The notes beneath the pieces were generated by a model. It saw nothing but the letters and a program-made list of their open reading frames with translations, ran no database searches and had not been told where the DNA came from. Position numbers and translations under genes: made by a program. Of a stretch of 64,000 nucleotides of DNA, positions 1-64,000 are shown in pieces. Source of the stretch: Collimonas arenae (GTDB taxonomy: Bacteria > Pseudomonadota > Gammaproteobacteria > Burkholderiales > Burkholderiaceae_D); NCBI RefSeq assembly GCF_000786695.1, contig NZ_CP009962.1, positions 1,240,001-1,304,000 on the forward strand, written 5' to 3'. The first letter of the stretch is position 1. Every line of letters starts with the position of its first letter.

Positions 1-690
<690 letters not shown>

Positions 691-703
691 CGGGTCGCCG
701 GTT

Positions 704-730
704 TAAGTTTTTTGACAGGTATGCCGTTAT
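704..730 (+). promoter_or_regulatory. Sigma28 (FliA) promoter of cheYZ
   Basis: TAAGTTTT (704-711), an 11-bp spacer and GCCGTTAT (723-730). The -10 is identical to those before flgM and flgK, and the spacer length matches. It lies in the cheB-cheY gap, about 70 bp upstream of the cheY start. Found by eye from the family consensus; no experimental start site. Confidence 0.8.
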
Positions 731-801
731 ACCAAGAGATCCCGTGTATTTGTCGCGGATACAAGCATATGCGCGGGTCCTATTCATAGTGTGGAGTAAT
801 C

Positions 802-1200
802 ATGGTTGATAAAAGCATCAAAATCCTGGTCGTGGACGACTTTCCTACGATGCGGCGGATTGTGCGGAATCTGTTGAAAGAACTTGATTTCGTCAACGTC
901 GACGAAGCCGAAGACGGCGCCGCCGGCCTGGCCAAACTCAAGGACGGCAATTTCGGTTTCGTCGTCTCGGACTGGAACATGCCGAACATGGACGGCCTTA
1001 CCATGCTGCAATCGATACGCGCCGACCCGGCGCTGGCCAAGCTGCCGGTGCTGATGGTGACGGCTGAGGCAAAGAAGGAGAACATCATCGCTGCCGCGCA
1101 AGCCGGCGCCAACGGTTATGTCGTCAAGCCGTTTACCGCCGCCACGCTGGAGGAAAAGATCAGCAAGATATTCGAGAAAATCGCGAAAGAGAGTGCCTGA
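802..1200 (+). CDS. cheY: Chemotaxis response regulator CheY
   Basis: Single-domain receiver of 132 residues that carries phosphate from CheA to the flagellar switch protein FliM. Acidic pair D12/D13, phospho-acceptor D57 followed by W58, the VTAEA stretch and the KPF lysine are all present, so it looks fully functional. The cheZ phosphatase gene starts two bases after its stop, implying coupled translation. It has its own sigma28 promoter upstream. A second, diverged cheY lies at 52342-52710; this copy is closer to classical CheY by motif and by linkage to cheZ. Confidence 0.97.
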
Positions 1201-1201
1201 G

Positions 1202-1843
1202 ATGAGTGCGCTCGCCATACAGATGCCGGCGGCCGGCGATTCCGCCGAACAGCTGGTCAACCGCATCGGCCACCTGACCCGTTTGCTGCGCGAAAGCATG
1301 CGGGAACTGGGGCTGGACCAGGAAATCGCCAAGGCGGCGCAGGCCATCCCGGATGCCCGCGATCGCTTGAACTACGTCGCGGCGATGACCGAACGGGCCG
1401 CCGAACGCGCTTTGAACGCCATCGACGTTGCCCAGCCGATCCAGGAAACGCTCAGCAAGCAGGCCAAATCGCTGGCGCAGCGCTGGGACGAATGGTTTCT
1501 CGATCCGGTGGAGCTGGACGATGCCCGGGTGCTGGTGCTTGATACGCGTACCTATCTGAAAGATGTGCCGGTGCAGGCCGGCGCCATCAACGCGCAGCTG
1601 ATCGAAATCATGATGGCGCAGGACTTCCAGGATCTGACCGGCCAAGTTATCAAGAAAATGATGGAAGTTGTCCAGGAAATGGAAAAGCAGTTATTGCAAG
1701 TCCTGATCGATAACACCCCGGTCGAAAAGCGTGCAGAAAGCAACGGCTTGCTGAATGGTCCGCAAATGAATGCAAAAGAAAGCCCGGATGCCGTATCCGA
1801 TCAAGAGCAGGTTGACGACTTGTTATCCAGTCTGGGCTTTTAA
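1202..1843 (+). CDS. cheZ: Protein phosphatase CheZ
   Basis: 213-residue CheZ, which dephosphorylates CheY-P. I chose the ATG at 1202, directly after the cheY stop; an earlier in-frame start would run back inside cheY. The central long helical region holds the [10 protein letters not shown] motif, which contains the aspartate and glutamine that act on CheY. The C-terminus (DDLLSSLGF) is the conserved CheY-binding tail. Together with cheY it forms a two-gene unit. CheZ is typical of beta- and gamma-proteobacterial chemotaxis. Confidence 0.96.
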
Positions 1844-1908
1844 GCAGTAATCACCATCGATCGAACCTCGGTTTCATCGAAAATCATTGGCGACAACAAG
1901 TCTGGCGA

Positions 1909-2067
1909 CGGTCGGTTCTCTAGCCGACCGCCGACAAGAAAAACAACCGGCAACGCAGCCATTCGGCTGCCGATTGCCTGAGCAGCACGGCGATCCCCGC
2001 CTTGTTTGCCCGATTGCATCTTCTGCCTTGCAGCAATAATCGATCCTGACAGGGACTGTTTGTCCCT
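1909..2067 (+). other. Three short hairpins in the cheZ-flhB intergenic leader
   Basis: The 241-bp gap has three perfect inverted repeats in a row: CGGTCGG/CCGACCG (1909-1930), GCAGCC/GGCTGC (1955-1970) and AGGGAC/GTCCCT (2051-2067). None is followed by a T-run, so they do not look like classical terminators. The last one lies just before the likely ribosome binding region (GGAG) of flhB. No gene or promoter is evident in the gap. Confidence 0.4.
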
Positions 2068-2084
2068 TCTGGTTCGGAGCATGC

Positions 2085-3236
2085 ATGGCGGAAGAAAGCG
2101 ATCTCGAAAAGACAGAACCCGGTTCTCCAAGGCGCCTGGAAAAGGCGCGTGAAGAAGGCCAGGTTGCCCGTTCACGCGAGCTCAGCACCTTTGTCATGCT
2201 GCTTACCGGCATCGGCGGCCTGTGGCTGACCGCCGTTCCCATGGCCGGGCATCTCGGTCATATTCTGCGCAATGGTATGCAATTCAAGCGCGCCACCGGT
2301 TTCGATACTTCTTTCATGCTGACCCAGGCCGCTGCTGCCGCGTGGGAAGCACTGCAGGCTGTGCTGCCGTTGCTGGCCATGCTGGCGCTGGCCGCACTGG
2401 TCGCGCCGGTGATGCTGGGCGGCTGGCTGTTTTCCACGGATGCGCTGGCGCCGAAGTTCTCCAAACTGAACCCTGTCAGCGGCATCGGCCGTATGTTTTC
2501 CAGCCAGTCACTGGCGGAACTGCTCAAGGCTTGCGCCAAATCGGTGCTGGTGGGCGGTGTCGCTTATTGGGTCATTTCCCGCAATATGGATACGCTGCTC
2601 GGCCTGTTGACCGAGCCGGCGCATGGTGCGCTGGCGCATACGGTGCGGCTGGTGGCCAACTGCTGCGCACTGATGATTGCTTCATTGCTGCTGGTCGCCG
2701 CCATCGATGTGCCGTTTCAGTTGTGGAGCTATTACCGCAAGCTGCGTATGACGCGCGAAGAGCTGAAGCAGGAACACAAGGAAAGTGAAGGCGATCCGCA
2801 CGTCAAGGGTCTGATCCGGCGTCAGCAGCAACAGATGGCGCGACGCCGCATGATGGCCGACGTGGCCACGGCCGACGTTGTGGTCACTAATCCGACCCAT
2901 TTTGCGGTGGCCCTGAAATACAGCGACAAGGAGATGCGGGCGCCGCGTGTGGTGGCCAAGGGCACCGACCTGATCGCGCTGCGTATCCGCGCCATCGGCG
3001 CCGAACACAAGATCCCGCTGCTGGAAGCGCCGCCGCTGACGCGCGCCTTGTATCGCCATACCAATCTGGGCGAAGAAATTCCTGCCGCCCTGTATACCGC
3101 TGTGGCTGAAGTGCTGGCCTGGGTGTACCAGCTGCAACGCTGGCGCAGCGAAGGCGGCATCGCGCCACGCCCGCCGGCTGATCTGCCGGTTCCCGATTCA
3201 CTCGATGTAATCAATATGTTAGGAAATCCGGCATGA
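2085..3236 (+). CDS. flhB: Flagellar type III export switch protein FlhB
   Basis: 383-residue inner-membrane component of the flagellar export gate that switches substrate specificity from rod/hook to filament proteins by self-cleavage. Four hydrophobic segments lie in the first half, followed by a charged cytoplasmic linker. The autocleavage motif NPTH is intact at residues 269-272. The C-terminal PPLTRALY and EVLAWVYQL stretches are typical. An ATG four bases upstream (2081) is out of frame. Its stop overlaps the flhA start (ATGA), so the two are translationally coupled. Confidence 0.97.
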   Translation: MAEESDLEKTEPGSPRRLEKAREEGQVARSRELSTFVMLLTGIGGLWLTAVPMAGHLGHILRNGMQFKRATGFDTSFMLTQAAAAAWEALQAVLPLLAMLALAALVAPVMLGGWLFSTDALAPKFSKLNPVSGIGRMFSSQSLAELLKACAKSVLVGGVAYWVISRNMDTLLGLLTEPAHGALAHTVRLVANCCALMIASLLLVAAIDVPFQLWSYYRKLRMTREELKQEHKESEGDPHVKGLIRRQQQQMARRRMMADVATADVVVTNPTHFAVALKYSDKEMRAPRVVAKGTDLIALRIRAIGAEHKIPLLEAPPLTRALYRHTNLGEEIPAALYTAVAEVLAWVYQLQRWRSEGGIAPRPPADLPVPDSLDVINMLGNPA

Positions 3237-5338
3237 AGCCGTCAGGTCCCGCTTTTTCATTCAGTTCCTTGCCTCGCTTAGGGGCGGCTTTCATGGCCGG
3301 AAACAACTTCAAGGGCATGGCCGGTCCGGTGCTGATCATGATGATCCTCGGCATGATGATCTTGCCCTTGCCGCCATTCCTGCTCGACCTGCTGTTTACC
3401 TTCAACATTGCGTTGTCGGTGATGGTGCTGCTGGTCAGCATGTACACCATGAAGGCGCTCGACTTTGCCGCTTTCCCGGCGGTCTTGCTGTTCTCGACTT
3501 TGTTGCGTCTGTCGCTCAACGTCGCTTCCACTCGGGTGGTGCTGCTGGAAGGACACACCGGGCCTGACGCTGCCGGCAAGGTGATCGAGGCATTCGGCCA
3601 TTTCCTGGTGGGCGGCAATTTCGCTGTCGGCATCGTGGTGTTCGTAATCCTGGTGGTGATCAATTTCATGGTGATCACCAAGGGCGCGGGCCGCATCGCT
3701 GAAGTGGGCGCGCGCTTTACCCTGGATGCGATGCCGGGCAAGCAGATGGCGATCGACGCCGATCTCAATGCCGGCCTGATCGGCGAAGACGTGGCGCGCA
3801 AGCGCCGTGCCGAAGTAGCGCAAGAAGCAGATTTCTACGGCTCCATGGATGGCGCCAGCAAATTCGTGCGTGGCGATGCCGTGGCCGGTTTGCTGATCAT
3901 GGTGATCAATGTGGTCGGCGGCCTGATCGTCGGCGTCGCCCAGCATGGCCTGGATATTTCGGTGGCGGCCAAGAACTACACCTTGCTGACCATCGGCGAT
4001 GGCTTGGTGGCGCAGATACCGGCGCTGGTGATATCCACTGCCGCCGGCGTGATCGTCTCCCGCGTGACTACCGATGAGGATGTCGGCCAGCAGTTGATGG
4101 GGCAATTGTTCTCCAACCCGCAGGTGCTGTTTCTGACCGCCGGCATCATTGGCTTGATGGGGCTGGTGCCAGGCATGCCGCATGTGGCTTTCCTGATCAT
4201 TTCCGGTGGGCTGGTGTATCTGGGCCGCCGCCTGTTGCAAAAGACGGCTGCTGCAGAATATGCCGCCAAGGCGCCGCCACCTTCTGCGGCGGCGGTAGAG
4301 CCTGCCGACGCCAGTTGGGACGATGTGGCGCTGGTCGATCCGCTGGGCCTGGAGGTCGGTTACCGCCTGATTTCACTGGTCGACCGCAGCCAGAACGGCG
4401 AGCTGCTGGGCCGCATCAAGAGCATCCGCAAGAAATTTGCCCAGGACGTCGGGTTCCTGGTGCCGGTGGTGCATATCCGCGACAACCTTGAGCTCAAACC
4501 GAATTCCTACGCGATTACGCTGAAGGGCGTCGAGATTGCCAATGGCGAAGCATGGCCTGGCCAGTGGATGGCAATCAATCCGGGCCAGGTCAGCGCAAGC
4601 TTGCCAGGTACGCAGACGGTCGATCCGGCCTTTGGCCTGCCTGCGTACTGGATCGACAGCGCCATGCGCGAACAGGCGCAGATCTACGGTTATACCGTGG
4701 TCGACGCCAGCACGGTGATCGCCACCCATCTGAACCATTTGATCCACGCGCATTCGGCAGAATTGCTGGGACGCCAGGAAGTGCAGCAATTGCTGGACCG
4801 GGTCGGCAAGGAAACGCCGAAGCTGATCGAGGATCTGGTGCCGAAGACCTTGTCGCTGACCACTTTGCAGAAGGTATTGCAGAACTTGCTCGATGAGAGC
4901 GTCTCGATCCGCGACATGCGCACGGTGCTGGAGGTGCTGGTGGAGCATGGCGCTACCGTCAGCGACGCCAATGAGCTGACCTCGCTGGTGCGGCTGGCGC
5001 TGGGCCGCGCCATCACGCAGCAACTGTTCCCGGGTAATGGCGAGTTGCAGGTGATCGGCCTCGACGGCTCGCTTGATCGCGTTTTATTGCAAGCGCTGAC
5101 CAACGGCAGCGGCCTTGAACCGGGACTGGCCGATAGTTTGCTGACGCAGACGCAGCTTGCGATTACGCGCCAAGAGCAGTTCGGCCTGTCGCCGGTACTG
5201 GTGGTGCAACACCCGCTGCGCGTTTTGCTGGCGCGCTTCCTGCGACGTAGCCTGCCGCAGCTCAAGGTGCTGTCGCACGCTGAAATTCCTGATACCCGCA
5301 ATATCAAAGTAACCGCCACCATCGGAGGCAAAGCTTGA
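3233..5338 (+). CDS. flhA: Flagellar export gate protein FlhA
   Basis: 701-residue export-gate protein, normal length for FlhA. The N-terminal half has multiple transmembrane segments. The family signature around GRIAEVGARFTLDAMPGKQM is intact. The C-terminal half is the soluble domain that forms the nonameric ring and docks chaperone-substrate complexes. It overlaps flhB by four bases and its TGA overlaps the TTG start of flhF, giving a tightly coupled flhB-flhA-flhF order. Confidence 0.98.
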   Translation: MKPSGPAFSFSSLPRLGAAFMAGNNFKGMAGPVLIMMILGMMILPLPPFLLDLLFTFNIALSVMVLLVSMYTMKALDFAAFPAVLLFSTLLRLSLNVASTRVVLLEGHTGPDAAGKVIEAFGHFLVGGNFAVGIVVFVILVVINFMVITKGAGRIAEVGARFTLDAMPGKQMAIDADLNAGLIGEDVARKRRAEVAQEADFYGSMDGASKFVRGDAVAGLLIMVINVVGGLIVGVAQHGLDISVAAKNYTLLTIGDGLVAQIPALVISTAAGVIVSRVTTDEDVGQQLMGQLFSNPQVLFLTAGIIGLMGLVPGMPHVAFLIISGGLVYLGRRLLQKTAAAEYAAKAPPPSAAAVEPADASWDDVALVDPLGLEVGYRLISLVDRSQNGELLGRIKSIRKKFAQDVGFLVPVVHIRDNLELKPNSYAITLKGVEIANGEAWPGQWMAINPGQVSASLPGTQTVDPAFGLPAYWIDSAMREQAQIYGYTVVDASTVIATHLNHLIHAHSAELLGRQEVQQLLDRVGKETPKLIEDLVPKTLSLTTLQKVLQNLLDESVSIRDMRTVLEVLVEHGATVSDANELTSLVRLALGRAITQQLFPGNGELQVIGLDGSLDRVLLQALTNGSGLEPGLADSLLTQTQLAITRQEQFGLSPVLVVQHPLRVLLARFLRRSLPQLKVLSHAEIPDTRNIKVTATIGGKA

Positions 5339-7746
5339 ACAACACTATCACCATCATCGCTCCGTCCAGCCGAGAAGCATTGCGCCTGGTGCGCGAGCAG
5401 CTCGGGCCGGATGCGATTATCGTTTCCAGCCGCGCCACCGCCGTCGGCGCTGAAATCGTCGCCATGGCGGACGCTGCCTGCGAGGACAAAGAAGCTGTCC
5501 CCGTCGTTGCTGAAGCCGTCGCGCCTTCGGTCATCGTTTCTCCCCAACCTGCAATCGTGTCGCGCGCTGCAGGCGTCGTGCCGCCGATTAGCACGGAAAG
5601 CGAAGTTAGCGTTATCAGCGAGATCCATTCCATGCGCGGCATGATCGAAGAGCAGCTGGCCGGCCTGGTATGGAATGACAAGCAGCGCCGCGACCCGGTG
5701 CGCGGCCATTTGTTGCGCACCTTGCTCGGCGCCGGCTTCAGCGCCAGCCTGGCCAAGGCGATGCTGGACCATTTGCCGACCGGCTTGAATTTTTCCTCCG
5801 GCTTGGCCTGGGTCAAGGCAGAACTGGCGCGCAACCTGCCTTTGCTGGATAACGAAGACGCCTTGATGGAGCAGGGCGGCGTGTACGCCTTGATGGGGCC
5901 GACCGGGGTTGGCAAGACCACGACCACCGCCAAACTGGCGGCGCGCTGCGTCATGCGTTTCGGCGCAGAAAAGCTGGCTTTGCTGACCACCGACAGCTAC
6001 CGCATCGGCGCCTTCGAGCAATTGCGCATCTATGGAAAAATCCTCGGCGTATCGGTGCACGCGGTTAAAGATGCCGTCGATTTGCGGCTGGCGCTGGACG
6101 ATTTGCGCGACAAGCACATGGTGCTGATCGATACCGTAGGCAAGAGCCAGCGCGACCGCAGCGTCTCCGACCAGGTCGCCATGCTGTGTGGCGCCGGGCG
6201 GCCGGTAAAACGTCTGCTGTTGCTTAACGCGGCCAGCCATGGCGATACCTTGAATGAAGTGGTGCACGCCTACAAGGACAGCGCCGGCGGCAATCAGCTG
6301 GCGGGATGTATCTTTACCAAAACCGACGAGGCGACCCATCCGGGCGCATTGCTCGATACAGTGATTCGTCACCGCTTGCCGGTGCATTACGTTTCATCCG
6401 GCCAGAAAGTGCCGGAAAACCTGATGATCGCCGACCGTTTGCAACTGGTTGAAAGCGTGTTCCAGAGTGCCAGCCGCAGCGCCTTGTTCGTGCCCGGCGA
6501 AGCCGATCTGGGAGAACTGCCGGCGGCTTTGAACAACGATGGCGAGCTGGCGGCAGCAGCCACGCTGGCTGCCGCGCAGGCTGCCACTGCCCAGCGCTTG
6601 CGCAGCCAATGCCAGCAATTGATCCGCGTTCTGGCGCAGGATGCCGAAGAGCTTGCGGCCAATGTGGCGGCGATGGAGCAAGGCCGGATTGGTTTCGATG
6701 GCAGTTGCGAAGTATGGCGCGATCTGGCGGATGACGGCATTGGCAGCAAGACGCTGGAATTGAAATTGTTGCAGCAGGCGGTTGCTGAAATCGGCACAAC
6801 ATGTGACGACCACGTGCTGGCCATCAGCGGCCAGAGCAATCTGGTCGCCAGCCGCAGCGGCGATGCCTATTTCCTGCAAACCGGTGTGCTGTTGTCCGAC
6901 CGCAGCGGCATGCCGCTGGCGGCGCCGCATCAATTGCTGTCCACAGCGGCTGGCAGCGCCATGGCGACGCCGCTGATGCGGCAGATGGCATGGCTGCAAC
7001 AGCAGAGCTTCGGCAAGCCGCTGGTGCATTTGCTGGATAAAGCGCCGGCTGCGGATCTGTTGCAGTCATGGCAGCCCGGTACCGTATTGTGGCTGGCGCG
7101 TGCTCGCGGCACTTGCCGCGTGCTTGACGGCGAAACGGCGACAACGCTGGCAAAACTCACTTCACTTCCGGTGCTCGGGGAGCCGCAGCCTGTCGTCTAC
7201 AAAGGCAAGGCCGCGCTGCAGTCGCTGGCCGAGACGCCTATCACCTTGACCAGCAAGGGCGGCAACCTGTCCGATTTGCGTTGCGTGCTGGTGCGCATTG
7301 TCGATCAACACAGCGGCAAGCAACTTGCGGACTGGCGTCTGCTAAGTAATCTGCCTTCCAGCGTCACAGCGGTGCAATTGACGGCATGGGCATGCTGGAA
7401 GCAAGCGGCGGAGCCTTTCTATAAATTGCTCAGGCAGGCGATCCGGCAACTCGACGCCTGTACCGAACCGGGTGACAGCAGCATGCAGAAATGTTTGCTG
7501 GTCGCTGGCCAGGCCAGCGCCACGATGTGGCGCCTGGCTCATTGCAAGGAAGATTGGGCCGTGGCTGCGCGCGCCATGCTGGCGCAACTGACGGGCCACC
7601 GCAACCGTCCCGGCGTAGTAACCGTCGCTTCCGTTGCGGCGATGCTGGAAGGTTTCGGAAAATTGATTGCACTACTGGATGCGCTGGCGATGGATAGTGA
7701 AAGCAGCATCGAGCAGACGACCGGCATGGCCGTGACGCCGGGATGA
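5335..7746 (+). CDS. flhF: Flagellar SRP-like GTPase FlhF with a long C-terminal extension
   Basis: 803 residues, starting at a TTG that overlaps the flhA stop. The N-terminal basic region and helical N domain are followed by an SRP-type G domain: GPTGVGKT (K194), the DSYRIGA region, DTVGKSQRD and TKTDE. Up to about residue 380 it is ordinary FlhF, which helps place or number flagella. FlhF proteins are usually about 350-500 residues, whereas here roughly 400 more follow, with no motif I recognise, rich in Ala, Leu and Gln and containing several cysteines. GC and codon use look like the neighbours, so it is not an obvious recent fusion. The next gene is the partner FlhG. Confidence 0.93.
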   Translation: MNNTITIIAPSSREALRLVREQLGPDAIIVSSRATAVGAEIVAMADAACEDKEAVPVVAEAVAPSVIVSPQPAIVSRAAGVVPPISTESEVSVISEIHSMRGMIEEQLAGLVWNDKQRRDPVRGHLLRTLLGAGFSASLAKAMLDHLPTGLNFSSGLAWVKAELARNLPLLDNEDALMEQGGVYALMGPTGVGKTTTTAKLAARCVMRFGAEKLALLTTDSYRIGAFEQLRIYGKILGVSVHAVKDAVDLRLALDDLRDKHMVLIDTVGKSQRDRSVSDQVAMLCGAGRPVKRLLLLNAASHGDTLNEVVHAYKDSAGGNQLAGCIFTKTDEATHPGALLDTVIRHRLPVHYVSSGQKVPENLMIADRLQLVESVFQSASRSALFVPGEADLGELPAALNNDGELAAAATLAAAQAATAQRLRSQCQQLIRVLAQDAEELAANVAAMEQGRIGFDGSCEVWRDLADDGIGSKTLELKLLQQAVAEIGTTCDDHVLAISGQSNLVASRSGDAYFLQTGVLLSDRSGMPLAAPHQLLSTAAGSAMATPLMRQMAWLQQQSFGKPLVHLLDKAPAADLLQSWQPGTVLWLARARGTCRVLDGETATTLAKLTSLPVLGEPQPVVYKGKAALQSLAETPITLTSKGGNLSDLRCVLVRIVDQHSGKQLADWRLLSNLPSSVTAVQLTAWACWKQAAEPFYKLLRQAIRQLDACTEPGDSSMQKCLLVAGQASATMWRLAHCKEDWAVAARAMLAQLTGHRNRPGVVTVASVAAMLEGFGKLIALLDALAMDSESSIEQTTGMAVTPG

Positions 7747-7750
7747 GGAG

Positions 7751-8695
7751 ATGCTGTTGAACAAGGTAGTCAGCGATCAGGCGGATGGTTTGCGTTGCTT
7801 GATGGCGCAGCACGCTGGCGGGCAGGCGGCGAGGGTTGTGGCGCTGATCGGCAGCGGCCCCGGCGTCGGCGTCACGAGCGTGATCATGAATTTGGCGGCG
7901 GCGCTGGTGCAGCAAGGGCAAGAGGTGCTGCTGCTGGATGAACATGGCGGCGATCCGTCGTCCGCAGCGGCGGCGCTTTGCGCGATCGGCGTCAAAGGGG
8001 CGGCGCCGGCCGGTAACTGGTCGCAAGTCGCGACCGGCGCTTTGTCGTTGTCGGATGCGGCAGGGCGCGTGAGTAGCGGCGCGCTACTGTTGCCAGCTTT
8101 TAAAGGCGACGCAACGTTGACAACTATCCGCAGCAGGTTTCAAGGACAGGTGGTGTTGATCGATGCCCGTCGCGACGAACGTGGCGCTTTGTCGCCGCTG
8201 GCGGCGCAAGCCGACGACGTGGTGGTGGTGTTCAGGCCGCAAGCGACATCGATCACAGCAGCATATGCCTGTATCAAACAGTTGCATTACGTCCATGCGC
8301 TACAGCAGTTGCGAGTCATGCTCAACCTGGCCGCAGGTGCTTTGGAAGCACGGCGTGTGCTGGACAATCTGGCCGCCGCGGGCAGCCGCTATCTAGGCCT
8401 GGCGCTGGAGTCCGCCGGTTGCGTCGCGGCAGATGCGCAACTGCCGCATGCACAAAGAATGAGGTTGAGCGTGGTGGAAGCATTCCAGACCAGCGCGGCA
8501 GCGGTCGATTTTCGGCGGATTGCGGGGCAGCTTCTGCAATGGCCGCGCAAGACGCCTGATCAGGACTTACGAAAAGTCGCCATGGCAAGACGCATCGACG
8601 AAGACAGTACGCATGGTCGGCCAGGAGATGCAACGCAGTCAGGGCGGCTTTGCGTAAGTCCAGCTGACGTCATTTGTGAAATGAGTGCTAAGTAA
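7751..8695 (+). CDS. flhG: MinD-like flagellar number regulator FlhG/FleN, degenerate ATP site
   Basis: 314-residue MinD/ParA-fold protein directly after flhF, the usual place of flhG (fleN/ylxH), which counts flagella by stimulating FlhF. The fold is recognisable (VVALIGSGPGVGV, LAAALVQQGQEVLLLDE, VLIDARRD, DDVVVVFRP), but the deviant Walker A motif KGGVGKT is replaced. The signature lysine is gone, and the catalytic lysine position is V41. The usual DADLGLAN is also altered to DEHGGDPS. ATP hydrolysis is therefore doubtful. It may act as a non-catalytic scaffold or partner; this is inference. Confidence 0.82.
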   Translation: MLLNKVVSDQADGLRCLMAQHAGGQAARVVALIGSGPGVGVTSVIMNLAAALVQQGQEVLLLDEHGGDPSSAAAALCAIGVKGAAPAGNWSQVATGALSLSDAAGRVSSGALLLPAFKGDATLTTIRSRFQGQVVLIDARRDERGALSPLAAQADDVVVVFRPQATSITAAYACIKQLHYVHALQQLRVMLNLAAGALEARRVLDNLAAAGSRYLGLALESAGCVAADAQLPHAQRMRLSVVEAFQTSAAAVDFRRIAGQLLQWPRKTPDQDLRKVAMARRIDEDSTHGRPGDATQSGRLCVSPADVICEMSAK

Positions 8696-8716
8696 CGCAG
8701 GAAAGAGGAATTCGTC

Positions 8717-9460
8717 ATGTATACAGCGCAGGGAAAAATCGACAAATCCGATACGTTGGCGAAGCATGCGCCGCTGGTGCGTCGCCTGGCTTTGCAATTG
8801 ATTGCAAAATTGCCGGCCAGCGTAGAACTGGACGACATGATCCAGGCTGGCATGTTGGGCTTGCTGGATGCCGCCAACCGCTTCCAGGAAGACCAGGGTG
8901 CGCAGTTTGAAACCTATGCCAGCCAGCGTATCCGCGGCGCCATGCTGGACGAGTTGCGCGCCAACGACTGGCTGTCGCGCGGCCTGCGGCAATCCTCGCG
9001 CAGTGTCGACGCTGCTGTGCAGGTGCTTGAGCAAAAGCTGGCGCGAGCGCCGAGCGAACGTGAAATCGCCCAGGCCATGAAATTGTCGCTGGAAGATTAC
9101 CAGCAATTACTGCAAGAAATCCACGGTTCGCAACTGCTTTATTACGAAGACTGCGAAAGCGATAACAGCGAAAATTCCTTTCTCGATCGCCAGAATGGTT
9201 CCTCCGATCGCAGCGGCGACAACGATCCATTGCAGCGGTTACTTGACAGCGGCATGCGTCACATGCTGGTCGAGGCGATCGGATTGATGCCGGAACGTGA
9301 GCGTTTGCTGCTGAGCCTGTACTACGAACAAGAAATGAATTTGCGTGAGATCGGCGCCGTACTTGAGGTTAGCCAGTCACGCGTGTGCCAGTTGCATAGC
9401 CAGGCTATTAGCCGGTTGCGGGCCCGCCTGAATGAAAGCAGCTGGAGCGAGGCGGCTTGA
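8717..9460 (+). CDS. fliA: RNA polymerase sigma28 factor FliA
   Basis: 247 residues, the standard length of FliA. It directs RNA polymerase to late flagellar and chemotaxis promoters. Region 2 (HAPLVRRLALQL, DDMIQAGMLGLLDA, YASQRIRGAMLDELR) and region 4 with its helix-turn-helix (LREIGAVLEVSQSRVCQLHSQA) are intact. It is held inactive by FlgM, encoded at 10522-10866. Position after flhFG is common in beta- and gamma-proteobacteria. Several matching promoters are present in this window. Confidence 0.97.
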   Translation: MYTAQGKIDKSDTLAKHAPLVRRLALQLIAKLPASVELDDMIQAGMLGLLDAANRFQEDQGAQFETYASQRIRGAMLDELRANDWLSRGLRQSSRSVDAAVQVLEQKLARAPSEREIAQAMKLSLEDYQQLLQEIHGSQLLYYEDCESDNSENSFLDRQNGSSDRSGDNDPLQRLLDSGMRHMLVEAIGLMPERERLLLSLYYEQEMNLREIGAVLEVSQSRVCQLHSQAISRLRARLNESSWSEAA

Positions 9461-9461
9461 G

Positions 9462-10013
9462 ATGAAAACATCGATGCTGGGAATAACAGCGACGCTCTGG
9501 CTGACGGCATCGATTGTCGTTGCGCAAGAACGACCGGCAGCCGCTATCAGCCTTGATACCTATTTTCAGAGAAATTTTGGTGCGTCTGCTGCATCTGATG
9601 GCCAGGGCGCGCTTCAGCTCAATAGTGCCACCGCCGGTGAACCGTCCGGTGAGTCGCGCGGAACCGTCGGTTCATGGAGTGCGAGCACCTCGGCGCCAGC
9701 GATTTTCCAACGTGGAACGCCTTATCAATCGGCACAGATCGAACCGGTTGGCCGTGGCGTCAAGCCGGGTACGCGAACGCGCCGGGTCGCTTGGCAATAT
9801 GCATTTCTGAGTTCTCCGCCTGCGGGAATTCATGCTTACTTATGCAATTACGCCAGATGTGTGGGGCTGAGCGGCGCCAGCGGGAGCACCACTGCGTTTG
9901 ACGGTGACGATGGCTGGTCTTATTTCTCGTTTGCTTTTGTCATCGACGGACGCGGTGCGCTGACACCCGCATTGCAGGGATCCCGTAGCCAGGTCTTGGT
10001 TGGTTACGAATGA
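9462..10013 (+). CDS. flhE: Flagellar periplasmic protein FlhE
   Basis: 183 residues from the ATG two bases after the fliA stop. A signal peptide is visible (LGITATLWLTASIVVA). The C-terminal two thirds match the FlhE pattern: GSWSAS, VAWQYAFLSSPPAG, a cysteine pair in LCNYARC, and IDGRGAL near the end. In enterics FlhE acts in the periplasm and influences proton leakage through the export gate. It normally follows flhBA; here it follows fliA. The protein is about 50 residues longer than enteric FlhE, the extra being a Ser/Gly/Ala-rich stretch after the signal peptide. Confidence 0.82.
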   Translation: MKTSMLGITATLWLTASIVVAQERPAAAISLDTYFQRNFGASAASDGQGALQLNSATAGEPSGESRGTVGSWSASTSAPAIFQRGTPYQSAQIEPVGRGVKPGTRTRRVAWQYAFLSSPPAGIHAYLCNYARCVGLSGASGSTTAFDGDDGWSYFSFAFVIDGRGALTPALQGSRSQVLVGYE

Positions 10014-10066
10014 ACCGCCGATTTGCACCACAAAAGAGGAAGCGGCGGGCAGAAAGATGCCCGATG

Positions 10067-10525
10067 TCAGCCTGAAGCCAGGCTATGCCCGTTGCCCAGG
10101 CCGATCTTATGCTTGCCGTCCGCACCATAGAGCGACTGGCCGTGGGCGCGCAGGAAATTGATCGACTGCCTTACAAAATCCAGATGGGTGTGAATCATGA
10201 TGCCGTTGCGGTGATTGTTTTCGCGCGCCTGAGCGGCGCGTTTTAGCAAATCGTGCCAGACCAGCTGCAAATCGCTGCCGCCGGCTGCTGCAGCGGCATC
10301 GCCGCCTTCCCGCGTCAAGGCAAAGCCGGCTTGCTGCTGCCGACGTTCCCGCTCCTGCTCAAGGGTAGTGATGCGATCAGCCAACTGCGCCTTGTGCTCG
10401 GTAATCTGTTGCAGCTCGTCGAAGCGGCTGTGGATCAGCGCTTCCGCTTCCCGGTCCAGCAAATCCAGGAAAGTCGCCATCGCGGCCCGTTCCTGATTCA
10501 GGTGATTGAGCAAGGCGCTGCTCAT
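10067..10525 (-). CDS. flgN: FlgK/FlgL export chaperone FlgN
   Basis: 152-residue, strongly helical protein with the FlgN pattern (LLDREAEALIHSRFDELQQITEHKAQLADRI). FlgN binds the hook-filament junction proteins FlgK and FlgL in the cytoplasm and delivers them to the export gate. Its ATG overlaps the flgM stop, so it is co-translated with the anti-sigma factor. The gene is on the opposite strand to flhE and convergent with it; the 53-bp gap between them shows no strong terminator. Confidence 0.9.
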   Translation of the reverse strand: MSSALLNHLNQERAAMATFLDLLDREAEALIHSRFDELQQITEHKAQLADRITTLEQERERRQQQAGFALTREGGDAAAAAGGSDLQLVWHDLLKRAAQARENNHRNGIMIHTHLDFVRQSINFLRAHGQSLYGADGKHKIGLGNGHSLASG

Positions 10526-10866
10526 GACGGCTTCTTGCCAAGCAGGTCGCGCACGGTATCCAGTAAGCCGTCAGCGATTTTCTCGGGGTTGATCTGATAG
10601 CGCCCTTCGCTGATGGCCTGGCGTATCTCGGCCACCTTGGCGGCATCGAAATCGCCTGCGCCCGGCTGCAGCAATTGCGTCTGCAACTGGCGTACCTGGG
10701 CCGCCAGCGAATTCAAGGCGGCTGGCATAGGCGGGCTGGCGCTGCTGGCGACGCCGGTGGCAGCGGCGTCTGTGGATGCGGCACGCGGCGCGCTATCCTT
10801 GTTGGGCGCCACATTGGCTTGGTTCGACACACTGTTCAGCGGCTTTGTGGGTTGATCGATTTTCAA
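10522..10866 (-). CDS. flgM: Anti-sigma28 factor FlgM
   Basis: 114 residues. The N-terminal half is disordered and Ala/Pro/Ser-rich, as needed for export through the hook. The C-terminal half carries the sigma28-binding helices (AAKVAEIRQAISEGRYQIN, KIADGLLD). The start is TTG (10866) with AGGAAG just upstream; no ATG is available in frame. A 365-bp repeat element begins only 10 bp upstream of the start codon, and the sigma28 promoter lies beyond it, so the mRNA should have a long structured leader. This is unusual for a gene whose dosage sets late gene timing. Confidence 0.93.
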   Translation of the reverse strand: MKIDQPTKPLNSVSNQANVAPNKDSAPRAASTDAAATGVASSASPPMPAALNSLAAQVRQLQTQLLQPGAGDFDAAKVAEIRQAISEGRYQINPEKIADGLLDTVRDLLGKKPS

Positions 10867-10876
10867 GATACTTCCT

Positions 10877-11241
10877 CTAGGACCTGTTGGCAGTTAATTT
10901 GGGAATGCGAACGTGACGTAGGCGTTGCAGGCCTAGGCGCAGCGACGCGACGTAGCGGCACTACGGCAAGGAGCGGATAGCCGCCCCGTTGTAACAACGG
11001 CATGCGACGCCTACGGCTCGTTCCCTTCGGGTTCAAACCAAAACGCGCGCTGGACTGCGTTGCATGGCTTGCGGGGGCGACCTGCCCCTGCTACGCCATG
11101 CCCTTGCAGGGCGCATACCCGCCTGCATGCGGGTATCGTTGCGCAGGCGAACAGCACGCTGTCCGAATTCCCTGCTACACCCTTGCCAGCACGCGTTTTG
11201 GTTTGAACGCATCTCCCAAATTAACTGCCAACAGGTCCTAG
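10877..11241. repeat. MITE-like structured repeat element, copy 1 (365 bp)
   Basis: Ends in near-perfect terminal inverted repeats of about 32 bp (CTAGGACCTGTTGGCAGTTA at the left, its complement at the right). It contains nested inverted repeats: GTAGGCGT/ACGCCTAC, CCGTTG-TAA-CAACGG and a 22-bp arm pair (TTCAAACCAAAACG near 11033 with its complement near 11197). A second copy is at 48220-48503. Copy 1 carries about 80 bp extra in the central loop, including ATACCCGC/GCGGGTAT. No reading frame suggests a transposase, so if mobile it depends on an enzyme encoded elsewhere. It lies between flgM and its promoter. Confidence 0.85.
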
Positions 11242-11253
11242 GATATGTTCGGT

Positions 11254-11280
11254 ATAACGGCAGTCTGCGCTGAAACTTTA
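11254..11280 (-). promoter_or_regulatory. Sigma28 promoter of flgMN
   Basis: Read on the minus strand: TAAAGTTT, an 11-bp spacer, then GCCGTTAT; an exact match to the sigma28 consensus. The predicted start site falls about 5 bp before the edge of repeat copy 1, so nearly the whole flgM leader would be the repeat. Without the repeat, the leader would be about 15 nt. Confidence 0.85.
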
Positions 11281-11338
11281 GGTTTTTGTCAAAAAAGCCT
11301 TGTTTTGACTGTATTAGCTGTTTTATACAAGGATTACG

Positions 11339-12040
11339 CTAATTCGGCAGCGCGACCGAGCCATCTGCCAAGGCGGTGCCGCTGAGCATCTGTCCGGCCT
11401 GGGTCTTGACCTGGATGGTCGCACCGGCGCCGGCATTGGTCATGGCGCGGGCTTCCGTACTGACCACAAAGCCTGATCCTTGCGACTGCACTTTGACATT
11501 CTGTCCTTGCTGTATGACGTTGGCAACCTTCAGCAACTCCGTCCGTAGCGGCGCGCCCGAGGCAATCCGGTTGGAGGCGATCATGCCGCCGGCTTGCTGG
11601 GGGCTGGTGATCACGTTGCGCGGCAAGGCGCTCAAGTCGCCCTGGCGCAGCTGGATATCGGCCATGCTCAGCCTTTCTCCGGCATTGATAGTGCGGCCGG
11701 CGACATAGTAATTTCCTGTCACGGCGATGTAGGCTGGTACATAACGGCTCCAGGCCGGCATGGCCGCGCCGTCGCCGCTGCAGCGCACGCCGACCGAAAC
11801 CCGTCCCCACAGGCGGGCGCCGCTCGGCAGGAACACTTCTGGCGCATCGCAAGCGGGTAGCGCGCCCGACATCGGCGTGTCGATGCGAATACTGACCTTG
11901 CCCGGCAAACCTTTGGTCTGCTCCAGCAAGAACTGTTCTATCACCGGTCTGGCGCTGCCGCTGAGTTCCACCGCTGTCGCCAGCGCGGCCTGGCCAGCGA
12001 GGCTCAGCACTACGGCTGCGATCAAATGCATTGGCTGCAT
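11339..12040 (-). CDS. flgA: Flagellar P-ring assembly chaperone FlgA
   Basis: 233-residue periplasmic protein with an N-terminal signal peptide (LIAAVVLSLAGQAALA). The C-terminal SAF-like domain shows the typical FlgA pattern (GRTINAGERLSMADIQLRQGDLSALP, VIQQGQNVKVQSQGSGF, AGATIQVKTQAGQMLSGTA). It helps FlgI assemble into the P ring. It is divergent from the flgB operon with an XRE regulator gene in between. It shares direction with flgMN but is separated from it by the flgM promoter and the repeat. Confidence 0.95.
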   Translation of the reverse strand: MQPMHLIAAVVLSLAGQAALATAVELSGSARPVIEQFLLEQTKGLPGKVSIRIDTPMSGALPACDAPEVFLPSGARLWGRVSVGVRCSGDGAAMPAWSRYVPAYIAVTGNYYVAGRTINAGERLSMADIQLRQGDLSALPRNVITSPQQAGGMIASNRIASGAPLRTELLKVANVIQQGQNVKVQSQGSGFVVSTEARAMTNAGAGATIQVKTQAGQMLSGTALADGSVALPN

Positions 12041-12252
12041 ATCTCATTTCCCTATTCAAGGCGTTGTTGCGCAATATCCGAGCAATACCAGATTCTAGGT
12101 GACCGGCCGGCGCGGCCAAGCATTGAACTGGATTGCGATTTGCGTGTTGTTTGCGTTATTGGCCGGATGCGTCCTGCTTAATAATGTTTTGCGGCATCTG
12201 GCCGGGCCGGCGTCGAAGACGTTGGCAGGCGGTTGCAAACCAAGGATATCCA

Positions 12253-12531
12253 ATGGCGAATGTGAGTGAATTGACGGACGAGCACCAGGAAATGGCGCCA
12301 GAGACGCTGGCGGAGTTTTTGCGGCGGATACGCTTGAAGCAGACAGGCGAAGACGGCAAGAAGATATCGCTGACGGCAATGCATCAACGTTGCGGTTTGT
12401 CGGTGCCGGTGCTGAGCAAGCTTGAAACGGGCCGGGTCACCGATCCTAGCGGTTCGACCATCAAGCGCGTGTTGAGCGGCTATTGCGTGAGTTTCGATGA
12501 TTTTGCCCGTTATCTGCCAGAGGGAAAATGA
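12253..12531 (+). CDS. Small XRE-family helix-turn-helix protein
   Basis: 92 residues from the ATG at 12253. The helix-turn-helix is in the middle: TLAEFLRRIRLK, SLTAMHQRCGLSVPVLSKLETG, SGSTIKRVLSGYCVS. It has no other domain, so it resembles small Cro/CI-like DNA-binding proteins. It lies between the divergent flgA and flgB transcription units and points toward flgB, which suggests a local regulator, but no target site or function can be read from the sequence. I do not recognise it as a named flagellar gene. Confidence 0.7.
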   Translation: MANVSELTDEHQEMAPETLAEFLRRIRLKQTGEDGKKISLTAMHQRCGLSVPVLSKLETGRVTDPSGSTIKRVLSGYCVSFDDFARYLPEGK

Positions 12532-12610
12532 CGCGTGCATGGTACATGCGACGCATCGGAATCACATCGGCGATTTAAATTAAGGCCGAATATCCTGCCT
12601 GTTCCGGTGA

Positions 12611-12637
12611 TTGCGGCAGCCGGCGGCTACCTATAAT
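12611..12637 (+). promoter_or_regulatory. Possible promoter of the flgB operon
   Basis: A perfect TATAAT (12632-12637) lies 37 bp upstream of the flgB start; the only -35-like hexamer (TTGCGG, 12611-12616) is at a short 15-bp spacing. A good -10 with a poor -35 would fit an FlhDC-activated class II promoter, but I cannot identify an FlhDC box with confidence. Confidence 0.35.
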
Positions 12638-12674
12638 CGTTCTCATCAAAAGGTCTGTTGAAGGCAGGTACAAG

Positions 12675-13082
12675 ATGGTTGACAAACTGGATGCAGCATT
12701 GCGCTTTCAGCAGGAGGCGTTGAATTTGCGGGCGCGGCGGCAAGAAGTGCTGTCGTCGAATATTGCGCATGCCGATACTCCTGGCTACAAGGCGCGCGAT
12801 TTCGATTTCAGCAGCAGCTTGTCGCAAGCCATGGCGCAAGGCCGTCAGGCGCAATCGGTCAGCATGAACACCACTTCCGCACGGCACATCCAGGGCGAAG
12901 CAAGCATCAGCAACGATCCCGACTTACTGTACCGGGTGCCGACGCAATCGAGCATCGACGGCAATACCGTGGAGATGGATGTCGAGCGAGTCAATTTCAC
13001 CGACAACGCAGTCCACTACGAATCCGGCCTGACCATCATAGGGGCGCAAATCAAATCGTTGCTGTCGGCGGTGCAGCAATGA
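12675..13082 (+). CDS. flgB: Flagellar proximal rod protein FlgB
   Basis: 135-residue rod protein, normal length. The N-terminal helix carries the rod/hook signature (NIAHADTPGYKARDFDF) and the C-terminus the matching helical segment (VNFTDNAVHYESGLTIIGAQIKSL). FlgB is the cell-proximal rod subunit next to FliE and the MS ring. First gene of the flgB-to-flgJ operon, with a probable promoter just upstream. Confidence 0.97.
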   Translation: MVDKLDAALRFQQEALNLRARRQEVLSSNIAHADTPGYKARDFDFSSSLSQAMAQGRQAQSVSMNTTSARHIQGEASISNDPDLLYRVPTQSSIDGNTVEMDVERVNFTDNAVHYESGLTIIGAQIKSLLSAVQQ

Positions 13083-13093
13083 CCCTGTGGCTA

Positions 13094-13129
13094 AAGTAAG
13101 AAAACAAGAAAGTAAGCAAGCAAGTAAAC
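13094..13129 (+). repeat. Four-base periodic tract in the flgB-flgC spacer
   Basis: Nine consecutive 4-bp units of the form AAGN/AAAC (AAGT AAGA AAAC AAGA AAGT and so on). The tract is almost free of pyrimidines on the plus strand and ends at the flgC ribosome binding site (GAGG, 13130-13133). Confidence 0.6.
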
Positions 13130-13141
13130 GAGGAACAAGCT

Positions 13142-13570
13142 ATGCCACCTTCCAACGTATCCATGAATATTTTCGACGTTGCCGGTTCCGCCATGAGCGC
13201 GCAATCGCAGCGCATGAACGTTACCGCCAGCAATCTGGCCAACGCCGATAGCGTCTCTGGGCCGGACGGCCAGCCATACCGCGCCAAGCAGGTTGTGTTT
13301 GCAGTGGCGGCTAACGATCAACAGGATGCTTCGGCTGCGGTCGGCGGTGTCCAGGTGGCCGGGGTGGTGGAGGACCAGTCGCCGCTGAAAATGGTGTATG
13401 ACCCCAAGCATCCGCTGGCCAATGAGGCTGGCTATGTCGCCATGCCGAACGTGAATGTGGTGGAGGAGATGGTCAACATGATTTCCGCCTCGCGTTCGTA
13501 TCAAGCCAATGTCGAAGTATTGAACACTGCCAAGACCATGATGTTGAAGACGCTGACCATCGGGCAGTAA
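13142..13570 (+). CDS. flgC: Flagellar proximal rod protein FlgC
   Basis: 142-residue rod protein. The N-terminus has the family signature ([27 protein letters not shown]) and the C-terminus the conserved tail ([35 protein letters not shown], split here for description only by its two halves [11 protein letters not shown] and [13 protein letters not shown]). GAGG eight bases upstream of the ATG serves as ribosome binding site. Second gene of the flg operon. Confidence 0.97.
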
Positions 13571-13634
13571 TCCATTTCTATATCAGAACGATTGAATAAC
13601 CACTCTGCGGCCACCGCATCAGGAGAGAACCACC

Positions 13635-14309
13635 ATGGCAGTTTCGGGCGTTTCAGGAGCCGACAATAACTCAGCAGGCGCGTTGGCAGGCGCTGTGTCA
13701 AGCAGTTCAGACCAAGAGCAGCGTTTTCTCAAATTGCTGGTGACACAGCTCAATAACCAGGACCCGTTGAATCCGTTGAACAATGCGGAGCTTACTTCGC
13801 AGCTGGCGCAGATGAGCACCGTCAGCGGCATTGAAAAAACCAATGCCGCGCTGCAAGCGTTGCTGGGCCAGACCGGCTCCAGCCAGACCTTGCAGGCGGC
13901 GTCTCTGATCGGCCACACCGTATTGACTCCCGGTGGCAGCGTTACGCTGAAGGATGGCGCAGCGGTTGGGGCTACGACCACGTTCGGGTTGAACATGCAA
14001 GGCGCAGCCGATACCGTCAAGGTCACCATCACCGATTCGGCCGGAAAAACCGTGCGCACGATTGATGTCGGCGCGCTGCCGCAAGGCACCAAGATCTTGT
14101 CATGGGACGGTAAAAACGACACCGGTACGATGATGGCCAATGGCGATTACAAAATCAGCGTGGCTGCCGCCGCCAACGGTACAGCCGTCGCTGCCGGCAC
14201 GCTGACCTATGCGCAGGTTGCCAGCGTGGCGCAAGGCGCCAATGGCGTCACCTTGAACCTGGGTGCGGCCGGTACCGTGGCGTTGAGCGACGTCAAACAG
14301 TTTTTATAA
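13635..14309 (+). CDS. flgD: Flagellar hook capping protein FlgD
   Basis: 224 residues. FlgD caps the growing hook and is needed for polymerisation of FlgE. The N-terminal region has the conserved FLKLLVTQLNNQDPLNPLNN motif and QMSTVSGIEK; the C-terminal half is the FlgD Ig/Tudor-like region (GKTVRTIDVG, SWDGKNDTGTMMANGDYKI). AGGAGAG lies just upstream of the ATG. Located as expected between flgC and flgE. Confidence 0.96.
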   Translation: MAVSGVSGADNNSAGALAGAVSSSSDQEQRFLKLLVTQLNNQDPLNPLNNAELTSQLAQMSTVSGIEKTNAALQALLGQTGSSQTLQAASLIGHTVLTPGGSVTLKDGAAVGATTTFGLNMQGAADTVKVTITDSAGKTVRTIDVGALPQGTKILSWDGKNDTGTMMANGDYKISVAAAANGTAVAAGTLTYAQVASVAQGANGVTLNLGAAGTVALSDVKQFL

Positions 14310-14413
14310 ATTTCATCTGTCATTTATCTGTTTCTTTCACCAGCCACCTGTTGTTCTCGCGATAGCCGGGGCTGGAAGAACTTGCGATTAACTGATTTAA
14401 AAAGGAGAGCACC

Positions 14414-15622
14414 ATGGGTTTTCAACAAGGCGTAAGCGGCTTGAACGCCAGTTCCAGCAATCTCGATGTGATCGGCAATAACGTCGCCAACTCGGGGACC
14501 GTAGGCTTCAAGGCGGGCAGCGTATTGTTTGCCGACGTCTATGCCGGTTCGCGGGTCGGTCTGGGAACCCAGGTAGCGGGCGTGTCGCAGAATTTTACGC
14601 AAGGGGCGGTGCAGACCAGCACGCGCGCGCTGGATGTGGCGATTACCAATGGCGACGGCTTCTTCCGTCTGGCTAGCCCTTCCGGCGAAGTATCGTATTC
14701 GCGCAATGGCCAGTTCAATATCGATAAAGACAACTACATCATCAATTCTGGCGGCTTGCGCCTGACGGGCTATCAGGTTGGCGCCAACGGCAGTATTGCC
14801 GGCGGCACACCCGCAGCATTGCAGTTGCCGGCGACAGCGATGGCGCCGAATGCGACTGCCAAGATCAATGCGCAATACAATCTTGATTCACGTAGCACGA
14901 TACCTGTTACAACGACATTCAGCTCGACCGACTCGACCAGTTTCAACTATCAAAATGCAGTGACTGGCTACGACTCGCTGGGCAACCCGCATGAAATTAC
15001 CAGCTTCTTTGTCAAGACCGCCGCCAACGCCTGGGATGTTTACCAAACCGTCGACGGCGGCGCCAGCAGCAAGGTTGGCGGATTGACCTTTGATCCCGCG
15101 GGTACGGGCAAGCTGGTGGCGCCGGCAGGCGGCATCTTGACGCCTGCCACCATACCGCTGACGAATGGCGCGGCGCCCATGAATTTCAGCATCAACCTGA
15201 CTGGCACGACACAATTCGGTAACGATAATTCTGTCGCCAAACAGACCCAGGATGGCTATACCTCCGGTTCCCTGACCGCGTTTGCGATCAATCCGGATGG
15301 CACGGTGACCGGAAAATATTCGAATGAACAGACCAAGACGCTGGGTCAGATCGTGTTGACATCATTCGCCAATCCGGACGGATTGCAGCCGAAGGGCGGC
15401 AACGTCTGGGCCGAAACGGCCGCGTCCGGCCAGCCGCTGGTAGGCACTGCCGGCGCAGGCAGCAAAGTCGGCGCATTGGCTTCCGGCGCACTGGAGTCGT
15501 CCAACGTCGACCTCACCGCAGAACTGGTCAACATGATCATCGCGCAACGCACCTACCAAGCCAACGCGCAAACCGTGAAGACCCAGGACCAGGTCATGCA
15601 GACTCTGGTGAGCATGCGCTGA
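14414..15622 (+). CDS. flgE: Flagellar hook protein FlgE
   Basis: 402 residues, the usual size for FlgE. N-terminal D0 segment MGFQQGVSGLNASSSNLDVI and IGNNVANSGTVGFK, C-terminal D0 segment (NVDLTAELVNMIIAQ, TYQANAQTVKTQDQV). The middle is the variable surface domain. AAAAGGAGAG precedes the ATG. Builds the flexible hook joining rod and filament. Confidence 0.97.
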   Translation: MGFQQGVSGLNASSSNLDVIGNNVANSGTVGFKAGSVLFADVYAGSRVGLGTQVAGVSQNFTQGAVQTSTRALDVAITNGDGFFRLASPSGEVSYSRNGQFNIDKDNYIINSGGLRLTGYQVGANGSIAGGTPAALQLPATAMAPNATAKINAQYNLDSRSTIPVTTTFSSTDSTSFNYQNAVTGYDSLGNPHEITSFFVKTAANAWDVYQTVDGGASSKVGGLTFDPAGTGKLVAPAGGILTPATIPLTNGAAPMNFSINLTGTTQFGNDNSVAKQTQDGYTSGSLTAFAINPDGTVTGKYSNEQTKTLGQIVLTSFANPDGLQPKGGNVWAETAASGQPLVGTAGAGSKVGALASGALESSNVDLTAELVNMIIAQRTYQANAQTVKTQDQVMQTLVSMR

Positions 15623-15671
15623 TGATGGACTTCGTTAACGTCATCACGGTTGCCGGCAACGGGGAGCAAGC

Positions 15672-16418
15672 ATGGACCGCATGATCTATATCGCCATGAG
15701 CGGCGCCAAGCAAGTCATGGAACAGCAGGCGTCGGCGGCCAATAATATGGCCAACGTGTCGACTCCCGGTTTCCGGGCGCAACTCAACAGCTTCCGCGCG
15801 GTGCCGGTCGTGGGCAGCGAAGCAGCCACGCGCGCCTTCGTGGTGAGCGCCTCGTCTGGCGCGGACATGCGCACCGGGCCGTTGACCGAGACCGGGAGGC
15901 CGATGGATGTGGCGGTGCGCGGCGACGGTTGGTTGACGGTACAGACCGCAGATGGCAACGAAGCGTATACGCGAGTCGGCAATCTTCAGGTAGGCGCCGA
16001 CGGCCAATTGATGACTATGGATAAATTGCCAGTGATCGGCGATGCCGGGCCGATGGCCGTGCCGCCGGGGGCAGCGGTGATGGTGTCTTCAGATGGCCTG
16101 GTAAGCGCTATCGGCGCCGGCGATCCGGCTACCAATGTGGCGCAGTTGGGGCGTTTGAAACTGGTCAATCCTGACGCCAAAGACCTGCAGCGCGGCGATG
16201 ACGGCTTGTTCCGGATGCGTGCCGGCGCTGCTGCGCCGGACGCCGATCCTGCGGTGACCTTGCAGACCGGTGCGATTGAAGGCAGTAATGTCAATCCGGT
16301 GTCGGCGATGGTAGACATGATCGCCAATGCGCGCAGTTTCGAAATGCAAATGAAGGCCGTCAAGAGCGCTGATGAAAATGACCAGCGGGCCAACCAGTTG
16401 TTGAGCATGACGGCTTAG
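15672..16418 (+). CDS. flgF: Flagellar proximal rod protein FlgF
   Basis: 248 residues. N-terminal signature MIYIAMSGAKQVMEQQASAA and NNMANVSTPGFRA; C-terminal segment (NVNPVSAMVDMIANARSFEMQ, in two conserved helices). FlgF is a rod subunit between FlgC and FlgG. The stop is followed by a tandem repeat before flgG. Confidence 0.97.
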   Translation: MDRMIYIAMSGAKQVMEQQASAANNMANVSTPGFRAQLNSFRAVPVVGSEAATRAFVVSASSGADMRTGPLTETGRPMDVAVRGDGWLTVQTADGNEAYTRVGNLQVGADGQLMTMDKLPVIGDAGPMAVPPGAAVMVSSDGLVSAIGAGDPATNVAQLGRLKLVNPDAKDLQRGDDGLFRMRAGAAAPDADPAVTLQTGAIEGSNVNPVSAMVDMIANARSFEMQMKAVKSADENDQRANQLLSMTA

Positions 16419-16428
16419 CGACAGCTTA

Positions 16429-16483
16429 TTGATCACTCATTGACCGCTCATTGAGCACTCATTAGGCACTCATTAAGCACTTA
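16429..16483 (+). repeat. Five tandem 11-bp units between flgF and flgG
   Basis: Five head-to-tail copies of an 11-bp unit with consensus TTGAGCACTCA: TTGATCACTCA, TTGACCGCTCA, TTGAGCACTCA, TTAGGCACTCA, TTAAGCACTTA. They fill half of the 100-bp gap between flgF and flgG. The period is close to one DNA helical turn. No promoter motif is obvious inside. Confidence 0.85.
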
Positions 16484-16518
16484 ATCGAGCAACTAGTTTT
16501 CCGACAGGAGTTTTACCC

Positions 16519-17301
16519 ATGATGCGTTCACTTTCCATCGCCAAGAGCGGTCTCGACGCCCAGCAGCAACAGCTGGACGTGATTTCGAATAACCTGGCCA
16601 ACGTCGGCACCACCGGTTTCAAGCGTAGCCGCGCGGTCTTTGAAGACCTGATGTACCAGAATCTGCGCCAGGTAGGCGGCCAGACTTCCGACCAGACCAA
16701 TTTACCGTCCGGCTTGCAGATCGGCACCGGCGTGCGGCTGGTGGCGACGGAACGGATTCATACCCAGGGCAATCCGACCAAGACCGACAATACCAAGGAC
16801 GTAGCGATTTCCGGTGATGGTTTTTTCCAGGTACAAATGCCGGACGGTACCACGGCTTATACGCGCGACGGTTCGTTCCAGTCGGACTCGACCGGCCAGC
16901 TGGTGACAGCCAGCGGCTATCCGGTACAACCGGCGATCACGATTCCGCAAAACGCCACCAGCATGACGATCGCCAAGGATGGCACGGTGTCGGTGACGCA
17001 AGCGGGCAGCACCGCGAGCGTGCAGGTCGGCCAGATCCAGCTGGCGACCTTTCTCAATGCGACGGGTCTGCAAAGCAACGGCGAAAACCTGTACACCGAA
17101 ACCAACGCCTCCGGCACCGCCAACCAAAGCACGCCAGGCCAGAACGGCGCGGGAACGCTCGGCCAGGGCTATGTCGAATCGTCCAACGTAAATGTAGTCG
17201 AAGAGCTGGTAAACATGATCCAGACCCAGCGCTCCTATGAAATCAACAGCAAGGCGGTGACCACTTCCGACCAGATGCTGCAACGCCTGACCCAGTTGTA
17301 A
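16519..17301 (+). CDS. flgG: Flagellar distal rod protein FlgG
   Basis: 260 residues, the canonical FlgG length. N-terminal [20 protein letters not shown] and [18 protein letters not shown]-terminal [19 protein letters not shown] and [16 protein letters not shown]. Forms the long distal rod passing the P and L rings. GACAGGAG precedes the start. Its stop shares one base with the flgH start. Confidence 0.98.
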
Positions 17302-17978
17302 TGACCAAGCCGATGTTGAAAAAATGCTGCCTGTGGCTAGCTACATTGTTGCTCGGCGCTTGCGCGCAACTGCCGCGTGAGCCGCTGGTGCAGCAGCCGA
17401 TGACCGCGCGCGCCGAGGTGCGGCCAACGATGCCGGTGAATGGCGCCATCTATCAATCCGGTTTCAGCAGCCAGGCCTTGTTTGAAGACCGCCGGCCGCG
17501 CAATGTCGGCGATATCCTGACCATCATCGTCAGCGAAAACGTTAACGCCAGCAAAAACTCCGCAGCGAACTCCAGCCGCAACGGCAGCACCAGCAGCGCG
17601 CTGACGGCGATTCCGAAATTCCTGGGCGGCTTGTTCGGCAATCTCGATACTGAAGCCAAGGCTACCAACGCGCTGACCGCCAAAGGCGGCGCCAATGCTG
17701 CAAACACGTTCAACGGCGTGATCACCGTCACCGTGACCGAGGTGCTGGGCAACGGCAATCTGATCGTCAGCGGCGAAAAACAGATGATGATCAACCAGGG
17801 CACGGAATTCATCCGTTTCTCCGGCGTCGTCAATCCGCGGACCGTCAGCGGCAACAACAGCGTCGCTTCGACGCAAGTGGCTGACGCCAGGATCGAGTAC
17901 AGCGCCAAGGGCTATATCGACGAGGCGCAAACCATGGGCTGGCTGCAACGCTTCTTCCTCAACGTCTTACCGTTCTGA
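17301..17978 (+). CDS. flgH: Flagellar L-ring lipoprotein FlgH
   Basis: 225 residues. Lipoprotein signal with lipobox LLGACA near residue 17, then the FlgH region ([40 protein letters not shown] and [21 protein letters not shown], given as separate segments). It forms the bushing in the outer membrane. ATG overlaps the flgG stop by one base; flgI follows two bases after its stop. Confidence 0.97.
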
Positions 17979-17980
17979 TC

Positions 17981-19093
17981 ATGCGACCACTACTCCAACG
18001 TTATTCCTTGCTGTGTGGCTTGCTGTTATGTAGCCTCATCCCTGCGGTCCATGCCGAGCGGCTCAAGGAACTGGTCAGCATCCAGGGCGTGCGCGACAAT
18101 CCGCTGATCGGCTACGGCCTGATGGTGGGCCTGGATGGCAGCGGCGACCAGACCATGCAAACACCGTTCACGACGCAGACGCTGAACAACATGCTGTCGC
18201 AGCTGGGTATTTCCATGGCGCCAGGCACCAACATGCAGTTGAAGAACGTGGCGGCGGTGATGGTGACGGCGACTCTGCCTTCGTTTGCGCGTCCGGGGCA
18301 AAATATCGATGTCACCGTGTCTTCCATGGGCAATGCCAAAAGCCTGCGCGGAGGCACGCTGCTGATGACCCCGCTCAAGGGTGCGGACGGCATGGTGTAT
18401 GCCATTGCGCAGGGCAATATGGTGGTCGGCGGCGCGGGCGCTTCGGCCAATGGCAGCAAGGTGCAGGTCAACCAGCTTAGCTCGGGCCGGATTCCGGCGG
18501 GCGCTATCGTCGAACGTGCGGTGATGTCGCCGCTGGGTGACGCCAATACGCTCACCCTGGAATTGAATGTTTCCGATTTTGGCACTGCGCAGAAAGCGGT
18601 CGAGGCGATCAATCGCGGCTTTGGCGCAGGTACGGCCAGTGCGCTGGATGCGCGGGTGATCCAGGTGATCGCGCCGGCGCAGCCGGAAGCGCGCGTCAGC
18701 TTCCTGGCGCGCATGGAAAATCTCGATGTGACACCGGCGCAAGCGGTAGCGCGGGTGGTCATCAATGCGCGTACCGGTTCGGTGGTGATGAATCAGACTG
18801 TGCGCGTGTTGGATTGCGCGGTGGCGCATGGCAATTTGTCGGTGGTGATCAATACCCAGCCGGTTATCAGCCAGCCGGGGCCGTTCTCCGGCGGTAGCAC
18901 GGTGGTGGCGCAAACTTCGCAAATCCAGCTGAACCAGGCTGGCGGTGCTTTGCAGGTGGTCAAGAATGGCGCGTCGCTGGCGGATGTGGTCAAAGGTTTG
19001 AATACCTTGGGCGCGAACCCGCAGGATCTGGTGTCGATCCTGCAGGCGATGAAGGCCGCTGGCGCGTTGCGCGCCGAGCTGGAAATCATTTAA
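17981..19093 (+). CDS. flgI: Flagellar P-ring protein FlgI
   Basis: 370 residues with a signal peptide ([16 protein letters not shown]). Typical start of the mature protein ([20 protein letters not shown]) and GLDGSGDQT. FlgI assembles in the peptidoglycan layer with help from FlgA. The C-terminal [20 protein letters not shown] and [10 protein letters not shown] are conserved. Confidence 0.98.
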
Positions 19094-19108
19094 CCCACGG
19101 TACAGCGC

Positions 19109-20068
19109 ATGAGCATGAACCTTTCCGGCCCACTCGATAGCAGCCGCAGCGGCGAGCTGGACCAGCGCTTTGCGCTGGATGTCCAGGGCGTCGACGCGCT
19201 GCGCCGCACTACCAGGAATTCGCCGCAAGACGGCTTGAAACAGGTATCGCGCCAGTTTGAAGCGATGTTTATGCAGATGGTCCTGAAAAGCATGCGCGAG
19301 GCGACGCCGCCCGACGGCATGTTCGACAGCCAGCAAGAGAAAATGTATACGTCGATGCTGGACCAGCAACTGGCGCAAAGCCTCTCCGGACGCGGTCTCG
19401 GGCTGGCCGAGGCGATGCAGGCGCAGCTTAGCCGCGCTGTCGATGGTTCGCAGCAGCAGCCGTCGCCGCTCAGTAAAATGCCGGCGTCGGCGCTGGATCG
19501 GCGCGCTGTCCAGCCGGGTGCGCCTGCACCGTTGAATAATGCAGTCAATGTCCAGAATTTATCCTTGTATGACGCGGCCGATTATCGGTCCGGCCGCGCT
19601 GGCGCCGGCAACGCGCAGTCGCAGGTCGACCAATTCCTTTCGCGCATGGGTGCTTCGGCGCAGGTCGCCAGCCGCGCCAGCGGCGTGCCGTCGCAATTGA
19701 TCCTGGCCCAGGCCGCACTGGAATCGGGTTGGGGCAAGCGGGAAATCAAAGGCAGCGATGGCAGCCCCAGCCACAATCTGTTCGGCATCAAGGCCGGCAA
19801 GGCCTGGAAAGGGCCTGTGGTGGAGGCGTTCACGACCGAGTATGTCGATGGCGTGCCGCGTCAGACCAAGGCCTTGTTCCGCGCCTATGGTTCGTATGAC
19901 GAAGCCTTTACCGACTATGCTCGTTTCCTGACCGCCAATCCACGTTATGCCCAAGTTCTTGCTGCGCGCGACCCGGCAGAAGCTGCGCATGGCTTGCAAC
20001 GCGCAGGCTATGCCACAGATCCGCTATACGGTGAAAAGCTGGTACGGATTCTCAAGCAGATTATCTGA
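19109..20068 (+). CDS. flgJ: Rod cap and peptidoglycan hydrolase FlgJ
   Basis: 319 residues, the dual-domain beta/gamma type. The N-terminal domain (VSRQFEAMFMQMVLKSMREA) is the rod-capping part; the C-terminal domain is a glucosaminidase/muramidase with ILAQAALESGWGKREI, in which E205 is the likely catalytic acid, followed by HNLFGIKAG and the LTANPRYAQVL tail. It opens the peptidoglycan for rod growth. Last gene of the flgB-J operon. Confidence 0.97.
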   Translation: MSMNLSGPLDSSRSGELDQRFALDVQGVDALRRTTRNSPQDGLKQVSRQFEAMFMQMVLKSMREATPPDGMFDSQQEKMYTSMLDQQLAQSLSGRGLGLAEAMQAQLSRAVDGSQQQPSPLSKMPASALDRRAVQPGAPAPLNNAVNVQNLSLYDAADYRSGRAGAGNAQSQVDQFLSRMGASAQVASRASGVPSQLILAQAALESGWGKREIKGSDGSPSHNLFGIKAGKAWKGPVVEAFTTEYVDGVPRQTKALFRAYGSYDEAFTDYARFLTANPRYAQVLAARDPAEAAHGLQRAGYATDPLYGEKLVRILKQII

Positions 20069-20153
20069 TTCTTCCTGTGCGCCTTCGCGCTAGACAAGGT
20101 ATTGCTTTGCCGTCGGGGCAGGTGTTTTTTTGCGAAATTCACATAAATATCTC

Positions 20154-20180
20154 TCAAATTTCCCGGGTTACCGCCGTTAT
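20154..20180 (+). promoter_or_regulatory. Sigma28 promoter of flgKL
   Basis: TCAAATTT (20154-20161), an 11-bp spacer and GCCGTTAT (20173-20180), about 56 bp upstream of the flgK start. It allows flgKL to be expressed as late genes apart from flgB-J. A weak hairpin followed by seven T (about 20107-20137) lies between flgJ and this box and might end the upstream transcript. Confidence 0.75.
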
Positions 20181-20236
20181 ACCTTAAGTGAGCTTGGCGG
20201 GGATGCCTGGCGGTTGCCTTTTTAAAGGATGAATGT

Positions 20237-22210
20237 ATGGCGAACAGCATGTTTTTTACCGGCCTGAGCGGCCTCAATGCGGCGCAGGCGGCTTTGGTCA
20301 TCACCGGCCACAACACCGCCAATGTGAACACTCCTGGCTATAGCCGTCAGATGGTGCAGGTCGTTTCCAGCGGCGGCATCTATACACCCAGCGTCGGTTT
20401 CTTCGGCAGCGGCGCGCAAGTGATCGATGTCAGCCGCAGCTACGACCAGTTCCTGACGTCGCAACTGAACCAGGCGCAGTCGACCAACCAGTCGCTGGCT
20501 ACATATTCCGCACAGATCAACCAGATCAACAATCTGCTGGCCAACCAGACTACCGGCCTGGCGCCGATGCTGCAAACCATGTTCAAGGGTGTGCAGGCAG
20601 TGGCCAATACGCCGGCCGATCCGGCAGCGCGGCAGCAATTGATCAGCTCGGCGCAGGCGCTGGCCAACCAGTTCCGTACCATGAGCGGCGTGTTGAACGG
20701 CCTGAACGCGAATGTCAACGATCAGATTTCCGGCTCTGTCGACCAGATTAATACCTACGCTACCCAGATCGCCAGCATCAACAAGCAAATTTCTTTGCTG
20801 AGTAACGCCGCCGGCGGCCAGGCTCCCAACGATTTGCTGGACCAGCGCGACAGGCTGGTCAACAGCCTGGGACAGCTGGTAGCAACCAAGGTGGTGGTGC
20901 AGGATGGAGGCCAGTACAACGTCTTCATCGGCACCGGCCAGACGCTGGTGTTAGGCGATAAGGCATCTACGTTGAAGGCGGTGACCTCCGCCGCCGATCC
21001 AAGCCGGACTTCGGTGGCGCTGGTAAACGCCGCCGGGGTTGCGGTGGAAATGCAGGATAGCGTGATCACCGGCGGCTCGCTCGGCGGCCTGATGCAGTTC
21101 CGAAACCAGACATTGGGCGATGCGCAGAATTCGCTGGGACGGATGGCGATTGCGCTGTCGGATTCGTTCAATGCCCAGCACAAGCTGGGTATCGATCTGA
21201 ACGGTGCGGCGGGCCAGGATTTCTTTTCGCAGGCAAGCCCAGCCGCGATCGCTAACGCGCGCAATACCGGTAACCTGGTGATTGCCCCGTCCTTCAGCGA
21301 CACCAGCCAGTTAACGACCAGCGATTACCGGGTCGACTATGTCAATGTAGCCGGAACGCCGCAATATGCAGTGACCCGTCTGTCCGACAACAAAGTGGTC
21401 GGCAATTACGCCAGTTTGCCGGCGACTTTTGACGGCGTTTCCTTGAAAGCGGCCAGCGGTACGCCGCAAATCGGTGATTCCTTCCTGGTGCAACCGACCC
21501 GTACCGGCGCTCGCGATCTGACGGTAACGGTGACCGATCCGGCCAAGGTTGCTGCGGCTTCACCCATCGTTACAGGTAAGACAGCCGGCAACCAGGGTAG
21601 CGGCGTCATCAGCGCAGGAAAGGTCGATGCCTCTTATCTGGCGACGCCGCTAGCCGCTGCATTGACCCTCAAGTACGACAGCACCACTGCGCCTCCCAGC
21701 TTATCCGGCTTTCCTGTCACTGCCGCCGTCACTGTCACCAATCCTGACGGCACGACCGTCAATTATGCCGCCGGTGCCGCCGTCAGTTATACCGATGGAG
21801 CCTCCTATAGCTTCAACGGAATTACCGCCACCATCAGCGGCAAGCCGGTCAATGGCGACACGTTTACAGTCGAGCCGAATACCGCCGGCGTCTCGGACGG
21901 CAGCAATATCCTGGCGCTGGGCGCTTTGCAGAACAAGAAAACCATGGCTGGCGGCACCGCCAGCTATACCGATGCCTATGGCCAGCTGGTCAGCACCATC
22001 GGTAACAAAGCCAATCAGATCACCATAGCCAACACCGCGCAAACCAGCCTGGCGTCGCAAATCAAGGCAGCGCAGCAATCGGTGTCGGGCGTCATCCAGG
22101 ATGAAGAAACCGCCCACCTGCTTATGTACAATCAAATGTACCAGGCCAACGCCAAAGTGATCCAGACCGCATCGACCATGTTTGACGCCATCCTTGGAAT
22201 TGCGAGGTAG
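20237..22210 (+). CDS. flgK: Hook-filament junction protein FlgK (HAP1)
   Basis: 657 residues. N-terminal MFFTGLSGLNAAQAALVITG and HNTANVNTPGYSRQ; C-terminal helices ETAHLLMYNQMYQANAKVIQ and TMFDAILGIAR. The middle is longer than in enterics (about 550 residues) with Ala/Thr/Gly-rich beta repeats near residues 400-560. It is exported with FlgN. Good ribosome binding site (AAAGGAT). Its sigma28 promoter is upstream. Confidence 0.97.
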   Translation: MANSMFFTGLSGLNAAQAALVITGHNTANVNTPGYSRQMVQVVSSGGIYTPSVGFFGSGAQVIDVSRSYDQFLTSQLNQAQSTNQSLATYSAQINQINNLLANQTTGLAPMLQTMFKGVQAVANTPADPAARQQLISSAQALANQFRTMSGVLNGLNANVNDQISGSVDQINTYATQIASINKQISLLSNAAGGQAPNDLLDQRDRLVNSLGQLVATKVVVQDGGQYNVFIGTGQTLVLGDKASTLKAVTSAADPSRTSVALVNAAGVAVEMQDSVITGGSLGGLMQFRNQTLGDAQNSLGRMAIALSDSFNAQHKLGIDLNGAAGQDFFSQASPAAIANARNTGNLVIAPSFSDTSQLTTSDYRVDYVNVAGTPQYAVTRLSDNKVVGNYASLPATFDGVSLKAASGTPQIGDSFLVQPTRTGARDLTVTVTDPAKVAAASPIVTGKTAGNQGSGVISAGKVDASYLATPLAAALTLKYDSTTAPPSLSGFPVTAAVTVTNPDGTTVNYAAGAAVSYTDGASYSFNGITATISGKPVNGDTFTVEPNTAGVSDGSNILALGALQNKKTMAGGTASYTDAYGQLVSTIGNKANQITIANTAQTSLASQIKAAQQSVSGVIQDEETAHLLMYNQMYQANAKVIQTASTMFDAILGIAR

Positions 22211-22258
22211 TTGCGGCTGATTGAACTGTCATACTCAAGAGAAATTCGGGAGAACACC

Positions 22259-23467
22259 ATGCGTATCAGTACCCAGTCGTTTTATGACCAGAGCCTGTCT
22301 GCAATGAATTCACAGCAAGGCAGCCTGTTGCACGTGCAACAGCAGATCGGCGCCATGAAAAAGATCCTGACCCCGTCAGACGATCCGCTAGGCGCGACTC
22401 GCGCTCTGAGCGCATCGCAATCGATCTCTCTCAACGAGCAATATGCTACAAGCCGCGCACAAGCCACTCGCTCGCTGGGCTTGGAAGACAATGCACTGCA
22501 GAGCGTTACCACGCTGCTGCAAAATATCAAGGGGCAGATCGTGTCGGCCGGCAGCGGCAGCATGACCGATGCCGACCGCAGCTCGATCGCCACCGCATTG
22601 CAAAGCACCTACGACCAGTTGCTGGGCCTGGCCAATACCGATGACGGCAACGGCCAGTTCCTGTTCGCTGGTTTCAAGAGCGGTAGCGCGCCGTTCGTAG
22701 ACCGGGCCGGTGGCGCGCAATATGTGGGCGATCAGGGTCAGAAGCTGTTGCAGGTTGACGTGTCGCGGCAGATGGCCGGCGGGGATGACGGCCGCAGTAT
22801 TTTCCAAAGTGCGCAGGGCGGGGCAGGTTATGTGACAACTTCGTCGCCGGCCAATAGCGGCGACGGCGTGTACGGATCGACCTCGGTGACCGACGCCAGC
22901 AATCCTGATTTCGGCAAGAATTTTTCCATCGCTTTCACCTCGGCGACCACTTTCACCGTGACCAATTCCGACACGCCGCCAAAGGTAACCACAGGCACAT
23001 ATGCATCGGGCACGCCAATCCAGTTCGGCGGCTTGCAGATTTCGCTGACGGGAGCACCGGCCACCGGCGATAGTTTCAATGTCAACACCGCGAAGAACGC
23101 CAATCCCGATATGTTTGGCGCATTGAAGGATTTGATTGGCGCGTTGAAGACGCCGGTGGATAACGCCACACCCGCAGCTAAGGCGCAATTACTGAATTCC
23201 CTGAGCACGGCCAATGTCAAATTGTCGAATACGCTCGACAATGTCCTGACGGTGCGTTCGTCGGTCGGTTCGCGCATGCAGGAGCTGGATGCACTCAACG
23301 CCACAGGCGATGCCCGCAATTTGTCAGATAAAAGTTATTTGTCGAATATCCAGGACCTGGACTACACCAGCGCGATCACCGAGCTGTACCAGCGGCAGAT
23401 GGCGTTGCAAGCTACGCAGCAGACGTTTGTGCAGATACGGAAGATTTCGTTGCTTAATTATTTGTAA
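22259..23467 (+). CDS. flgL: Hook-filament junction protein FlgL (HAP3)
   Basis: 402 residues from the ATG at 22259, preceded by GGGAG; earlier in-frame starts lack the conserved N-terminus. The start MRISTQSFYDQSLSAM, then ILTPSDDPLGATRAL and GNGQFLFAGFKSGSAPF are diagnostic, and the C-terminal helix ITELYQRQMALQATQQTF is present. Follows flgK by 48 bp. A strong terminator follows. Confidence 0.97.
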   Translation: MRISTQSFYDQSLSAMNSQQGSLLHVQQQIGAMKKILTPSDDPLGATRALSASQSISLNEQYATSRAQATRSLGLEDNALQSVTTLLQNIKGQIVSAGSGSMTDADRSSIATALQSTYDQLLGLANTDDGNGQFLFAGFKSGSAPFVDRAGGAQYVGDQGQKLLQVDVSRQMAGGDDGRSIFQSAQGGAGYVTTSSPANSGDGVYGSTSVTDASNPDFGKNFSIAFTSATTFTVTNSDTPPKVTTGTYASGTPIQFGGLQISLTGAPATGDSFNVNTAKNANPDMFGALKDLIGALKTPVDNATPAAKAQLLNSLSTANVKLSNTLDNVLTVRSSVGSRMQELDALNATGDARNLSDKSYLSNIQDLDYTSAITELYQRQMALQATQQTFVQIRKISLLNYL

Positions 23468-23530
23468 TTTCCTGTCTGCCCTTTTTCCGGGGCGTACGCG
23501 ATATTTCGTCGTATGGAAGTACATCTTTCA

Positions 23531-23563
23531 CAGGCCGCTGCGCAATGTCGCAGCGGCCTGTTT
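23531..23563 (+). terminator. Strong intrinsic terminator after flgL
   Basis: Twelve-bp perfect stem CAGGCCGCTGCG / CGCAGCGGCCTG with a 6-nt loop, followed by TTT. Ends the flgKL transcript. Confidence 0.8.
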
Positions 23564-23709
23564 GCATTTCAGTTCAAATATGTTTAGCGGGAGGAAAATA
23601 GTTCTGTTCTGTTGCTAAATGAGCACTTTGACTCTACACTTCACGCCGCAATCTTCGCCCCGGATTGCCCAGGCTTGGCGACATGGTTCCCTCAACTTAA
23701 TCTCTCAAT

Positions 23710-24420
23710 ATGAGTATTGCTCGCGAAGAACGATTTTTAATTTCCAGAGATCCGGCAAGAATGCCAGGACTGGGCATTGAGTCTGCGATGCTGGCAGAGT
23801 GTCTTGAAGAAGCACACAGACATTCATTCAAGTCTGTATTCGGCAATCCTTCGTTTGGCTTTTCCGAGACAACGCTTGATTTCTTATACAGCCTTCCCGG
23901 TATCCAGGCGGTTTGGTTTTGGGATATCGATCTGAAGAATATCGACGCGCTGTACACCTTGTCGTCGCTGGAATATTTTGGCGTTCATGACAAGCGGCCG
24001 GCGATCGATTTTTCCCGCTTTCCTGCTTTGAAGGATATGATCTGGAGTCATAAGCCAAAGGATGCTGGTGTCAGCAAGCTCAAGAATCTTCAACTTTTGC
24101 ATGTCTGGCATTACCGCCCGAAGAGTAAAAGCTTCACGGATTTGCAGCTGCCGGATACATTGAACGAACTTCAAATTATCTGGGCAAACCCAACAAGTCT
24201 TGACGGCTTGAAGCCGATTGCGTCCTTGCGCCGCCTTGAAATCCATCGCTGCCGAAATTTGGCCAGCTTGGCCCTGATTCCTCAGCTGTTCCCGCAACTC
24301 GAGCAGTTGATCATATCCGGCTGCGGCAGGGTATCCAGCATTGAGGGAACGCAGATTGCATTGCAGCTTCCTTTTCTCAAGCACGCTTTCGTTCAAGACA
24401 GCGTAGTCCTGTCACGATAG
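23710..24420 (+). CDS. Leucine-rich-repeat-like hypothetical protein
   Basis: 236 residues with no signal peptide or membrane segment. Repeated units follow an LRR-like rhythm: LYSLPGIQAVWFWDI, LYTLSSLEYFGVHD, FPALKDMIWSH, LKNLQLLHVWH, LKPIASLRRLEIHRC, FPQLEQLIISGCG. No named family is recognised. Base composition is visibly less GC-rich than the flagellar genes. It sits alone between the flgL terminator and the convergent fliR end, so it looks like a cargo gene rather than part of the flagellum. Function unknown; LRR proteins generally bind other proteins. Confidence 0.7.
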   Translation: MSIAREERFLISRDPARMPGLGIESAMLAECLEEAHRHSFKSVFGNPSFGFSETTLDFLYSLPGIQAVWFWDIDLKNIDALYTLSSLEYFGVHDKRPAIDFSRFPALKDMIWSHKPKDAGVSKLKNLQLLHVWHYRPKSKSFTDLQLPDTLNELQIIWANPTSLDGLKPIASLRRLEIHRCRNLASLALIPQLFPQLEQLIISGCGRVSSIEGTQIALQLPFLKHAFVQDSVVLSR

Positions 24421-24575
24421 GCAAGTACAGTTGTCGTCCAGTGACTGCGATTGTTTGTTGATGCGAAAATTTGACATTGTAGAAAAGGGATATCTACGCA
24501 ATTGATATGTCAGGTATTGAAAAATCGCGGTGACTAAAGTCGAACGATTAAACGTGCGACGGGCCGCGAACTGGC

Positions 24576-25370
24576 TTATTGCCTGAATGCCCTGGCAACT
24601 TGTAACATATCCGCTAACCCCAGCGCAAACTGCTGTTCCATGAACGGCGCCAGATGCGGCATCAACTGCTGCAACATCAAGATTCCGCCCAGCAGCGTGA
24701 GCGGAAATCCCACAGCAAAGATGCTCAATTGTGGCGAAGCCCGGTTAAGTATCCCCATGGCCAGATTCAAGGTCAGCAATGCGCCGATCAGGGGTAGCGC
24801 CAGCATCAGCGCCGCTGAAAACACATTGGCCCCGGCCAGCGCCAGGAAATGCCAGCCTTCCGCCGCCAAGGGCGCGTCTGAAACCGGCAATACATGGAAG
24901 CTTTCGACCAACGTGCTGATCATCATCAGGTGACCATCAACTGCCAGGAAGATCAGCATCGCCAACATGTTCAGCAGACTCGATAGCACCATCGTGTTGC
25001 CGCCGTTATTCGGATCGAAGAGAGAGGCGAACGACAGGCCCATTTGCAAACCGGCATAGTCGCCGGCGGCCTGTACCGCGGCAAATACCAGGCGCATCGA
25101 AAAGCCCATGGCAGTGCCGATCAGCACTTGCTGGATAAGGATCCAGACGCCGCCGGCGGAGAACAGCGGCACATCCGGCATAGGGCCCAGCGTGGGAGCG
25201 ATGGCGATGGCCAGCAGGGCGGCCAGGGCGACCTTGATCTGGCGCGCGACCTTCTTTTCGCCGAAGACCGGGCTGCTGCTGATCAGCGCCAGCATGCGCA
25301 CGAAGGGCCAGACGAAGGCGACGACCCAGGCGCCGAGCTGGGCCGAAGTGACGGACAGGACCGGCGACAT
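24576..25370 (-). CDS. fliR: Flagellar export gate protein FliR
   Basis: 264 residues from the ATG at 25370, which shares one base with the fliQ stop; an upstream in-frame start would overlap fliQ deeply. Six hydrophobic segments and the family pattern (FVWPFVRMLALISSSPVFGE, GLQMGLSFASLFDP, PLIGALLTLNLAMGILNRASP read as separate blocks). With FliP and FliQ it forms the export channel. Last gene of the fli operon. Confidence 0.96.
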   Translation of the reverse strand: MSPVLSVTSAQLGAWVVAFVWPFVRMLALISSSPVFGEKKVARQIKVALAALLAIAIAPTLGPMPDVPLFSAGGVWILIQQVLIGTAMGFSMRLVFAAVQAAGDYAGLQMGLSFASLFDPNNGGNTMVLSSLLNMLAMLIFLAVDGHLMMISTLVESFHVLPVSDAPLAAEGWHFLALAGANVFSAALMLALPLIGALLTLNLAMGILNRASPQLSIFAVGFPLTLLGGILMLQQLMPHLAPFMEQQFALGLADMLQVARAFRQ

Positions 25371-25639
25371 CAGCCAGCCAGATGAGGGATGCTGGAGAAC
25401 AGCTGGCGCATGTAGTCGAGGATCGAGTTCAGCATCCACGGCCCGGCGATGACCATCGTCGCGCACACCGCCAGCAGCTTGGGAATGAAAGACAAGGTCA
25501 TTTCATTGATCTGGGTGGCGGCCTGGAACAGGCTGATGATCAAGCCTGTTATCAGGGCTACCAACAGCAGAGGGGCGCCAAGCAGCAGCGTCATTTTCAT
25601 GGCCTGGAAGCCAACCGCCATTACCGATTCGGGCGTCAT
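25370..25639 (-). CDS. fliQ: Flagellar export gate protein FliQ
   Basis: 89 residues, exact family length, two transmembrane helices. Starts MTPESVMAVGFQAMK and contains GLIISLFQAATQINEMTLSF and FIPKLLAV. Lies 10 bp after fliP and overlaps the fliR start by one base. Confidence 0.96.
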   Translation of the reverse strand: MTPESVMAVGFQAMKMTLLLGAPLLLVALITGLIISLFQAATQINEMTLSFIPKLLAVCATMVIAGPWMLNSILDYMRQLFSSIPHLAG

Positions 25640-25649
25640 ATTTTCGCAC

Positions 25650-26417
25650 TCATGTGTAGAAACTCTGGGCCAGTGCGCCGATCAGCAATTGCCAGCCGTC
25701 GACCAGCACGAACAGCATCAGTTTGAACGGCAGGGATATCGTGGCCGGCGGCACCATCATCATCCCCATCGACATCAGGACGCTGGCGACCACCAGGTCG
25801 ACGATCAGGAAAGGGATGAAGATGGTGAAGCCGATCTGGAAGGCGGTCTTCAGTTCGCTGATGACAAACGCCGGAACCAGAATACGCAAGGGCACCTCTT
25901 CCGGGCCTTGCATCTGCGGCGTTTGCGCCAGCTTGGCGAACAGGGCGAGATCGCCTTCGCGGGTCTGCTTCAGCATGAAGGTCTTGAACGGCTGGATGCC
26001 GCGCTCCAGGGCCTGTTCAGCGCTGATTTTATTATCAGAAAACGGCTTATAGGCGTCGCTGTAGGCTTTGTCGAACACCGGCGACATGACGAAGAAGGTG
26101 AGGAAAAGCGCCAAGCCGACCAGGATCTGGTTGGGCGGCGAGCTTTGCGCGCCGATCGCTGTGCGTAGCAGGCCAAGCACGATAATGATGCGGGTAAAGC
26201 TGGTCATCGACAACAGCAGCGCCGGCAGGAAAGACAGCGAGGTCAGCAGCAGCATGGTCTGGACGCTGAGCGACCAGGTCTGGCTGCCGCCGGGACCGGC
26301 GGTGCTGGTGATGCCGGGCAGCGCTTGTGCGGCGGCGACGGCCGGCAGCAGGCTCAGCGCCAGCAGTAATGCGGGCAGCAGTTTGCGGTGTTGCGCGAGG
26401 AAAGAGAGAGGACGCAT
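25650..26417 (-). CDS. fliP: Flagellar export gate protein FliP
   Basis: 255 residues. A cleavable signal sequence ([18 protein letters not shown]) is followed by the FliP core: [47 protein letters not shown], and [20 protein letters not shown]. Five subunits form the export pore with FliQ and FliR. A 101-bp gap separates it from fliO, larger than other spacings in the operon. Confidence 0.97.
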
Positions 26418-26518
26418 TCTGGCTGTCGGTTTGAAAGAGTATCGATGGAATGATTTTGCAATGGTCGCTGCAATGGTTGTTGCAATGATTTATACAAGTC
26501 GCGGCAAGCCGCGTTTGT

Positions 26519-26998
26519 CTATTTTTTTCCCAGCGATTCGCGCAGCTTTTGCGCAAAAAGACCGGCGGCATTGCCAGCCGCGATGGCGCCTTGCCGGATC
26601 GGCAGCTTGGGCTCTGGCGGCAGCTCCTGCGCAGGCATGCTGTGCAGCGCCTGGATCTGCCCGGGTGTGACGCCAAGCGCCAGCCAGGTGTCGCCGATCT
26701 CGACTACCACCACGCGCTCGCGCTGGCCGATGGCGGTACTGGCGATGATTTTCACCAGGCGGCCGCTATTGTGTTTTTGCAGTCCGAGACGACGTGCCGC
26801 CCAGGCGCATAAGAAGATCAGCGCGATTACGACCGCCAGGCCCGACGCTGCCTGCAGCAGGCCGGCGGCACCCCATGACGGGACTGCAGCGGGTGCGTCG
26901 ATTACGGCAGTTGATGCGGCAATCGTCGCTTGCACCGGCAGAGCGGCTCCGGCTAACGCCAGCAGCAGCGCCAACCACAAACTGCGCGCAGTTTTCAT
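26519..26998 (-). CDS. fliO: Flagellar export assembly protein FliO
   Basis: 159 residues: signal-like N-terminus, one transmembrane helix (GLAVVIALIFLCAWAARRLG) and a basic cytoplasmic tail with GQRERVVVVEIGDTWLALGV, the FliO hallmark. It helps FliP assembly. The ATG overlaps the fliN stop (ATGA). The C-terminal tail is Lys/Arg-rich. Confidence 0.92.
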   Translation of the reverse strand: MKTARSLWLALLLALAGAALPVQATIAASTAVIDAPAAVPSWGAAGLLQAASGLAVVIALIFLCAWAARRLGLQKHNSGRLVKIIASTAIGQRERVVVVEIGDTWLALGVTPGQIQALHSMPAQELPPEPKLPIRQGAIAAGNAAGLFAQKLRESLGKK

Positions 26999-27429
26999 CG
27001 GTTCAGCTTATGGATGCGTTCGGATGGCGTGATGATGTCGGTCAGGCGGATCCCGAACTTGTCGTTGACCACCACCACCTCGCCTTGGGCGATCAGGTAG
27101 CCATTGATCAGCACATCCATCGGTTCGCCGGCGAGGCCGTCGAGCTCGACGACAGAACCTTGCGCCAGTTGCAGCAGATTCTTGATGGTGATCCTGGTCC
27201 TACCCAGTTCGGCAGTCATTTGCACCGGGATATCAAGGATCATGTCGATATCGGTCTTGGCGACTTCCTTGGCATCACCGCTCAAGGGCTGGAATACTTT
27301 GCTTGTCGCTGCGGCAGGTTCCGGGGCCGGCGCTGCGGCAGGCTGCGACGCCGCGGTTTGAGCCGCTAGTGCGCTGGCCCAGTCGTCGGCGATGTCGATG
27401 TTCGGATCCGGCTTATTTTCATCACTCAT
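26995..27429 (-). CDS. fliN: Flagellar switch protein FliN
   Basis: 144 residues. An Ala/Pro-rich N-terminal part leads into the SpoA/FliN domain (DMILDIPVQMTAELGRTRIT, LLQLAQGSVVELDGLAGEP, VLINGYLIAQGEVVVVNDKF). It forms the bottom of the C ring with FliM and FliG and binds CheY-P. Overlaps fliM by 8 bp and fliO by 4 bp. Confidence 0.97.
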   Translation of the reverse strand: MSDENKPDPNIDIADDWASALAAQTAASQPAAAPAPEPAAATSKVFQPLSGDAKEVAKTDIDMILDIPVQMTAELGRTRITIKNLLQLAQGSVVELDGLAGEPMDVLINGYLIAQGEVVVVNDKFGIRLTDIITPSERIHKLNR

Positions 27430-28423
27430 TTTCGTTTCCCTTTAAATCACTTTCGCGGTGATTGATCATTTTTTCTACCCGCAGCGCGTAGCGGCCGTTG
27501 GACGTGCCGTAGCCGCATTCCATCACCGGCACGCCGTCGACCTTGGCGATAATCGTGTCCGGCATCTCGATCGGCAGTACATCGCCGGCTTTTAGTTTCA
27601 GCAACTGGCCGATGGTCGACGGGATCTGCATGAAATCCACTTTCAGCTGGACATCTGCGCTTTGCACCTGTTGCGACAATTGCTTGACCCAGCGCTTGTC
27701 GATTTCAACTTCGTCCTGCACCGGATTCGACAGCAGATCGCGGATCGGTTCGATCATCGAATACGGAATGGAGATATGCAAAGCGCCGCCGATCGGCCCG
27801 AACTCGATATGGAATGTGGTGTTGACCACGACTTCATTGGGCGTCGCAATATTGGCGAACTTGGTATGCATTTCAGCCCGCACATATTCGAATTCGAGCG
27901 GATAGATCGGATTCCAGGCGCTGCCGTAGCTGTCCAGCGCCAGGTTCAGCAGGCGGGTGATGATGCGTTGCTCGGTCTGGGTGAAATCGCGGCCCTCGAC
28001 CCGCATGTGAAAGCGGCCATCGCCGCCGAACAGGTTATCTACCACCAGAAACACCAGGTTCGGATCGAACACGAACAGCGCCGTGCCGCGCAAGGGTTTC
28101 ATATGCAGCAGGTTGATATTGGCCGGCACCGGCAGGTGGCGGATGAATTCGCTGTATTTCTGCACATGCACCGCGCCGACCGAGACGTCGGGGCTGCGCC
28201 GCATGAAATTGAACAATGCGCTGCGCAACTGGCGGGCAAAGCGCTCGTTGATGATCTCCAGCGTATGCATGCGACCGCGCACGATACGTTCCTGGCTACC
28301 CAGGTTATAGGCTTGCACGCCAGCCGTATCGGGCGCGGGTGCGGCGGCGGCATCGGTTTCACCGGTGACGCCCTGCAGTAGCGCATCTACTTCGTCTTGC
28401 GACAGTAGCTGTTCATAAGCCAT
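27422..28423 (-). CDS. fliM: Flagellar switch protein FliM
   Basis: 333 residues. The N-terminal CheY-binding peptide LLSQDEVDALLQGV is intact; the middle domain carries the GGxG region (NLFGGDGRFHMRVEGRDFT) and the C-terminus the SpoA domain (LLKLKAGDVLPIEMPDTI). It transmits the CheY-P signal to the rotor. Overlaps fliN; 20 bp after fliL. Confidence 0.98.
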   Translation of the reverse strand: MAYEQLLSQDEVDALLQGVTGETDAAAAPAPDTAGVQAYNLGSQERIVRGRMHTLEIINERFARQLRSALFNFMRRSPDVSVGAVHVQKYSEFIRHLPVPANINLLHMKPLRGTALFVFDPNLVFLVVDNLFGGDGRFHMRVEGRDFTQTEQRIITRLLNLALDSYGSAWNPIYPLEFEYVRAEMHTKFANIATPNEVVVNTTFHIEFGPIGGALHISIPYSMIEPIRDLLSNPVQDEVEIDKRWVKQLSQQVQSADVQLKVDFMQIPSTIGQLLKLKAGDVLPIEMPDTIIAKVDGVPVMECGYGTSNGRYALRVEKMINHRESDLKGNENE

Positions 28424-28443
28424 TGATGGATCTCAAAATAAAT

Positions 28444-28920
28444 TCACTGCACCACGAAGGCGGTAAACAACACATTGGTAATGTGTTGCGGCGGTTGGCT
28501 GCTGGCCAGCGGCTTGTTCAGCGCCTTGAGAATTTCAGCAGCCAGCTTGTTCTTGTCGTCCGCCGTCACCAGCGTAGCGGGATCGCGGTTCGATAGCAGG
28601 CTCAGGATGCGGCTGCGGGTTTCCGGAAGATACTGGATGATCTGCGCCTGGCTCTTGGCGTCCGCCACTTTCAGGGTCAGGCCGATGTGCAGGAAGCGGT
28701 CACGGTCATCCGCTTGCATGTTGACGGTGAATGGATCCAGCGCTACAAAAATCGGCGTTTCCGGAACCTGTGTCGCCGCGGCGGCTTTGCCGCGAGGTTG
28801 CACGCTGGTGAAGTAATAGGCAGCGCCGGCCGCTGCCAGGGCTGCGGTCACTACAATTAATATCAGTCCTAGCTTGCTCTTCTTGGGTGCCGCCACTACG
28901 TCTTCCGCGATTGTTGCCAT
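28444..28920 (-). CDS. fliL: Flagellar basal-body protein FliL
   Basis: 158 residues with one N-terminal transmembrane helix (LGLILIVVTAALAAAGAAYYF) and a periplasmic stomatin-like domain (FVALDPFTVNM, FLHIGLTLKV, PETRSRILSLLSNRDPATL). It supports torque generation near the stator. First gene after a 128-bp gap that follows fliK, so it may have its own promoter; none is clear. Confidence 0.95.
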   Translation of the reverse strand: MATIAEDVVAAPKKSKLGLILIVVTAALAAAGAAYYFTSVQPRGKAAAATQVPETPIFVALDPFTVNMQADDRDRFLHIGLTLKVADAKSQAQIIQYLPETRSRILSLLSNRDPATLVTADDKNKLAAEILKALNKPLASSQPPQHITNVLFTAFVVQ

Positions 28921-29048
28921 GGTTTTTCCTGCATCGAAATCCAGCCTTCATTCTTTGCCAAAAAGGGCGCGAACTATCTGCTGATGTAAAGGGATAAAGC
29001 GCTTCAGATCCGTCGTTTGTTGCGCCAGGTGTGTGTATTTTTTTTCCG

Positions 29049-30410
29049 TTAAGCAAAAATATCGACCTTGCCATTGCCATTCCTGCTGACTGTCGCAAGG
29101 GTTGCATTGCGCTCTACCCTGGGATTCAGGTCGAGGTTGCCGGCGTTGCGCTGGAACTGGCCGGATGGGCCGTGCTGGCCGCTCTGGTGTTGGCTTTGGC
29201 TCTGGGCGAAGGCGCTTTGCTGTTGGGTATCGGCGCTGACCGAGGTATTGCCGAGGTTGATGCCGCTGTCTGCCAGGCTGCTGCGCAGTTGCGGCAAGGC
29301 GGCTTCCAGCGCCGAGCGTACCGACTGGTGCGCCGAGACGAACATGGCCTGGGCCTGGTTGTCATTGATGGTCAGGGTAACTTTGAGCGGCCCGAGATCG
29401 GGCGGGTTGAGATGCAATTCGGCGCTTTGATGACCGCTATTGCCCAGCCAGACCATTTGTTTGCCGAGCGCCGGCGCCCAGCCGTCGCTGCCAACCGATG
29501 GCGTTAGCGCCAGTCTTGCAGGCGCCGCTTGCGTCGGGATCGACAAGGTGGTCGTTGCTAAAGAATGGCTGTTTGCCGCGGCTGGATTGACCTGGCCAGA
29601 CATGTCGGGAGTCATTGGATTGGCGTGTGTGGAACCGTTGCTGTCCCTAGCCGCGCTGCCGGTAGTCGGCGCGATATCCATATGGCGCGCTGCAAATTCT
29701 TGAACGCTGCGATTTTCTGGACGCCCAGGTTTGTCCGTTGTACCGTGCTTGTCGGTAAAGCCTTCGTCATGCGCCGCTTGCTGGCCGGCGTTATTTCCGG
29801 TCATGGTTCCCTTGAGTTCCAACGCTGAGTTATGGGCTGGCACTGTGGCGACTTCAATGCCGGGTTCTTTTCCGGTGGTGGCAGCGCGGGTTGGCTGCGC
29901 TGCGTCAGGAGCGCTCGCTGACGCCAGCGCAGCCATCGGAACTGCCGCAGCTGTCGCCGTCGTCACATCTTTGTCCGTACCTTCTGTAGCCGGCTGCGTT
30001 GCTACTGGTGCTGCTGCCGTCTCACCGGCTTTACCGCCGGCTGCCGCGATGGCGGCGTTGAGCTGTTTTTCTGCCGCCGACGATGGCTGACTGTCGCTAC
30101 CGATCGCCGCCCTGACCTGCAGCGGACTGACCGCAGCAGGCGGCAATGGCATGAATGCCAGCACCGGGAGGGCGCCGGCATCTTGCTGTTCGTTGTCCTT
30201 GTCGCTGGCCGCTGCACGCTTCGGTGCACTGCGCTCGATGGGTTTTGCGGCGCTGTCGGTGGCGTCGACCGGCTTATCCGAACTTGCCAGAGAACGGTTC
30301 AGGACTTGCCCGAAATTGCCGGCGTCGCCTTGCTGCTGGCTGGCGTTGTTGCCGCTGGCAGATGGTCCGGCTTGCAAAGCGGCGGTGTTGGCTGATACAA
30401 GTAAAGACAT
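29049..30410 (-). CDS. fliK: Flagellar hook-length control protein FliK
   Basis: 453 residues. Long low-complexity Ala/Thr/Pro/Ser region for roughly 300 residues, then the conserved C-terminal domain (LGKQMVWLGNSGHQSAELHL, NPPDLGPLKVTLTIND, QAQAMFVSAHQSVRSALEAA, LPQLRSSLADSGINLG). It is the molecular ruler that triggers FlhB switching. A second FliK-like gene lies at 41566-42543. Confidence 0.95.
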   Translation of the reverse strand: MSLLVSANTAALQAGPSASGNNASQQQGDAGNFGQVLNRSLASSDKPVDATDSAAKPIERSAPKRAAASDKDNEQQDAGALPVLAFMPLPPAAVSPLQVRAAIGSDSQPSSAAEKQLNAAIAAAGGKAGETAAAPVATQPATEGTDKDVTTATAAAVPMAALASASAPDAAQPTRAATTGKEPGIEVATVPAHNSALELKGTMTGNNAGQQAAHDEGFTDKHGTTDKPGRPENRSVQEFAARHMDIAPTTGSAARDSNGSTHANPMTPDMSGQVNPAAANSHSLATTTLSIPTQAAPARLALTPSVGSDGWAPALGKQMVWLGNSGHQSAELHLNPPDLGPLKVTLTINDNQAQAMFVSAHQSVRSALEAALPQLRSSLADSGINLGNTSVSADTQQQSAFAQSQSQHQSGQHGPSGQFQRNAGNLDLNPRVERNATLATVSRNGNGKVDIFA

Positions 30411-30427
30411 GAGAATTTCCCGAGTGA

Positions 30428-30883
30428 TTATTCTGCGGCTGCGATCATGCGCACGCGGAATTGCCGTGCTGCATATTCGTCGCTGGCGCGCTGTTCGCGC
30501 TTGTTGGCCAGTTGCGCCTGCTGTTGTTTAACCCGTTCGGCCAGCGTGTCGAACGAACTCAGCCGGCGCTTGTTGCTTTGCCAGTCGCTGCGGCCAAGAG
30601 CCAGCCGGGTATCGGCTTGCGCCGCGACTGCGCGTTGCTGTTCGATGGCGTCGTCCAGGGTGCCGACGAAATGCTGGAAATTGCGCCAGCGCGAAGAAGA
30701 CACGCCGTCCTGCATCTGCAGCTGCAGCTGGTCGCAGTATTCCTGGCGATACTGAATCAGCAGTTCCAGCTTTTCAGCGGCGCTGATCTGCGCCCGCTGC
30801 AACTGGCCCAGGCGGCGCGTCGCATCGTCGGTCTTGTTCTGGGCCAGTTCGATCAACATGGCGAGCGGTAATGTATTTGACAT
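30428..30883 (-). CDS. fliJ: Flagellar export chaperone FliJ
   Basis: 151-residue coiled-coil protein (LIELAQNKTDDATRRLGQLQ, AEKLELLIQYRQEYCDQLQ, WRNFQHFVGTLDDAIEQQ). FliJ is the stalk of the export ATPase and escorts chaperones. Located 17 bp upstream of fliK and 106 bp after fliI. Confidence 0.93.
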   Translation of the reverse strand: MSNTLPLAMLIELAQNKTDDATRRLGQLQRAQISAAEKLELLIQYRQEYCDQLQLQMQDGVSSSRWRNFQHFVGTLDDAIEQQRAVAAQADTRLALGRSDWQSNKRRLSSFDTLAERVKQQQAQLANKREQRASDEYAARQFRVRMIAAAE

Positions 30884-30989
30884 GTTTTCCCCTCAGAGGT
30901 GGAGCGCTAATTACAGATCGTTAGTGCGGCTTATCTTCGTGTTAACGGTTGCCCTTTAAAAAAATACAGGGACGTCTTCCATCAAGACA

Positions 30990-32417
30990 TTATTCCGGCT
31001 GAAACAAGTCTCCCAGTTCCGTGACCGCCTCTAGATAACCGGCGCGCTCTTCCATGCCTTGCTGCAAAAATGCTTCTATTTTGGGATACAGGGCAATCGC
31101 CTTGTCCAGTTGCGCATCATGTCCGGGAGCGTAGGCACCGACGCTGATCAGGTCACGGTTGCGTTGATAGCGCGATAACATTTGCTTGAAGCGTCGCACG
31201 GAATCGAACTGCGCCGGCGCGATCAGCGCCGTCATGGCGCGGCTGATCGATGCTTCGATGTCGATTGCCGGATAGTGGCCAGATTCAGCCAGGCTACGCG
31301 ACAGCACGACGTGGCCGTCCAGGATTGCACGGGCGGCGTCGGCAATCGGATCTTGCTGGTCGTCGCCCTCGGTCAGCACCGTATAGAAGGCGGTAATCGC
31401 GCCGCCTTTGCCGTTGGCGTCGCGGGCGCCGTTGCCGGCGCGTTCCACCAGCGCCGGCAATTTGGCGAAAACTGATGGCGGATAACCTTTGGTGGCCGGC
31501 GGCTCGCCCACCGCCAGCGCGATTTCACGTTGCGCCATGGCGTAGCGGGTCAGCGAATCCATGATCAGCAAGACGTCCTTGCCCTGATCTCGGAAATATT
31601 CGGCCAGCGAGGTGGCATAGGCTGCGCCTTGCAAGCGCAATAGCGGGGAGGTATCTGCCGGCGCCGCCACCACGACGGCGCGCGCAAGGCCTTCCGCGCC
31701 CAAGGTGTTTTCGATGAAATCCTTGACTTCGCGGCCGCGTTCGCCGATCAGGCCGACCACGATGACTTCGGCGCTGGTGTAACGCGCCATCATGCCGAGC
31801 AACACGCTTTTCCCTACGCCAGAGCCGGCAAACAAGCCCATGCGCTGGCCACGGCCTACCGTGAGCAGGGCGTTGATGGCGCGCACGCCGACGTCCAGCA
31901 CGCTGTCGATAGGAGCACGCGCCAGCGGGTTGATGGGAGCAGCGGAGAGCGGCGCTTCGCAGCTGAAATCGAGCGGACCGAGGCCGTCCAGCGGCCGGCC
32001 GGCGGCATCTACTACCCGCCCCAGCATACCGGCGCCGACGGGCAAACGCTTGCTGCCCGGTTCGGTTGGCGTTGCGCCATTGCCGGCGGCGGGGCTGGCT
32101 TCAAGCGGATAAACGCGTGCGCCGGGCAACAATCCGGCCACTTCGGTTTGCGGCATCAGGAACAAGCGATCGCCGGCGAAGCCGACGACTTCGGCTTCGG
32201 TAGTGCGCTGGGCATAACCGGGCGGCAGCTCAATCAGGCAATCGCTGCCCACCGGCAGCCGCAGGCCCACCGCTTCCAGCACCAGCCCGACCGCGCGGGT
32301 CAGGCGGCCATAGGTGCGGATCGGCACGCTGCGGCCGACGCCGGTGCCGGCGTTGGCCAGCGCCTGACGCCAGGCTTGCAGGTGGCGATTGTTGTCGGGA
32401 ATGGCGATGTCAGTCAT
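30990..32417 (-). CDS. fliI: Flagellar export ATPase FliI
   Basis: 475 residues from the ATG at 32417; a longer frame would run through fliH. F1-beta-like ATPase: Walker [12 protein letters not shown] with K203, [13 protein letters not shown], Walker [21 protein letters not shown] (aspartate at D of LLIMD), and [14 protein letters not shown]. It powers or primes export in the cytoplasm. The start overlaps fliH by 8 bp. Confidence 0.97.
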
Positions 32418-33174
32418 GGGAGGGAATGCTGCGTCCGAGCGCAGCAGCGACGCGTTGCCAGCGAGTTTCCAAGGTGGCGTCGAGTTCGCCGCTGTTGGCC
32501 TGTACCCGGCAGCCGCCGCGCGTGATGCCAGGATCGGCACGCAACAGCCAGCCGGCTGCTTGCAGGTCTTCCGCCAGATATTGCTGGATGAGCGGCATGT
32601 CGTCCGCATGCAGCAGCAGGCGTGGCGTACCGCTCAATGCCGGTTCGGTTTGCAGCAGTTCGCGTACGGCGGCCAGGATCAGTTGCGGTTCTGCCGACAA
32701 AGCCTGGCGCACTACCTGGCGTGCAATGTCGAGCGCCAGCGTCATCAAGTCGTCGGCCACTTCTTTTTCTGCCAGGCGCAGGGCGGCAGGCATCGCCAGG
32801 CCGATTTGCCGCAAGCTGTCGGCTTCGCTGCGGGCCATGTCGAGTCCGGCGTTATAACCTTCCTGCCAGCCGGCGGCATGTCCTTGCCGGTGGCCTTCCG
32901 CAGCACCGGCGTCTTGCGCCTGCTGGCGCAGACGCTGCAATTCGGCTTCATCTATCAGTAGTTTCGGTTCCAGCCCGGATAGCGCCGGCTCTGCCTGCGA
33001 TGGTTCGGGGACATCTGATCCGTCTTGGCCGGAAAGCGTCCGGACTTCACCCATTTCCCAGCGTTGCCAGGCCGTCATCTGCTGCCTGGCCAGACTGGCG
33101 GGACGCATCGGTCCAGCGTTATCATGCCGCGGCGCCGTCTGGCCCTGGTTACGGGTGGAATCAGACATACGCAT
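32410..33174 (-). CDS. fliH: Flagellar export ATPase regulator FliH
   Basis: 254 residues, acidic and helical. Central glycine/alanine helix pattern ([20 protein letters not shown]) and the C-terminal domain ([35 protein letters not shown]). Binds FliI and links it to the C ring. Two starts are possible two codons apart (33174 and 33168); both overlap the fliG end. Confidence 0.94.
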
Positions 33175-34159
33175 CGTTGCCTTGGCCGCCGATCACGATC
33201 TCGCCGGAATCGGCCAGCCGTCGTACGATCTGCAGGATATTTTTTTGTTCGGTTTCGACTTGCGAGACGCGCACCGGGCCGCGTACTTCCAGGTCTTCGC
33301 GCAGCATTTCGGCGGCGCGCTGCGACATATTGCGCAAGAATTTTTCGCGCAATTCCTGCGCTGCACCCTTGAGGGCGACGATGAGCGACTCCGATTCGAC
33401 TTCCTTGAGCAACAGCTGGATGCCGCGGTCTTCGATTTCCAGCAGGTTTTCGAACAGGAACATCTCGTCGATGATGCGTTGCGCCAGGTCGCCGTCGTGT
33501 TCGCGCACATGCTGGATCACGATTTCTTCCTGCGTGCTGCTCATCAGGTTGAGGATTTCCGCCGCAGCCCGCACGCCGCCCAGGCGGCTGCGCTTGACGC
33601 CCTGACCGGACAGCAGACCGGACAGCACATCGGTCAGTTCGGTCAGCGCTGCGGGCTGCACGCCGCCGAAAGTAGCCACGCGCAGGATGACATCGTGGCG
33701 CAGGCGTTCGGTGAACAGTTCCAGCACTTCGGAGGCTTTGCTGCGATCCAGGTGGACCAGCAGGGTGGCGATGATTTGCGGATGTTCATCGCGGATCAGC
33801 TCTGCCACTTCGTTGGCTTCGAGCCAGTTGAGGGTATCGATCCCGTTGGTCGAATTGTTGCCGGATTCGAGGATATCTTCGATCAGGCTGGCGGCGCGAT
33901 CGTTGCCCAGGGCCTTGTTCAGAACGGCGCGGATATAGCTGCCGGAATCCAGGTTGAGGGCTGAGAACTGTTCGGTTTCGAGGCGGAACTCTTCCATGAC
34001 TTCCGCAATCTGTTCGCGCGTTACCTGGCGCAGCCTGGACATCGCCATGCCGAGCTTTTGCACGTCTTGCGGCGTCATGTGCTGGAACACCGCAGCCGCG
34101 CCGTCTTCGCCCAGCGACATCAGCAGGATGGCGCTTTTTCTGATTCCGTCGTCACTCAT
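33161..34159 (-). CDS. fliG: Flagellar motor switch protein FliG
   Basis: 332 residues. Shows the FliG N, middle (EHPQIIATLLVHLDRSKASE with the EHPQ motif) and C-terminal torque domains (FENLLEIEDRGIQLLLKEVE, SESLIVALKGA, NMSQRAAEMLREDLEVRGPV). It interacts with MotA and FliF. Overlaps fliF by 8 bp and fliH by 14 bp. Confidence 0.98.
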   Translation of the reverse strand: MSDDGIRKSAILLMSLGEDGAAAVFQHMTPQDVQKLGMAMSRLRQVTREQIAEVMEEFRLETEQFSALNLDSGSYIRAVLNKALGNDRAASLIEDILESGNNSTNGIDTLNWLEANEVAELIRDEHPQIIATLLVHLDRSKASEVLELFTERLRHDVILRVATFGGVQPAALTELTDVLSGLLSGQGVKRSRLGGVRAAAEILNLMSSTQEEIVIQHVREHDGDLAQRIIDEMFLFENLLEIEDRGIQLLLKEVESESLIVALKGAAQELREKFLRNMSQRAAEMLREDLEVRGPVRVSQVETEQKNILQIVRRLADSGEIVIGGQGNDAYV

Positions 34160-35894
34160 TATTGCCCATCCAATTCTTGATTACCGTAGCGACCAGGCGT
34201 GGATCGCTCGTGGCCAGGCCTTGCGCATGCTGCAGGTTGTCCTGATGGCGGTCGGCCGCACGCTGCCTTGCTTCTTCGCCTAGCTTGAGTTGTTCCGGCG
34301 ACAGCTGTTGTTTCGGGCCGATTGCTGCAGCGGTACCGGCTGCGGCAGGTTGGGGCGCTTGCAAATACCTGCGCAGCAGCGGCCGCAGGATGCCGAACCA
34401 GAGCCACAGTGCGGCTATGCCCAGCAACAGGTACTTGCCGGCGACTTTGGCCAGTTCGACGTTGTCCGGTTGGCGCCAGACTGGCAATTCCGGCTCAGGC
34501 GCTTCGCCGGCAAACTGGCTGTTGACGACATTCAGCGAATCGCCGCGCTCGGCGCTGTAGCCCATGGCTTGCTTGACCAGGTTCTTGACCTGTTCCATTT
34601 CCGCAGGCGGCAAGGCCTGTGCGCCGGCCTTGCCTTGGGCGTTGGCTGCGCCGCGATAGTTCACCACTACTGCCACCGACAGACGCTTGATGGCGCCGGC
34701 GCTTTGCTGCACATGGCTGATGGAGCGATCGACTTCATAGTTGGTGGTGACGTCGCGCCGTACATTGCTGGAACCGCCACCACTGCGCGCAGCGCTGCTG
34801 ACAGCATTTGCGGCATTTGCAGCAACGGCCGGATTCACCTGGCCGCCGGCAGCGCCAGCTTGATTCGCAGGCACGGCGCTGATCGGCGCCGTAGGATTGA
34901 CCGGCGGCTGGTTCGACAAGGCGCCTGGCACGCCGCCCGGCGGCGTTGCGCCTTGCTGGTTGGCGTCGCTTGATTGCTGGCTGCGGATTGCGGCCTTGGA
35001 CGGATCCTGGTTAGGACTGTATTTTTCGTCGGTATGCTCAACCGTTGAAAAATCGATATCGGCTGCGACTTGCGCCCGTACGTTGGCGGCGCCGACGATA
35101 GGCTGCAAGATCGCTTCGATGCGGCGGATATAGCTTTGCTCGATCTCTTGCGAATACTTCAACTGACTGGCGTCCAGGCCGCGGTTACCTGTGCTGGGCG
35201 TGGACAGCAAATTGCCGCTCTGGTCGACGATGGTGACGTTCTTGGCGTTCAGTTCCGGCACGCTGCTGGATACCAGATGGGCAATCGCGCTGACCTGGCC
35301 ATCGTCGAGCGAGCGGCCGTGATACAGCGTGATCACTACCGAGGCGCTGGGTTTTTGCTGGTCGCGTACAAACAGGGACGGTTTTGGCAGCGCCAGATGG
35401 ATGCGTGCGGCTTCGACTGCAGAAATTGATTCCACCGAACGCGCCAGTTCGCCTTCCAGGGCGCGCTGGTAATTGACTTGTTCGGCAAACTGGCTGACGC
35501 CGAATTTCTGGTTATCCATCAACTCGAAACCGACCGAACCGCCCTTGGGCAAGCCTTGCGAGGCCAGCCGCAGGCGTGCTTCATGTACCTGTTCGGCAGC
35601 CACTAGCACGGCGCCGCCGCCTTCGGCGAATTTGTAAGGGATGTTCATCTGCTGCAGCGAGGCGATGATGGCGCCGCCGTCGCGGTCCGACAGGTTGCTG
35701 TACAGGACGCGATAATCGGGTGCGCGGCTCCACAGCCAGAAGGCGGCGATGGCGGCGACGGCAAGCGAGGCGCCTACCATCATCGGCAATTTCGGATTGG
35801 CGCGCAATTGTTCCAGCAATGGCAGTTTCTTGTCGCCGGCGAGGTTGGTGCGATTTGCAGATGAGTTTGCAGCCATATTTACAGCCGTATTCAT
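34152..35894 (-). CDS. fliF: Flagellar MS-ring protein FliF
   Basis: 580 residues with two transmembrane helices near residues 37-54 (GASLAVAAIAAFWLW) and 465-482 (LLLGIAALWLWFGIL). The ring-building motifs SNLSDRDGGAI, LASQGLPKGGSVGFE and VNYQRALEGELARSVESI are present, with a long Gly/Ala/Asn-rich loop in the periplasmic region. First gene of the fliF-R operon, divergent from fliE. Confidence 0.98.
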   Translation of the reverse strand: MNTAVNMAANSSANRTNLAGDKKLPLLEQLRANPKLPMMVGASLAVAAIAAFWLWSRAPDYRVLYSNLSDRDGGAIIASLQQMNIPYKFAEGGGAVLVAAEQVHEARLRLASQGLPKGGSVGFELMDNQKFGVSQFAEQVNYQRALEGELARSVESISAVEAARIHLALPKPSLFVRDQQKPSASVVITLYHGRSLDDGQVSAIAHLVSSSVPELNAKNVTIVDQSGNLLSTPSTGNRGLDASQLKYSQEIEQSYIRRIEAILQPIVGAANVRAQVAADIDFSTVEHTDEKYSPNQDPSKAAIRSQQSSDANQQGATPPGGVPGALSNQPPVNPTAPISAVPANQAGAAGGQVNPAVAANAANAVSSAARSGGGSSNVRRDVTTNYEVDRSISHVQQSAGAIKRLSVAVVVNYRGAANAQGKAGAQALPPAEMEQVKNLVKQAMGYSAERGDSLNVVNSQFAGEAPEPELPVWRQPDNVELAKVAGKYLLLGIAALWLWFGILRPLLRRYLQAPQPAAAGTAAAIGPKQQLSPEQLKLGEEARQRAADRHQDNLQHAQGLATSDPRLVATVIKNWMGNNE

Positions 35895-35994
35895 GCAACC
35901 ACCGCGGATGACGACTGGCGATGGCTATTGATGCTAGCGATGTGCTTCTGTGTATCTGACATACAGCAAGCTTTCCTTAGAAGGGAGGTAACAG

Positions 35995-36045
35995 ATGTCG
36001 ACAAAAGTAAATCACGTGAAAGGATGCAGCCTGTGCCGACCCTAA
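35995..36045 (+). CDS. Candidate 16-residue leader peptide upstream of fliE
   Basis: ATG with an unusually good ribosome binding site (AAGGGAGGTAACAG directly before it), then MSTKVNHVKGCSLCRP and a stop. The peptide has a CxxC. Its last codons and stop lie inside a terminator-like hairpin (36027-36072), an arrangement seen in attenuator leaders. There is no homology argument and it could be chance, but the Shine-Dalgarno is better than that of most genes around it. Confidence 0.4.
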   Translation: MSTKVNHVKGCSLCRP

Positions 36046-36072
36046 CGATTGTCAACGGCGGAGCTGTTTTTT
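36027..36072 (+). terminator. Terminator-like hairpin in the fliF-fliE region
   Basis: Interrupted stem CAGC..GCCG / CGGC..GCTG (36027-36066) followed at once by six T (36067-36072). The stem has internal loops of 3-4 nt and a 17-nt terminal loop, so it is only moderately stable. It overlaps the end of the 16-codon ORF. Confidence 0.35.
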
Positions 36073-36088
36073 GATCGCTTGAATAGCC

Positions 36089-36115
36089 GGGATTTTTCCC
36101 ATCATTTGCCGTTAT
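36089..36115 (+). promoter_or_regulatory. Weak sigma28-like box upstream of fliE
   Basis: A perfect GCCGTTAT (36108-36115) has GGGATTTT at the correct 11-bp spacing, which matches the -35 consensus at only half its positions. It might give fliE and the PilZ gene some late expression. The class II promoters expected for fliE and fliF must also lie in this 340-bp gap but could not be recognised. Confidence 0.35.
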
Positions 36116-36234
36116 GCAAAAAAATCTTTGCTGTTACGCTTTGAAGCTTGAAGAAAGACAAGCGCTGATAAGTGTGGTCGCCAGCACTGGTGCGACGATA
36201 CAAAGCCCAGATAACTTAGTAAAGAGGATGCAAT

Positions 36235-36558
36235 ATGGCCATATCGGCTATCGAATCAGTGTTACAGCAATTGACTGCGACGGCGCAAATCGCCGGCGGC
36301 GGCACGGGCGCGGCTGCGATCAACGGGATTGCCGGTGGCGGCTTTGCCGACGAAATGAAGAAATCGCTGGAGCGGATCAGCAACGGCCAGCAGCACGCGG
36401 CTGGCCAGGCCGAGGCTTTCGAGTTGGGTAAACCGGGCGTGTCGCTCAACGACGTCATGATCGATTTGCAAAAGGCCAACGTCGGTTTCCAGATGGGGCT
36501 GCAGGTACGCAACCGGGTGGTTGCTGCGTATCAGGAAATCATGAACATGCCGGCCTGA
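36235..36558 (+). CDS. fliE: MS-ring/rod adapter protein FliE
   Basis: 107 residues, correct family length. The C-terminal half has the FliE pattern (QAEAFELGKPGVSLNDVMID, LQKANVGFQMGLQVRNRVVA, AYQEIMNMPA). It joins the MS ring to the rod and is the first exported rod substrate. Divergent from fliF, as is usual. GAGG lies 7 bp before the ATG. Confidence 0.96.
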   Translation: MAISAIESVLQQLTATAQIAGGGTGAAAINGIAGGGFADEMKKSLERISNGQQHAAGQAEAFELGKPGVSLNDVMIDLQKANVGFQMGLQVRNRVVAAYQEIMNMPA

Positions 36559-36568
36559 AGGAACGTTT

Positions 36569-37264
36569 TTGGAACAAGCTTGTTTAGAGCACGGCGCAAG
36601 CTATTTGCTGCAAGAAGCAGCCGATATCGAAAGTATCTTGCGCGAGCTGGAGCGCCAGAACAGTCCGCTGACCATGCGCTTGCTGAGCGGTGGAGAGAGT
36701 CTTGCTACACGCCTGGTGGCGGTGGCGCTGGCGCACGATATTTTCATCCATGCCGGCGACGCAGACGGTAGCGGGGCGCTCTACATGCCGGGAGACCAGT
36801 TGTGTTTCGACGGTTCGCTGGACGGCGCCGGGGTGCGCTTCGTGACCAGCGTGGCGGGCAGCGGCATGAGCCCGTGGCCACACGCGCTGGCAGCGGCGAT
36901 TCCGGCTTGCATAGCCTATTTTCCGCATCAGAAATTTATCCGTATCGGCTTGCAACCGGTGGAGGCCTGCGTGGTCCGAGCCAAGCGCCGGGACGGCAAT
37001 GATTTCGTGCTGGATGTGCATGACCTGAGTGCGCGCGGCATCGGTTTGCGGTCCTCTTATGTTTCGCTGCAGGCCCTGCCGGTGGGAACGGTGTTGCCGG
37101 CGGCGGTGTTGGATTTTCGCTCTTCAGGGCGTTTGCAGGTGGATTTGCGGGTGGTGTTCAGCCGTAGCGTGCAGGGCGCGGATGGCGCAGTCAATCATTT
37201 TGGCTGTTATTACGTTGATCTGGATCAGGCCAGGCAGAGCCTGGGGGGCTTGCTGGGAGCCTAG
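36569..37264 (+). CDS. ycgR: YcgR-like flagellar brake protein with PilZ domain
   Basis: 231 residues from a TTG start with AAGGAACG just upstream, only 10 bp after fliE, so probably co-expressed. The N-terminal half resembles the YcgR domain. The C-terminal half is a PilZ domain with the c-di-GMP-binding RxxxR (R137 to R141) and D-L-S-A-R-G-I-G motifs. In enterics YcgR slows the motor when c-di-GMP is high by contacting the switch or stator. Placement after fliE is not the enteric one. Confidence 0.85.
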   Translation: MEQACLEHGASYLLQEAADIESILRELERQNSPLTMRLLSGGESLATRLVAVALAHDIFIHAGDADGSGALYMPGDQLCFDGSLDGAGVRFVTSVAGSGMSPWPHALAAAIPACIAYFPHQKFIRIGLQPVEACVVRAKRRDGNDFVLDVHDLSARGIGLRSSYVSLQALPVGTVLPAAVLDFRSSGRLQVDLRVVFSRSVQGADGAVNHFGCYYVDLDQARQSLGGLLGA

Positions 37265-37308
37265 ACAGGGGGAATTGGCAACGCCCTGGCTTTTTTTATG
37301 ACAGGGCC

Positions 37309-37336
37309 TAAATGTTTTCCAGGCAACTGCCGATAA
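37309..37336 (+). promoter_or_regulatory. Sigma28 promoter of fliC
   Basis: TAAATGTT (37309-37316), a 12-bp spacer and GCCGATAA (37329-37336), a perfect -10. It is about 105 bp upstream of the flagellin start, giving a long leader of roughly 95 nt. A weak hairpin with seven T (about 37267-37297) lies just upstream and may end the fliE-PilZ transcript. Confidence 0.85.
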
Positions 37337-37440
37337 CCTGAATAACGATGGCTTGCTTATCCCGGGTGCTTCTACCAGGGGGCGGGTCCAGCGTTACGGC
37401 TTAGCCGGAACCCATAAACTTTAGCAACAGGAGTCATGCC

Positions 37441-38580
37441 ATGTCAGTCATCAATACCAATACTCTCTCGCTGGTAGCACAAAACAATCTGGTCACGTCG
37501 CAAAACGCGTTAAGCACTGCGATCCAGCGTTTGTCTTCCGGCCTGCGTATCAACAGCGCCAAGGACGACGCAGCAGGCCAGGCCATCGCCAACCGTTTCA
37601 CAAGTAACATCAACGGCCTGACGCAAGCTTCGCGTAATGCCAACGACGGCATTTCGCTGGCGCAAACTACAGCTGGCGCGTTGAATGAAGTCAACAACAA
37701 CCTGCAACGCATCCGCGACCTGACAGTGCAAGCGACCACCGGCAGCAACTCCGCAGCCGACAAGGTATCGATCCAGGCTGAAATCACCCAGCGTCTGGCT
37801 GAAATCGACCGCACTTCTGCGCAAACCGATTTCAACGGCGTCAAGGTATTGTCCAAGGACGCCAACCTGGCTTTCCAGATCGGCGCCAACGACGGCCAGA
37901 CCATCAGCATCGGGCTGAAGAAGATTGACTCTTCAGCTTTGAACCTGACAGGTTTCAACGTAACTGGCTTGTCCGACGCCATCACCAGCTTCACGGATAC
38001 TTCCGTTGCCGGCACAACCAAGACTGTTGCTGTTGACCTGAGCGGCACCACTATCGCCGGCTTGCCAGCTGGAACCGCCACATCAGACCTGACGTTGCGC
38101 GGCTACGGTGCATATACAGCGAACACAGGCGCCTATGCCAACTACGCCGTGCAGGACAAAGCCGGCAACCTGTACAAGATCGATGCGACAAAAGTCGATG
38201 CAACAACCGGTAAAGTGACGGACACAACAGCTCTGGCAACAGCGGCTTCGGCAACAACAGCGCAGGCTGCTTACGCGACAGACGCGGCCGCAGGTCTGAC
38301 TGCAACAGCCAATCCGCTCAAGACAATTGACGATGCGCTGGCCAAAGTCGACAGCCTGCGCGGTTCGCTGGGCGCGGTGCAAAACCGCTTTGACTCGGTG
38401 ATCTCGAATCTGGGCTCCACTGTCACCAATCTGTCCGCTTCGCGTTCACGTATCCAGGACGCAGACTATGCAACAGAAGTGTCGAACATGACACGTGCGC
38501 AGATCCTGCAACAAGCCGGTACGTCAGTGTTGTCCAAGGCGAACCAGTCGACACAGGGCGTTCTGTCGTTGCTGCAATAA
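37441..38580 (+). CDS. fliC: Flagellin FliC
   Basis: 379 residues. The D0/D1 ends are highly conserved ([56 protein letters not shown] at the N-side; [36 protein letters not shown] at the C-side). The central variable region is short and Thr/Ala-rich. It is the only flagellin gene in the window. Ribosome binding site CAGGAG 9 bp upstream. Confidence 0.98.
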
Positions 38581-38596
38581 GCCTGGCTTAGTACTG

Positions 38597-38623
38597 CGCA
38601 GACGGTTGCTGAAGCCGTCTGCG
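38597..38623 (+). terminator. Hairpin directly after fliC
   Basis: Nine-bp perfect stem CGCAGACGG / CCGTCTGCG with a 9-nt loop, not followed by a T-run. It probably protects the flagellin mRNA 3' end or acts with the next hairpin. Confidence 0.5.
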
Positions 38624-38641
38624 TAAATGCACAGGAAGCTT

Positions 38642-38672
38642 GGGTTGGCTGGTCGTGCGGCCAACCCGTTTT
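38642..38672 (+). terminator. Intrinsic terminator of fliC
   Basis: Stem GGGTTGGC / GCCAACCC with a short loop followed by GTTTT. It should end most fliC transcripts before flaG. Confidence 0.6.
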
Positions 38673-38684
38673 GAAGCCACGCTT

Positions 38685-38722
38685 TGTCCAGTCAGGTTTG
38701 CAATGGCAGACCTGAGCGGACA
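38685..38722 (+). other. Stem-loop just upstream of flaG
   Basis: TGTCC..TCAGGTTTGC - AATG - GCAGACCTGA..GGACA, an imperfect stem of about 15 bp that closes 23 bases before the flaG start. It lies between the terminator and the gene. Purpose unknown. Confidence 0.45.
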
Positions 38723-38745
38723 GGGAAAATACGGAAGAGGGTGCA

Positions 38746-39141
38746 ATGTCAATGCCGATAGATTCTGCAAACAAGTTACAGGCAGCCGAGACTTCAGCGC
38801 AGGCTGCGCTTGCCATCGCTGCACAGCATACTGCAGCGCAATCCGCTGTTACGCATGGCGGCGCAGACATGCAAAAAGAGTCCATTGCGGCAGGCGACGG
38901 GTTGAACGCTGTATCTGACCTTTCGCAGTTCCAAATCAAGATTGATGACATTAACCGCCGCTTGCAACTCAAGGCAGTCAGCGTGGAATTTCAGATCGAC
39001 CCTGACTATAAAGACGTAATTTTGAAAGTAGTGGATCAGCAGGATGGCAAGGTGATCTTGCAAATCCCGAGCGAGGAAGTGGTAAGGGTGAGCAAGGTCA
39101 TGGACCAGCTCAAAGGCGTATTGCTTGAGAAAACCGCGTAA
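38746..39141 (+). CDS. flaG: FlaG family protein
   Basis: 131 residues. The C-terminal FlaG domain (INRRLQLKAVSVEFQIDPDY, KVVDQQDGKVILQIPSEEVV) is clear; the N-terminus is Ala/Gln-rich. FlaG affects filament length in several polar and peritrichous bacteria. It lies between fliC and fliD, the usual location. Confidence 0.9.
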   Translation: MSMPIDSANKLQAAETSAQAALAIAAQHTAAQSAVTHGGADMQKESIAAGDGLNAVSDLSQFQIKIDDINRRLQLKAVSVEFQIDPDYKDVILKVVDQQDGKVILQIPSEEVVRVSKVMDQLKGVLLEKTA

Positions 39142-39192
39142 GCACGCAATTCAGCGCAACTGGAAAACGTAAATTAGTAAAAAGGAATTGAT

Positions 39193-40656
39193 ATGGCTCT
39201 AGTGACTTCCCTGGGTTCCGCGTCTGGACTACCGCTGGCTACTTTGCTCAGCAATATCACTGCCGCAGAAAATCTGCCGCTGACTGCAATGCAGAATCGG
39301 CAATCCGCCTATAACACCCAACTGTCTGCCTATGGCACGGTGCAGAGCGCCCTGAGCGCCTTGCAGGCGGCGGCTGCACAGTTGGGCAAGCCGGCCTTGT
39401 TTCAAAATATTACGGCCACTGCAAGCAACACCTCTGTATTGAGCGCAACCGCAGCCGCCAACGCCGCCAGCGGTTCGGTAGCGATCAATGTGAGTCAATT
39501 GGCGCAAGCGCAATCGATGGCCACTGCGGGCGTGGCGAGCACGACTGCGGCCATAGGTTCCGGTACGGTGACGCTGGATTTTGGCAGCATCTCCGGCGGT
39601 AAGCTCGATCCCGCCACAGGAAAGTACAGCGGCGCCACGTTTGCAGCGGACAGCACGCGCAAGCCCGTTTCCATCACGATCGACTCCAGCAATAACACGC
39701 TGGCAGGGATCCGCGACGCCATCAACAAGAATACTGCCTTGGGCGTGACTGCGACCATCGTCAATGACGGCAGCAGCAGTCCTAACCGCTTGGTGCTGAC
39801 CTCGAACCAGACCGGGGCGAGTTCGACCATGCGCATTGCGGTCAGCGGCGACGCGGCGTTGTCGAATCTGCTGGCCAACGATCCCGGCGCGACGCAAAAT
39901 ATGCAGCAGACGGTGGAAGCGAAGAATGCGCAACTGACGGTCAACGGCATCGCCATCACCAGCGCCAGCAATACTGTCACGGAAGCAGTGCAAGGCGTCA
40001 CCATGAATCTGAGCGGCACTGGCAGCAGTACCCTGACATTGCAAAGCAATACCGCAGTCATACAAACTGCCATTACGAATTTTGTTTCCAGCTATAACGC
40101 TTTCCAAAACCTGACCAAGCAACTGACAGCGTTCAACGTCGCAGCGCAAACTCAATCTCCGCTGACCGGCGATTCAACTTTGCGAAACATCCAGAGCCGT
40201 ATTCGCGACGCCATGAATACACCGCAGTCTGCAGGTAATAATGGCAACGGAACCTCGTTCACGATGCTGGCGCAGATCGGAATAACGTTCCAGATTGACG
40301 GCACCATGGCAAGCGATCCTGCCAAGTTGACTGCTGCGCTGAACACGAATCTGAGCGGCGTTCAAAACCTGTTTTCCAGCGCTGACGGGAAGACCGGTTT
40401 CGGTTCGCAGATGTCGACTTTCCTGACCACCATGACTGGCAGCAGCGGTCCGCTGAAGGCGGCGACAGACGGCCTGGGGCGCACCTTGAGAACCCTCGCT
40501 ACGCAAATGACAAGCACACAGGCGACGATCAGCGCCACGATCGCCCGTTATACGGCGCAATTTACGGCGCTCGACGGTTTGGTCGCCAGCATGAACCAGA
40601 CCAGCAGCTATCTGACCCAGCAGTTTACTGCGATCAATGGCAGTTCCTCCAAATAA
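39193..40656 (+). CDS. fliD: Filament capping protein FliD (HAP2)
   Basis: 487 residues. N-terminal region GLPLATLLSNITAAENLPL and C-terminal coiled coil (SATIARYTAQFTALDGLVAS, MNQTSSYLTQQFTAI) are typical. FliD forms the cap at the filament tip. Ribosome binding site AAGGAATTG before the ATG. Heads the fliDST group. Confidence 0.95.
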   Translation: MALVTSLGSASGLPLATLLSNITAAENLPLTAMQNRQSAYNTQLSAYGTVQSALSALQAAAAQLGKPALFQNITATASNTSVLSATAAANAASGSVAINVSQLAQAQSMATAGVASTTAAIGSGTVTLDFGSISGGKLDPATGKYSGATFAADSTRKPVSITIDSSNNTLAGIRDAINKNTALGVTATIVNDGSSSPNRLVLTSNQTGASSTMRIAVSGDAALSNLLANDPGATQNMQQTVEAKNAQLTVNGIAITSASNTVTEAVQGVTMNLSGTGSSTLTLQSNTAVIQTAITNFVSSYNAFQNLTKQLTAFNVAAQTQSPLTGDSTLRNIQSRIRDAMNTPQSAGNNGNGTSFTMLAQIGITFQIDGTMASDPAKLTAALNTNLSGVQNLFSSADGKTGFGSQMSTFLTTMTGSSGPLKAATDGLGRTLRTLATQMTSTQATISATIARYTAQFTALDGLVASMNQTSSYLTQQFTAINGSSSK

Positions 40657-40718
40657 AGCAACTTAAGAACTGCAACTTAAAGCAGCTAAAGCCAATATGA
40701 CAACTAAGGTCACGGTCT

Positions 40719-41198
40719 ATGTACACATCATCCGCACCTAACCCAATCGTAAATCCTGGCGCCCGGGCCTATGCACGGATCGGCATCGAAAGTGCGGTCT
40801 TGAGTGCATCGCCGCAGCAATTGGTGACGATGCTGTTCGATGGCGCCAAGACAGCCATCAGCATGGCGCGGCATCATATGGCGGTTGGCGAGGTGGTTGC
40901 CAAAGGCAATGCCATTTCGAAAGCGGTCAGTATCATCGACAGCGGCCTCAAGGCCAGTCTTGATCCGGAAGCCGGAGGCGCTGCCGGCGTCGAATTGGCG
41001 GCGAATCTGTCGGCGCTTTACGATTACATCAACCAGCGCCTGTTGCTGGCCAACTTGCATAACGATCCCGCCATGCTCGACGAGGCTGACCGTCTGCTGG
41101 AAAACATTGCTTCCGCCTGGCGCGAAATCAACGGCGCACCAAGCAGCAACCAGCCTGCTGCAAGTTTTGCAGACGCCAATCTTTCGGCGAAGGGATAG
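40719..41198 (+). CDS. fliS: Flagellin export chaperone FliS
   Basis: 159 residues. Diagnostic segments ARIGIESAVLSASPQQLVTM, LFDGAKTAISMARHHMA and LANLHNDPAMLDEADRLLEN. It binds the C-terminus of flagellin to prevent early polymerisation. It is about 20 residues longer than enteric FliS at the C-terminus. The fliT start follows with one intervening base. Confidence 0.96.
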   Translation: MYTSSAPNPIVNPGARAYARIGIESAVLSASPQQLVTMLFDGAKTAISMARHHMAVGEVVAKGNAISKAVSIIDSGLKASLDPEAGGAAGVELAANLSALYDYINQRLLLANLHNDPAMLDEADRLLENIASAWREINGAPSSNQPAASFADANLSAKG

Positions 41199-41199
41199 C

Positions 41200-41526
41200 A
41201 TGACGCCCCAACTTGAGCTGATGGAATGCTACGAGCAGATCGCGCCCTTGACCGGTCGCATGCTGGAGCGCGCGCGTGCCGGCGACTGGGACGCCCTGGT
41301 GATCCTGGGGCAGCAGTTCCGCTCATTTGTAGAACGCTTGAAGGGCATCGAGCTGCCAGCGCCGCTGGAGCCGTCGCAACTGATGCGCAAACATAATTTG
41401 CTGAGCCGGATTCTGGCCGACGATGCGGAAATCCGCGATATTGTCGCGCCGGAGCTGGCGCAGCTGAGCAGCTTGCTGGGCAATATGCATCGGCAACAGC
41501 ATCTCAACCATGCCTACGGCCAGTAA
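41200..41526 (+). CDS. fliT: FliD export chaperone FliT
   Basis: 108 residues from the ATG at 41200; longer in-frame starts would overlap fliS. Helical protein with the FliT pattern (LMECYEQIAPLTGRMLERAR, WDALVILGQQFRSFVERLKG). In enterics FliT also inhibits FlhDC when free of FliD; the presence of flhDC in this window makes such feedback possible but not proven. Three motifs only, so slightly less certain than its neighbours. Confidence 0.85.
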   Translation: MTPQLELMECYEQIAPLTGRMLERARAGDWDALVILGQQFRSFVERLKGIELPAPLEPSQLMRKHNLLSRILADDAEIRDIVAPELAQLSSLLGNMHRQQHLNHAYGQ

Positions 41527-41565
41527 CCCTGGCTTGAATCTGCGTAGCTATTTGGGCGGGAAGCG

Positions 41566-42543
41566 ATGAATGGCGGCACGCCCCTGATCGACAAATTGCT
41601 GTCCACGTCCCCGGCACAGCGTTCGGACCTGGTGCCGATCAAGGGACAGATTGGCATCCAGCAACCGGATGCCATCACCGATACCGAAGCGGCGGAGAAC
41701 GATACCCGCTTGCCGTCGCGTGCAGCTGTCGGACGTCAGCTCGGCATCGATACGGGTCAGTCCGCGCTGCCGCCAACTATACCGATGGCGACCTCGCGTA
41801 ACGATAATGCCAGACTGAGTGCGACCGCACGTATCATCAGCGAGATCTTGGGAACAGCGCCCGCCAAGGCGGAAGCGGTTCAAGGCGCAGCCCCGTTGTG
41901 GGCTGATGCAAGCGCACCGGAAACGTCGCTGGTGGCAGCTGCGCTGGCGCGCAATGTTGCCGGCAGCGGTTTGTTTTATGAGTCGCATCTGCTGCAATTT
42001 TTCTCCGGCCAGCGTTCGCTGGCGCAATTGCGGCAAGAGCCGCAAGCAAATCTTCTCCGGCAGTCCGTCAGCGACGACCCGACCTTATCACCGTCACCTG
42101 GGGATAGCCGAACCGGCGTCGGCCATGCCCAGGCAGGCATTCCAGTAGAAGCCATACCGTTGGTGCGGCAGCAGCTTGAACTGCTGGCGCTGTCACAGTT
42201 TCGCTGGAACGGCGAAGCGTGGCCGGGCGCCGGCATGGAATGGGAAATTACTGAGCAGGGACACCGCAGGCATGGCAATACTGAAAGCGGTACAGAAACC
42301 ATAGCGTGCGACTGGAGCACCAGTCTTGCCATGACTCTGCCCAGGCTTGGCAACCTCGTGTTGCGCCTAAGCCTGGCAAAGGATGGCTGGCGTATTGACC
42401 TGGCGGTAGCGGAGGCGGCGACGCTTCATTCCATGCGCACAGCAAGCACGCAATTGCGGCAACGGTTTTCAGCCGCCGGCTTGCCTGTAAGCGCTGTGCA
42501 AGTGGCGCAATTGCCACAATCGGGCACAGATGAAGATTCTTAG
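41566..42543 (+). CDS. Second FliK-like protein
   Basis: 325 residues. The N-terminal two thirds are variable. The C-terminal part (LALSQFRWNGEAWPGAGMEW, TLPRLGNLVLRLSLAKDGWR, LRQRFSAAGLPVSAVQVAQL) matches the FliK C-terminal-like proteins that occur in beta-proteobacterial fliDST operons, where it is often paired with a stand-alone FlhB C-domain, as here. Possible role in substrate switching is inference from family. Follows fliT by 39 bp. Confidence 0.7.
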   Translation: MNGGTPLIDKLLSTSPAQRSDLVPIKGQIGIQQPDAITDTEAAENDTRLPSRAAVGRQLGIDTGQSALPPTIPMATSRNDNARLSATARIISEILGTAPAKAEAVQGAAPLWADASAPETSLVAAALARNVAGSGLFYESHLLQFFSGQRSLAQLRQEPQANLLRQSVSDDPTLSPSPGDSRTGVGHAQAGIPVEAIPLVRQQLELLALSQFRWNGEAWPGAGMEWEITEQGHRRHGNTESGTETIACDWSTSLAMTLPRLGNLVLRLSLAKDGWRIDLAVAEAATLHSMRTASTQLRQRFSAAGLPVSAVQVAQLPQSGTDEDS

Positions 42544-42675
42544 ATTAAAAATAAAATTAAAACAAAAGCCACTATTTGTATTGGGGTAATATTTATTGCC
42601 TGTGGGATGCATTGATTGTAATTGTGATAATTAATGTTCGTATGGTAAAGGAGCATCGAAACATCATGACTGGCT

Positions 42676-42921
42676 ATGGAACGTGAGCGTTTAATTCGCA
42701 GGGAAGTGGCGGCGACGGGCTACGGCGCTGTGGCGGAGGCTGTCATGCAGCGCGCGCGGGAAGACGGTCTGTTTATCCATAGCTCACCCGATTTGGTTAA
42801 TTTGCTCATGTATGCCGATCTGGACCAGAAAATCCCGCCGCAACTATACGAGGCGGTAGCGGAATTGCTGGCCTGGGTTCATATGCTTGAGCACGATTCG
42901 ACACAGGCGCGGCCTGTTTAA
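42676..42921 (+). CDS. Stand-alone FlhB C-terminal domain protein
   Basis: 81 residues. ATGYGAVAEAVMQRAREDGL, SSPDLVNLLMYADLDQKIPP and AVAELLAWVHML match the FlhB cytoplasmic C-terminal half after the cleavage site; the NPTH motif and the first strand are absent, so it is shorter than usual. In the flanks are AT-rich spacers (42544-42660 and 42922-43080). A stop in frame lies seven bases before the ATG, while an AAAGGAG at 42647-42653 is better spaced for an overlapping 6-codon ORF at 42666. Such proteins can partly replace the FlhB C-domain in other species. Confidence 0.75.
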   Translation: MERERLIRREVAATGYGAVAEAVMQRAREDGLFIHSSPDLVNLLMYADLDQKIPPQLYEAVAELLAWVHMLEHDSTQARPV

Positions 42922-43086
42922 TTATTAACAAGCAGGTCCGGTTGTTGTGAATCGGGTAATATGTTTAAGTATGGCAATAAAATGTGTGTATTTTGTCGAT
43001 ATAGTTGCCGTATCGTATTGTGCTGACTTGATCGTGGATCGATAATGCACAGCCCTTGGTTGTGAATTTTGATTGTACAAAGAGTC

Positions 43087-43740
43087 ATGAATATGAAAGC
43101 AGCATCACCGATTCGGGTATTGATCGCAGATGATCATCGGATTGTCAGGCGCGGGCTACAGCATATTCTGAATGCCAGTCCCGGTATTACCGTGGTCGGC
43201 GAGGCTAGCGACTACAACGGCATCACCGATATCCTGAGAGAACAGCCATGCGATGTCCTGCTACTGGACATTTCCATGCCGGGTAAAGACGGTATCGAGA
43301 TCCTGCATCTGTTGAAGAAGCGCGAACCGATGCTGCGCATCATGGTGCTCAGCAGCCACGGGCCGGAACAGTTTGCGGTGCGTGCCTTGAAGGCCGGCGC
43401 CGCATCCTACCTGACCAAGGATGGCGCACCTGACGAACTGGTGGAAGCGGTGAGGGTGGTGGCGCGTGGCCGCAAATACATCAGTAAAGGCCTGGCCGAG
43501 TCATTGGCGAATCATGTGATTGAAGAAGATGACCTGATGCCGCACGAGCAGTTGTCCAACCGCGAATTCCAGACTGTGCGAATGATCGCCTCCGGCCAGA
43601 CCCGGACCGAGATCGCCAGGAATCTCTCCATCAGCCCCAAGACAGTCAGCGTCTATCGTTCCCGCGTGTTTGAAAAGATGGGTGTGCGCACCAACGCCGA
43701 ACTGACCCATTACGCCATCAAGCACCGCCTGCTGGAATGA
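43087..43740 (+). CDS. LuxR/NarL-type response regulator
   Basis: 217 residues from the ATG at 43087; a second ATG two codons later (43093) is as good, and a TTG lies further upstream. Receiver domain with VLIADDH, phospho-acceptor in VLLLDISMPGKDG and TKDGA lysine. The C-terminal helix-turn-helix is NarL-like (LSNREFQTVRMIASGQTRTE, IARNLSISPKTVSVYRSRVF). It resembles GacA/BvgA-class regulators. No cognate kinase is adjacent, but a membrane histidine kinase (46281) and a receiver-Hpt protein (48513) lie a few genes away and could form a phosphorelay with it. Target unknown; see palindromes near flhD. Confidence 0.9.
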   Translation: MNMKAASPIRVLIADDHRIVRRGLQHILNASPGITVVGEASDYNGITDILREQPCDVLLLDISMPGKDGIEILHLLKKREPMLRIMVLSSHGPEQFAVRALKAGAASYLTKDGAPDELVEAVRVVARGRKYISKGLAESLANHVIEEDDLMPHEQLSNREFQTVRMIASGQTRTEIARNLSISPKTVSVYRSRVFEKMGVRTNAELTHYAIKHRLLE

Positions 43741-43944
43741 GCCACTTGAGGCCGGCCATCCGAGCCATCGGTTGGCAGCAACATGACAGCGTTTTCAAGC
43801 ACTGAGGAGAGGGCTGTTTCACATTCTTTTTGCATCATCGATCGTCGCTACTCCTGTTTATATTGAGCCACTAACATGCTGTGGGATGCCGGTTTTTCTT
43901 CGGCGCGGCAGCCAGTGCATTTCAATCTATCAAGGATCCAGTTT

Positions 43945-44454
43945 ATGACGCTCGCCCAAACACCTGTCCAGATGCGCCGTGCCGCTGCACAACATGAGGT
44001 CGCTGGCCACGAATTCCTGACTTTTACCCTGGGTAAAGAAGAATACGGCATCGATATTCTCAAGGTGCAGGAGCTGCGCGGCTACGACAACGTCACCCAG
44101 ATCGCTAACGCCCCCGATTTCCTGAAGGGCGTGGTCAACCTGCGCGGCGTGATCACGCCGATCATCGACATGCGCATCAAGTTCAAACTGGATGCGACTG
44201 CTTACGACCAGTTCACCGTGGTGATCATCCTCCATCTTGGCCAGCGTACGGTCGGCATGGTGGTAGACGGCGTCTCTGATGTGATTACCCTGTCCAGCGA
44301 ACAAATCAAGCCGGCGCCGGAAATGGGCACGGTCCTCAATACCGATTACCTGATCGGTCTCGGTACGCTGGCAGACCGCATGCTGATTTTGCTGGATATC
44401 GACAAACTGATGTCAAGCGATGAGATCGGCCTGATCAACAAGCTCGCCAGTTAA
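43945..44454 (+). CDS. cheW: Chemotaxis coupling protein CheW (copy 1)
   Basis: 169 residues from the ATG at 43945 with AAGGA 9 bp upstream. CheW domain: [57 protein letters not shown]. Links receptors to CheA. It is closely similar to the second CheW (54815-55315). Directly before a chemoreceptor gene, suggesting a dedicated adaptor for that receptor. Confidence 0.95.
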
Positions 44455-44493
44455 GGCGCTCAATAGCACCGGACAGCAGAAAAAGGAGACGGC

Positions 44494-46152
44494 ATGCGCT
44501 TTGCGGATACAAGAATAGGGATACGGCTGGCAATCGGCTTTACCAGCATTTTGTTGCTGGTGATGCTGATCGCTGGGATCGGCATCTGGCGCCTGCAGCA
44601 GACTGGCGCCGCGGTCGAGAACATGGTGTCGCAACTGTTGCAGCGAGAGCGGCTGGCAATGGAGTGGCAGGATCTGGTGGCGACCAACGCGGTGCGCACC
44701 ATGGCGGTGGTGCGTAGCGACGACAGCCGTACGCAAGAATATTTTCAGGCGGCGATGAGCGCCAATTCCGAGCGGGCGTCGGAATTGCAAACCAAGCTGC
44801 ATGGCCTGTCGAATGATGAAGGACGCCAGGCCCTGGGGGAAATTGCCGCGGCCCGCGCTGCCTATACGGAGTTGCGGGAGACAGTGCTGACCACGCGCCA
44901 ATATGGCACGGCGGAAGCGGCCACCGCCATGATCGACCAGCAGCTGGATCCGGCGCGCAAGGAATACATGAGCAAGCTGCAGAAATTTGTCGATGTCCAG
45001 CGCAAGGCGATTGACGGCGCTGCGTTGGATATTGCCGGCAACTATCGCTCCGGCAGGATGTTGCTGGTGGTCTTCGGCGCTTTGGCGATTTTGCTGGGTG
45101 CGCTGTTTGCCTGGCGCCTGACTAGCGGCATCGTCAAGCCGTTGCATGCGGCGGTCGCGGTGGCGCACCGCGTGGCGCAGGGAGACCTGACTTCCGTCAT
45201 CGACGTCAGGAGCAAGGATGAAACCGGGCAGCTGATGCAGGGCATCAAGGAAATGAACCTGGCCTTGCAAGGTACAGTCAATCGGGTCCGTAGCGGCACC
45301 GATCATATCGTCACAGCCTCGCGCCAGATAGCTGCCGGAAACCTGGATCTGTCCAGCCGCACCGAAGAACAGGCGGCCAGCCTGCAGCAAACGGCAGCGT
45401 CGATGGAGCAATTGACGTCAACCGTCCGCCAAAATGCGGACAACGCGCTCCAGGCCAACCAGTTGGCGGAGAATGCCGCGAGCGTGGCGGCCGGCGGCGG
45501 CCAGATGGTGTCCGAAGTGGTGGCCACCATGGGCTTGATCAAAGATAGTTCTCACAAGATCAGCGATATCATAGGCGTCATCGACGGCATCGCGTTTCAG
45601 ACCAATATCCTGGCGCTGAACGCGGCGGTGGAAGCCGCACGGGCCGGTGAACAGGGGCGCGGTTTCGCCGTGGTAGCGGCGGAAGTACGCAATCTTGCCC
45701 AACGTTCGGCAATCGCCGCCAAAGATATCAAGGTCTTGATCGGCGCCTCGGTGGACCATGTCGATGCCGGCAGCCGCCAAGTGGAAGCCGCGGGCAAGAC
45801 CATGAGTGAAATCGTCGGTTCGATCCGGCGGGTGGTCGATATCATGGCTGATATCGCTGCCGCCAGCGAGCAGCAGAGCAGCGGTATCGCCCAAGTCAAC
45901 CAGGCCGTGGGACAGATGGACCAGACAACCCAGCAGAATGCTGCGCTGGTGGAGCAAGCCGCTGCTGCGGCGCATAGCTTGCAGGAACAGGCTGCCGAGT
46001 TGCTGCAGGCCGTCAGCATTTTCCAGCTGGCGGACGATGCCGGACAGGGGTATCCCGACAGGCTCGAAGCGCATCTGGAGGCAAGTGTGACGTTTTTGGA
46101 GCAACCACAAAAATGCGTCGACGAGCAGCCGGCTTTGGCCGGCATCAATTGA
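44494..46152 (+). CDS. Methyl-accepting chemotaxis protein
   Basis: 552 residues. TM1 near residues 8-32 (LAIGFTSILLLVMLIAGIGI), a periplasmic helical four-helix-bundle sensor of about 155 residues, TM2 near 187-210, a HAMP domain and a conserved signalling tip (IIGVIDGIAFQTNILALNAA, VEAARAGEQGRGFAVVAAEV). No C-terminal NWETF-like pentapeptide, so CheR/CheB may be recruited by other means. The ligand cannot be deduced. AAAAAGGAG precedes the start; it follows cheW by 39 bp. Confidence 0.95.
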   Translation: MRFADTRIGIRLAIGFTSILLLVMLIAGIGIWRLQQTGAAVENMVSQLLQRERLAMEWQDLVATNAVRTMAVVRSDDSRTQEYFQAAMSANSERASELQTKLHGLSNDEGRQALGEIAAARAAYTELRETVLTTRQYGTAEAATAMIDQQLDPARKEYMSKLQKFVDVQRKAIDGAALDIAGNYRSGRMLLVVFGALAILLGALFAWRLTSGIVKPLHAAVAVAHRVAQGDLTSVIDVRSKDETGQLMQGIKEMNLALQGTVNRVRSGTDHIVTASRQIAAGNLDLSSRTEEQAASLQQTAASMEQLTSTVRQNADNALQANQLAENAASVAAGGGQMVSEVVATMGLIKDSSHKISDIIGVIDGIAFQTNILALNAAVEAARAGEQGRGFAVVAAEVRNLAQRSAIAAKDIKVLIGASVDHVDAGSRQVEAAGKTMSEIVGSIRRVVDIMADIAAASEQQSSGIAQVNQAVGQMDQTTQQNAALVEQAAAAAHSLQEQAAELLQAVSIFQLADDAGQGYPDRLEAHLEASVTFLEQPQKCVDEQPALAGIN

Positions 46153-46280
46153 AACGGCGGGCTGCCGGCGCGATGCGGGATAATAAGGAACAGCTCGGGC
46201 TGGGCCGGCGATGATACGATTGTCTTCGGCCGGGACCGAGTGTTGTGCGGTATTTCCTGTCGCGTTTTTCAATAGAATGA

Positions 46281-48026
46281 ATGCCCATCGCAATGCAAAG
46301 ATTTAGTTCTGTCTGGCGCCTTCTGCTAGCTGCTTCAAAAACGGAAAATATTTTCTGCGGAACGCGCTTTATGCGCCTGGTGTACGCGATCGTCCTGATC
46401 GCGATCCTGACCATCGGTTATGTCTGGCTGTATGCAGGTTATCAAATCGGCTCAGACTATGACCGCGACGTCAAAACCATCCAGTTCAGCCAGACCATCA
46501 TGGTGCGCGACTTCACCCAGCGGGTGGTGCGCGCCATCGATGAACGTGACCGTTTTCTCAAGCTGCTGCGCGACGACTACCAGAGCGCCGACGGCAAGAT
46601 TGACTTGCAGCGCTACAGTAAAATTTTCGGCAGTTTGTATACCCAGTTGAACGTGGTAGACCCGAGCGGCCGGCTGATTGCCTCTACTCGCCAGATCAAT
46701 GCCGTCAATCCGGACTGGAGCGCCAATGATTTGTATATCGCCCATCGCGATCACCTGGATGATTCGCTGCAGCTTTCCCGTCCGCGCAGATTACCTGGCA
46801 GCGATCAGTGGTTGCTGCACATGGCGCGCCGGATATTTTCAGCCAAGGGCGATTTCGCGGGCATGATAGAAATGGAATTTGCGGTGGATCGTTTGCCGGC
46901 CCTGTACGCGAATGTCGACAGCATGCGTGCCGACGAGCGGCTGACGGTCGATAGCAACGGTATCGCCACCGAGAGCCAGCCGCTGAGCGAGCGTATGATC
47001 CTGCGGAGGATAGATGAAAGCGTGATGGGGATGGATGATAGCGAACTGAACAGGAATCAATTGTTCGGCGCACAATCGCCCGGCGCACAGAAATTTTCCG
47101 ATGAACCGTATTCCTGGGTCTCGCGCAAACTGGAGCCTTATCCGCTGCTGCTGTCGGTCAAGCTGCCGGACCCGGACCCTCTGCCGGCCCAGGAAAGCCC
47201 GAAATTGATGGGCTACATAATGTACGCCAGCGTGCCGACGCTGTTGATCCTGCTGCTGATCAGCCTGGCGTACCGCATCATCAAGCGTCAGTATCAGGTA
47301 GTGCACAGGTACAACTCCTTGCGACGCCGCGCCACCGACGCCAACAAGCGCAAATCGCGTTTCCTGGCGACGGTAGTGCATGAGTTACGTACGCCTTTGA
47401 GCGGGGTGCATGGCTATTCCGAGCTGGTAAGGGACACCAGCAGCGATCCCCAGAGCCGCGAATTCGGCGACCTGATTCATCAAAGTGCGATTTATCTGCA
47501 TGGCCTGCTGAACACGCTGTTCGACCTGGCCCGTATCGAAGCGGGCCGGGTAGTGATCTTCCACGAGAATATCGATACGCTGGCCTATTTTGAATACGTC
47601 GGCTCCATGCATAAAATCAATGCCGACAAAAAGGGCCTGAGTTTCCAGATGCGGCTGGCGCCGGACTTGCCCGCCAATTTCCTGTGTGACCGGGTGCGGC
47701 TGTCGCAGATTCTGAACAATATGCTGGATAACGCCGTCAAATTCACCGTCACCGGCGGTGTAGCCATAGAGGTCACTACGGCCAAAGAGCAGCTCAAGAT
47801 CAGGGTGCTGGATAGCGGCCCGGGCATCTCCAAGAGCGAATTGAAACATTTGTTCGAATATTTCTATCAGTCCGAATCGGTACGCGCCGGACGTAGCCGC
47901 GGCCTGGGACTGGGTTTGTCACTGGCCAAGGAGTTTACCGATTTGATACGCGGCAGCATCCGCATCGATTCCGAGGTGGGCGTCGGCACTGTTGTCAATC
48001 TGAGCATCCCTCTGAATGTGCGCTAA
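46281..48026 (+). CDS. Membrane sensor histidine kinase
   Basis: 581 residues: TM1 about residues 31-52 (LVYAIVLIAILTIGYVWLYA), a periplasmic Cache-like sensor of some 260 residues, TM2 near 312-330 (YIMYASVPTLLILLLISLAY), HisKA with H367 in VVHELRTPLSG, and HATPase (NNMLDNAVKF, DSGPGIS, GLGLGLSLA). It ends cleanly after the ATPase domain with no receiver. The start could be internal (46293 or 46371). In BvgS/EvgS-type kinases a receiver and Hpt follow in the same chain; here they are a separate gene at 48513, with a repeat element between. Signal unknown. Confidence 0.93.
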   Translation: MPIAMQRFSSVWRLLLAASKTENIFCGTRFMRLVYAIVLIAILTIGYVWLYAGYQIGSDYDRDVKTIQFSQTIMVRDFTQRVVRAIDERDRFLKLLRDDYQSADGKIDLQRYSKIFGSLYTQLNVVDPSGRLIASTRQINAVNPDWSANDLYIAHRDHLDDSLQLSRPRRLPGSDQWLLHMARRIFSAKGDFAGMIEMEFAVDRLPALYANVDSMRADERLTVDSNGIATESQPLSERMILRRIDESVMGMDDSELNRNQLFGAQSPGAQKFSDEPYSWVSRKLEPYPLLLSVKLPDPDPLPAQESPKLMGYIMYASVPTLLILLLISLAYRIIKRQYQVVHRYNSLRRRATDANKRKSRFLATVVHELRTPLSGVHGYSELVRDTSSDPQSREFGDLIHQSAIYLHGLLNTLFDLARIEAGRVVIFHENIDTLAYFEYVGSMHKINADKKGLSFQMRLAPDLPANFLCDRVRLSQILNNMLDNAVKFTVTGGVAIEVTTAKEQLKIRVLDSGPGISKSELKHLFEYFYQSESVRAGRSRGLGLGLSLAKEFTDLIRGSIRIDSEVGVGTVVNLSIPLNVR

Positions 48027-48219
48027 TCGCGGTGTATCGATCCCTAGGCAGGTGTTTGCTACACTGAGCGCTGATGGTGCGATGACGGCGTCTGAGGCGC
48101 AGCTCCACCATGACAAACCGTGAGCGCTACCCTTGTCGACGTACTTTCTCTATGGTTTTTCTGCGCGGGCCGGCACCTTTGGCTTGCGCTAATGTCACAG
48201 CGGGATATTTTCTCTTGGC

Positions 48220-48503
48220 CTAGGGCCTGTTGGTATATGATTTTGGAGTGCGAACGCGCGGCAGGCGTTGCGGACCTAGGCATAGCGACGCGACGTAGCG
48301 GGGCTAGGGCAAGGAGCGGATGGCCGCCCCGTTGTAACAACGGCATGCGACGCCTGCAGCCGTTCCCGGAGGGTTCAAGTCAAACCGTGCGCTGGCGGCG
48401 TTGCATGGCTTGCCGGGGCTTCAGCCCCAGCTACGCCAAGCGCCTTGCCAGCACACGGTTTGACTTGAACGCATCTCCCAAATCATATGCCAACAGGCCC
48501 TAG
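48220..48503. repeat. MITE-like structured repeat element, copy 2 (284 bp)
   Basis: Same family as 10877-11241. Begins CTAGGGCCTGTTGGTATATG and ends with its near-complement. Nested stems GCAGGCGT/ACGCCTGC, CCGTTG-TAA-CAACGG (identical to copy 1) and a TTCAAGTCAAACCG arm with its complement near 48455. These arms differ from copy 1 but remain self-complementary. Its right end abuts AGGGAG, the ribosome binding site of the downstream gene. The 193 bp between the kinase stop and the element show no gene. Confidence 0.85.
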
Positions 48504-48512
48504 GGAGTGGCG

Positions 48513-49250
48513 ATGCGTTCCGCACTAATCCTCGTTGTCGAAGACCATCCGATCAATCGCCGCATGCTGCAGGCGCAGCTGGCGGCGGAATGCTGGCAAA
48601 GCGAACTGGTTGCTACTGGCGCCGAGGCCCTGCTGTGGCTGACGCATACCCGGCCGGTTGCTGTGATCACCGACTATGTGCTGGAAGACATGACGGGCGT
48701 CGAACTGTTGCATCGGGTGCGACGCTGGGAAGCCGATGCGCCTGGCTTTCCGCCTATTCCGATGATTTTATATAGCGGCATGTCGCTCGAGTATTTGCAG
48801 AACGAGTCACGCGGACTGGACTGCACGGCGGTCTTGACCAAGCCCATCAGCCGTTTGCAGTTGCGGCAAACACTGGCCCCTTTTCTGACGCAGGCGGCCA
48901 CTTCCGAGTCTTCCGCATCGGCCTTATCCGACTCAGGCGACTCAGCCGACGACTTGCTGGCAGAGTTGCTGCAATTCGGTTACCAGCAGCTGATCTGCCT
49001 CAAGCTCAGTATAAAAAATCAGCAAATGAGCGAGACCGCCAGTATCGCGCATGGCTTGCGCGGCGCTGCCGCGGTATTGCGGCAAACAGAAATTTCGCAA
49101 TCTGCTGCAGAAATAGAGAACCAATCCCGAAATAACGCCTCAGAGACGTTGGACGAAGCATGTACGCGTCTGCAGCATGCGCTGGAACGGCTTGCACTGC
49201 AGATCAAGACGCCGCGCTCCGTAATGGCGACGTCTACGACCTCGAGGTAA
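48513..49250 (+). CDS. Receiver-Hpt phosphorelay protein
   Basis: 245 residues. Receiver domain with D11, phospho-acceptor D54 and the TKPIS lysine, then an Hpt domain with H180 in AHGLRGAAAVL. This is the second half of a BvgS/EvgS-like hybrid kinase made as an individual protein. Start: ATG at 48513 has AGGGAG at a good distance; a GTG at 48507 is also in frame but lacks a ribosome binding site. It probably takes phosphate from the kinase at 46281 and passes it to a regulator such as the one at 43087; this is inferred from domains and proximity. Confidence 0.85.
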   Translation: MRSALILVVEDHPINRRMLQAQLAAECWQSELVATGAEALLWLTHTRPVAVITDYVLEDMTGVELLHRVRRWEADAPGFPPIPMILYSGMSLEYLQNESRGLDCTAVLTKPISRLQLRQTLAPFLTQAATSESSASALSDSGDSADDLLAELLQFGYQQLICLKLSIKNQQMSETASIAHGLRGAAAVLRQTEISQSAAEIENQSRNNASETLDEACTRLQHALERLALQIKTPRSVMATSTTSR

Positions 49251-49260
49251 ACCTCTTTTA
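49244..49260 (+). terminator. Short hairpin at the end of the receiver-Hpt gene
   Basis: GAGGT-AA-ACCTC followed by TTTTA; the stop codon lies partly in the 2-nt loop. The loop is too tight for a strong terminator, so evidence is limited. Confidence 0.3.
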
Positions 49261-49320
49261 CCGTTCCGTCGTTTCGACATTCCTTTTCTCTGGCGCTGCT
49301 TATAAGTCCAACGCGCCCAA

Positions 49321-49341
49321 ATGTAGGAATCATTCCTACAT
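49321..49341. promoter_or_regulatory. Perfect 21-bp palindrome upstream of flhDC
   Basis: ATGTAGGAAT, a central C and ATTCCTACAT, with no mismatch. It is about 160 bp upstream of the flhD start. The half-site TAGGAAT and the inverted layout are like those of RcsB-type and other NarL-family regulators, some of which control flhDC in other bacteria. A likely operator. Confidence 0.7.
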
Positions 49342-49387
49342 CTCTCCAGCCAAATATTTCACTGATATCGAGAACCTTACCGACTTT

Positions 49388-49401
49388 TTTCCTAAAGGAA
49401 A
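49388..49401. promoter_or_regulatory. Second palindrome upstream of flhDC
   Basis: TTTCCT-AA-AGGAAA, perfect, about 100 bp before flhD. It resembles the inverted TTTCCTA heptads described for BvgA. The sequence AAATATTTCA occurs twice around it (49352-49361 and 49399-49408). Confidence 0.5.
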
Positions 49402-49444
49402 TATTTCATAATGGCATTCGAAGCAGCGAGATTAGAGAAAAACT

Positions 49445-49471
49445 AAAAGATTGCTCACAACTTGCCGTAAA
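49445..49471 (+). promoter_or_regulatory. Sigma28-like box upstream of flhD
   Basis: AAAAGATT (49445-49452), an 11-bp spacer and GCCGTAAA (49464-49471), 32 bp before the flhD start. Each half has about two mismatches to the boxes at flgM and cheY. If active, it would let FliA feed back on the master operon. Confidence 0.4.
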
Positions 49472-49503
49472 CATTCATAAGCAGCTTTAGTCTGGGGGAA
49501 AGC

Positions 49504-49821
49504 ATGGACAGTAATGGATTTGTAAATGAAATCAGCGAAGTGAATCTTTCTTATTTGCTGTTGGCGCAGCGCCTGCTGCGCGAGGACAAAGCTACCGCCA
49601 TGTTTCGCATGGGATTGAGCCGTGAATTAGCTGAATTGCTCGGCAATCTCTCTTTGTCGCAAGTAGTCAAGCTAGCTGCATCCAGTCTGCTTTTGTGTCG
49701 CTTCAGGTTCGACGACCACGCGATTCTGTCCTCATTGACGCACACCGAAAAAGACCATGCATTGCAACAGGCGCATGCCTCTATCCTGCTGGCGGGACAA
49801 CCGCTGGAAGGAATCCGGTAA
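49504..49821 (+). CDS. flhD: Flagellar master regulator subunit FlhD
   Basis: 105 residues. The segments [46 protein letters not shown] and LLCRFRFDD match FlhD closely, including the cysteine that forms the inter-subunit disulfide. With FlhC it makes the hexameric activator of class II promoters. Its promoter region (49251-49503) contains two palindromes and a sigma28-like box. GGGGGAA lies just upstream of the ATG. Confidence 0.96.
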
Positions 49822-49823
49822 TC

Positions 49824-50450
49824 ATGGCCACCAACAAAAGCGTGATTCAGGAAGCGCAGGAAATCCAGCTGGCGATCGACCTTATCAAACTCGGCGCGCG
49901 TCTGCAATTCCTGGAGGCGGAAACCTCTCTCAGCCGCGACCGCCTGATCAAGCTGTACAAGGAAATCAAAGGAATTTCTCCTCCCAAGGGTTTGCTGCCA
50001 TTTTCTACCGATTGGTTCATGACCTGGCTGTCGAATATCCATTCATCGATGTTCTACAACATTTACCGTTTCATGCTGACCCATGGCGACGGCAAGCAGA
50101 TCGTCGCCGTGGTGAAGAGCTACCGGCTCTATCTGGAACAGGTCGAACGCCAGGGAGGCCAGCCGGTGCTGGATTTCACACGGGCCTGGACACTGACCCG
50201 TTTCTTCGACAGCGGCATGCTGCAGTTGAGTACATGCAGCCGTTGCAGCGGGCAGTTCGTGGCGCACGCACACGACTTGCAGAATGGCTTTGTCTGCGTC
50301 TTGTGCCGGCCGCCGTCGCGCGCCGGCAAGACGCGCAAACTGGTTTCCCCGCTTGCCGCGAGAGATTTGAAGTCCACCAGCGATCTGCCGCACAGCTATA
50401 CACCGCTGCCATCGCGGATCGCCACCGCGGCGAAAGGGCATGTCGCCTGA
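49824..50450 (+). CDS. flhC: Flagellar master regulator subunit FlhC
   Basis: 208 residues from the ATG three bases after the flhD stop. The zinc site is visible as CSRC and CVLC pairs with HAHDLQNGF between. The N-terminal helical part ([20 protein letters not shown]) and [20 protein letters not shown] are typical. DNA-binding partner of FlhD. Confidence 0.97.
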
Positions 50451-50510
50451 ATCAGGTGAGCAGTTCCGGTTAGCGCTGCCGTTCAAGGTTTATTTCAAGG
50501 GGAATCAATA

Positions 50511-51371
50511 GTGTTAGTTTTTGTTGGCTATATCGTCGTTATAGCTTCTGTGTTTGGCGGCTATGCCATGCTGGGCGGCCATCTTGGCGTGCTGTTCCAG
50601 CCGGTGGAACTGCTGATGATCGGCGGCGCCGGGATTGGCGCTTTCGTCGTCGGCAACGATGGCAAGGCCATCATGGCAACCGTCAGGGAGTTGCCGAAAC
50701 TGCTGCGCAGTTCCAAGCACAACAAGGCCTTGTACATGGAACTGATGGCCTTGCTCTATGTGCTCTTGGCGAAAGCGCGCAAGGACGGCATGCTGGCGCT
50801 GGAAGCCGATATCGACGATCCGTTGAACAGTCCTATATTTGTGCAGTATCCGCTGGTGCAGCATGATCCGCGGGTGATCGAATTCCTTACTGACTATTTG
50901 CGCCTGATCGTCAGCGGCAATATGGACGCCTTCGAAATCGAATCACTGATGGATCATGAAATCGATACCTACAAGCACGAGGCTGAAGTGCCGGCGCATA
51001 GCCTGGCGAAGGTAGGCGACGCGCTGCCGGCGTTCGGCATTGTGGCGGCGGTAATGGGAGTGGTGCACGCGCTCGCTTCAGCCAATCTGCCGCCGTCGGA
51101 AATGGGTGAGCTGATCGCCCATGCGATGGTCGGTACTTTCCTCGGTATTTTGCTGGCATACGGCTTCGTCTCCCCTCTGGCGACCTTGATCGAGCACCAG
51201 GTGGCGGAGTCGCTCAAAGTGTATCAATGCATGAAGGTGACCTTGCTTGCCAACCTGAACGGTTATGCGCCACAACTGGCGGTGGAGTTCGGCCGCAAGG
51301 TACTGTATTCCACAGAAAGACCGTCGTTTACGGAACTGGATGACCATGTGCGCCAAGTCAAGAGTCGCTAG
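50511..51371 (+). CDS. motA: Flagellar stator protein MotA
   Basis: 286 residues starting at a GTG, with AAGGGGAA upstream. Four transmembrane segments, the cytoplasmic loop between TM2 and TM3 with FVQYPLVQHDPRVIEFL, and the TM3-TM4 signature (LPAFGIVAAVMGVVHAL, GTFLGILLAYGFVSPLA). Proton channel of the motor. Follows flhC by 60 bp; no clear separate promoter, so flhDC-motAB-cheAW may be one operon. Confidence 0.97.
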   Translation: MLVFVGYIVVIASVFGGYAMLGGHLGVLFQPVELLMIGGAGIGAFVVGNDGKAIMATVRELPKLLRSSKHNKALYMELMALLYVLLAKARKDGMLALEADIDDPLNSPIFVQYPLVQHDPRVIEFLTDYLRLIVSGNMDAFEIESLMDHEIDTYKHEAEVPAHSLAKVGDALPAFGIVAAVMGVVHALASANLPPSEMGELIAHAMVGTFLGILLAYGFVSPLATLIEHQVAESLKVYQCMKVTLLANLNGYAPQLAVEFGRKVLYSTERPSFTELDDHVRQVKSR

Positions 51372-51398
51372 TGTGCACCGGCTTAAGACGGAAGACCT

Positions 51399-52328
51399 AT
51401 GAACAAGCTTAAACAGCGCATCGTCGTCAAGCGAGTCACGGCTGGCAAGCACCAGGCCCATGGCGGCAGCTGGAAGATCGCCTACGCCGATTTCATGACG
51501 GCGATGATGGCGTTCTTCCTGGTGATGTGGCTACTCTCGATCTCCTCGCCGAAGCAACGCGAAGGCATCGCAGAGTATTTCAAGATGCCGCTCAGGGTCG
51601 CCATCAGTGGCGGCGAGAAAAGCAGCTCCAGCAGTAGTGTGATTCCCGGTGGCGGCACCGATTTCACGCAGGTCGACGGCGACGACAAACGCACCAACAC
51701 CGACGCTGCCGATACGGAAAAACTGCGCGTACTGAAGCGCCGCCTGGAACGGCTGATTGATAGCAATCCGGTGCTCAAGCAGTTCCGGCCGCAATTGCTG
51801 ATCGATATCACTAGCGAAGGCTTGCGGATCCAGATCGTCGATAGCCGCAACCGACCGATGTTCGACCTGTCGAGCGCCAAGGTGCAGCCATACATGAGTG
51901 TGATCCTGCATGAGATCGGGCCGGTGCTGAATGAATTGCCGAACAAGATCACGCTGGCAGGTCACACCGACGCCACGCCCTATGTGCAGGCTTCGAAGTA
52001 CTACAGCAACTGGGAATTGTCGGCCGACCGCGCCAATGCTTCGCGCCGCGAACTGATCGCAGGCGGTATGGAGGACCCAAAGGTGTTGCGCGTGATGGGT
52101 GTGGCATCGACCATGGATTTGAACAAGGCTGATCCACTGGATCCGATCAATCGGCGCATCAGCATTGTTGTCTTGAATCGCCGGGCGCAAGCGCGTATCG
52201 AGCAAGAGAATGCGAGCGGCAGTAGCGCCGGCGTCAAGATTGATTTGGGGAAGGACGGCGCTGGGCAGTTGCGCGAAGGCGTGCCGAAACCACCAGATAG
52301 CAGCGCGGCGCATTCTGAAAAACCGTAA
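51399..52328 (+). CDS. motB: Flagellar stator protein MotB
   Basis: 309 residues. One transmembrane helix (YADFMTAMMAFFLVMWLLSI) whose aspartate in YADFMT is the proton-binding residue, a plug/linker segment and a C-terminal OmpA-like peptidoglycan-binding domain (ITLAGHTDATPYVQASKYYS, NWELSADRANASRRELIAGG). Follows motA by 27 bp. Confidence 0.97.
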   Translation: MNKLKQRIVVKRVTAGKHQAHGGSWKIAYADFMTAMMAFFLVMWLLSISSPKQREGIAEYFKMPLRVAISGGEKSSSSSSVIPGGGTDFTQVDGDDKRTNTDAADTEKLRVLKRRLERLIDSNPVLKQFRPQLLIDITSEGLRIQIVDSRNRPMFDLSSAKVQPYMSVILHEIGPVLNELPNKITLAGHTDATPYVQASKYYSNWELSADRANASRRELIAGGMEDPKVLRVMGVASTMDLNKADPLDPINRRISIVVLNRRAQARIEQENASGSSAGVKIDLGKDGAGQLREGVPKPPDSSAAHSEKP

Positions 52329-52341
52329 ACGGCGATTCGAC

Positions 52342-52710
52342 ATGACAACGAAAACAATATTGGTAGTAGACGATTCCGCAGTGATGCGCAAATTGATTTC
52401 ATCCATTCTGGCTGAGCGCGCCTATCAGGTGCTGCTCACGGAAGATGGCGAGGCAGCGTTACAGCAGGCGCGTTCGGCCGCCATCGACCTGGTGCTGACC
52501 GATTGGAATATGCCAGCCATGGGAGGCGGGAAGTTGATTCGTGCATTGCGGGAAATGAGCCGCTATGCGGAGACGCCGGTGCTGGTGCTTACCACCGAAG
52601 CACGCGAATCCGAAAAAAACGAAGCACGCGAGGCGGGCGCCAATGGCTGGCTGAGAAAGCCGGTGGAGCCTGCTACTTTGCTGGAAGTTGTCGCCAGCCT
52701 GCTGGAATAA
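52342..52710 (+). CDS. cheY: CheY-like response regulator (second copy)
   Basis: 122 residues from the ATG at 52342, 13 bp after motB. Receiver only: D10/D11, phospho-acceptor D54 in LTDWNMP, LTTEA and RKPVEP lysine. It resembles the CheY next to cheA in other beta-proteobacteria and likely accepts phosphate from CheA. It differs clearly from CheY at 802, so the two may serve as effector and sink; this is conjecture. Confidence 0.9.
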   Translation: MTTKTILVVDDSAVMRKLISSILAERAYQVLLTEDGEAALQQARSAAIDLVLTDWNMPAMGGGKLIRALREMSRYAETPVLVLTTEARESEKNEAREAGANGWLRKPVEPATLLEVVASLLE

Positions 52711-52746
52711 GCAATCGTTCAAGGCAGTAAGGAGATAAGAAAGAAT

Positions 52747-54777
52747 ATGGACATTACCGAGTTTTATCAGACCTTCTTTGAAGAGGCGGACGAATTGCTG
52801 GCCGAGATGGAGCAATTGCTGCTGGGACTGGATATTGATGCACCCGACAACGAGCATCTGAATGCGATATTCCGCGCCGCGCATTCCATCAAAGGCGGCG
52901 CCGCGACGTTCGGCTTTGTCGCCCTGACCGACACCACCCATCTTCTTGAAAATTTACTGGACCGTGCACGGCATCGAGAAATTCGGCTGCGCAAGGAAAT
53001 GATCGACGCTTTTTTGGAAACCAAAGACGTGCTACAAGAACAGCTAAGCGCTTATCGGGCGGGTGGTGAGCCGGAACCCGAGATGGTCGCGCGCATTTGC
53101 GCGGTGTTGCAACAATTGGCGCTGGAAGAAAATGCCGGACAGTCGGGTGTTGACAAGGCGACGCCGGTTTCTGTTGCCAGTGCTGCTCCGGTAGCGGCGC
53201 CTGCGCCTGCCGCGGCGATCGAAACGCCGCAATTGCGTGTGCGTTTCACCAATGTGTCGGAAAGTGACTGCAAGCTGCTTAGTTCGGAACTGGAAAATCT
53301 GGGAGAGGTGGTGGCCCAGACGCACACTAGCGACAGTTTGACGCTGTGGCTGGAAACCAGCTGCCAGGCCGACGACATTATCGCCGTGTGCTGTTTCATT
53401 ATCGATGTCGAGCAGATCGATATCGTCCAGGAGGCCGCTGTTTCGGCGCAACCGGTTGCCGTGCAGATTTCGGAGGTATCGCCATCGCCGCTGTCATCAC
53501 CTGCGGCGGCGAAAGTCACGCCGATTTCAGCGCCCCCCGCGAAAGCCAACCCTGCTGCAACTAGCCAGGTCGCACCGGCAAGCGCGAAAGAGTCCAGCTC
53601 CATCCGCGTCGACGTCGAAAAGGTCGACCAGATCATCAACCTCGTGGGGGAACTGGTCATCACCCAGTCGATGCTGGCGCAAACCGCGGCGACGCTGGAT
53701 CCGGTACTGCATGAACGCTTGCTGAACGGCATGGGGCAACTGGAGCGCAATGCCCGCGATCTGCAGGAATCGGTGATGTCGATCCGCATGATGCAGATGG
53801 ATTATGTCTTCAGCCGCTTTCCACGCCTGGTGCGCGATCTGACTGACAAGCTCGGCAAGCAGGTGCAACTGGTGACCTTCGGTAAAGCGACTGAGCTGGA
53901 CAAGAGTCTGATTGAGCGCATCATCGATCCTCTGACGCACTTGGTGCGCAACAGCCTGGACCATGGCATCGAGAAGCCGGAGCTGCGCATCGCCGCGGGT
54001 AAGGATCCTGTTGGTCAGCTGCTGTTGTCGGCCCAGCATCAGGGCGGCAATATCGTGATTGAGGTGAGCGACGACGGCGCTGGCCTGAATCGTGAAAAGA
54101 TCCTGGCCAAGGCGATCCAGCAGGGTATGCCTGTCACCGATGCGATCAGCGATGACGAAGTCTGGCAGTTGATTTTTGCTCCGGGTTTTTCCACTGCAGA
54201 GAAAATTACCGACGTCTCAGGTCGTGGCGTCGGCATGGATGTGGTCAAGCGCAACATCCAGGAAATGGGCGGCCATGTCGAGATTGCTTCACGTCAAGGC
54301 AATGGCACCACCACCAAGATTGTGTTGCCGCTGACGCTGGCGATCCTGGACGGCATGTCGGTCAAGGTCGGTAATGAGGTGTATATCCTGCCGCTGAACT
54401 ATGTGATCGAATCCTTGCAGCCGCGAGCGGAAGACATTCACTCGGTCAGCATTGCAGAACAGGTCTTGCATGTACGCGGCGAGTATTTGCCGTTGACCGA
54501 ATTGCATCGCGTATTCGATGTGGCCGATGCCCGTACCGATCCTACCCAAGGCATTGTGGTGATACTGCACGGCGAGGGTAAGCGCTTCGCCCTGCTGGTA
54601 GATCAGCTAGTCGGCCAGCATCAAGTGGTGGTGAAAAACCTCGAAACCAACTACCGCAAAGTCCCTGGCATCTCGGCTGCCACCATTCTTGGCGACGGCA
54701 GCGTGGCCTTGATTGTGGATGTCGCGGCGCTGCAGCGCGCCAACCTGGAAAAGGCACCGTTGTTGGCGGCAGCATGA
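52747..54777 (+). CDS. cheA: Chemotaxis histidine kinase CheA
   Basis: 676 residues. P1 domain with phospho-histidine H46 in [11 protein letters not shown]; a P2-like domain ([20 protein letters not shown]) flanked by Ala/Pro linkers; P3 dimerisation ([20 protein letters not shown]); P4 kinase ([30 protein letters not shown]); and P5 CheW-like regulatory domain at the end. All catalytic motifs are intact. Upstream of cheW. Confidence 0.98.
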
Positions 54778-54814
54778 CAAATCAACAGGATGTTATGAAG
54801 GAAAGGAGAGTGGC

Positions 54815-55315
54815 ATGGTGAACGATCACAACAGGGTTCTGGCAGTGCAGGATGATTCGGAAGGACACAAATTTCTCGTCTTCACGCTGGGCAGTGAAGA
54901 GTACGGCATTGATATTCTGAAGGTGCAAGAGATTCGCGATTATGAAGCAGTGACCCGGATTGCCCACGCCCCTGAATTCATCAAGGGTGTGACCAATTTG
55001 CGCGGCATCATTGTGCCGATTGTCGATCTTCGCATCAAATTCGGCCTGGAGAATATCCAGTACAACCAGCAGACCGTCGTAATCATCCTGAACATTGCGC
55101 AGCGCGTGGTAGGGATCCTGGTCGATGGTGTATCCGATGTGTTGACCTTGAGTCGCGACGAAATCAAGCCGGCCCCTGAATTCGGCGCCAACTTGTCTGC
55201 GGAATACCTGAGCGGTCTCGGCACGGTGGAGCAACGCATGCTGATTCTGATCGACATTGAAAAACTCATGTGCAGCGAAGACATGGCTTTGTTTGAGACG
55301 GCTGAAGCGGCCTGA
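54815..55315 (+). CDS. cheW: Chemotaxis coupling protein CheW (copy 2)
   Basis: 166 residues from the ATG at 54815; AGGAGAG precedes it. CheW domain: [60 protein letters not shown]. Nearly superimposable on the CheW at 43945. As partner of the adjacent cheA it is the probable main coupling protein. In related bacteria a receptor gene and cheR-cheD-cheB would follow; here the next gene is an IS5-derived ORF. Confidence 0.96.
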
Positions 55316-55355
55316 CGCTGCGGTTGCAAAGAAATACAACTACAGGAATTCAACG

Positions 55356-55808
55356 ATGAAAATTGATGACGGACAATGGCAGAAGCTGGCGCCTTTACTC
55401 GTCGGGAAGCAAGGCGATCCAGGCGCGAAGGGACGGGATAACCGTTTGTTTATCGATGCCGTGCTTTGGATTATAAGCAACAGATCGATATGGCGCAGCC
55501 TGCCTGCCGAGTTCGGTAAATGGAACACCACCTATATGCGTTTCCGGCGCTGGAACGAGTGCGGTATCTGGCGTCAGCTGGAGCAGGACATGCATGGCGA
55601 CCTGTCGCTGAAAGCCATGTTCCATGAAATCGTTGTCTACGGCGACCTGCAAACCGGACGCATCAGGCAACGCGTGGCGAGACGCGCCAACAAGGTGATC
55701 TACAACAGCGCGCTGGGGAAATCCGAGCCGGAGCGAAAAAGATCTTCCAGCCTCGATGAATCGACCTCGCACTGGGTTGGCCTGGTGATGCGAGGCGTGT
55801 CAGTCTAA
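55356..55808 (+). CDS. IS5-type transposase N-terminal domain protein (no catalytic part)
   Basis: 150 residues. The first 80 match the DUF4096 N-terminal domain of IS5-family transposases: DDGQWQKLAPLLVG, RLFIDAVLWIISNRSIWRSL, PAEFGKWNTTYMRFRRWNEC, GIWRQLEQDM. The following 70 residues are basic and do not resemble a transposase; there is no DDE core. No IS ends are recognised around it. It may be a remnant or a DNA-binding domain put to other use. It lies 40 bp after cheW in the same direction. Confidence 0.75.
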   Translation: MKIDDGQWQKLAPLLVGKQGDPGAKGRDNRLFIDAVLWIISNRSIWRSLPAEFGKWNTTYMRFRRWNECGIWRQLEQDMHGDLSLKAMFHEIVVYGDLQTGRIRQRVARRANKVIYNSALGKSEPERKRSSSLDESTSHWVGLVMRGVSV

Positions 55809-55961
55809 CTGTTTTTTAGTCATTCATTGCTCATCTGAATTTGGATAGGCGACGCGCAACAAACTCGTTATTTGCGTTCAAGAAAGTCCGGCTGCGTCCG
55901 TTAACACTGTAAACGGATGGCCTGTCGGGCCAATGATAGAAGCAAATATTCTGAGGATGTT

Positions 55962-58841
55962 ATGAACAAGGAACTGTCTGCCAGATATTCGTTGTCGATG
56001 ATCGCCATGGCCGTGTCGGTCATGATTTCGGGTTGTGGCGGTGGAGGGGGTGGCAGCAGCAATGCCAACCCGGACAAGCCCGTGGTGCCGACCACACCAC
56101 CACCTGTTACACCTGCTCCGCCGTCAGGTAACGGCAGCGGCAATGCGATTACACTACCGCCGGTCGTAACGCCGCCGCCGAAGCCGCCAGCTATGCTCAA
56201 TGTGCTGGATCCCAGTAATGTATCTGCCGCACGCGCAAAGGGCTTGACTGGCGCCGGGGTCGTAGTGGGCGTGGTCGATACCGATTTCGATGTAAGCGAT
56301 CCGCAGTTTGCGGGACGTATCAGTAAGACTGTCTATAACCCTACTGGCGCCAACGGCAATATGCACGGCGCAAAAGTAGCGGAAGCGCTGGCGGGTCGCA
56401 CTTTGGGAGTTGCACCTGGCGTATTCGTGCATGCGGCTGCGGCCGGCACCACTGGCGACAATCTCATGCTGAATAATCAGATGTACCAAGACATGTTCGC
56501 CAAAGGGGTGAGAATCTTCAACCAGTCCAGCGGCATCAGTCCCGAAAATGTTACCGTGGGCCAGGCGCTGGCTTTGCATAATTTATATAAGCCGTATGTC
56601 GCCCAGCATGGATTGTTTATCTGGTCGACAGGTAACGACGGCGCGGCTCAACCGAACCTGAACGCTATGTTGCCAAAGTTCTTTTCGGAATTGCAAACCG
56701 GCTGGCTAGCCGTGACGGCCGTCAACGCCGCCGGCGGCAGCAACGGCTATTCCAGCAGCGACACGGTGCCGGGCATGATTTCCAGCTACGCCAACCGCTG
56801 CGGCGTCGCCGCCAACTGGTGTCTGGCTGCACCGGGGGATTTCATTTCCAGCAGCAGCGGTGGCCGTGTCTTCGGCACCTCCTTTGCCGCACCCGCCGTC
56901 ACCGGCGCGGCGGCGCTGGTACAACAAGCCTTTCCCTGGATGAACGCCGACCTGATCCGCCAGACCATCCTCTCGACCGCGACTGACATGCACGATACGG
57001 CGACCTATGGCTGGGGTTTGCTCAATGCCAGCAAGGCAGTCAATGGTCCCGGGTTGTTTGCGCAGAGCCTGGCGCTGGGTCCCAACGTCAATGTCCAGTT
57101 CGATAACGCCGCGTCGGTGTTCAAGAACAATATCGGTGGCGATGCCGGCCTGAACAAGAGCGGCAGCGGCCAGTTGACGCTGGCCGGCAACAATACTTAC
57201 TTGGGCGATAGCAATATCCTCGGCGGCACCCTGAATATCACCGGCGCCGTGGCCGCCAATGTGAATATCGGCAACCTCGGCAATCTGGCCGGCGATGGCG
57301 GCACCGTCCACGGCAATGTCAACAACAGCGGCCGCTTCACCAATAGCGGCGCTGGCCTCGTCATCGGCGGCAATTATGTAGCGACGCCGAACGCGGTGCT
57401 GGCCAACCAGCTCAATACGACCTTGGCGGTGGGCGGTGCGGCGGTCCTCGGCAATTCTCATCTGATCGCCACCACGCCAGCCGGCAACAGCAATCCTTCC
57501 GGCTATGTGACGCAGCAAGCAGGCACCCCCAGCAAGGTGCTCACAGCCACCGGCGGCGTCAGCGGCCAGTTCAGCGACCTCAGCTTTGAAGCCGATGGCG
57601 TCAGTTTTACGCCGGGCGTGTTCATTGCCGCGAGTTTGTCGTATCAGGCCAAGGAAGTGGATTTGCAGATCAGCCGCACCAATGTCGCGGTTGTGGCAGC
57701 GCAAGCTTTCGGCAGCGATGCGACCCGCAACAACGCCGCCGTCAACCTGGAAACCGGCCTGAAAGCGGCAGACCAGATGGTCGCCAGCGGCAACACTGGC
57801 GGGACCAATGGGGAATTCCTGGCCAGCGCCGCAGCGATCCAGAAGAGCGCCAGCGTGGCGGTAGCAGGGCAGGTGCTGGACAGCCTATCCGGCCAGATCC
57901 ATGCCTCGGCGCAAGCCTTGACCTTCCAGCAGTCGCAGGCGATCAATCGCGATCTGGCGAACCGCCTGGCGATGCTGGGCAGTCAGCCCGGCGGCCCGGA
58001 CGGCACCGGCCTCTGGGTCAGCGCCATCGGCGCTTCCGGCAAGCTGGAGCAGAGCGGATTTGCCACGGGCAATACGTCCTTGTGGGGCGGCCAGTTCGGC
58101 GTCGATACCCGGCTCGGCGACGGCACCATTGTCGGCGCCGCGCTCGCCTATTCGGACAGCAAGGCCAGCTTCGACCGGCTGGGTGGGCAATCGAAGAGTC
58201 ACGATACCGGCGTCTCGCTGTATGGCCGGCATGCCTTTGGCGAGCAGGGCTGGTATGTTTCGGGGCGGGTGGGCGCAGCGACGGTCAACAGCACGGTGAC
58301 GCGCGAGGCCGTGATCGGTAATGGCACGCAGAAGCTGGGGGCGGGACATACGGATAATCTGTGGTCGGCTTATGCGGAAAGCGGCTATGTCTTGCCCTTA
58401 TCCGGCAGCACCCGGCTGACGCCGTATGCGGGCGTGGCCTATGACCGGCTCAAACGCGGCGGCTTTACGGAAAGCGGCGGCGTCTTCGGTTTGACTGCGG
58501 CTAGCCAGGCGTACCAGCAAACGGCGGGGTTGCTGGGTGTACGTGGCGACACCAGCTTCCAATGGGCCGGCGGAACCAGCGTATTGCAAGCCTACGCCGC
58601 ATGGCAGCATGCATTCAACGATGGCAGCCTGGATTTCAACGCGGCTTACGTCGGTGCGCCGGCGGCGGGATTTACGGTGCAGGGGATCGGTTTGGCGCGC
58701 AGCACGGGCTGGCTCGGGCTGGGCTTGAATACGGCGGTGGATAAGCGCTGGGGCTGGTATTTCAACTACGACGCGCAACTGGGTGGCGGTGGCCTGCGCA
58801 ATAATGTACTGGCGCTGGGGTTGCGGTTTAAGCTTGACTGA
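55962..58841 (+). CDS. Autotransporter subtilisin-like serine protease, lipoprotein type
   Basis: 959 residues from the ATG at 55962. Signal peptide ending in lipobox MISGC, a Gly/Ser then Pro/Thr-rich tether, S8 subtilase domain with catalytic D106 (GVVDTDFD), H135 (MHGAKVAEAL) and S307 (GTSFAAPAV), a passenger beta-helix with autotransporter-associated repeat (KSGSGQLTLAGNNTYLGDS) and a C-terminal beta-barrel ending LGLRFKLD. Architecture is like Neisseria NalP. It would be anchored or released at the cell surface. GAGGATGTT precedes the start. Not related to motility. Confidence 0.9.
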   Translation: MNKELSARYSLSMIAMAVSVMISGCGGGGGGSSNANPDKPVVPTTPPPVTPAPPSGNGSGNAITLPPVVTPPPKPPAMLNVLDPSNVSAARAKGLTGAGVVVGVVDTDFDVSDPQFAGRISKTVYNPTGANGNMHGAKVAEALAGRTLGVAPGVFVHAAAAGTTGDNLMLNNQMYQDMFAKGVRIFNQSSGISPENVTVGQALALHNLYKPYVAQHGLFIWSTGNDGAAQPNLNAMLPKFFSELQTGWLAVTAVNAAGGSNGYSSSDTVPGMISSYANRCGVAANWCLAAPGDFISSSSGGRVFGTSFAAPAVTGAAALVQQAFPWMNADLIRQTILSTATDMHDTATYGWGLLNASKAVNGPGLFAQSLALGPNVNVQFDNAASVFKNNIGGDAGLNKSGSGQLTLAGNNTYLGDSNILGGTLNITGAVAANVNIGNLGNLAGDGGTVHGNVNNSGRFTNSGAGLVIGGNYVATPNAVLANQLNTTLAVGGAAVLGNSHLIATTPAGNSNPSGYVTQQAGTPSKVLTATGGVSGQFSDLSFEADGVSFTPGVFIAASLSYQAKEVDLQISRTNVAVVAAQAFGSDATRNNAAVNLETGLKAADQMVASGNTGGTNGEFLASAAAIQKSASVAVAGQVLDSLSGQIHASAQALTFQQSQAINRDLANRLAMLGSQPGGPDGTGLWVSAIGASGKLEQSGFATGNTSLWGGQFGVDTRLGDGTIVGAALAYSDSKASFDRLGGQSKSHDTGVSLYGRHAFGEQGWYVSGRVGAATVNSTVTREAVIGNGTQKLGAGHTDNLWSAYAESGYVLPLSGSTRLTPYAGVAYDRLKRGGFTESGGVFGLTAASQAYQQTAGLLGVRGDTSFQWAGGTSVLQAYAAWQHAFNDGSLDFNAAYVGAPAAGFTVQGIGLARSTGWLGLGLNTAVDKRWGWYFNYDAQLGGGGLRNNVLALGLRFKLD

Positions 58842-58852
58842 GATGGTTGAGT

Positions 58853-58885
58853 TATCCCGACAGCTTGCGCTATCGGGATATTTTT
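58853..58885 (+). terminator. Intrinsic terminator after the autotransporter gene
   Basis: Stem TATCCCGA.AGC / GCT.TCGGGATA with one mismatch and a 4-nt loop, followed by five T. It stops transcription before the convergent ftsK. Confidence 0.8.
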
Positions 58886-61580
58886 ATTCGGCCTGGACCG
58901 GCGTCAACACTTCACGGCTACCGTTGGTCGCCACGGACGAAACGATGCCGGCGGATTCCATTTGCTCAACCAACCGCGCTGCGCGGTTGTAGCCGACGCG
59001 GAATTGCCGCTGCACCGAAGAAATTGAGGCACGCCGGGTCCGCACGACGAAGGCGACCGCTTCGTCATACAAGGGATCCGCTTCGACATCCTGGCTATCG
59101 CCCAGCAGATCGGTGCTGGCGCCTTCGGCCGGTACGCCGGCCAGAATCGCTTCTTCGTATTCGGGTTCGCCAAATTGTTTCAGATATTCGACTACCCGGT
59201 GTACTTCTGCGTCCGAGACAAAGGCGCCGTGTACCCGTTGCGGATAGCCCGATCCTGGTGGCAGGAACAGCATGTCGCCATGGCCGAGCAGGGCTTCCGC
59301 ACCCATCTGGTCGAGGATGGTCCTGGAGTCGATTTTCGACGACACCTGGAATGCTACCCGGGTCGGAATATTGGCTTTGATCAGGCCGGTGATGACGTCG
59401 ACTGAAGGCCGTTGCGTTGCCAGGATCAGGTGGATGCCGGCGGCTCGCGCCTTTTGCGCCAGGCGGGCGATCAGCTCTTCGATTTTTTTACCGGTCACCA
59501 TCATCAGGTCGGCCAGCTCGTCGATGATGACAACGATCAGCGGCAGGGTGGAGAGCGGCTCCGGCGCATCAGGCGTAAGCGAGAATGGGTTGCTGATTTT
59601 CTTGCCGCGCAGATTGCCGTCGCGGATCTTTTGATTGAAGCCCGCCAGGTTCCGCACGCCGAGCGCAGACATCAGCCGGTAACGCTTGTCCATCTCGGCC
59701 ACGCACCAGGTCAGCGCGTTGGAGGCCAGTTTCATATCGGTGACGACTGGCGCCAGCAGATGCGGGATGCCTTCGTAGACCGACAATTCCAGCATCTTGG
59801 GATCGATCATGATCAGCCGCACTTCTTCCGGCGTGGCTTTATACAGCAGCGACAAGATCATGGCATTGATCGCCACCGATTTACCGGAACCGGTGGTGCC
59901 GGCCACCAGCATGTGCGGTGCGCGTGCCAGGTCGGCGACAATCGGCTTGCCGGTGATGTCTTTGCCAAGCGCCAGCGTCAGGTGCGATGCTGAATCCTGA
60001 TAGGCGGACGACTCCAGGATTTCCGACAGCTTGATCATTTGCCGCTGCGGATTGGGCAGTTCCAGCCCCATGCAGGTTTTACCGGGAATGGTTTCCACCA
60101 CACGGATCGAGGTCAGTCCCAGGGCCCGCGACAAGTCTTTCATCAGGCCGACGATCTGACTGCCGCGTACGCCCAACGCGGGTTCCACTTCGAAGCGCGT
60201 AATCACCGGGCCTGCGTCGGCGCCCAGCACGGTCACCGGCACCTTGAATTCTTTGAGGCGCTGTTCGATCAGCAAACCGGTTTCTGCCAGGCGTTCCACC
60301 GGGATGTCGATCGTTTCATTGATTGCAGGATCGAGCAAATCGAGGCCGGGCAAATCGATCCGGAGTTCATGCAGGGGTTGAAATGAAAAATTGTTTTCGC
60401 CATTGTCGCTATTGCCCGCCATCGCAACCGGTGCTTGGATAGGCGTTGAGTGCGGCGCCACTGTGGCGACTTGTGGGGGAGTGCTCTCGGTACGGCCGAT
60501 AGCGGGATGCGCAGCCGCAGTTTCAAATGATGGAGACGGAATCGGCTGTATCTGTGAAGTCGTGACGACCTGCACAGGTGTTTCTGTTTCTGCGAGAGTT
60601 CTGGCCGCAGGGACGTTTGGCGAAAAAACGCCTGCGTCTGCCATCGGCGCCACAGCGGTATCCGGCGTACTGGCAGGCATTGTGGCTAGCGCTGCTACAG
60701 CTGTATTAGAAGTAATTGTGGTGATGTCCTCAGACATGTTGCGGACCATTGCAGTTGCTGCTGTCGTACCTGCTGCTGCGGACGGTGGCGTAGCGGGGCG
60801 CGTACTGATTATCCGGGTCTGCGGCGCAAGCCGGTTCTGGTTGCGTTCGGTTTGGCGGCTGTGCATCGCGTCCTTTCGGGCCGCGCTGGCGGCACGGGCT
60901 TGCTGCGCCATTTTTTCGCGTGCCAGCATTGCTGGCGTCGGAATGATGCGCTCGACCGTCGCCCACTCCGCCATGCTTCTGGCCGACGTGTTCACTTCTG
61001 TGCGTTTGGCGGATATTGCAGGCCGTTTTCCAGGCACTTCTGGCTGTTCCGACATCGACGGCAATTGCCAGGATTTTCTGTTGCGCGGCGGCGCTGCAAT
61101 GCTTTCTCGGGCTCTAGCCTGCCTAATTGTTGAATGTGCTACTGGCACTGGCGCGGGAACCACCCGCGGTTCACGCGGCGTTTCGGTTTGTTGCGCCTTA
61201 TCTGGGAAAAAGCGTTGCAGCGCAGGGAAGATGCCAGCGACAGATTGTAGCCATGCGCTACCAAACAGCCATGACAGCGCCAGGACGCTGGCGGCCATCA
61301 TCAGGAGTACGCCGCCGACGCCGCCAAGCATGTGCATCAGGGCCTGGGCGATCGCGTATCCGGCCATGTCGCCATCAGGCGGGCCGGCTTCACTGGTACG
61401 CAAGACCGCTTCCAGCGCGCTGCTGCCGCAAATGATCAGCAATGTTCCCAGCCACAAGCGGATAGAGCCTGGGCCACGCAGCACATTTACTCCTGAGCGG
61501 CGCGCTTTTACTGCACGAACCAGCAAAGGGACCAGCCAAAGCAAGGACCATCCGAACCAACTGAAAACTGCTATATGCAT
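58884..61580 (-). CDS. ftsK: DNA translocase FtsK
   Basis: 898 residues from the ATG at 61580 (an earlier start at 61631 would add 17 polar residues). The N-terminal part has about three hydrophobic segments; then a long Pro/Ala/Thr linker and the motor domain with Walker A GTTGSGKS (K567) and Walker [11 protein letters not shown], followed by the C-terminal winged-helix gamma domain ([20 protein letters not shown]). It pumps DNA at the division septum and activates dimer resolution. Shorter than E. coli FtsK because of the linker. Confidence 0.96.
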
Positions 61581-61806
61581 ACTCAAATTCAATGAAAAAT
61601 CGACGTCTGGAATTCTAAGAGGGCACACCAAATGTCAGACTCTGGCAGGTCGCGTCCAATGCCTTCCGGCAAGGGAATCCGGCTGAAATCTACAGGGCGT
61701 CCTGAAATCAAAGTAGGTGATATTAACCGAAAAAGCCGTGGCCGTTTTCTTCTGAGTTGCCAGTTAATAACTTGTTTTTACCCAAACAAACAGAGTGTGG
61801 AAATTG

Positions 61807-61845
61807 TACTTGTATCCACAAGTATGACTGGCAAGTTATGCCAGT
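61807..61845. repeat. Two adjacent inverted repeats
   Basis: TACTTGT-ATCC-ACAAGTA (61807-61824) and ACTGGCA-AGTTA-TGCCAGT (61827-61845), both perfect 7-bp arms, two bases apart. They lie between divergent ftsK and the receptor gene. Confidence 0.6.
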
Positions 61846-62027
61846 GTGTAGTTACATCAATTTCCGATTTGAAGGCTTGCATTACAAAAAATGCTGCATA
61901 GCGCCATAGATGCTCCCAAATAGACATATCGTCTGACTAGTTCCTCTTACTCACCGAGCGTATCGCCATTTTCACTTGTCTTTTTACGACATAAACGACG
62001 TATTTGGATAAGTTGATGTCTCAAATA

Positions 62028-62076
62028 TGTAACTAAATATTACAAGTTGTAACTAATTTCAATAATTTGTAACAAA
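62028..62076 (+). repeat. Three direct repeats spaced exactly 20 bp
   Basis: TGTAACTAA (62028), TGTAACTAA (62048) and TGTAACAAA (62068) in an AT-rich context. The spacing is about two helical turns, as in sites bound by oligomeric regulators. They lie about 300 bp upstream of the receptor start. Confidence 0.6.
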
Positions 62077-62376
62077 AAATATTATCTTTAGGATAGATTA
62101 ACGACGCGATGTTTTGGCGTTTGGCAATTATTTGCGTTCACAACATTGTGCTGTCGTTAGTTGCGCAAAAACTAATTAATGCAACCGGCGGCAGGTTTGG
62201 GGAGGGCCAGATGATGAGAACGACCTTCTGGAGGTTTTTTGGTTTGCCTGTCTGTCAGAGCTTTAGCAGAGATGTCAAAACGCACATTAAGTCGTCCACA
62301 AGGCGATCTAATCAGCCTGGTTTGATTACACAAATAATTAAATTCTTAACTCTAAAAACGATAGGGAGTTTTGCTT

Positions 62377-64000
62377 ATGTTCAGGGAACGAAAATTGTCA
62401 CAGTCATTGCGGCTGGCATTTTTTACCGGTAGCGTGGCAGTCGGGGTCGGCATGATGTCGCCAGCCTCATATGCAGAGGAGACAAACGATGACAAACCGA
62501 TGGGACGGGTTGAAATCACAGGTTCGAATATCAAACGGACGCAGCAGGAAGGACCGGCATCAACGCAAATCCTGACGCGCAAGGATATCCAGCAATCGGG
62601 TAAGACTTCGGTCGCCGATGTAGTGCGCAGTCTTTCCGCCGACAACAACGGCTCCATCAGCGGGTCATTCACCAACGGTTTCGCCGGCAGCGCTTCGGGT
62701 GTGTCGTTGCGTGGACTCTCCGTCAATTCAACCTTGGTGCTGATTAATGGCCGCCGCACTGCACCTTACGGTCTGGGCGATGACGGTCAACGCAGCTTTG
62801 TCGATTTGAATTCGATCCCGCTCGGCGCGGTCGACCGCATCGAAGTGCTGAAAGACGGCGCCTCTGCGATCTACGGTTCGGATGCGATTGCTGGCGTGGT
62901 CAACATCATCTTGCGTGAAACCTATGAAGGCAAGACCATTTCCGGTTCGCTGGGCACTTCCGGCCATGGAGATGGCACATTGAGAAGCGTATCAGGCACT
63001 TTCGGTTTCGGTAATCTGGAAGATGACAAGTACAACTATTTCTTCAGTATCGATGCCAAGCAGAGCAACGCAATCTGGCAAAAAGATCGCCCTGAGTATC
63101 TCGGACAGGCTGATGCGCGTCCGTGGGGAGGCCGTGATCAGCGCGCCGGCGCTACGACCAGCAGCAACACTGGCGGCAACAGTTTGGTTGGTACCGTACG
63201 TCCGGTGGATGCCGCCGGCAACACTATTCCTGGTCGAGGCATTCAGAACCTGCCTGGTTGCGCTTATATCGACCGCGGTACGTCGATCAATTCCGGTGGC
63301 GGCTGCCTGTGGGACCCGATCAAGGGTGGTTACCAGACGGTGCAGCCGGAAACGCAAAATATCAATCTGTTTGGTCGCGGCACGTTGAAAATTAGCGGCG
63401 ACATGCAAGCGTATGCCGAGGCGGGTTTGTTCAATTCACAGGCCAAGACGCTGACCACGCCATCTGCGTTGACCGGCGCCGGTTTCGATTTGATCAATCA
63501 ACGCGTCTTCGATACCGGTACCGGCCCCAACCAGTTGCTGTTACCTATCGGTCATCCAGACAATCCATTTTCCGATGCGCGGGCCCGTCCGCGCTGGGTT
63601 GATCCAAACCGTCCGCGCACCTCCGATCTCGATACCACCGTAACGCGTTTGCTGGTAGGCGTGAAGGGTACATCGTTCGGCTGGGACTACGACAGCGGCA
63701 TCCTGTATGCGCAAAGCAAAACAGAACGCACCCAGAATGGCTACTACCGCAGTAGTGCGTTGCAGACCGCGATCAATAACGGTTCATTCCGCATCGGCCA
63801 GGCTGGCGCGCTGAATTCCGCGCAGACATTGGGGTTCGTCTCGCCGGAGTTGAAAAATTCAGCTACCACCAAACTCGCCTTGTGGGATTTCAAGGGGACG
63901 CGTGAATTCGGCCGGCTGCCAGGCGGTCCAATCGGTATCGCGATCGGTGGCGAACTCCGCCACGAATCGACGGACAGCGAAGCGACGCCGTTCACCAACA
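62377..64000 (+). CDS. TonB-dependent outer-membrane receptor (3' end missing)
   Basis: The first 541 codons of a receptor that runs past the window end. ATG at 62377 with AGGGAG upstream. A signal peptide (LAFFTGSVAVGVGMMSPASYA), a TonB-box-like stretch and the plug domain: RVEITGSNIKRTQQEGPAST, TRKDIQQSGKTSVADVVRSL, VLINGRRTAPYGL, SIPLGAVDRIEVLKDGASAI and YGSDAIAGVVNIILR. The GSNIKRT start is typical of receptors for peptides or carbohydrates rather than siderophores, but the substrate cannot be determined. Confidence 0.93.
   Translation, partial: MFRERKLSQSLRLAFFTGSVAVGVGMMSPASYAEETNDDKPMGRVEITGSNIKRTQQEGPASTQILTRKDIQQSGKTSVADVVRSLSADNNGSISGSFTNGFAGSASGVSLRGLSVNSTLVLINGRRTAPYGLGDDGQRSFVDLNSIPLGAVDRIEVLKDGASAIYGSDAIAGVVNIILRETYEGKTISGSLGTSGHGDGTLRSVSGTFGFGNLEDDKYNYFFSIDAKQSNAIWQKDRPEYLGQADARPWGGRDQRAGATTSSNTGGNSLVGTVRPVDAAGNTIPGRGIQNLPGCAYIDRGTSINSGGGCLWDPIKGGYQTVQPETQNINLFGRGTLKISGDMQAYAEAGLFNSQAKTLTTPSALTGAGFDLINQRVFDTGTGPNQLLLPIGHPDNPFSDARARPRWVDPNRPRTSDLDTTVTRLLVGVKGTSFGWDYDSGILYAQSKTERTQNGYYRSSALQTAINNGSFRIGQAGALNSAQTLGFVSPELKNSATTKLALWDFKGTREFGRLPGGPIGIAIGGELRHESTDSEATPFTN

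Follow-up and report, generated by a model that had tools for sequence, protein, structure and literature searches.

A palindromic MITE family of Collimonas whose stems remain paired while their sequence shifts

Introduction

The Correia/NEMIS MITEs of Neisseria are portrayed, in the excerpts of two reports available to us, as small, protein-less elements with inverted ends, a terminal TA and a stable stem-loop that are dispersed between genes (PMC2229807, PMC2649163). The repeat of Collimonas described here shares these features. It differs from the elements portrayed in those excerpts in being longer, in its branched fold and end sequences, and in a mirrored hypervariable block within the terminal repeat. 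The REPINs of Pseudomonas provide a second likeness, as the available parts of one report describe mobile hairpins with conserved outer parts and frequent compensatory stem changes between them, which are attributed to the capacity to form a hairpin (PMC3116915). According to the same parts, REPINs are inverted REP doublets tied to RAYT tyrosine transposases (PMC3116915), whereas the Collimonas repeat is ∼270 bp in length and carries a TA duplication.

A third point of comparison is a process rather than an element. Template switching, as treated in excerpts of two further reports, can homogenize the arms of a palindrome and invert the spacer between them (PMC8604942), and can produce compensatory changes in a single step (PMC8794818). 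The Collimonas repeat resembles these cases in that its arms are kept identical, multi-base compensatory changes occur and a loop is inverted (PMC8604942, PMC8794818); the cases in those excerpts come from coding genes of yeast and from rRNA genes, whereas the present one is a dispersed mobile repeat of bacteria. Judged by titles, the open literature that we searched contains no description of such a Collimonas repeat, and term searches within PMC10969869 and PMC2267715 likewise yielded nothing. The palindromic MITE family is real and, in that literature, apparently undescribed; relative to the parts of the reports cited above, what is new is covariation within transposon ends, the comparison of many insertion sites across species, and a strand test.

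Results

The window analysed is a stretch of 64,000 nucleotides from Collimonas arenae, in which a first-pass annotation had placed two copies of a structured repeat. Both lie where it placed them, and all of the arm pairs that it named are present:

10877 to 11241, + strand: copy 1 of the repeat, carrying a 79-bp insert; flanked by flgM and flgA
10878 to 10909, + strand: copy 1, left arm of the terminal stem P1; contains the variable block GGCAGTTA
11023 to 11031, + strand: copy 1, mini-hairpin CCCTTCGGG, located at the junction
11032 to 11053, + strand: copy 1, left arm of stem P3
11102 to 11180, + strand: copy 1, 79-bp insert; the module recurs in two other repeat families, B and C, of this genome
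11186 to 11207, + strand: copy 1, right arm of stem P3
11208 to 11240, + strand: copy 1, right arm of P1
48220 to 48503, + strand: copy 2 of the repeat; immediately precedes a response-regulator/Hpt gene
48221 to 48252, + strand: copy 2, left arm of P1
48470 to 48502, + strand: copy 2, right arm of P1

The annotation held that each terminal arm is matched by its own right end, which is exact for copy 1; copy 2 has two mismatched P1 pairs (columns 14 and 24). Its view of the CCGTTGTAACAACGG hairpin as a conserved element does not extend to the family, since this hairpin is restricted to the two copies in the window (2 of 62). Folded as RNA, copy 2 (48220–48503) yields −183.5 kcal/mol (z of −13.2 against dinucleotide shuffles), and copy 1 (10877–11241), folded as DNA, yields −131 kcal/mol (z of −12.7 against the same kind of shuffle). 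Open reading frames of at least 100 amino acids extend into both copies (10675–10980 for copy 1 and 48120–48503 for copy 2). The end of copy 2 lies a few bases upstream of the response-regulator start, beside the presumed ribosome-binding site (48503–48513).

Copy 1 is the longer of the two because of its 79-bp insert, and a similar insert occupies the same place in copy L132. The possibility that the insert is an independent element was ruled out, as the 79-bp module also makes up the central part of both family B and family C. A module of ∼80–95 bp is thus common to three repeat families with different ends: the present one (copy 1 and L132), family B and family C. Family B has ends GAGGCTGTTGC and at least 40 near-complete places in the genome of the window (40 of 119 candidates scored), with an apparent TNA duplication as judged by eye; its comparison drew on 21 of 30 copies, whose orientation was mixed, and the ends alone were used. 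Family C has ends with GGACTTACG (L008–L010).

A search of the genome and its relatives recovered 62 near-complete copies among the matches listed, fragments excluded, rather than the two of the window; these 62 (60 fetched copies plus the window's two) are spread over 14 Collimonas genomes, and 56 of them measure 266–286 bp. With copy 2 as the query against 60 genomes, matches were obtained in its own genome and in 13 of the 14 other Collimonas genomes, the exception being a genome of 1.7 Mb. Short partial matches (36, 25 and 47 bp) occurred in 3 of 21 genomes from other genera of the same family, and none of the 24 genomes from other families matched copy 2. The exact right end was found in 45 stretches, 43 from Collimonas, one from Noviherbaspirillum aerium and one from a Burkholderiaceae MAG. 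Plasmids searched by distant blastn gave no match to the repeat, nor did viral contigs searched with the exact right-end pattern. In the draft genome of Collimonas silvisoli RXD178, many contigs terminate within the repeat (L182–L225), as if the genome held many near-identical recent copies.

One end of the element has the structure TA-GGGCCTGTT-(8 bp)-ATTTGGGAGTGCGAACG, and the other end has its complement. The terminal inverted repeats show at most three mismatches across 26 bp in 59 of 60 copies, the sixtieth reflecting a one-base offset in the script. TA flanks both ends in 43 of the 62 copies, and in these 43 the target context is CTAG (21), TTAA (8), TTAG (7), CTAA (2) or another sequence (5). 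For a REPIN, such a duplication would not be anticipated. Empty sites, the check proposed in the annotation, were found in sister species: the flgA site holds the element in two of nine genomes and is empty in seven, and the response-regulator site is filled in two of nine genomes (in opposite orientations), holds an end fragment, CAGGCCCTAGGAGG, in one and has no core in six. In a sister species, a copy occupies the same CTAG as copy 2 in reversed orientation. None of 22 copies lies within an open frame by a simple ORF heuristic. The element therefore behaves as a MITE, with repeated insertion and TA duplication; the annotation's description of a MITE-like family is borne out by the number of copies, their inverted ends and TA duplication, the empty sites and the lack of an encoded protein.

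Reduced forms also occur. Small hairpins that consist of the ends only lie in L134 and L142, and solitary end fragments such as CTAGGGCCTGTTAACATTC are fused to unrelated DNA in one Collimonas genome (L258, L261, L263, L264 and L266); the latter are probably remnants of deleted copies. L109 and L120, from different species, have right flanks that are 98% alike and unlike left flanks, as if repeat-mediated recombination had rearranged the chromosome.

At 267–282 bp, the element is too short to encode a transposase. IS5 and IS630 family elements use TA or CTAG-like targets. The target of the Collimonas repeat may resemble theirs, but no transposase with the ends of the repeat was found in the genomes searched. 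No autonomous IS appeared among the exact-end matches listed, which included inspected single exact-end matches. None of 37 transposase loci (the DUF4096 gene of the window, 30 further DUF4096 loci, L227–L256, and six DDE_Tnp_1 loci) is enclosed by the ends of the repeat; such ends were seen at just two of the loci, L252 and L255, where they belong to neighbouring repeat copies and not to gene boundaries. DDE_Tnp_1 gave 2, 1 and 3 matches in three genomes, DDE_3 none in three genomes, and DDE_Tnp_1_2 one weak, broken match in five genomes. DUF4096 itself has 1–17 matches per genome in 15 Collimonas genomes, and the window contains a single-domain DUF4096 gene at 55257–55808 (the N-terminal part of an IS4/5-type transposase) around which no terminal repeats were seen. 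Because a MITE can outlive its partner, the missing autonomous element weakens the MITE assignment only a little.

The fold of the repeat consists of a long terminal stem, P1, that leads to two inner stems, P2 and P3, with the mini-hairpin between them. It was examined in an alignment (A1) of 55 rows, made up of both window copies together with 53 from the fetched set of 60; L094, L126, L127, L131 and L132 were omitted for their length, and L090 and L117 were omitted as well. Across 87 named pairs in 54 distinct sequences, 98.9% of 4695 cells are paired, and 41 of the 87 pairs (251 cells) have changed on both sides. None of 500 shuffles attained any of five pairing measures, and with slid partners 31–41% of cells pair. 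As the structure was derived from these same sequences and the shuffles retain relatedness, the two-sided changes outweigh the pairing percentage as evidence. The inner stems P2 and P3, which lie outside the terminal repeats, covary as well. The stems thus remain paired while their sequence shifts, and the covarying stems proposed in the annotation are strongly supported.

Pairing throughout the element, beyond its ends, is what would be anticipated if the folded DNA itself were selected, the element moving as a hairpin, cruciform or single strand whose ends must pair while the sequence of the block is free. In keeping with such selection, the complete copy from the MAG has a very different P2 sequence that still forms a stem. 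Old, decayed copies such as L124, which has lost its TA, nevertheless remain well paired, when selection for movement should have ceased, and an ordinary transposase acting on double-stranded DNA already fits the TA duplication and the inverted ends. We regard selection on the DNA fold as the main rival to copying between arms, and as unlikely.

Selection on an RNA fold is expected to tolerate G·U pairs and not A·C pairs. Counted over all stems, mispaired cells comprise 112 G·T and 34 A·C, an imbalance that counts against arm copying. Two columns of P2, a stem in which the wobble is kept in nearly all copies, account for 75 of the 112 G·T cells; with these columns set aside the counts are 37 and 34, in 24 and 26 variant columns, respectively. 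By stem, the ratio of G·T to A·C is 17:13 in P1, 85:3 in P2, 1:8 in P3 and 9:10 in the apical hairpins. A parsimony reconstruction, with trees built without the tested stem and double changes costed at 1.5, assigned 32 breaks to a G·T mispair, 25 to an A·C mispair and 15 to others, together with 175 Watson-Crick and 12 other double changes, the double changes being inflated by exchange between copies. Orientation relative to genes was examined for 22 of the 62 copies: 14 lie between codirectional genes, with seven copies sense and seven antisense, four between convergent and four between divergent genes, so that no constant orientation to transcription was found among these 22.

A structured RNA, retained for instance because it stabilizes or helps to process an mRNA, would account for the very stable fold and for the strong G·U bias in P2, which is confined to that stem and mostly to the two columns. 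The ratios in P1, P3 and the apical hairpins and the even split of sense and antisense copies speak against such an RNA, as does the window's lack of an Rfam match at the gathering score; we consider it very improbable. The near-balance of mispairs outside the two P2 columns and the 7:7 orientation instead favour copying of arms at the DNA level, although almost strand-symmetric mispairs outside those columns would also suit selection on a DNA fold. We infer that arm pairing is maintained largely through processes acting on DNA, which do not account for the P2 wobble signal. The annotation had proposed that a folded form was either selected or copied through; copying via folded DNA fits better than selection for an RNA fold, and selection at the DNA level retains a place.

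The outer and inner parts of the terminal repeat are fixed, and an 8-bp block separates them. This block occurs in 33 left-end variants among 60 copies and yet is the same at both ends in 48 of the 60. When right ends were redealt among copies, the observed 43 matches of 55 compared with a mean of 3.0 and a maximum of 11 in 10,000 trials; that this mirrored block is matched although free in sequence also suits selection on folded DNA. In L095 the block is one base shorter at both ends alike, which counts in favour of arm copying. Origin of the block from the flank was rejected: the whole block was found in its own flank in 0 of 60 copies (shuffled mean 0.6), 7 bp of it in 9 of 60 (shuffles gave a mean of 5.3 and at most 10) and 6 bp in 25 (shuffled mean 23).

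The block diverges ∼10 times faster than the interior. In 43 pairs of copies at different loci whose interiors are 2–4% apart, the blocks show 2.7 differences in 8 positions where 0.24 would be expected, a contrast to which concerted evolution of the interior could add. These figures bear on a further explanation, in which the ends would fit one transposase variant and inner covariation would reflect gene conversion between copies together with subfamily ancestry. Mosaic copies and family modules do exist, nearest relatives are often found in the same genome, and the copies of a same-site pair can differ by whole apical hairpins. Blocks that differ between near-equal interiors do not fit this explanation well, and one genome has seven distinct blocks among ten copies, yet few transposase genes were found. 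Moreover, two-sided changes in P3 bridge arms ∼140 bp apart with the interior unchanged. On balance, conversion plus ancestry appears quite unlikely as the main cause.

Seven same-site pairs were available, six identified via flank comparison and one at the flgA site; L109/L120 was excluded because one flank alone agrees. Their blocks differ at 5, 1, 1, 1, 0, 4 and 0 positions. Within the five pairs of the same orientation, 19 changes are two-sided and Watson-Crick, 8 are one-sided, and 2 are two-sided and non-Watson-Crick. L081 and L085 share a single site but point in opposite directions, and their blocks are alike at all but one position, which could represent inversion in place. The interior of L085 is closer to other copies than to L081, and the two are not mutual nearest relatives. 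Copy 1 likewise differs less from L125, a copy in its own genome (6.7%), than from the copy that shares its site (10.8%), and L125 is not the nearest relative of L124. Given the relationships of copy 1 and L085, single same-site pairs may reflect exchange between copies or independent insertion.

Loops offer a further view of copying between arms. The mini-hairpin loops (n = 58) are GGA (41), GAA (8), TCC (6), TTC (1), TGA (1) and TCG (1), and the pairs GGA/TCC and GAA/TTC are reverse complements, a pattern that fits arm-to-arm template switching as described in the available parts of two reports (PMC8604942, PMC8794818). Among 16 types of apical loop, TTCA/TGAA are the only reverse complements, and this near-absence of inversion counts against arm copying.

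Discussion

Our preferred explanation, which we hold with about even confidence, is that the repeat is a non-autonomous palindromic MITE of Collimonas whose pairing is kept mainly by arm-to-arm copying at the DNA level. The element inserts between genes at TA, mostly in YTAR contexts such as CTAG. During replication or repair, one arm might fold onto its counterpart, and changes that arise on one side would then be copied to the other by template switching or quasipalindrome correction. The fixed outer GGGCCTGTT and inner ATTTGGGAGTGCG would be the presumed transposase sites, between which the 8-bp spacer would drift and be recopied from end to end, and deletion of copies would leave end fragments behind. 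The copying model draws on the outcome of such events rather than on any copying event directly observed, and the apical loops and the P2 wobble are weighed against it. The first-pass annotation had set plain gene conversion of one arm against its own reading; that process resembles the preferred explanation, yet the finding stands.

A more speculative idea, which strikes us as distinctly improbable, is that the ends pair while the element moves as a folded DNA strand, that a protein reads the fixed parts of the stem, and that the block serves as a private lock of each copy, rewritten at both ends. If so, copies that crowd one genome would keep distinct locks. Irrespective of its role, a mirrored hypervariable block in a transposon end is unusual and provides a handle on end recognition.

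Compensatory change is usually read as proof of a functional RNA. In the Collimonas family, paired arms change in concert, strand bias is slight except in a single stem, and orientation is unbiased. With its many natural replicates and known insertion sites, it allows the upkeep of palindromes by DNA copying to be tested, and it offers a caution that covariation alone may make a mobile palindrome resemble an RNA gene.
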